The notes under the pieces: generated by a model | What the model was told of the DNA's origin: nothing | Databases searched by the model: none | The model's input: only the letters and a program-made list of their open reading frames with translations | In this document: piece by piece, positions 1 to 10,815 of the stretch | How positions within the stretch are numbered: position 1 is the first letter of the stretch | How the letters are laid out: each line of letters opens with the position of its first letter | DNA from: Planctomycetales bacterium | GTDB lineage: Bacteria; Planctomycetota; Planctomycetia; Pirellulales; UBA7805 | Assembly (NCBI GenBank): GCA_011772275.1 | Contig: WVZU01000166.1 | Span: 1-10,815 of the forward strand | DNA length: 10,815 bases | Reading direction: 5' to 3' | Translations under genes and position numbers: made by a program

Positions 1-292
1 TTGCCGCTCGCCGCTGATCTCCATCGCGGCCAACGCCGGCCAGGACGGCAGCATCGTCTGCGAGAAGGTGGCCGACAGCGACGGGAACTTCGGTTACAAC
101 GCCGCGACCGATGTGTACGAGGACCTGGTCGAGGCCGGCGTGATCGATCCGACGAAGGTCACCCGCACGGCCCTCCAGAATGCCGCCAGCGTCTCGACGC
201 TGCTGCTGACCAGCGACGCCCTGATCGCAGAAAAGCCCAAGGAGGAGAAGAAAGGCGCAGCCGGGCACGGCGGCGACTACGATATGTATTGA
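1..292 (+). CDS. groEL: 60 kDa chaperonin GroEL, C-terminal end (partial)
   Basis: This is the last 96 codons of a GroEL chaperonin, which folds proteins inside a double-ring ATP-driven cage in the cytoplasm. The window starts within the gene; the first whole codon is at base 2. The readable part matches the C-terminal equatorial domain: a segment reading [16 protein letters not shown], then [23 protein letters not shown], then the helix [20 protein letters not shown]. All are hallmark GroEL sequences, so the family is certain. After the conserved domain comes a charged linker (EKPKEEKK) and a tail ending GHGGDYDMY rather than the usual Gly-Gly-Met repeats. Planctomycetes often carry several groEL paralogues, and this fragment does not show which copy it is or whether groES precedes it. 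A terminator follows directly. Confidence 0.97.
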
Positions 293-324
293 TCATCGTT
301 TGGAAAAAGCCGCAAAATCGAAAA

Positions 325-356
325 GGGGCCGGCGCCAAGGCGCTGGTCCCTTTTTT
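325..356 (+). terminator. Rho-independent terminator of groEL
   Basis: A 12-bp stem (325-336 with 339-350, two G-U pairs, tight CAAG-type loop) is followed by six T residues (351-356), with an A-run on the 5' side. It begins 33 bp after the groEL stop codon. The A-run upstream could let it also act weakly on the opposite strand, where the toxin gene ends about 80 bp away. Confidence 0.92.
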
Positions 357-437
357 CGTTGGCGTCCCCGGCTTTAGTACGCTCTTGGCCGTCAGCTACG
401 TATGGGCGGACTTCGAATCGCTCGTCACTCAGCTGGC

Positions 438-782
438 TCATTCCGCCTGCAGGCGGTACTCCAACTGCGGCGATGCTTCGGTCCAACAAGTTGATTTGCG
501 GGACTTAAAAAAACCAGAATGCCGACTGTGATGCTTTATGACAAGAATGCGAATCGTATCGGGTAGACAACGGAAGTACACGCAGTAAGGAAACTGCTTG
601 ACGCGGCACCGTTGGAAATTGCCCTCAATAATCGGAAATCGTTTTGGATCTCGCAGGATTTGTTCGACCGCGGTATCGACTGCGTCAAGAAAATCCGATC
701 CCAGGCCGGCGGCTCGTCGATCGTAAAATTTCGCGTCTTCAATCAGCTCGTTTTCCGCGTCCGGATGCCACGTCACTCGCAT
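438..782 (-). CDS. ParE/RelE-family toxin of a toxin-antitoxin pair
   Basis: This 114-residue protein looks like a ParE/RelE-superfamily toxin. Evidence is the N-terminal WHPDAENELIEDAKFYDRRAAGLGSDFLDAVDTAVEQI helical hairpin, the DPKRFP turn, and the beta-strand core RCRVKQFPYCVYFRCLPDTIRILVIKHHSRHSG. Members of the superfamily either inhibit DNA gyrase (ParE) or cleave mRNA on the ribosome (RelE); the sequence does not decide which. The start lies inside the antitoxin gene (10-bp overlap), so translation is probably coupled and the antitoxin is made first. Family members usually stop shortly after the position equivalent to about residue 95. This one has roughly 19 extra residues with no recognisable motif, starting just after a 7-base homopolymer (507-513), so the true C-terminus is uncertain. 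Confidence 0.85.
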   Translation of the reverse strand: MRVTWHPDAENELIEDAKFYDRRAAGLGSDFLDAVDTAVEQILRDPKRFPIIEGNFQRCRVKQFPYCVYFRCLPDTIRILVIKHHSRHSGFFKSRKSTCWTEASPQLEYRLQAE

Positions 783-1012
783 CCGATCGACCGCCGTGCA
801 TTCTCCATCACGTCCGCATGCGAGCGCTCGGAAACGTCACCTCGCGACAACTCTTCATCGCGACGCCGCGCATCGGTAATGGCCTCGGCATCAGATTCCG
901 GCGTGATGGCGACAAGTTCATCCTCAATGCTTTCCCAAAGTCGTTGTGCAATGGCTGCCCGTTCCGTTGGCGGTAGAGCCATAATCTGATTTGTTAGGTC
1001 AGCCGTGCTCAT
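773..1012 (-). CDS. Antitoxin, putative addiction-module component family
   Basis: This 79-residue acidic protein begins MSTADLTNQIMALPPTERAAIAQRLWESIED. The pattern of a short helix, LPPxERAxIAxRLWESIED, then an acidic helix ending in a variable tail is that of the small antitoxins annotated as putative addiction module component (Unstab_antitox type), which usually sit just upstream of a ParE/RelE toxin gene, as here. It should bind and neutralise the toxin encoded by the overlapping downstream gene and be degraded faster than it. The ATG at 1012 is preceded by an AGGA at 1022-1025, nine bases away, which supports this start over longer open frames. It starts 38 bp downstream of the DUF1501 stop on the same strand, so it could be read from that transcript or from its own unseen promoter. 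No separate DNA-binding domain is visible. Confidence 0.85.
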   Translation of the reverse strand: MSTADLTNQIMALPPTERAAIAQRLWESIEDELVAITPESDAEAITDARRRDEELSRGDVSERSHADVMENARRSIGCE

Positions 1013-1050
1013 TGAGATTTTTCCTGTGCAGGCAAGTGGATATTTAGTCT

Positions 1051-2322
1051 TTACGCGAAGAGCTCTTTGATCAGACGGCCGCCGTTGGCGATTTTCATGG
1101 GGCGGCCGTTCGTGGCGGTGAAGCGCGTGTCGAGCGAGATGCCGATGCCGTGCAGTACCGAGGCCATCAGGTCTTCGGATGTGTAGGGCTCGGTGTCGAC
1201 CGCCGTGCCGTCCGCGTTGGTCTGGCCCACCGCAATGCCGCGCTGGAAACCGGCACCGCCCACCACGACGCTCCAACTGCGGGCCCAGTGGTCGCGGCCC
1301 GTGTTGCCGTTGATCCGCGGCGTGCGGCCGAACTCGCCCATCCACACAATGGCCACATTGTCCAGCATGCCTCGCTGGTCCAGGTCGCTGACCAACGCGG
1401 CCATGGCCCGATCCATCTCGGGCAGCTTGGTTTGCAGGCGGTCGAAATTGTCACTGTGCGTGTCCCAGCCGCCCAAATTGACTTCGACGAAGGGCACACC
1501 CGTTTCCACGAGGCGGCGAGCCATCAGGCAGCCGCGGCCGAAGTTGGTGTTGCCATATTGCTCGCGGACCTCGGCCGACTCCTGGTTGACCTTAAACGCG
1601 TCCATCTGCTTGCTGCTCATCAGCCGCTGGGTCTTCTGCAGCACCTTGGCATGTTCCTGCGGTGCGCTGCCCCGGTTCTGACGTATAAAACTGGCTTCGA
1701 GCTGGTTCAGCAGTTTCACGCGATCACGAACCCGTTCGGGATCGATGTCCATCTGCAGGTCTTTGACCTGGCCGTTGGAATTGACGACGAACGGCGCATA
1801 GGCCATGCCCAGGAATCCTGGACCGGCACTGCTACCGCCGACCGAGACAAAGGGAGGGATCTCCAGCTGCGGGCGGGTCGGTTCCAGTTCATGAGCGACC
1901 ACGGCACCGTAGCTGGGGTGCTGGACGTTTGGATTGGGCACGTAACCGGTGTGCATGTAATAACGTCCCCGGTTATGGTCGGCCTCACGCGTGCTCATCG
2001 ACCTCACGATCGACATGTGGTGCATCTGCTGGGCCATCAACGGCATATGCTCGGTGATCTGCATGTCCCCGCTGGTGGCGATGGGTCGGAAGGGCCCCCC
2101 ATTGACGCTACCCGGCTTGAGGTCCCAGATGTCGATCGTGGCCGGTCCGCCGCCCATCCACAACAGGATGACTGCCTTTTGGTTCTTCTGCAGATCGGCG
2201 GCATGGGCTTGGAGGGTAGAAGCAAAATTCAAGGCCGGCACAGCCAGGGCGGAAGCGCCCGCGACATGCTTCATGAAGTGACGACGCGACATACCGTCTG
2301 GCGTACTGAAATCGAACTGCAT
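1051..2322 (-). CDS. DUF1501 protein with twin-arginine signal
   Basis: This is a 423-residue DUF1501 protein, a family of unknown function abundant in Planctomycetes and structurally related to the alkaline phosphatase/sulfatase fold. The N-terminus carries a twin-arginine export signal (SRRHFMK at 12-18, hydrophobic ASALAVPAL, likely cleavage near AHA at 39-41), so the protein is probably folded in the cytoplasm and exported. Hallmarks are in order: LLWMGGGPATIDIWDLKPG (53-71), GGWDTHSDNF (284-293), DLDQRGMLDNVAIVWMGEFGRTP (313-335) and GRDHW (342-346). The Asp, His and Glu residues of these motifs are plausible metal or catalytic ligands, but that is inference. Length and both ends are normal. 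It lies 114 bp downstream of the DUF1549/DUF1553 gene, the usual partner, and is probably co-transcribed with it. Confidence 0.93.
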   Translation of the reverse strand: MQFDFSTPDGMSRRHFMKHVAGASALAVPALNFASTLQAHAADLQKNQKAVILLWMGGGPATIDIWDLKPGSVNGGPFRPIATSGDMQITEHMPLMAQQMHHMSIVRSMSTREADHNRGRYYMHTGYVPNPNVQHPSYGAVVAHELEPTRPQLEIPPFVSVGGSSAGPGFLGMAYAPFVVNSNGQVKDLQMDIDPERVRDRVKLLNQLEASFIRQNRGSAPQEHAKVLQKTQRLMSSKQMDAFKVNQESAEVREQYGNTNFGRGCLMARRLVETGVPFVEVNLGGWDTHSDNFDRLQTKLPEMDRAMAALVSDLDQRGMLDNVAIVWMGEFGRTPRINGNTGRDHWARSWSVVVGGAGFQRGIAVGQTNADGTAVDTEPYTSEDLMASVLHGIGISLDTRFTATNGRPMKIANGGRLIKELFA

Positions 2323-2329
2323 GCGATAT

Positions 2330-2337
2330 TCTCCTCA
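2330..2337 (-). promoter_or_regulatory. Shine-Dalgarno site of the DUF1501 gene
   Basis: TGAGGAGA on the minus strand lies seven bases before the ATG at 2322. It favours this start over the internal ATG at 2292 that directly precedes the twin-arginine motif. Few other genes in the window have such a clear site. Confidence 0.75.
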
Positions 2338-2436
2338 AGCTGGCTGGGAACGAGTTCCCTTGGCGGGCGGCGATTTTTCAGAGGCGCGGGGGAACGACCG
2401 CGCGTGCCGGCAGACTTCCGTTTTTCCGCTCCTGGT

Positions 2437-4188
2437 TCAATGATTCAAAATAAACTCATTCGAGTTTAGCAGTACCCACCACACATCCTGGAGCGCCTCG
2501 ACAATGTTCGTTCGACGAGCCAGGGTAGTATTGGCCGCGTTGCGCTCGGTCTTTGTGGCTTCCCGGGCCAGAGCGGATCTGAACAACAACTGGATCTTGG
2601 CGGTCGGTTTTGTTGCCGGATCGCTGGCGACCCTTTGCAAAAATCCGCCCTGATCGGTGCTGGTGGCTCGCCGGATGAGATCCCCGTTCATCATCATCAG
2701 GATCTGGGGGATGGTGCCGTTGAAGGTGCTCGTTTCGTCATTCTCGTCGGTCCCAAATGCGATCACGAACTGTGCCAGCCACATCCTTTTGGCCTCCTCC
2801 TGCTGTTCGTACGCACCGCGGGTCTTGTGGGCCTCGGTCGCCACCAGCAGCGACTCGTACAGCTGCTCGGCCTGCATCTGCCGCGGATAAAAACGACTGA
2901 ATGCCGGCGGGTTCCCCCGTTGCGGGTCGTCGTCCTGGTTGGTCTTATTGAACCTGCTGGACAGCTGGTAGGGCTCGCTGAGCGTAATCCAGCGGATCAA
3001 CTGTTTGATATCGTAGCCGCCGTTCCGAAACTCTTCGGCCAACTTCTCCAGCAGTTCGGGTTGGGTGGGAGGATTGTGTGGCCCCAGATCGTCAAACGGC
3101 TTGGTGAATCCGTAGCTGAAAAAATGAGCCCACATACGATTGACCATCGCCACCGGCAGGTAGCCGGAGTCGACGACCAGGCGAGCCAGTTCCGAGCGGC
3201 GGTTGACGTCGTCGAGGAAACCGCTCCGATCCAATTCCGTGCGGGCCCCGTCGATGTCGGTGAAGACGGGGTAAGCGGCTTGGAGGACGCCGTTACGCAG
3301 CTCGTAATAGACTTCCGCCTCTTCCGGCGCCCGGCTGGGGCCCTCGTAGTCCTCGTTGTCCAGATCGATATAGGCGATGTCCTGACCATTGCCAAACCGC
3401 CGCAGGGCAACGGTCTGGCGGAAGAAGGAGTTCATCTCCCAAAATTGATTTTGCTTCCAGTTGTTGAAGGGATGGTCGTGACACTGGGTACACTGCACTC
3501 GGACTCCCAGGAAAAGCTGGGATGTCTGAGCCGTTGCCTGCACGCCATCCTCCGCCAGCTTGCCAGCCAGAAAGTTGACGGCACCGTTAAAACCAGGCTG
3601 GTCCGGTTTGTTGGTTCCGCGGGCACTTATCAATTCCGATACCATTTGGTCGTAAGATTTGTTCTGCCGAAAAGACTCCCGCAGATAATGCTGCATCCCC
3701 TGCCGACTGACCGGCGATTCGGCATCATTCCCGCCACTGCGTCCTATGAGGATGTTGGTCCAGATCGTTGTCCAGTGGCGGGCGTATTCTGTTGCGTACT
3801 GGTCCGACAACAAACGATCGACCAGGCGAATTCGTTTGTCGGCGCGCCGATCGTCAAGAAACGCGTCCAGCTCTGCGACCGAAGGGATCCGACCCAGCAC
3901 GTCCAGATAGACACGCCGACACCATTTGCCGTCGCTCGCCCGGTCCGATGGCTTGAAACCGTAGTCCGCCCAATTTTGCCGCAGCTGCTTGTTGATAAAG
4001 GCGACCGTGGGTTCGAAGTAAGCAGCGGCAGCGTCGGGTCGCTGCCGGAGGGCAGCCGCGTCCTTCCCGTTTGGCTTGGCCGCCGACAGCAGGGGAACAG
4101 CCACCAGGCTCATGATCGTGACGGCCAGCAGGGCCAACGGCCGGCGGGAGCGGTCGCGTAAGAGGTGCTCGATCGGGAGAGCCAACAT
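2437..4188 (-). CDS. Secreted DUF1549/DUF1553 protein
   Basis: This is a two-domain planctomycete protein of 583 residues from the chosen start. Residues 1-37 resemble a signal peptide: a basic segment, a hydrophobic core (LALLAVTIMSLVAVPLL) and small residues SAA. DUF1549 spans roughly 55-260 and contains CRRVYLDVLGRIPS and the conserved CTQCHDHPF (CTQCH at 233-237). DUF1553 spans roughly 325-580, from RSELARLVVD and NRMWAHFFSYG to the typical ending WVLLNSNEFILNH. Many relatives carry an extra N-terminal cytochrome-like domain (PSCyt1); this one does not. The CxxCH inside DUF1549 resembles a heme c motif but is a family feature, and heme binding is unproven. The frame stays open upstream to 4407, with other ATGs at 4245 and 4269; 4188 is preferred because it puts the signal peptide near the N-terminus. 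Function is unknown. It precedes the DUF1501 gene. Confidence 0.92.
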   Translation of the reverse strand: MLALPIEHLLRDRSRRPLALLAVTIMSLVAVPLLSAAKPNGKDAAALRQRPDAAAAYFEPTVAFINKQLRQNWADYGFKPSDRASDGKWCRRVYLDVLGRIPSVAELDAFLDDRRADKRIRLVDRLLSDQYATEYARHWTTIWTNILIGRSGGNDAESPVSRQGMQHYLRESFRQNKSYDQMVSELISARGTNKPDQPGFNGAVNFLAGKLAEDGVQATAQTSQLFLGVRVQCTQCHDHPFNNWKQNQFWEMNSFFRQTVALRRFGNGQDIAYIDLDNEDYEGPSRAPEEAEVYYELRNGVLQAAYPVFTDIDGARTELDRSGFLDDVNRRSELARLVVDSGYLPVAMVNRMWAHFFSYGFTKPFDDLGPHNPPTQPELLEKLAEEFRNGGYDIKQLIRWITLSEPYQLSSRFNKTNQDDDPQRGNPPAFSRFYPRQMQAEQLYESLLVATEAHKTRGAYEQQEEAKRMWLAQFVIAFGTDENDETSTFNGTIPQILMMMNGDLIRRATSTDQGGFLQRVASDPATKPTAKIQLLFRSALAREATKTERNAANTTLARRTNIVEALQDVWWVLLNSNEFILNH

Positions 4189-4401
4189 ACGGTTCACCAC
4201 CCTGGGAAGAATCGTTTGCCACCAGATGGGAACCATGGCCACCATGATCCCCCCCACCAAACCGTTCATCCTACGACAGCGAGGCGGCCGTTCCAACGGT
4301 CGACAACGCGGTGGGGAACAGTTCGCTAAGATCCAACGCGGCAAAGGGTGGAAATTATTCCCCAAATGCCCGACCAAAAAATGGCCCCCACCCCCGCCTT
4401 G

Positions 4402-4423
4402 GTACACCCCTCTAATGGGGTAC
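4402..4423. repeat. Short inverted repeat beside an AT-rich tract
   Basis: The arms GTAC-CCCC and GGGGTAC (one bulged A) surround a six-base loop. On the plus strand a T-rich tract (4428-4440) follows a few bases later, giving a terminator-like look. No plus-strand gene ends here, though, so it is more likely a feature of the leader in front of the DUF1549 gene. Confidence 0.35.
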
Positions 4424-4449
4424 AGAATTGTTTTATTTTAATACATATG

Positions 4450-4736
4450 TTCAATAATAATACAACAGGCGAGCTGGGAAGCCGGTTTGACTGGTTCCCT
4501 ACTCGCCTGTTGTTCGGCGGCTGCTGTGTCCAGCGAACCGCTCGTCAGGTGCCAAGCTCTCCTCTGCCTTCCTGATCTCCTCTAGCTGGTCTGGCCAACG
4601 TAAGCCTTTGTTGGCCCTGATGTTCCGCTAATTGGCACCGGCCTCTTCTTATCGCCGGCCCCGGGTCTGTGCCTGCATTCTCTGTTCCGACCCCGTCCGG
4701 CCTGCTGACTGTGGAGAATTGCCTCTTCACCACAGC
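4450..4736 (-). ncRNA. Candidate sigma-54-dependent small RNA or structured leader
   Basis: No convincing protein is encoded between the glnA terminator and the DUF1549 gene, but the minus strand looks like a structured transcript. A near-consensus sigma-54 element (4748-4762) predicts initiation near 4736. A hairpin with perfect 6-bp outer arms (4730-4735 with 4709-4714) would start at the second nucleotide. A second perfect stem of 7 bp lies at 4593-4616 (GGCCAAC with GTTGGCC, 10-base loop). The region ends with a long hairpin (4462-4513) followed by ATTATTATT. If that hairpin terminates, the product is an RNA of roughly 275-285 nt. If not, the same region is a long leader of the DUF1549 gene. 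I do not recognise a known RNA family. The call rests on by-eye promoter and structure matching. Confidence 0.35.
4462..4513 (-). terminator. Long hairpin with A/U-rich 3' tail, possible terminator
   Basis: Perfect 12-bp outer arms (4462-4473 and 4502-4513, ACAACAGGCGAG with its complement) enclose a 2x2 internal loop. An inner stem of about 9 bp with one bulged base and a TTTGA-type loop completes it. On the minus strand the stem is followed by ATTATTATT rather than a pure T-run, so termination is plausible but not typical. It could instead be an mRNA-stabilising hairpin. Confidence 0.45.
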
Positions 4737-4747
4737 TTTTTTTGACC

Positions 4748-4762
4748 GCAATCCGCGTGCCA
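4748..4762 (-). promoter_or_regulatory. Sigma-54 (-24/-12) promoter candidate behind glnA
   Basis: The minus strand reads TGGCACG-CGGA-TTGC, matching every defined core position of the sigma-54 consensus TGGCACG-N4-TTGC, with ten bases between the invariant GG and GC. It lies about 64 bp beyond the glnA terminator, points away from glnA, and predicts a start near 4736. Known sigma-54 promoters need an enhancer-binding activator such as NtrC; no activator site could be identified with confidence. Confidence 0.5.
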
Positions 4763-4763
4763 A

Positions 4764-4802
4764 CCAACTGGCAAGCGGGCGATTGGCCGATTTTTGCCTT
4801 GG
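4764..4802. repeat. Gapped inverted repeat next to the sigma-54 element
   Basis: On the plus strand CCAA-ct-GGCAA (4764-4774) faces TTGCC-TTGG (4794-4802): nine matching positions with a two-base insertion in one arm. It sits between the glnA terminator and the sigma-54 element, where it could be a regulator site or chance. Confidence 0.25.
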
Positions 4803-4825
4803 GCTGGCTGAGGGGGGGGCATGGC

Positions 4826-4865
4826 AAAAAAAGACCGGGCGGGCGGTCAGGCCGCCGGCCCGGTC
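4826..4865 (-). terminator. Rho-independent terminator of glnA
   Basis: A 14-bp GC-rich stem (4852-4865 with 4833-4846, one mismatch, five-base loop) is followed on the minus strand by seven T residues (4832-4826). It starts about 40 bp after the glnA stop and should separate glnA from everything downstream. Confidence 0.93.
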
Positions 4866-4906
4866 GCAGGAGCTGCCAGGGTGGGTGGGGGTCCCCTGGG
4901 CCTGGC

Positions 4907-6340
<1,434 letters not shown>

Positions 6341-6551
6341 AACCAAATAGCTCCTGTTCTACTGCCAAGCGGCCATGGGCTGTTCTGAGTGCAACGGCCG
6401 GTGATTTGTTTTGCCTGGGCAAGCGCCGTCCGCGCCGGCAATAATCTCCGCTCGGCTCAAGAAAAATAGTCCTCGGTAATCCATCCCCTCCCTACGCATT
6501 CCATTCCCTACCGCCCGTCACGCGGGGCAGCCATAAAATGTCAAAAACGAG

Positions 6552-6566
6552 GCAAATCAAATGCCA
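6552..6566 (-). promoter_or_regulatory. Sigma-54 promoter candidate of glnA
   Basis: The minus strand reads TGGCA-TTTGAT-TTGC: all of TGGCA and TTGC, with the invariant GG and GC ten bases apart as sigma-54 requires. The two following consensus positions (CG) are TT. Predicted start is near 6540, giving a leader of about 200 nt. A sigma-54 promoter in front of glnA is the classic arrangement for nitrogen-regulated expression in enteric bacteria. Confidence 0.55.
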
Positions 6567-6575
6567 CGCGATCTG

Positions 6576-6624
6576 CGCAAGCCAGCATCATAGCGCATAA
6601 TCTCTAAATTTCAATTGGCTTGCG
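6576..6624. repeat. 9-bp inverted repeat bracketing the glnA promoter, possible operator
   Basis: CGCAAGCCA at 6576-6584 and its exact complement TGGCTTGCG at 6616-6624 flank the -10 and -35 boxes of the upstream glnA promoter. Centres are 40 bp apart, about four helical turns, as expected if a regulator binds both arms on one face of the DNA. The regulator is unknown. Confidence 0.4.
6587..6614 (-). promoter_or_regulatory. Sigma-70-type promoter of glnA
   Basis: TTGAAA (6614-6609) and TATGAT (6592-6587) are separated by 16 bp on the minus strand, predicting a start near 6580 and a leader of about 240 nt. It lies upstream of the sigma-54 element, the same order as the two glnA promoters of E. 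coli. Confidence 0.6.
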
Positions 6625-7055
6625 AACATTTTTTGGAAATTGCCGCCGGCCGGCCAGACGGAAAATCTGCTCGATTATTCAGCAGCGTCTGATCAGCCTC
6701 TGCGCAAGGTAACCGCCACCTGGTGGTCGGCTGGGCTCCCGCGGGCCACTGATTGAGAAGCTTAAAAGATCGACAAGCTGGGGCAAATTGGGGGCGGCGG
6801 GGCCGCGGCACGGCGGGCGCTCCCCCCCTGGAGGCGGGTCCAGGTCGCTCGCCGCCCCCCCTGACCGGGATCCGGGTCTGCCGTGGCGCGGCCCGGTTTG
6901 GGGGGGGCTTTGGGCCACAGCAGCCCTCGGCCATCGATGTGCCATATTTCCTTCGGCCGGCGGCGGGGAGGAAACACGCCCGCGGGGGTGTCGGCTGCAG
7001 CGGTCCGGGTCTGCCGGCAGGCTCGGCGGTCGAGCGGCGCGGGGAGATTAAGAGA
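6625..7055. other. Gene-free GC-rich stretch between ctpA and the glnA promoter
   Basis: No open frame here resembles a protein. The stretch is very rich in G and C runs: eight Gs at 6900-6907, and seven Cs at 6822-6828 and at 6855-6861. It contains a small perfect hairpin (6827-6844) and a 13-bp direct repeat, TCCGGGTCTGCCG, at 6871-6883 and 7004-7016. A weak hairpin at 6974-6991 with three Ts after it on the minus strand might end ctpA transcription, but no convincing terminator was found. Confidence 0.5.
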
Positions 7056-8726
7056 TTATTGGCGGCGTGTCAGCTGTCCTCGGGCCGCCTGGACGGCCTG
7101 TTGCAGGACAGGGTCTCCCGACGGGTTTTGGGAACCGTCGAATTGCGGTTTGGCCACCTCTTGAACCAGCAGGTCGGGAGAGACGCCGGCCCCGCTGATG
7201 GGACGGCCGCTGGGCGAATAGAACTTGGCCGTTGTTAACCGCAGACCTGCCTCGCCATGTGCCAGGGGAAAGATGCCTTGCACCGAACCCTTCCCGTAGC
7301 TGCGCGAGCCAACGATGGTGCCACGGCGCTGATCGCGAATGGCGGCAGCAAATATTTCGCTGGCACTGGCGCTGTCATGATCGATCAGCACGATCAACGG
7401 CACGCCCCAGGTGTTGGCTCGTCGAGCGGCGTAGTCGTAGTCTTCCTCATGGTTACGACCTCGCGTGGAGACGATCTTGCCTTGGTAGATAAACTTGTCC
7501 GACACGTCTACCGCGGCGCTTAACAAGCCCCCCGGATTCCCCCGGACATCGATAATCAGGCTCTTCATGCCTCGGCGGTACAGATTCCACAGCGTGGTAT
7601 CCAGGTCACGACTGGTGTCCCGCTGAAAGCTGACCAGCTTCAGGTAAGCGATTCCCGCGGCGACATCGACGATCCTGGCATCATGGATGCTGGGCACATC
7701 TACCTGTTCGCGACGAACGCGGACCAGCCGCGTGGTGCTGCTGGTCGAGCCCAGCAGCAGTTCCACGACGCTGCCCTGCGGGCCTTGCAACAGCGAGGCG
7801 GCTTTTTCGGTCGTGATGCCCTCGGTCGACTGACCATCGACCGCCAGGATGCGATCACCGGCCGTCAGCCCCGCTCGGTCGGCGGGGCTGCCGGGAATGA
7901 CTGCGACCAGCAGCAATGCGCCTTGGCCCGCCTTCATCTCGATACCCAGCCCCACGAAGTTGCCATCGATCTGCGAGTAGACATCGCGCAGCTGGTCGCC
8001 CGTCAGGTAGCTGGAATAGGTGTCCAGCCCGCCCGAGGCGCCGCTGACATATTCCATGACCACCGCCGCAGGCCGGATGCCCAGCTGTCGCTGGAGTATC
8101 TGCGCGGCGTGCCCCACGGCGGCCACGGCGTCACGACGCTGCGAAATCGGCAGCCGGTCGATCACCGCATGCAGCCGCAGCAAGGCATGATCTGCCTGAG
8201 CGGTTGAAACCGAGCGTAGATTTGTGTCGATGAACGCCGAATCGCGGAGGGCAATCTCCAAGGTCTGCGTACCGCGACGTACCAGCCGCCGCCAATCGAC
8301 GTTGTCCACGTAATGTGTCTGGATCTTTAAGAGGATCTCGTCGTACAACTCCAACGCTTCGCGGACGTTGAGCGTTGTTACTGATTTGCAAAAACTGGCA
8401 TCCGCATAGCGGCGTGCGAGGTTGTAGTGAATCTTGGCCCAGTCCGCCCGCTCACTTAGCTGCGGATCCCCGGGAATGTCCTTCAACGCGTCCTCGTAAT
8501 GAGTTAGCGCCTCGCCCCATTTATGCTGCCGTTCCAGCATGACACCACGTTCGATGACGGCATCGCGCGTGGCAGACAGGCCCGCTGGGACAATTCCGAC
8601 TTGGGCAACAGCCGGAACGGCCAGCGCGGCAGACAGCACCGTGGCGGCAAAAAGTAAACGGGCAAAGTCTCGCAGCGAGAAACTGCGGGAAAAGAAAAAG
8701 AAGGCGTGAGGGAGGCTGCGTTGCAT
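7056..8726 (-). CDS. ctpA: S41-family C-terminal processing protease with PDZ domain
   Basis: This 556-residue exported serine protease belongs to the tail-specific (CtpA/Prc) family, which cleaves proteins from the C-terminus in the periplasm. Residues 1-42 form a signal peptide (hydrophobic LLFAATVLSAALAVPAVA, cleavage near AVA-Q). Residues 55-110 look like one or two TPR-type helical hairpins (RGVMLERQHKWGEALTHYEDALKDIP). A PDZ domain spans about 255-335 (FVGLGIEMK, VIPGSPADRAGLTAGDRILAVDG). The protease domain (about 350-525) has DVRGNPGG at 393-400, SASASE at 452-457 and SYGKGSVQ at 476-483. By spacing to B. subtilis CtpB and E. coli Prc, the nucleophile is Ser454, with Lys479 and Gln483; all are present, so it should be active. 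No clear ribosome-binding site precedes the ATG, but the signal peptide fits this start. Transcribed alone from a good promoter. Confidence 0.95.
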   Translation of the reverse strand: MQRSLPHAFFFFSRSFSLRDFARLLFAATVLSAALAVPAVAQVGIVPAGLSATRDAVIERGVMLERQHKWGEALTHYEDALKDIPGDPQLSERADWAKIHYNLARRYADASFCKSVTTLNVREALELYDEILLKIQTHYVDNVDWRRLVRRGTQTLEIALRDSAFIDTNLRSVSTAQADHALLRLHAVIDRLPISQRRDAVAAVGHAAQILQRQLGIRPAAVVMEYVSGASGGLDTYSSYLTGDQLRDVYSQIDGNFVGLGIEMKAGQGALLLVAVIPGSPADRAGLTAGDRILAVDGQSTEGITTEKAASLLQGPQGSVVELLLGSTSSTTRLVRVRREQVDVPSIHDARIVDVAAGIAYLKLVSFQRDTSRDLDTTLWNLYRRGMKSLIIDVRGNPGGLLSAAVDVSDKFIYQGKIVSTRGRNHEEDYDYAARRANTWGVPLIVLIDHDSASASEIFAAAIRDQRRGTIVGSRSYGKGSVQGIFPLAHGEAGLRLTTAKFYSPSGRPISGAGVSPDLLVQEVAKPQFDGSQNPSGDPVLQQAVQAARGQLTRRQ

Positions 8727-8774
8727 GATGGGGACCCAGAATCTGACAGTTGTCGTAGCCGCGCCAGCGCGGTC

Positions 8775-8804
8775 GACCGAACAGACGGGTCCAGCCTTTC
8801 GGTC
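8775..8804. repeat. Inverted repeat at the predicted ctpA start site
   Basis: GACCGAA (8775-8781) and TTCGGTC (8798-8804) are perfect 7-bp arms, 16 bp apart. The right arm overlaps the predicted transcription start near 8803, so the dyad could be an operator or a hairpin at the very 5' end of the ctpA mRNA. Confidence 0.35.
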
Positions 8805-8809
8805 AAAGC

Positions 8810-8838
8810 AATATACGTCACGTTTTCGAGCCGGTCAA
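8810..8838 (-). promoter_or_regulatory. Sigma-70-type promoter of ctpA
   Basis: TTGACC (8838-8833) and TATATT (8815-8810) are exactly 17 bp apart on the minus strand, preceded by a T-rich stretch. Predicted start near 8803 gives a leader of about 75 nt. Confidence 0.65.
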
Positions 8839-8876
8839 AAAAGGCGCCGAAAACTTTTCGCTTCCCTAACCCAATC

Positions 8877-8901
8877 AACCCTGACAGTCCTTTCCAGGGT
8901 T
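8877..8901. repeat. Inverted repeat upstream of the ctpA promoter
   Basis: Perfect 7-bp arms AACCCTG (8877-8883) and CAGGGTT (8895-8901) with an 11-base spacer, about 40 bp upstream of the ctpA -35 box. This is a possible activator or repressor site. There is no T-run, so it is not a terminator. Confidence 0.25.
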
Positions 8902-9057
8902 CTCACCTGGCAACGATTACACACCGTCACGCGATGAAAAATAGCTGCAGCGGTCAAACGCCTTGGGCATGCCGTGACGCGCCCAACGGCTGGGAACGCT
9001 TCACCCCGCAGACCGTTTCAACCATTCATGTGCATTTTTACGCCGCTCTTTTTCAGA

Positions 9058-9069
9058 TCAAGATCTTGA
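9058..9069. repeat. 12-bp perfect palindrome
   Basis: TCAAGATCTTGA overlaps a TTGACA (9066-9071) on the plus strand. The box 17 bp further on, TAGTTG, is a poor -10, so a second cysH promoter here is doubtful. Confidence 0.25.
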
Positions 9070-9251
9070 CATATGTTCGCGGCGTGCGTAGTTGCCGCCC
9101 TGCGGCCCCTGGCCAGCCCTCTGTGGTTACGCCCGCACCCGGCACCCGGACAAACGGGACTCACCCAGGCCGCACCCGCCCTACCAGCAACCGGAAAAAC
9201 CGTCGTGAACTGAAGAATTTGCCCCAAACGGTCGATACGAGACCTGGATAG

Positions 9252-9280
9252 TTGACTTTGATGACTAAGATGCTTATCAT
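9252..9280 (+). promoter_or_regulatory. Sigma-70-type promoter of the cysH operon
   Basis: TTGACT (9252-9257) and TATCAT (9275-9280) are 17 bp apart. Predicted start near 9287 is about 28 nt before the cysH ATG. This is one of the best promoter matches in the window. Confidence 0.65.
9261..9280. promoter_or_regulatory. Operator-like dyad overlapping the cysH promoter
   Basis: ATGA-c-TAAG (9261-9269) and CTTATCAT (9273-9280) are mirror arms with one inserted base and a three-base centre. The dyad covers the spacer and the whole -10 box, a typical repressor position. The Rrf2 regulator encoded by the second gene is the obvious candidate to bind it, which is inference. Confidence 0.4.
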
Positions 9281-9314
9281 TTAGTGGATCCACCCGAACC
9301 AAGTGCCCTAAGCC

Positions 9315-10097
9315 ATGACCAGTCCGCTGCTTACCAACCAACCGGCTGCCGCCGATCCTCAGCCGGAACCGCTGGCCCTGACGCCGCAGTTGCGAGACGA
9401 ACTGGCGGGGGCCAGCCAGGCGTTGGAGCAGGCGACCCCTGAGCAGATCATTGCCTGGGCGGTCGACCGATTTTTCCCGCGGCTGACGATGGCAACGGCC
9501 TTTGGCCCGGAGGGCTGTGTCATCATTTACTTGCTCTCCCGAATCCAGCCGCAGACCTACGTGTTTAACCTGGACACGGGCTACCAGTTCCAGGAGACGC
9601 TGGAGCTGCGCGATCGTCTGGCCCAAAAGTACGGCATCCTTGTCCAGCTCAAGAAGCCGGAGTTGACGGTGGCCCAATACGAAGCGAAACATGGCGGGCC
9701 GCTCTACCAGACCAACCCGGACCAGTGCTGCCTGGATCGCAAGGTCAAAGTCTTGCGTGAGGCGGTCCAGGGGATGCATGCCTGGATGAGCGGGATCCGG
9801 CGGGACCAGAGTCCCGATCGAGCCGCGGCGCCGATCGTGGGCTGGGATTCCAGATTCAACCTGGTGAAGATCAGCCCCCTGGCCAACTGGACCAAGTCGG
9901 ACGTCTGGAAGTTGATCCTCCAGGAGGGCATCCCCTACAACCGGCTCCACGACCAGGGATACCCCAGCATCGGCTGCTGGCCCTGCACCCAGTCGGTGAT
10001 GTTCGGCCAGGACGAACGAGCCGGCCGCTGGAGCGGTAGTGCGAAAACCGAGTGCGGTCTGCACGGCATGGAGTTTGAACAAGGAGGCGGCATCTAA
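9315..10097 (+). CDS. cysH: Adenylyl-sulfate (APS) reductase, CysH family
   Basis: This 260-residue enzyme of assimilatory sulfate reduction reduces activated sulfate to sulfite in the cytoplasm with electrons from thioredoxin or a similar donor. The nucleotide-binding region is visible as TAFGPEG (61-67) and FNLDTGYQFQETLELRD (84-100). Cys138-Cys139 (QCCLDRKV) and Cys221/Cys224 (SIGCWPCTQ) form the CC...CxxC set that holds a [4Fe-4S] cluster. In this family the cluster marks enzymes that use APS rather than PAPS. The catalytic cysteine is Cys247 in the C-terminal ECGLH. All key residues are present. The first 25 or so residues are Pro/Ala-rich and not conserved, and no Shine-Dalgarno is seen, so a slightly later start cannot be excluded. 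The Rrf2 gene follows 54 bp downstream, probably in the same operon. Databases may label it phosphoadenylyl-sulfate reductase. Confidence 0.93.
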   Translation: MTSPLLTNQPAAADPQPEPLALTPQLRDELAGASQALEQATPEQIIAWAVDRFFPRLTMATAFGPEGCVIIYLLSRIQPQTYVFNLDTGYQFQETLELRDRLAQKYGILVQLKKPELTVAQYEAKHGGPLYQTNPDQCCLDRKVKVLREAVQGMHAWMSGIRRDQSPDRAAAPIVGWDSRFNLVKISPLANWTKSDVWKLILQEGIPYNRLHDQGYPSIGCWPCTQSVMFGQDERAGRWSGSAKTECGLHGMEFEQGGGI

Positions 10098-10151
10098 CTG
10101 CCGGATGCTGGCGAGCAAAAACCGTCTGGCACTTGGTCTCCGAGATTGAGC

Positions 10152-10577
10152 ATGAAAATTTCTGCCAGGACTGAATATGCCTGCATTGCCGTATTGGACC
10201 TGGCGGCCCGTTACGGGTCGGGGGAACCGGCCCGCGTGCGGGACATTGCCGACGCTCATCGAATTCCCGCGCGGTTCCTGGTCCAGATTCTCCTGCAGCT
10301 GAAAACGGCCGGGCTGGTCAACAGTGTCCGCGGCGCGGCGGGTGGCTACCAGTTGATCCGGCCGCCCGAGGAGGTCACGCTGGCCGCTGTGATGGCGGCC
10401 GTGGAGGGGCACCCCGCACCGGCTGGCCAGGCGGCCACCGCCAGCTCACAGACCCGCGCTTTGCACCACGTGTGGCGGGCCGCCGCGGAAGCTCAACAGG
10501 AACTGCTGGCAGGCGTGACCCTGGCCGACCTGCTGGACCGCGCTCAAGAAACGGCCGAACCGATGTACTACATCTAA
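10152..10577 (+). CDS. Rrf2-family transcriptional regulator without cluster cysteines
   Basis: This 141-residue protein begins MKISARTEYACIAVLDLA, the standard start of Rrf2 regulators, followed by a winged helix-turn-helix (about 25-70: RVRDIADAHRIPARFLVQILLQLKTAGLVNS) and the wing GAAGGYQLIRPPEEVTL. The family includes IscR, NsrR and CymR. IscR and NsrR bind an iron-sulfur cluster through three cysteines near residues 90-106. That region here is EGHPAPAGQAATASSQ with none, and the only cysteine is Cys11. It is therefore more like CymR, which senses cysteine status through a partner protein, although a direct link is inference. The ATG at 10152 is chosen over an in-frame TTG two codons earlier because family members start at this point. 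Its place after cysH suggests control of sulfate assimilation, possibly through the dyad at 9261-9280. Confidence 0.92.
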   Translation: MKISARTEYACIAVLDLAARYGSGEPARVRDIADAHRIPARFLVQILLQLKTAGLVNSVRGAAGGYQLIRPPEEVTLAAVMAAVEGHPAPAGQAATASSQTRALHHVWRAAAEAQQELLAGVTLADLLDRAQETAEPMYYI

Positions 10578-10635
10578 ATGAGCGAGCCCCAATACGGGAC
10601 CTTTCCGTCGATCCTTGACGGTAGAAAGACTTCCG

Positions 10636-10815
10636 TTAGCGGCTTGTCCTCTGGAAAATCGTGGTTGCTTTGAGGCCTTTGAGGAAGGACTCAATGGTGC
10701 CTGCCCGAAAAGCTGTCATTCATATCAATCCCATCGCTCGCTTTTGAGGCTTGCGGTCCATGGTCGCCGAAGCGCGCTTGGGCATTGAGCACCCCGGCTG
10801 CTTTGGGTCGACCGA
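10636..10815 (-). pseudogene. Possible broken reading frame at the right edge
   Basis: On the minus strand one frame runs from the window edge to a TAA at 10636-10638 with a single TGA (10720-10722) in it. The part before the TGA reads MDRKPQKRAMGLI near its end; the part after reads MTAFRAGTIESFLKGLKATT and ends FQRTSR. The second piece has protein-like composition but I do not recognise it. It could be the tail of a decayed gene, a dispersed intergenic repeat, or chance. It converges on the Rrf2 gene. No terminator for that operon was found; the small hairpin at 10605-10621 lacks a T-run. Confidence 0.2.

Follow-up and report, generated by a model that had tools for sequence, protein, structure and literature searches.

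Pairs of bacterial RNAs in which one counteracts the other have been described, such as the Campylobacter small RNA (sRNA) and antagonist that are reportedly called CJnc190 and CJnc180. The locus analysed here, a predicted RNA gene designated B that is located in a 10,815-nt stretch of planctomycete DNA (the window), appears to have its closest known mechanism in QrrX of Vibrio cholerae, which, according to PMC9732341, has its own promoter and Rho-independent terminator and pairs with a conserved sRNA stretch, as B is predicted to do. QrrX responds to a LysR-type activator, not to sigma-54, and has four sRNA targets, whereas the sites of B are arranged in tandem, its homologues occur across an order of Planctomycetota and a DUF1549 gene is often its neighbour, the effect of B on the partner sRNA (A) being a prediction. 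The Qrr1-type sRNAs resemble B as sigma-54-driven regulatory RNAs, but there (PMC10162802) the sigma-54-driven RNA is the regulator, whereas B looks like a decoy. The Campylobacter pair (PMC8687705) likewise consists of a trans-acting sRNA and a complementary antagonist RNA, but that antagonist is cis-encoded, whereas A and B are found at separate genome places. Finally, A or B may have been sighted before as the Rhodopirellula-1 candidate RNA motif, which a table in PMC2864571 lists for Proteobacteria and Planctomycetes with no Rfam accession. A table in PMC9029176 gives eight distinct sRNAs on record for the PVC group and 345 for Proteobacteria. No description of A or B, and none of an RNA-RNA circuit in Planctomycetota, appeared among the matches listed in searches of open-access papers.

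B was predicted on the minus strand of the window (4450..4737, with a predicted length, terminator tail included, of about 285 nt) from its fold, its homologues and their alignment. A DNA similarity search in 57 genomes rendered mostly chance-level matches, together with three collinear ones (G001, G037 and G004), in which the homologous stretch is located upstream of a DUF1549-type gene and glnA, the gene that precedes B in the window, was not found beside it. These three share at least one copy of a motif, GGGGYCGG-n-AGAAGAGGC, as well as a 3' hairpin. With this motif 39 oriented loci were collected (31 further motif hits, seven loci found earlier and the window), 28 of which are followed by DUF1549 on the same strand, while in 33 a match to the sigma-54 pattern with one mismatch or none lies 5' of the first motif. 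L200, L203, L205 and L228, in which the sigma-54 element is missing, were dropped as not being B, and so was L215, which proved to be A. The alignments comprised 29 of the remaining 34 loci, since L202, L216, L224 and L226 gave no match to the terminator pattern and L225 was omitted. In six loci (L206, L207, L208, L227, L229 and L230) the sites and the terminator are kept next to other neighbour genes, and in L227 no sigma-54 match with up to one mismatch was found. A covariance model, made up of the terminator and the dyads described below and including neither the promoter nor the sites for A, detected B in 127 of the 246 genomes of the order, at a single place per genome among the matches listed, with the exception of a weak second match in G128. 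Having been trained on motif-selected loci, the model may favour motif-bearing B genes; homologues that lack the motif were also recovered.

The element from which transcription of B would start, TGGCACGCGGATTGC (4748..4762, minus strand; predicted start near 4736), matches TGGCACN5TTGC exactly, in agreement with the initial annotation, which had read a sigma-54 element with every core position in place. This match is by itself no better than chance, since the pattern occurs 7 times in the 3.3-Mb source genome and its reversed form 5 times, so that the genome-wide count is uninformative. The element rises above chance because it is conserved. For this comparison 114 of the 127 model-positive genomes were examined; one locus was too short, which left 113 loci, all picked by the model that contains no promoter. 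An element with at least nine of the ten core bases was found within the 200 nt upstream of B in 102 of these 113 loci (67 of them perfect), as compared to 1/113 when the other strand of these stretches was scanned. Neither the GG nor the C of GC varies in the 29 loci of the alignment. GG at -24 and GC at -12, at a fixed spacing and conserved in homologues, are the features of a sigma-54-dependent promoter, and B is almost certainly, as judged by this comparison, a conserved unit with a sigma-54 element and a terminator.

The terminator-like hairpin is located at 4462..4513 (minus strand), followed by an A/U-rich tail (4450-4461), and corresponds to the hairpin with 12-bp arms that had been noticed in the initial annotation; its stem covaries in the 29 homologues. 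Of the cells of the 12-pair stem 91.1% are paired and 56 show changes on both sides (19.7 in shuffles), with a covariation score of 0.429 (0.180 in shuffles and at most 0.259 in slid controls), and none of 500 shuffles reached any of these three values. Weaker measures of the stem were the pairs changed on both sides (6), matched by 37 of the 500 shuffles, and the further pair types (20), matched by 32. The 301-nt strand of B as a whole folds beyond its shuffles (z = -5.3). A second hairpin, at about 4708..4736 (minus strand), had been described as beginning at the second nucleotide of the transcript; it is indeed predicted, starting at nucleotide 1 or 2, and is absent from the consensus fold of the 29 relatives. 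Conservation of the -24/-12 element and of the hairpins in relatives, which had been put forward as the check on that first reading, thus holds for the element and the terminator, and was not seen for the 5' hairpin. No Rfam 15 family reached its gathering score for B of the window or for L002-L004, and a permissive Rfam search of B gave sub-threshold hits only, the best being a microRNA model on the terminator (23 bits, against a threshold of 60).

The gene located 3' of B in the window encodes a DUF1549/DUF1553 protein (2437..4407, minus strand; PF07583 and PF07587; start codon uncertain, with an ATG at about 4268 as alternative) and is followed on the same strand by a DUF1501 gene (1051..2322; PF07394). 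The initial annotation had linked the RNA to this protein, and the association proved to be frequent: where 900 nt or more of downstream sequence were available, in 91 loci, DUF1549/DUF1553 follows B in 69. Such a frequency, like the 28 of 39 motif-selected loci with DUF1549 downstream, could mean that the DUF1549/DUF1553 gene is transcribed from the sigma-54 start with B as its long regulated 5' leader, the hairpin serving as an attenuator and A, paired with the leader, altering read-through or leader stability. In the window, moreover, the U-run after the terminator is interrupted, so that the terminator may leak into DUF1549. A cis-leader or riboswitch has the same gene downstream in its homologues, however, and in 22 of the 91 loci B, with homology on the promoter side and in the terminator, has no DUF1549 downstream, some of these genes preceding unrelated genes instead. 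A DUF1549 leader is therefore not the general explanation of B, and we regard this alternative, already proposed as an unusually long leader and conceivable where DUF1549 does follow, as unlikely. B is thus usually linked to a DUF1549/DUF1553 gene yet not simply its leader. In Rhodopirellula baltica, an ECF factor has been proposed as the regulator of one DUF1549/DUF1553 protein, and 41 copies each of DUF1549 and DUF1553 are given for that organism (PMC2754498).

Two sites that had been overlooked in the first reading, as had the tandem dyads (4429-4464), suggest another role for B. They are CGGGGUCGGAACAGAGAAUGCAGGC (site 1, 4671..4695) and CGGGGCCGGCGAUAAGAAGAGGCC (site 2, 4640..4663; a strict match to the motif), both on the minus strand, and each is predicted to pair with a 24-nt stretch of A at about -43 kcal/mol. 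Searched with the strict motif, the source genome gave two places only, B and contig 74 (reversed control, 0). The match in contig 74 corresponds to the reverse strand of another gene, in which GGCCTCTTCTCTGTTCCGGCCCCG is followed directly by a terminator hairpin and a T-run. This gene, A, consists of CCTCTTCTCTGTTCCGGCCCCG plus terminator (G000 contig 74, 8571-8624, minus strand; about 1570-1625 in L038) and is divergent from an inositol-monophosphatase-like gene.

The conserved stretch of A, GGCCUCUUCUCUGUUCCGGCCCCG, followed by a terminator was found in 128 of the 246 genomes of the order with a looser motif that required the terminator (reversed control, 0), once per genome except in G021, which has it twice. 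The stricter motif is also matched in 124 of these 128 genomes, a match to which B may contribute, and this gives a measure of how constant the stretch is. At least 119 stretches of named genome contigs hold a 21-nt core of A, which was the search pattern and is hence constant in this set by construction. Among the matches listed, 79 of 80 titles name planctomycete groups, the other being just 'bacterium'; a simple terminator follows the core in 104 of 119, while the other 15 are, by eye, mostly A with a different tail; and an inositol-monophosphatase-like gene lies within 4 kb of A in 63 of 104 loci, and in 61 of these it is located upstream at no more than 500 nt and oriented away from A. 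The sequence 5' of the core is variable, and sigma-70-like boxes were read in it by eye. In genomes without a strict match, A was found in 5 of 54 at up to three mismatches, and in 4 of 66 with a looser pattern plus terminator. In a draw of 392 genomes from the phylum A was found in 10, all of them among the 12 members of the same order; named records that contain the core include Gemmatales and Isosphaeraceae, and A probably extends beyond the order. No Rfam 15 match was obtained for A in L025, L027 and L029, nor any up to E 1 in a permissive search with A in L038. By sequence, A and B both have the features of trans-encoded sRNA genes, being intergenic and conserved, with their own predicted promoter and a Rho-independent terminator.

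Beyond B, a search for further targets of A in the source genome with a 16-nt core at up to one mismatch matched A alone. Exact copies of the A core in some other genomes (G001, G004, G017 and G020) belong to a different repeated element that starts with CGGAACAGAGAAGAGG, continues G-rich and has a hairpin in several of its copies (L405, L408, L412, L415, L416, L417, L418 and L419). This element may hold further sites for A or may be unrelated.

The body of B in the window gives a best duplex of -45.3 kcal/mol with the 24-nt stretch of A, and none of 1000 shuffles (-29.9 +- 2.9) was as low. Two sites are predicted in the window and two to five in most relatives; at least two were found in 94 of 102 B bodies from A-positive genomes (looser A label) and in 20 of 102 shuffled ones. 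The two genes also occur together: 108 of the 246 genomes have both, 20 have A only, 19 B only and 99 neither (Fisher p ~1e-28, uncorrected for kinship), and the same count by genus gives 61, 11, 11 and 31, respectively. Within family f15, both were found in 8 genera, A alone in 4, B alone in none and neither gene in 12, and within family f17, 14 have both, 7 B only and 6 neither. A sponge RNA is marked by greater-than-chance complementarity to the stretch with which another sRNA pairs, and on these comparisons the pairing of B with A is strongly supported as very probable.

Pairing strength tracks the presence of A only moderately. A pairing z below -2 was obtained for 85 of 102 A-positive and 5 of 12 A-negative genomes under the looser A label, and for 79 of 98 and 8 of 16 under the strict one (p = 0.011). 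Nine A-positive genomes pair weakly (looser label). Six A-negative genomes (G049, G059, G105, G216, G228 and G240) keep the terminator and dyads of B and lack a site for A, and five others (G101, G184, G007, G009 and G213) have a B with such sites; among the 16 strict A-negative genomes, the assemblies of G007, G009 and G213 are 62-66% complete, and G022, G028, G043 and G117 match the stricter motif and not A with its terminator. In G048, where A is altered, B fits its own A slightly better (-28.5) than the consensus A (-26.8), which lends weak support to the pairing. In the family f12 (L285, L286 and L287), GGAACAGAG of B occupies, on visual inspection, the loop of a short 5'-proximal hairpin.

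Since the docking sites are in tandem and complementary to A, B is probably a switchable trap for A, and we lean towards B being a free-standing non-coding RNA gene whose product is a multi-site sponge for this sRNA, induced through sigma-54. An activator, possibly bound at the tandem dyads behind the gene, would set off the sigma-54 RNA polymerase at B; transcription would yield an RNA of about 285 nt ending at the conserved terminator; its tandem sites would pair with the conserved stretch of A, encoded elsewhere with its own terminator; and A, once sequestered by the induced B, would release its targets. With a promoter, tandem sites matching a conserved part of another RNA and a terminator, B is built like a sponge RNA. 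Promoter, terminator, complementarity and co-occurrence emerge from the comparison of genomes, and the two RNAs would be expected to meet in the cell. The meaning of B is thus likely to lie in a partner RNA encoded elsewhere in the genome. The proposal that sigma-54 drives a structured RNA here, ending at a terminator that belongs to it, is supported by the conservation of both elements, and the first reading of this locus is confirmed as an observation and partly supported in its interpretation.

The direction of the effect, with B titrating A and not the reverse, carries a modest preference on our side. With reversed roles, B would regulate mRNAs, for instance through C-rich stretches such as those noted on visual inspection of several B genes, with A as its constitutive antagonist; that B without sites for A is kept in six genomes in which A was not detected would agree with this. 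In contrast, A is as widespread as B or more so (128 vs 127 of 246 genomes), its pairing stretch varies less, and 20 genomes have A with no B found, which makes the reversal quite improbable. In the B homologues L276, L277, L278, L282, L283 and L284, where the terminator and dyads are kept and A was not found, the bodies differ, C-rich stretches taking the place of the sites for A. It could also be the case that B is a sponge for a protein such as CsrA, which binds GGA motifs, and that the complementarity to A is secondary: several GGA motifs can be seen by eye in B of the window, and csrA is mentioned in PMC12316311 among the sigma-54-linked genes of Planctomycetia. Nevertheless, a motif of about 24 nt that is exactly complementary to A, in a gene that tracks A across genomes, leaves this explanation little probability.

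Sigma-54-dependent promoters require rpoN and an enhancer-binding activator, and the candidate site for such an activator at B is a pair of tandem dyads, TGTATC-N5-GATACA, 19 bp apart (4429..4464, minus strand). In the source genome this arrangement has a single match at up to three mismatches, which is the one at B; at least one match at this threshold was found in 23 of 30 relatives, some away from B, the reversed control giving six. Of the dyad hits, 20 lie no more than 50 nt behind the hairpin, as compared to 14.2 expected over all stretches together; two dyads above threshold are 19 bp apart in nine of 34 loci, two hits are 33 bp apart in L207 and L208, and several loci have none at threshold. 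We give even chances to these dyads acting as the enhancer of a sigma-54 activator. Taken across the order, a two-RNA circuit with a single-copy sRNA A of constant stretch, a single-copy decoy B switched by sigma-54, a unique tandem activator site and a tie to DUF1549/DUF1553 in most genomes is proposed tentatively, at somewhat less than even chances. If so, A with its stretch and its sigma-54-controlled partner B would offer a handle on planctomycete post-transcriptional control, B would be a concrete output for the planctomycete sigma-54 system, and both would provide a regulatory lead for the DUF1549/DUF1553 proteins, which are planctomycete and cytochrome-like.

Upstream of B in the window lies glnA (4907..6346, minus strand; PF00120 and PF03951), whose terminator (core stem 4833..4848, minus strand) stands between it and B, as had been noted. 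Since many bacteria use sigma-54 to control nitrogen metabolism, B, sitting behind glnA, could be taken for a nitrogen-regulated RNA of this locus, and so it had been. However, glnA was found beside B in none of the 30 loci that the model had found (checked as far as about 1.5 kb upstream) and in one of the 39 oriented loci, which overlap that set (about 0.1-1.5 kb upstream), the one being the window itself. An RNA belonging to a nitrogen locus would keep such a neighbour, and since the window is the single case of adjacency in the loci inspected, glnA is a bystander with no special tie to B. Furthermore, sigma-54 promoters in Planctomycetia are tied to chaperones, proteases, universal stress proteins and regulators, among others (PMC12316311). 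The nitrogen reading is consequently the least probable of all those considered, and the signal for B is perhaps stress rather than nitrogen.

Two further parts of the window may be mentioned. Adjoining the DUF1501 gene are two short frames (438-782 and 773-1345, both on the minus strand) whose ends resemble, by eye, a RelE/ParE-type toxin and an addiction-module antitoxin. On the plus strand, at 9315-10577, a PAPS-reductase-family gene is followed by an Rrf2-family regulator, and this is probably an assimilatory sulfur locus.
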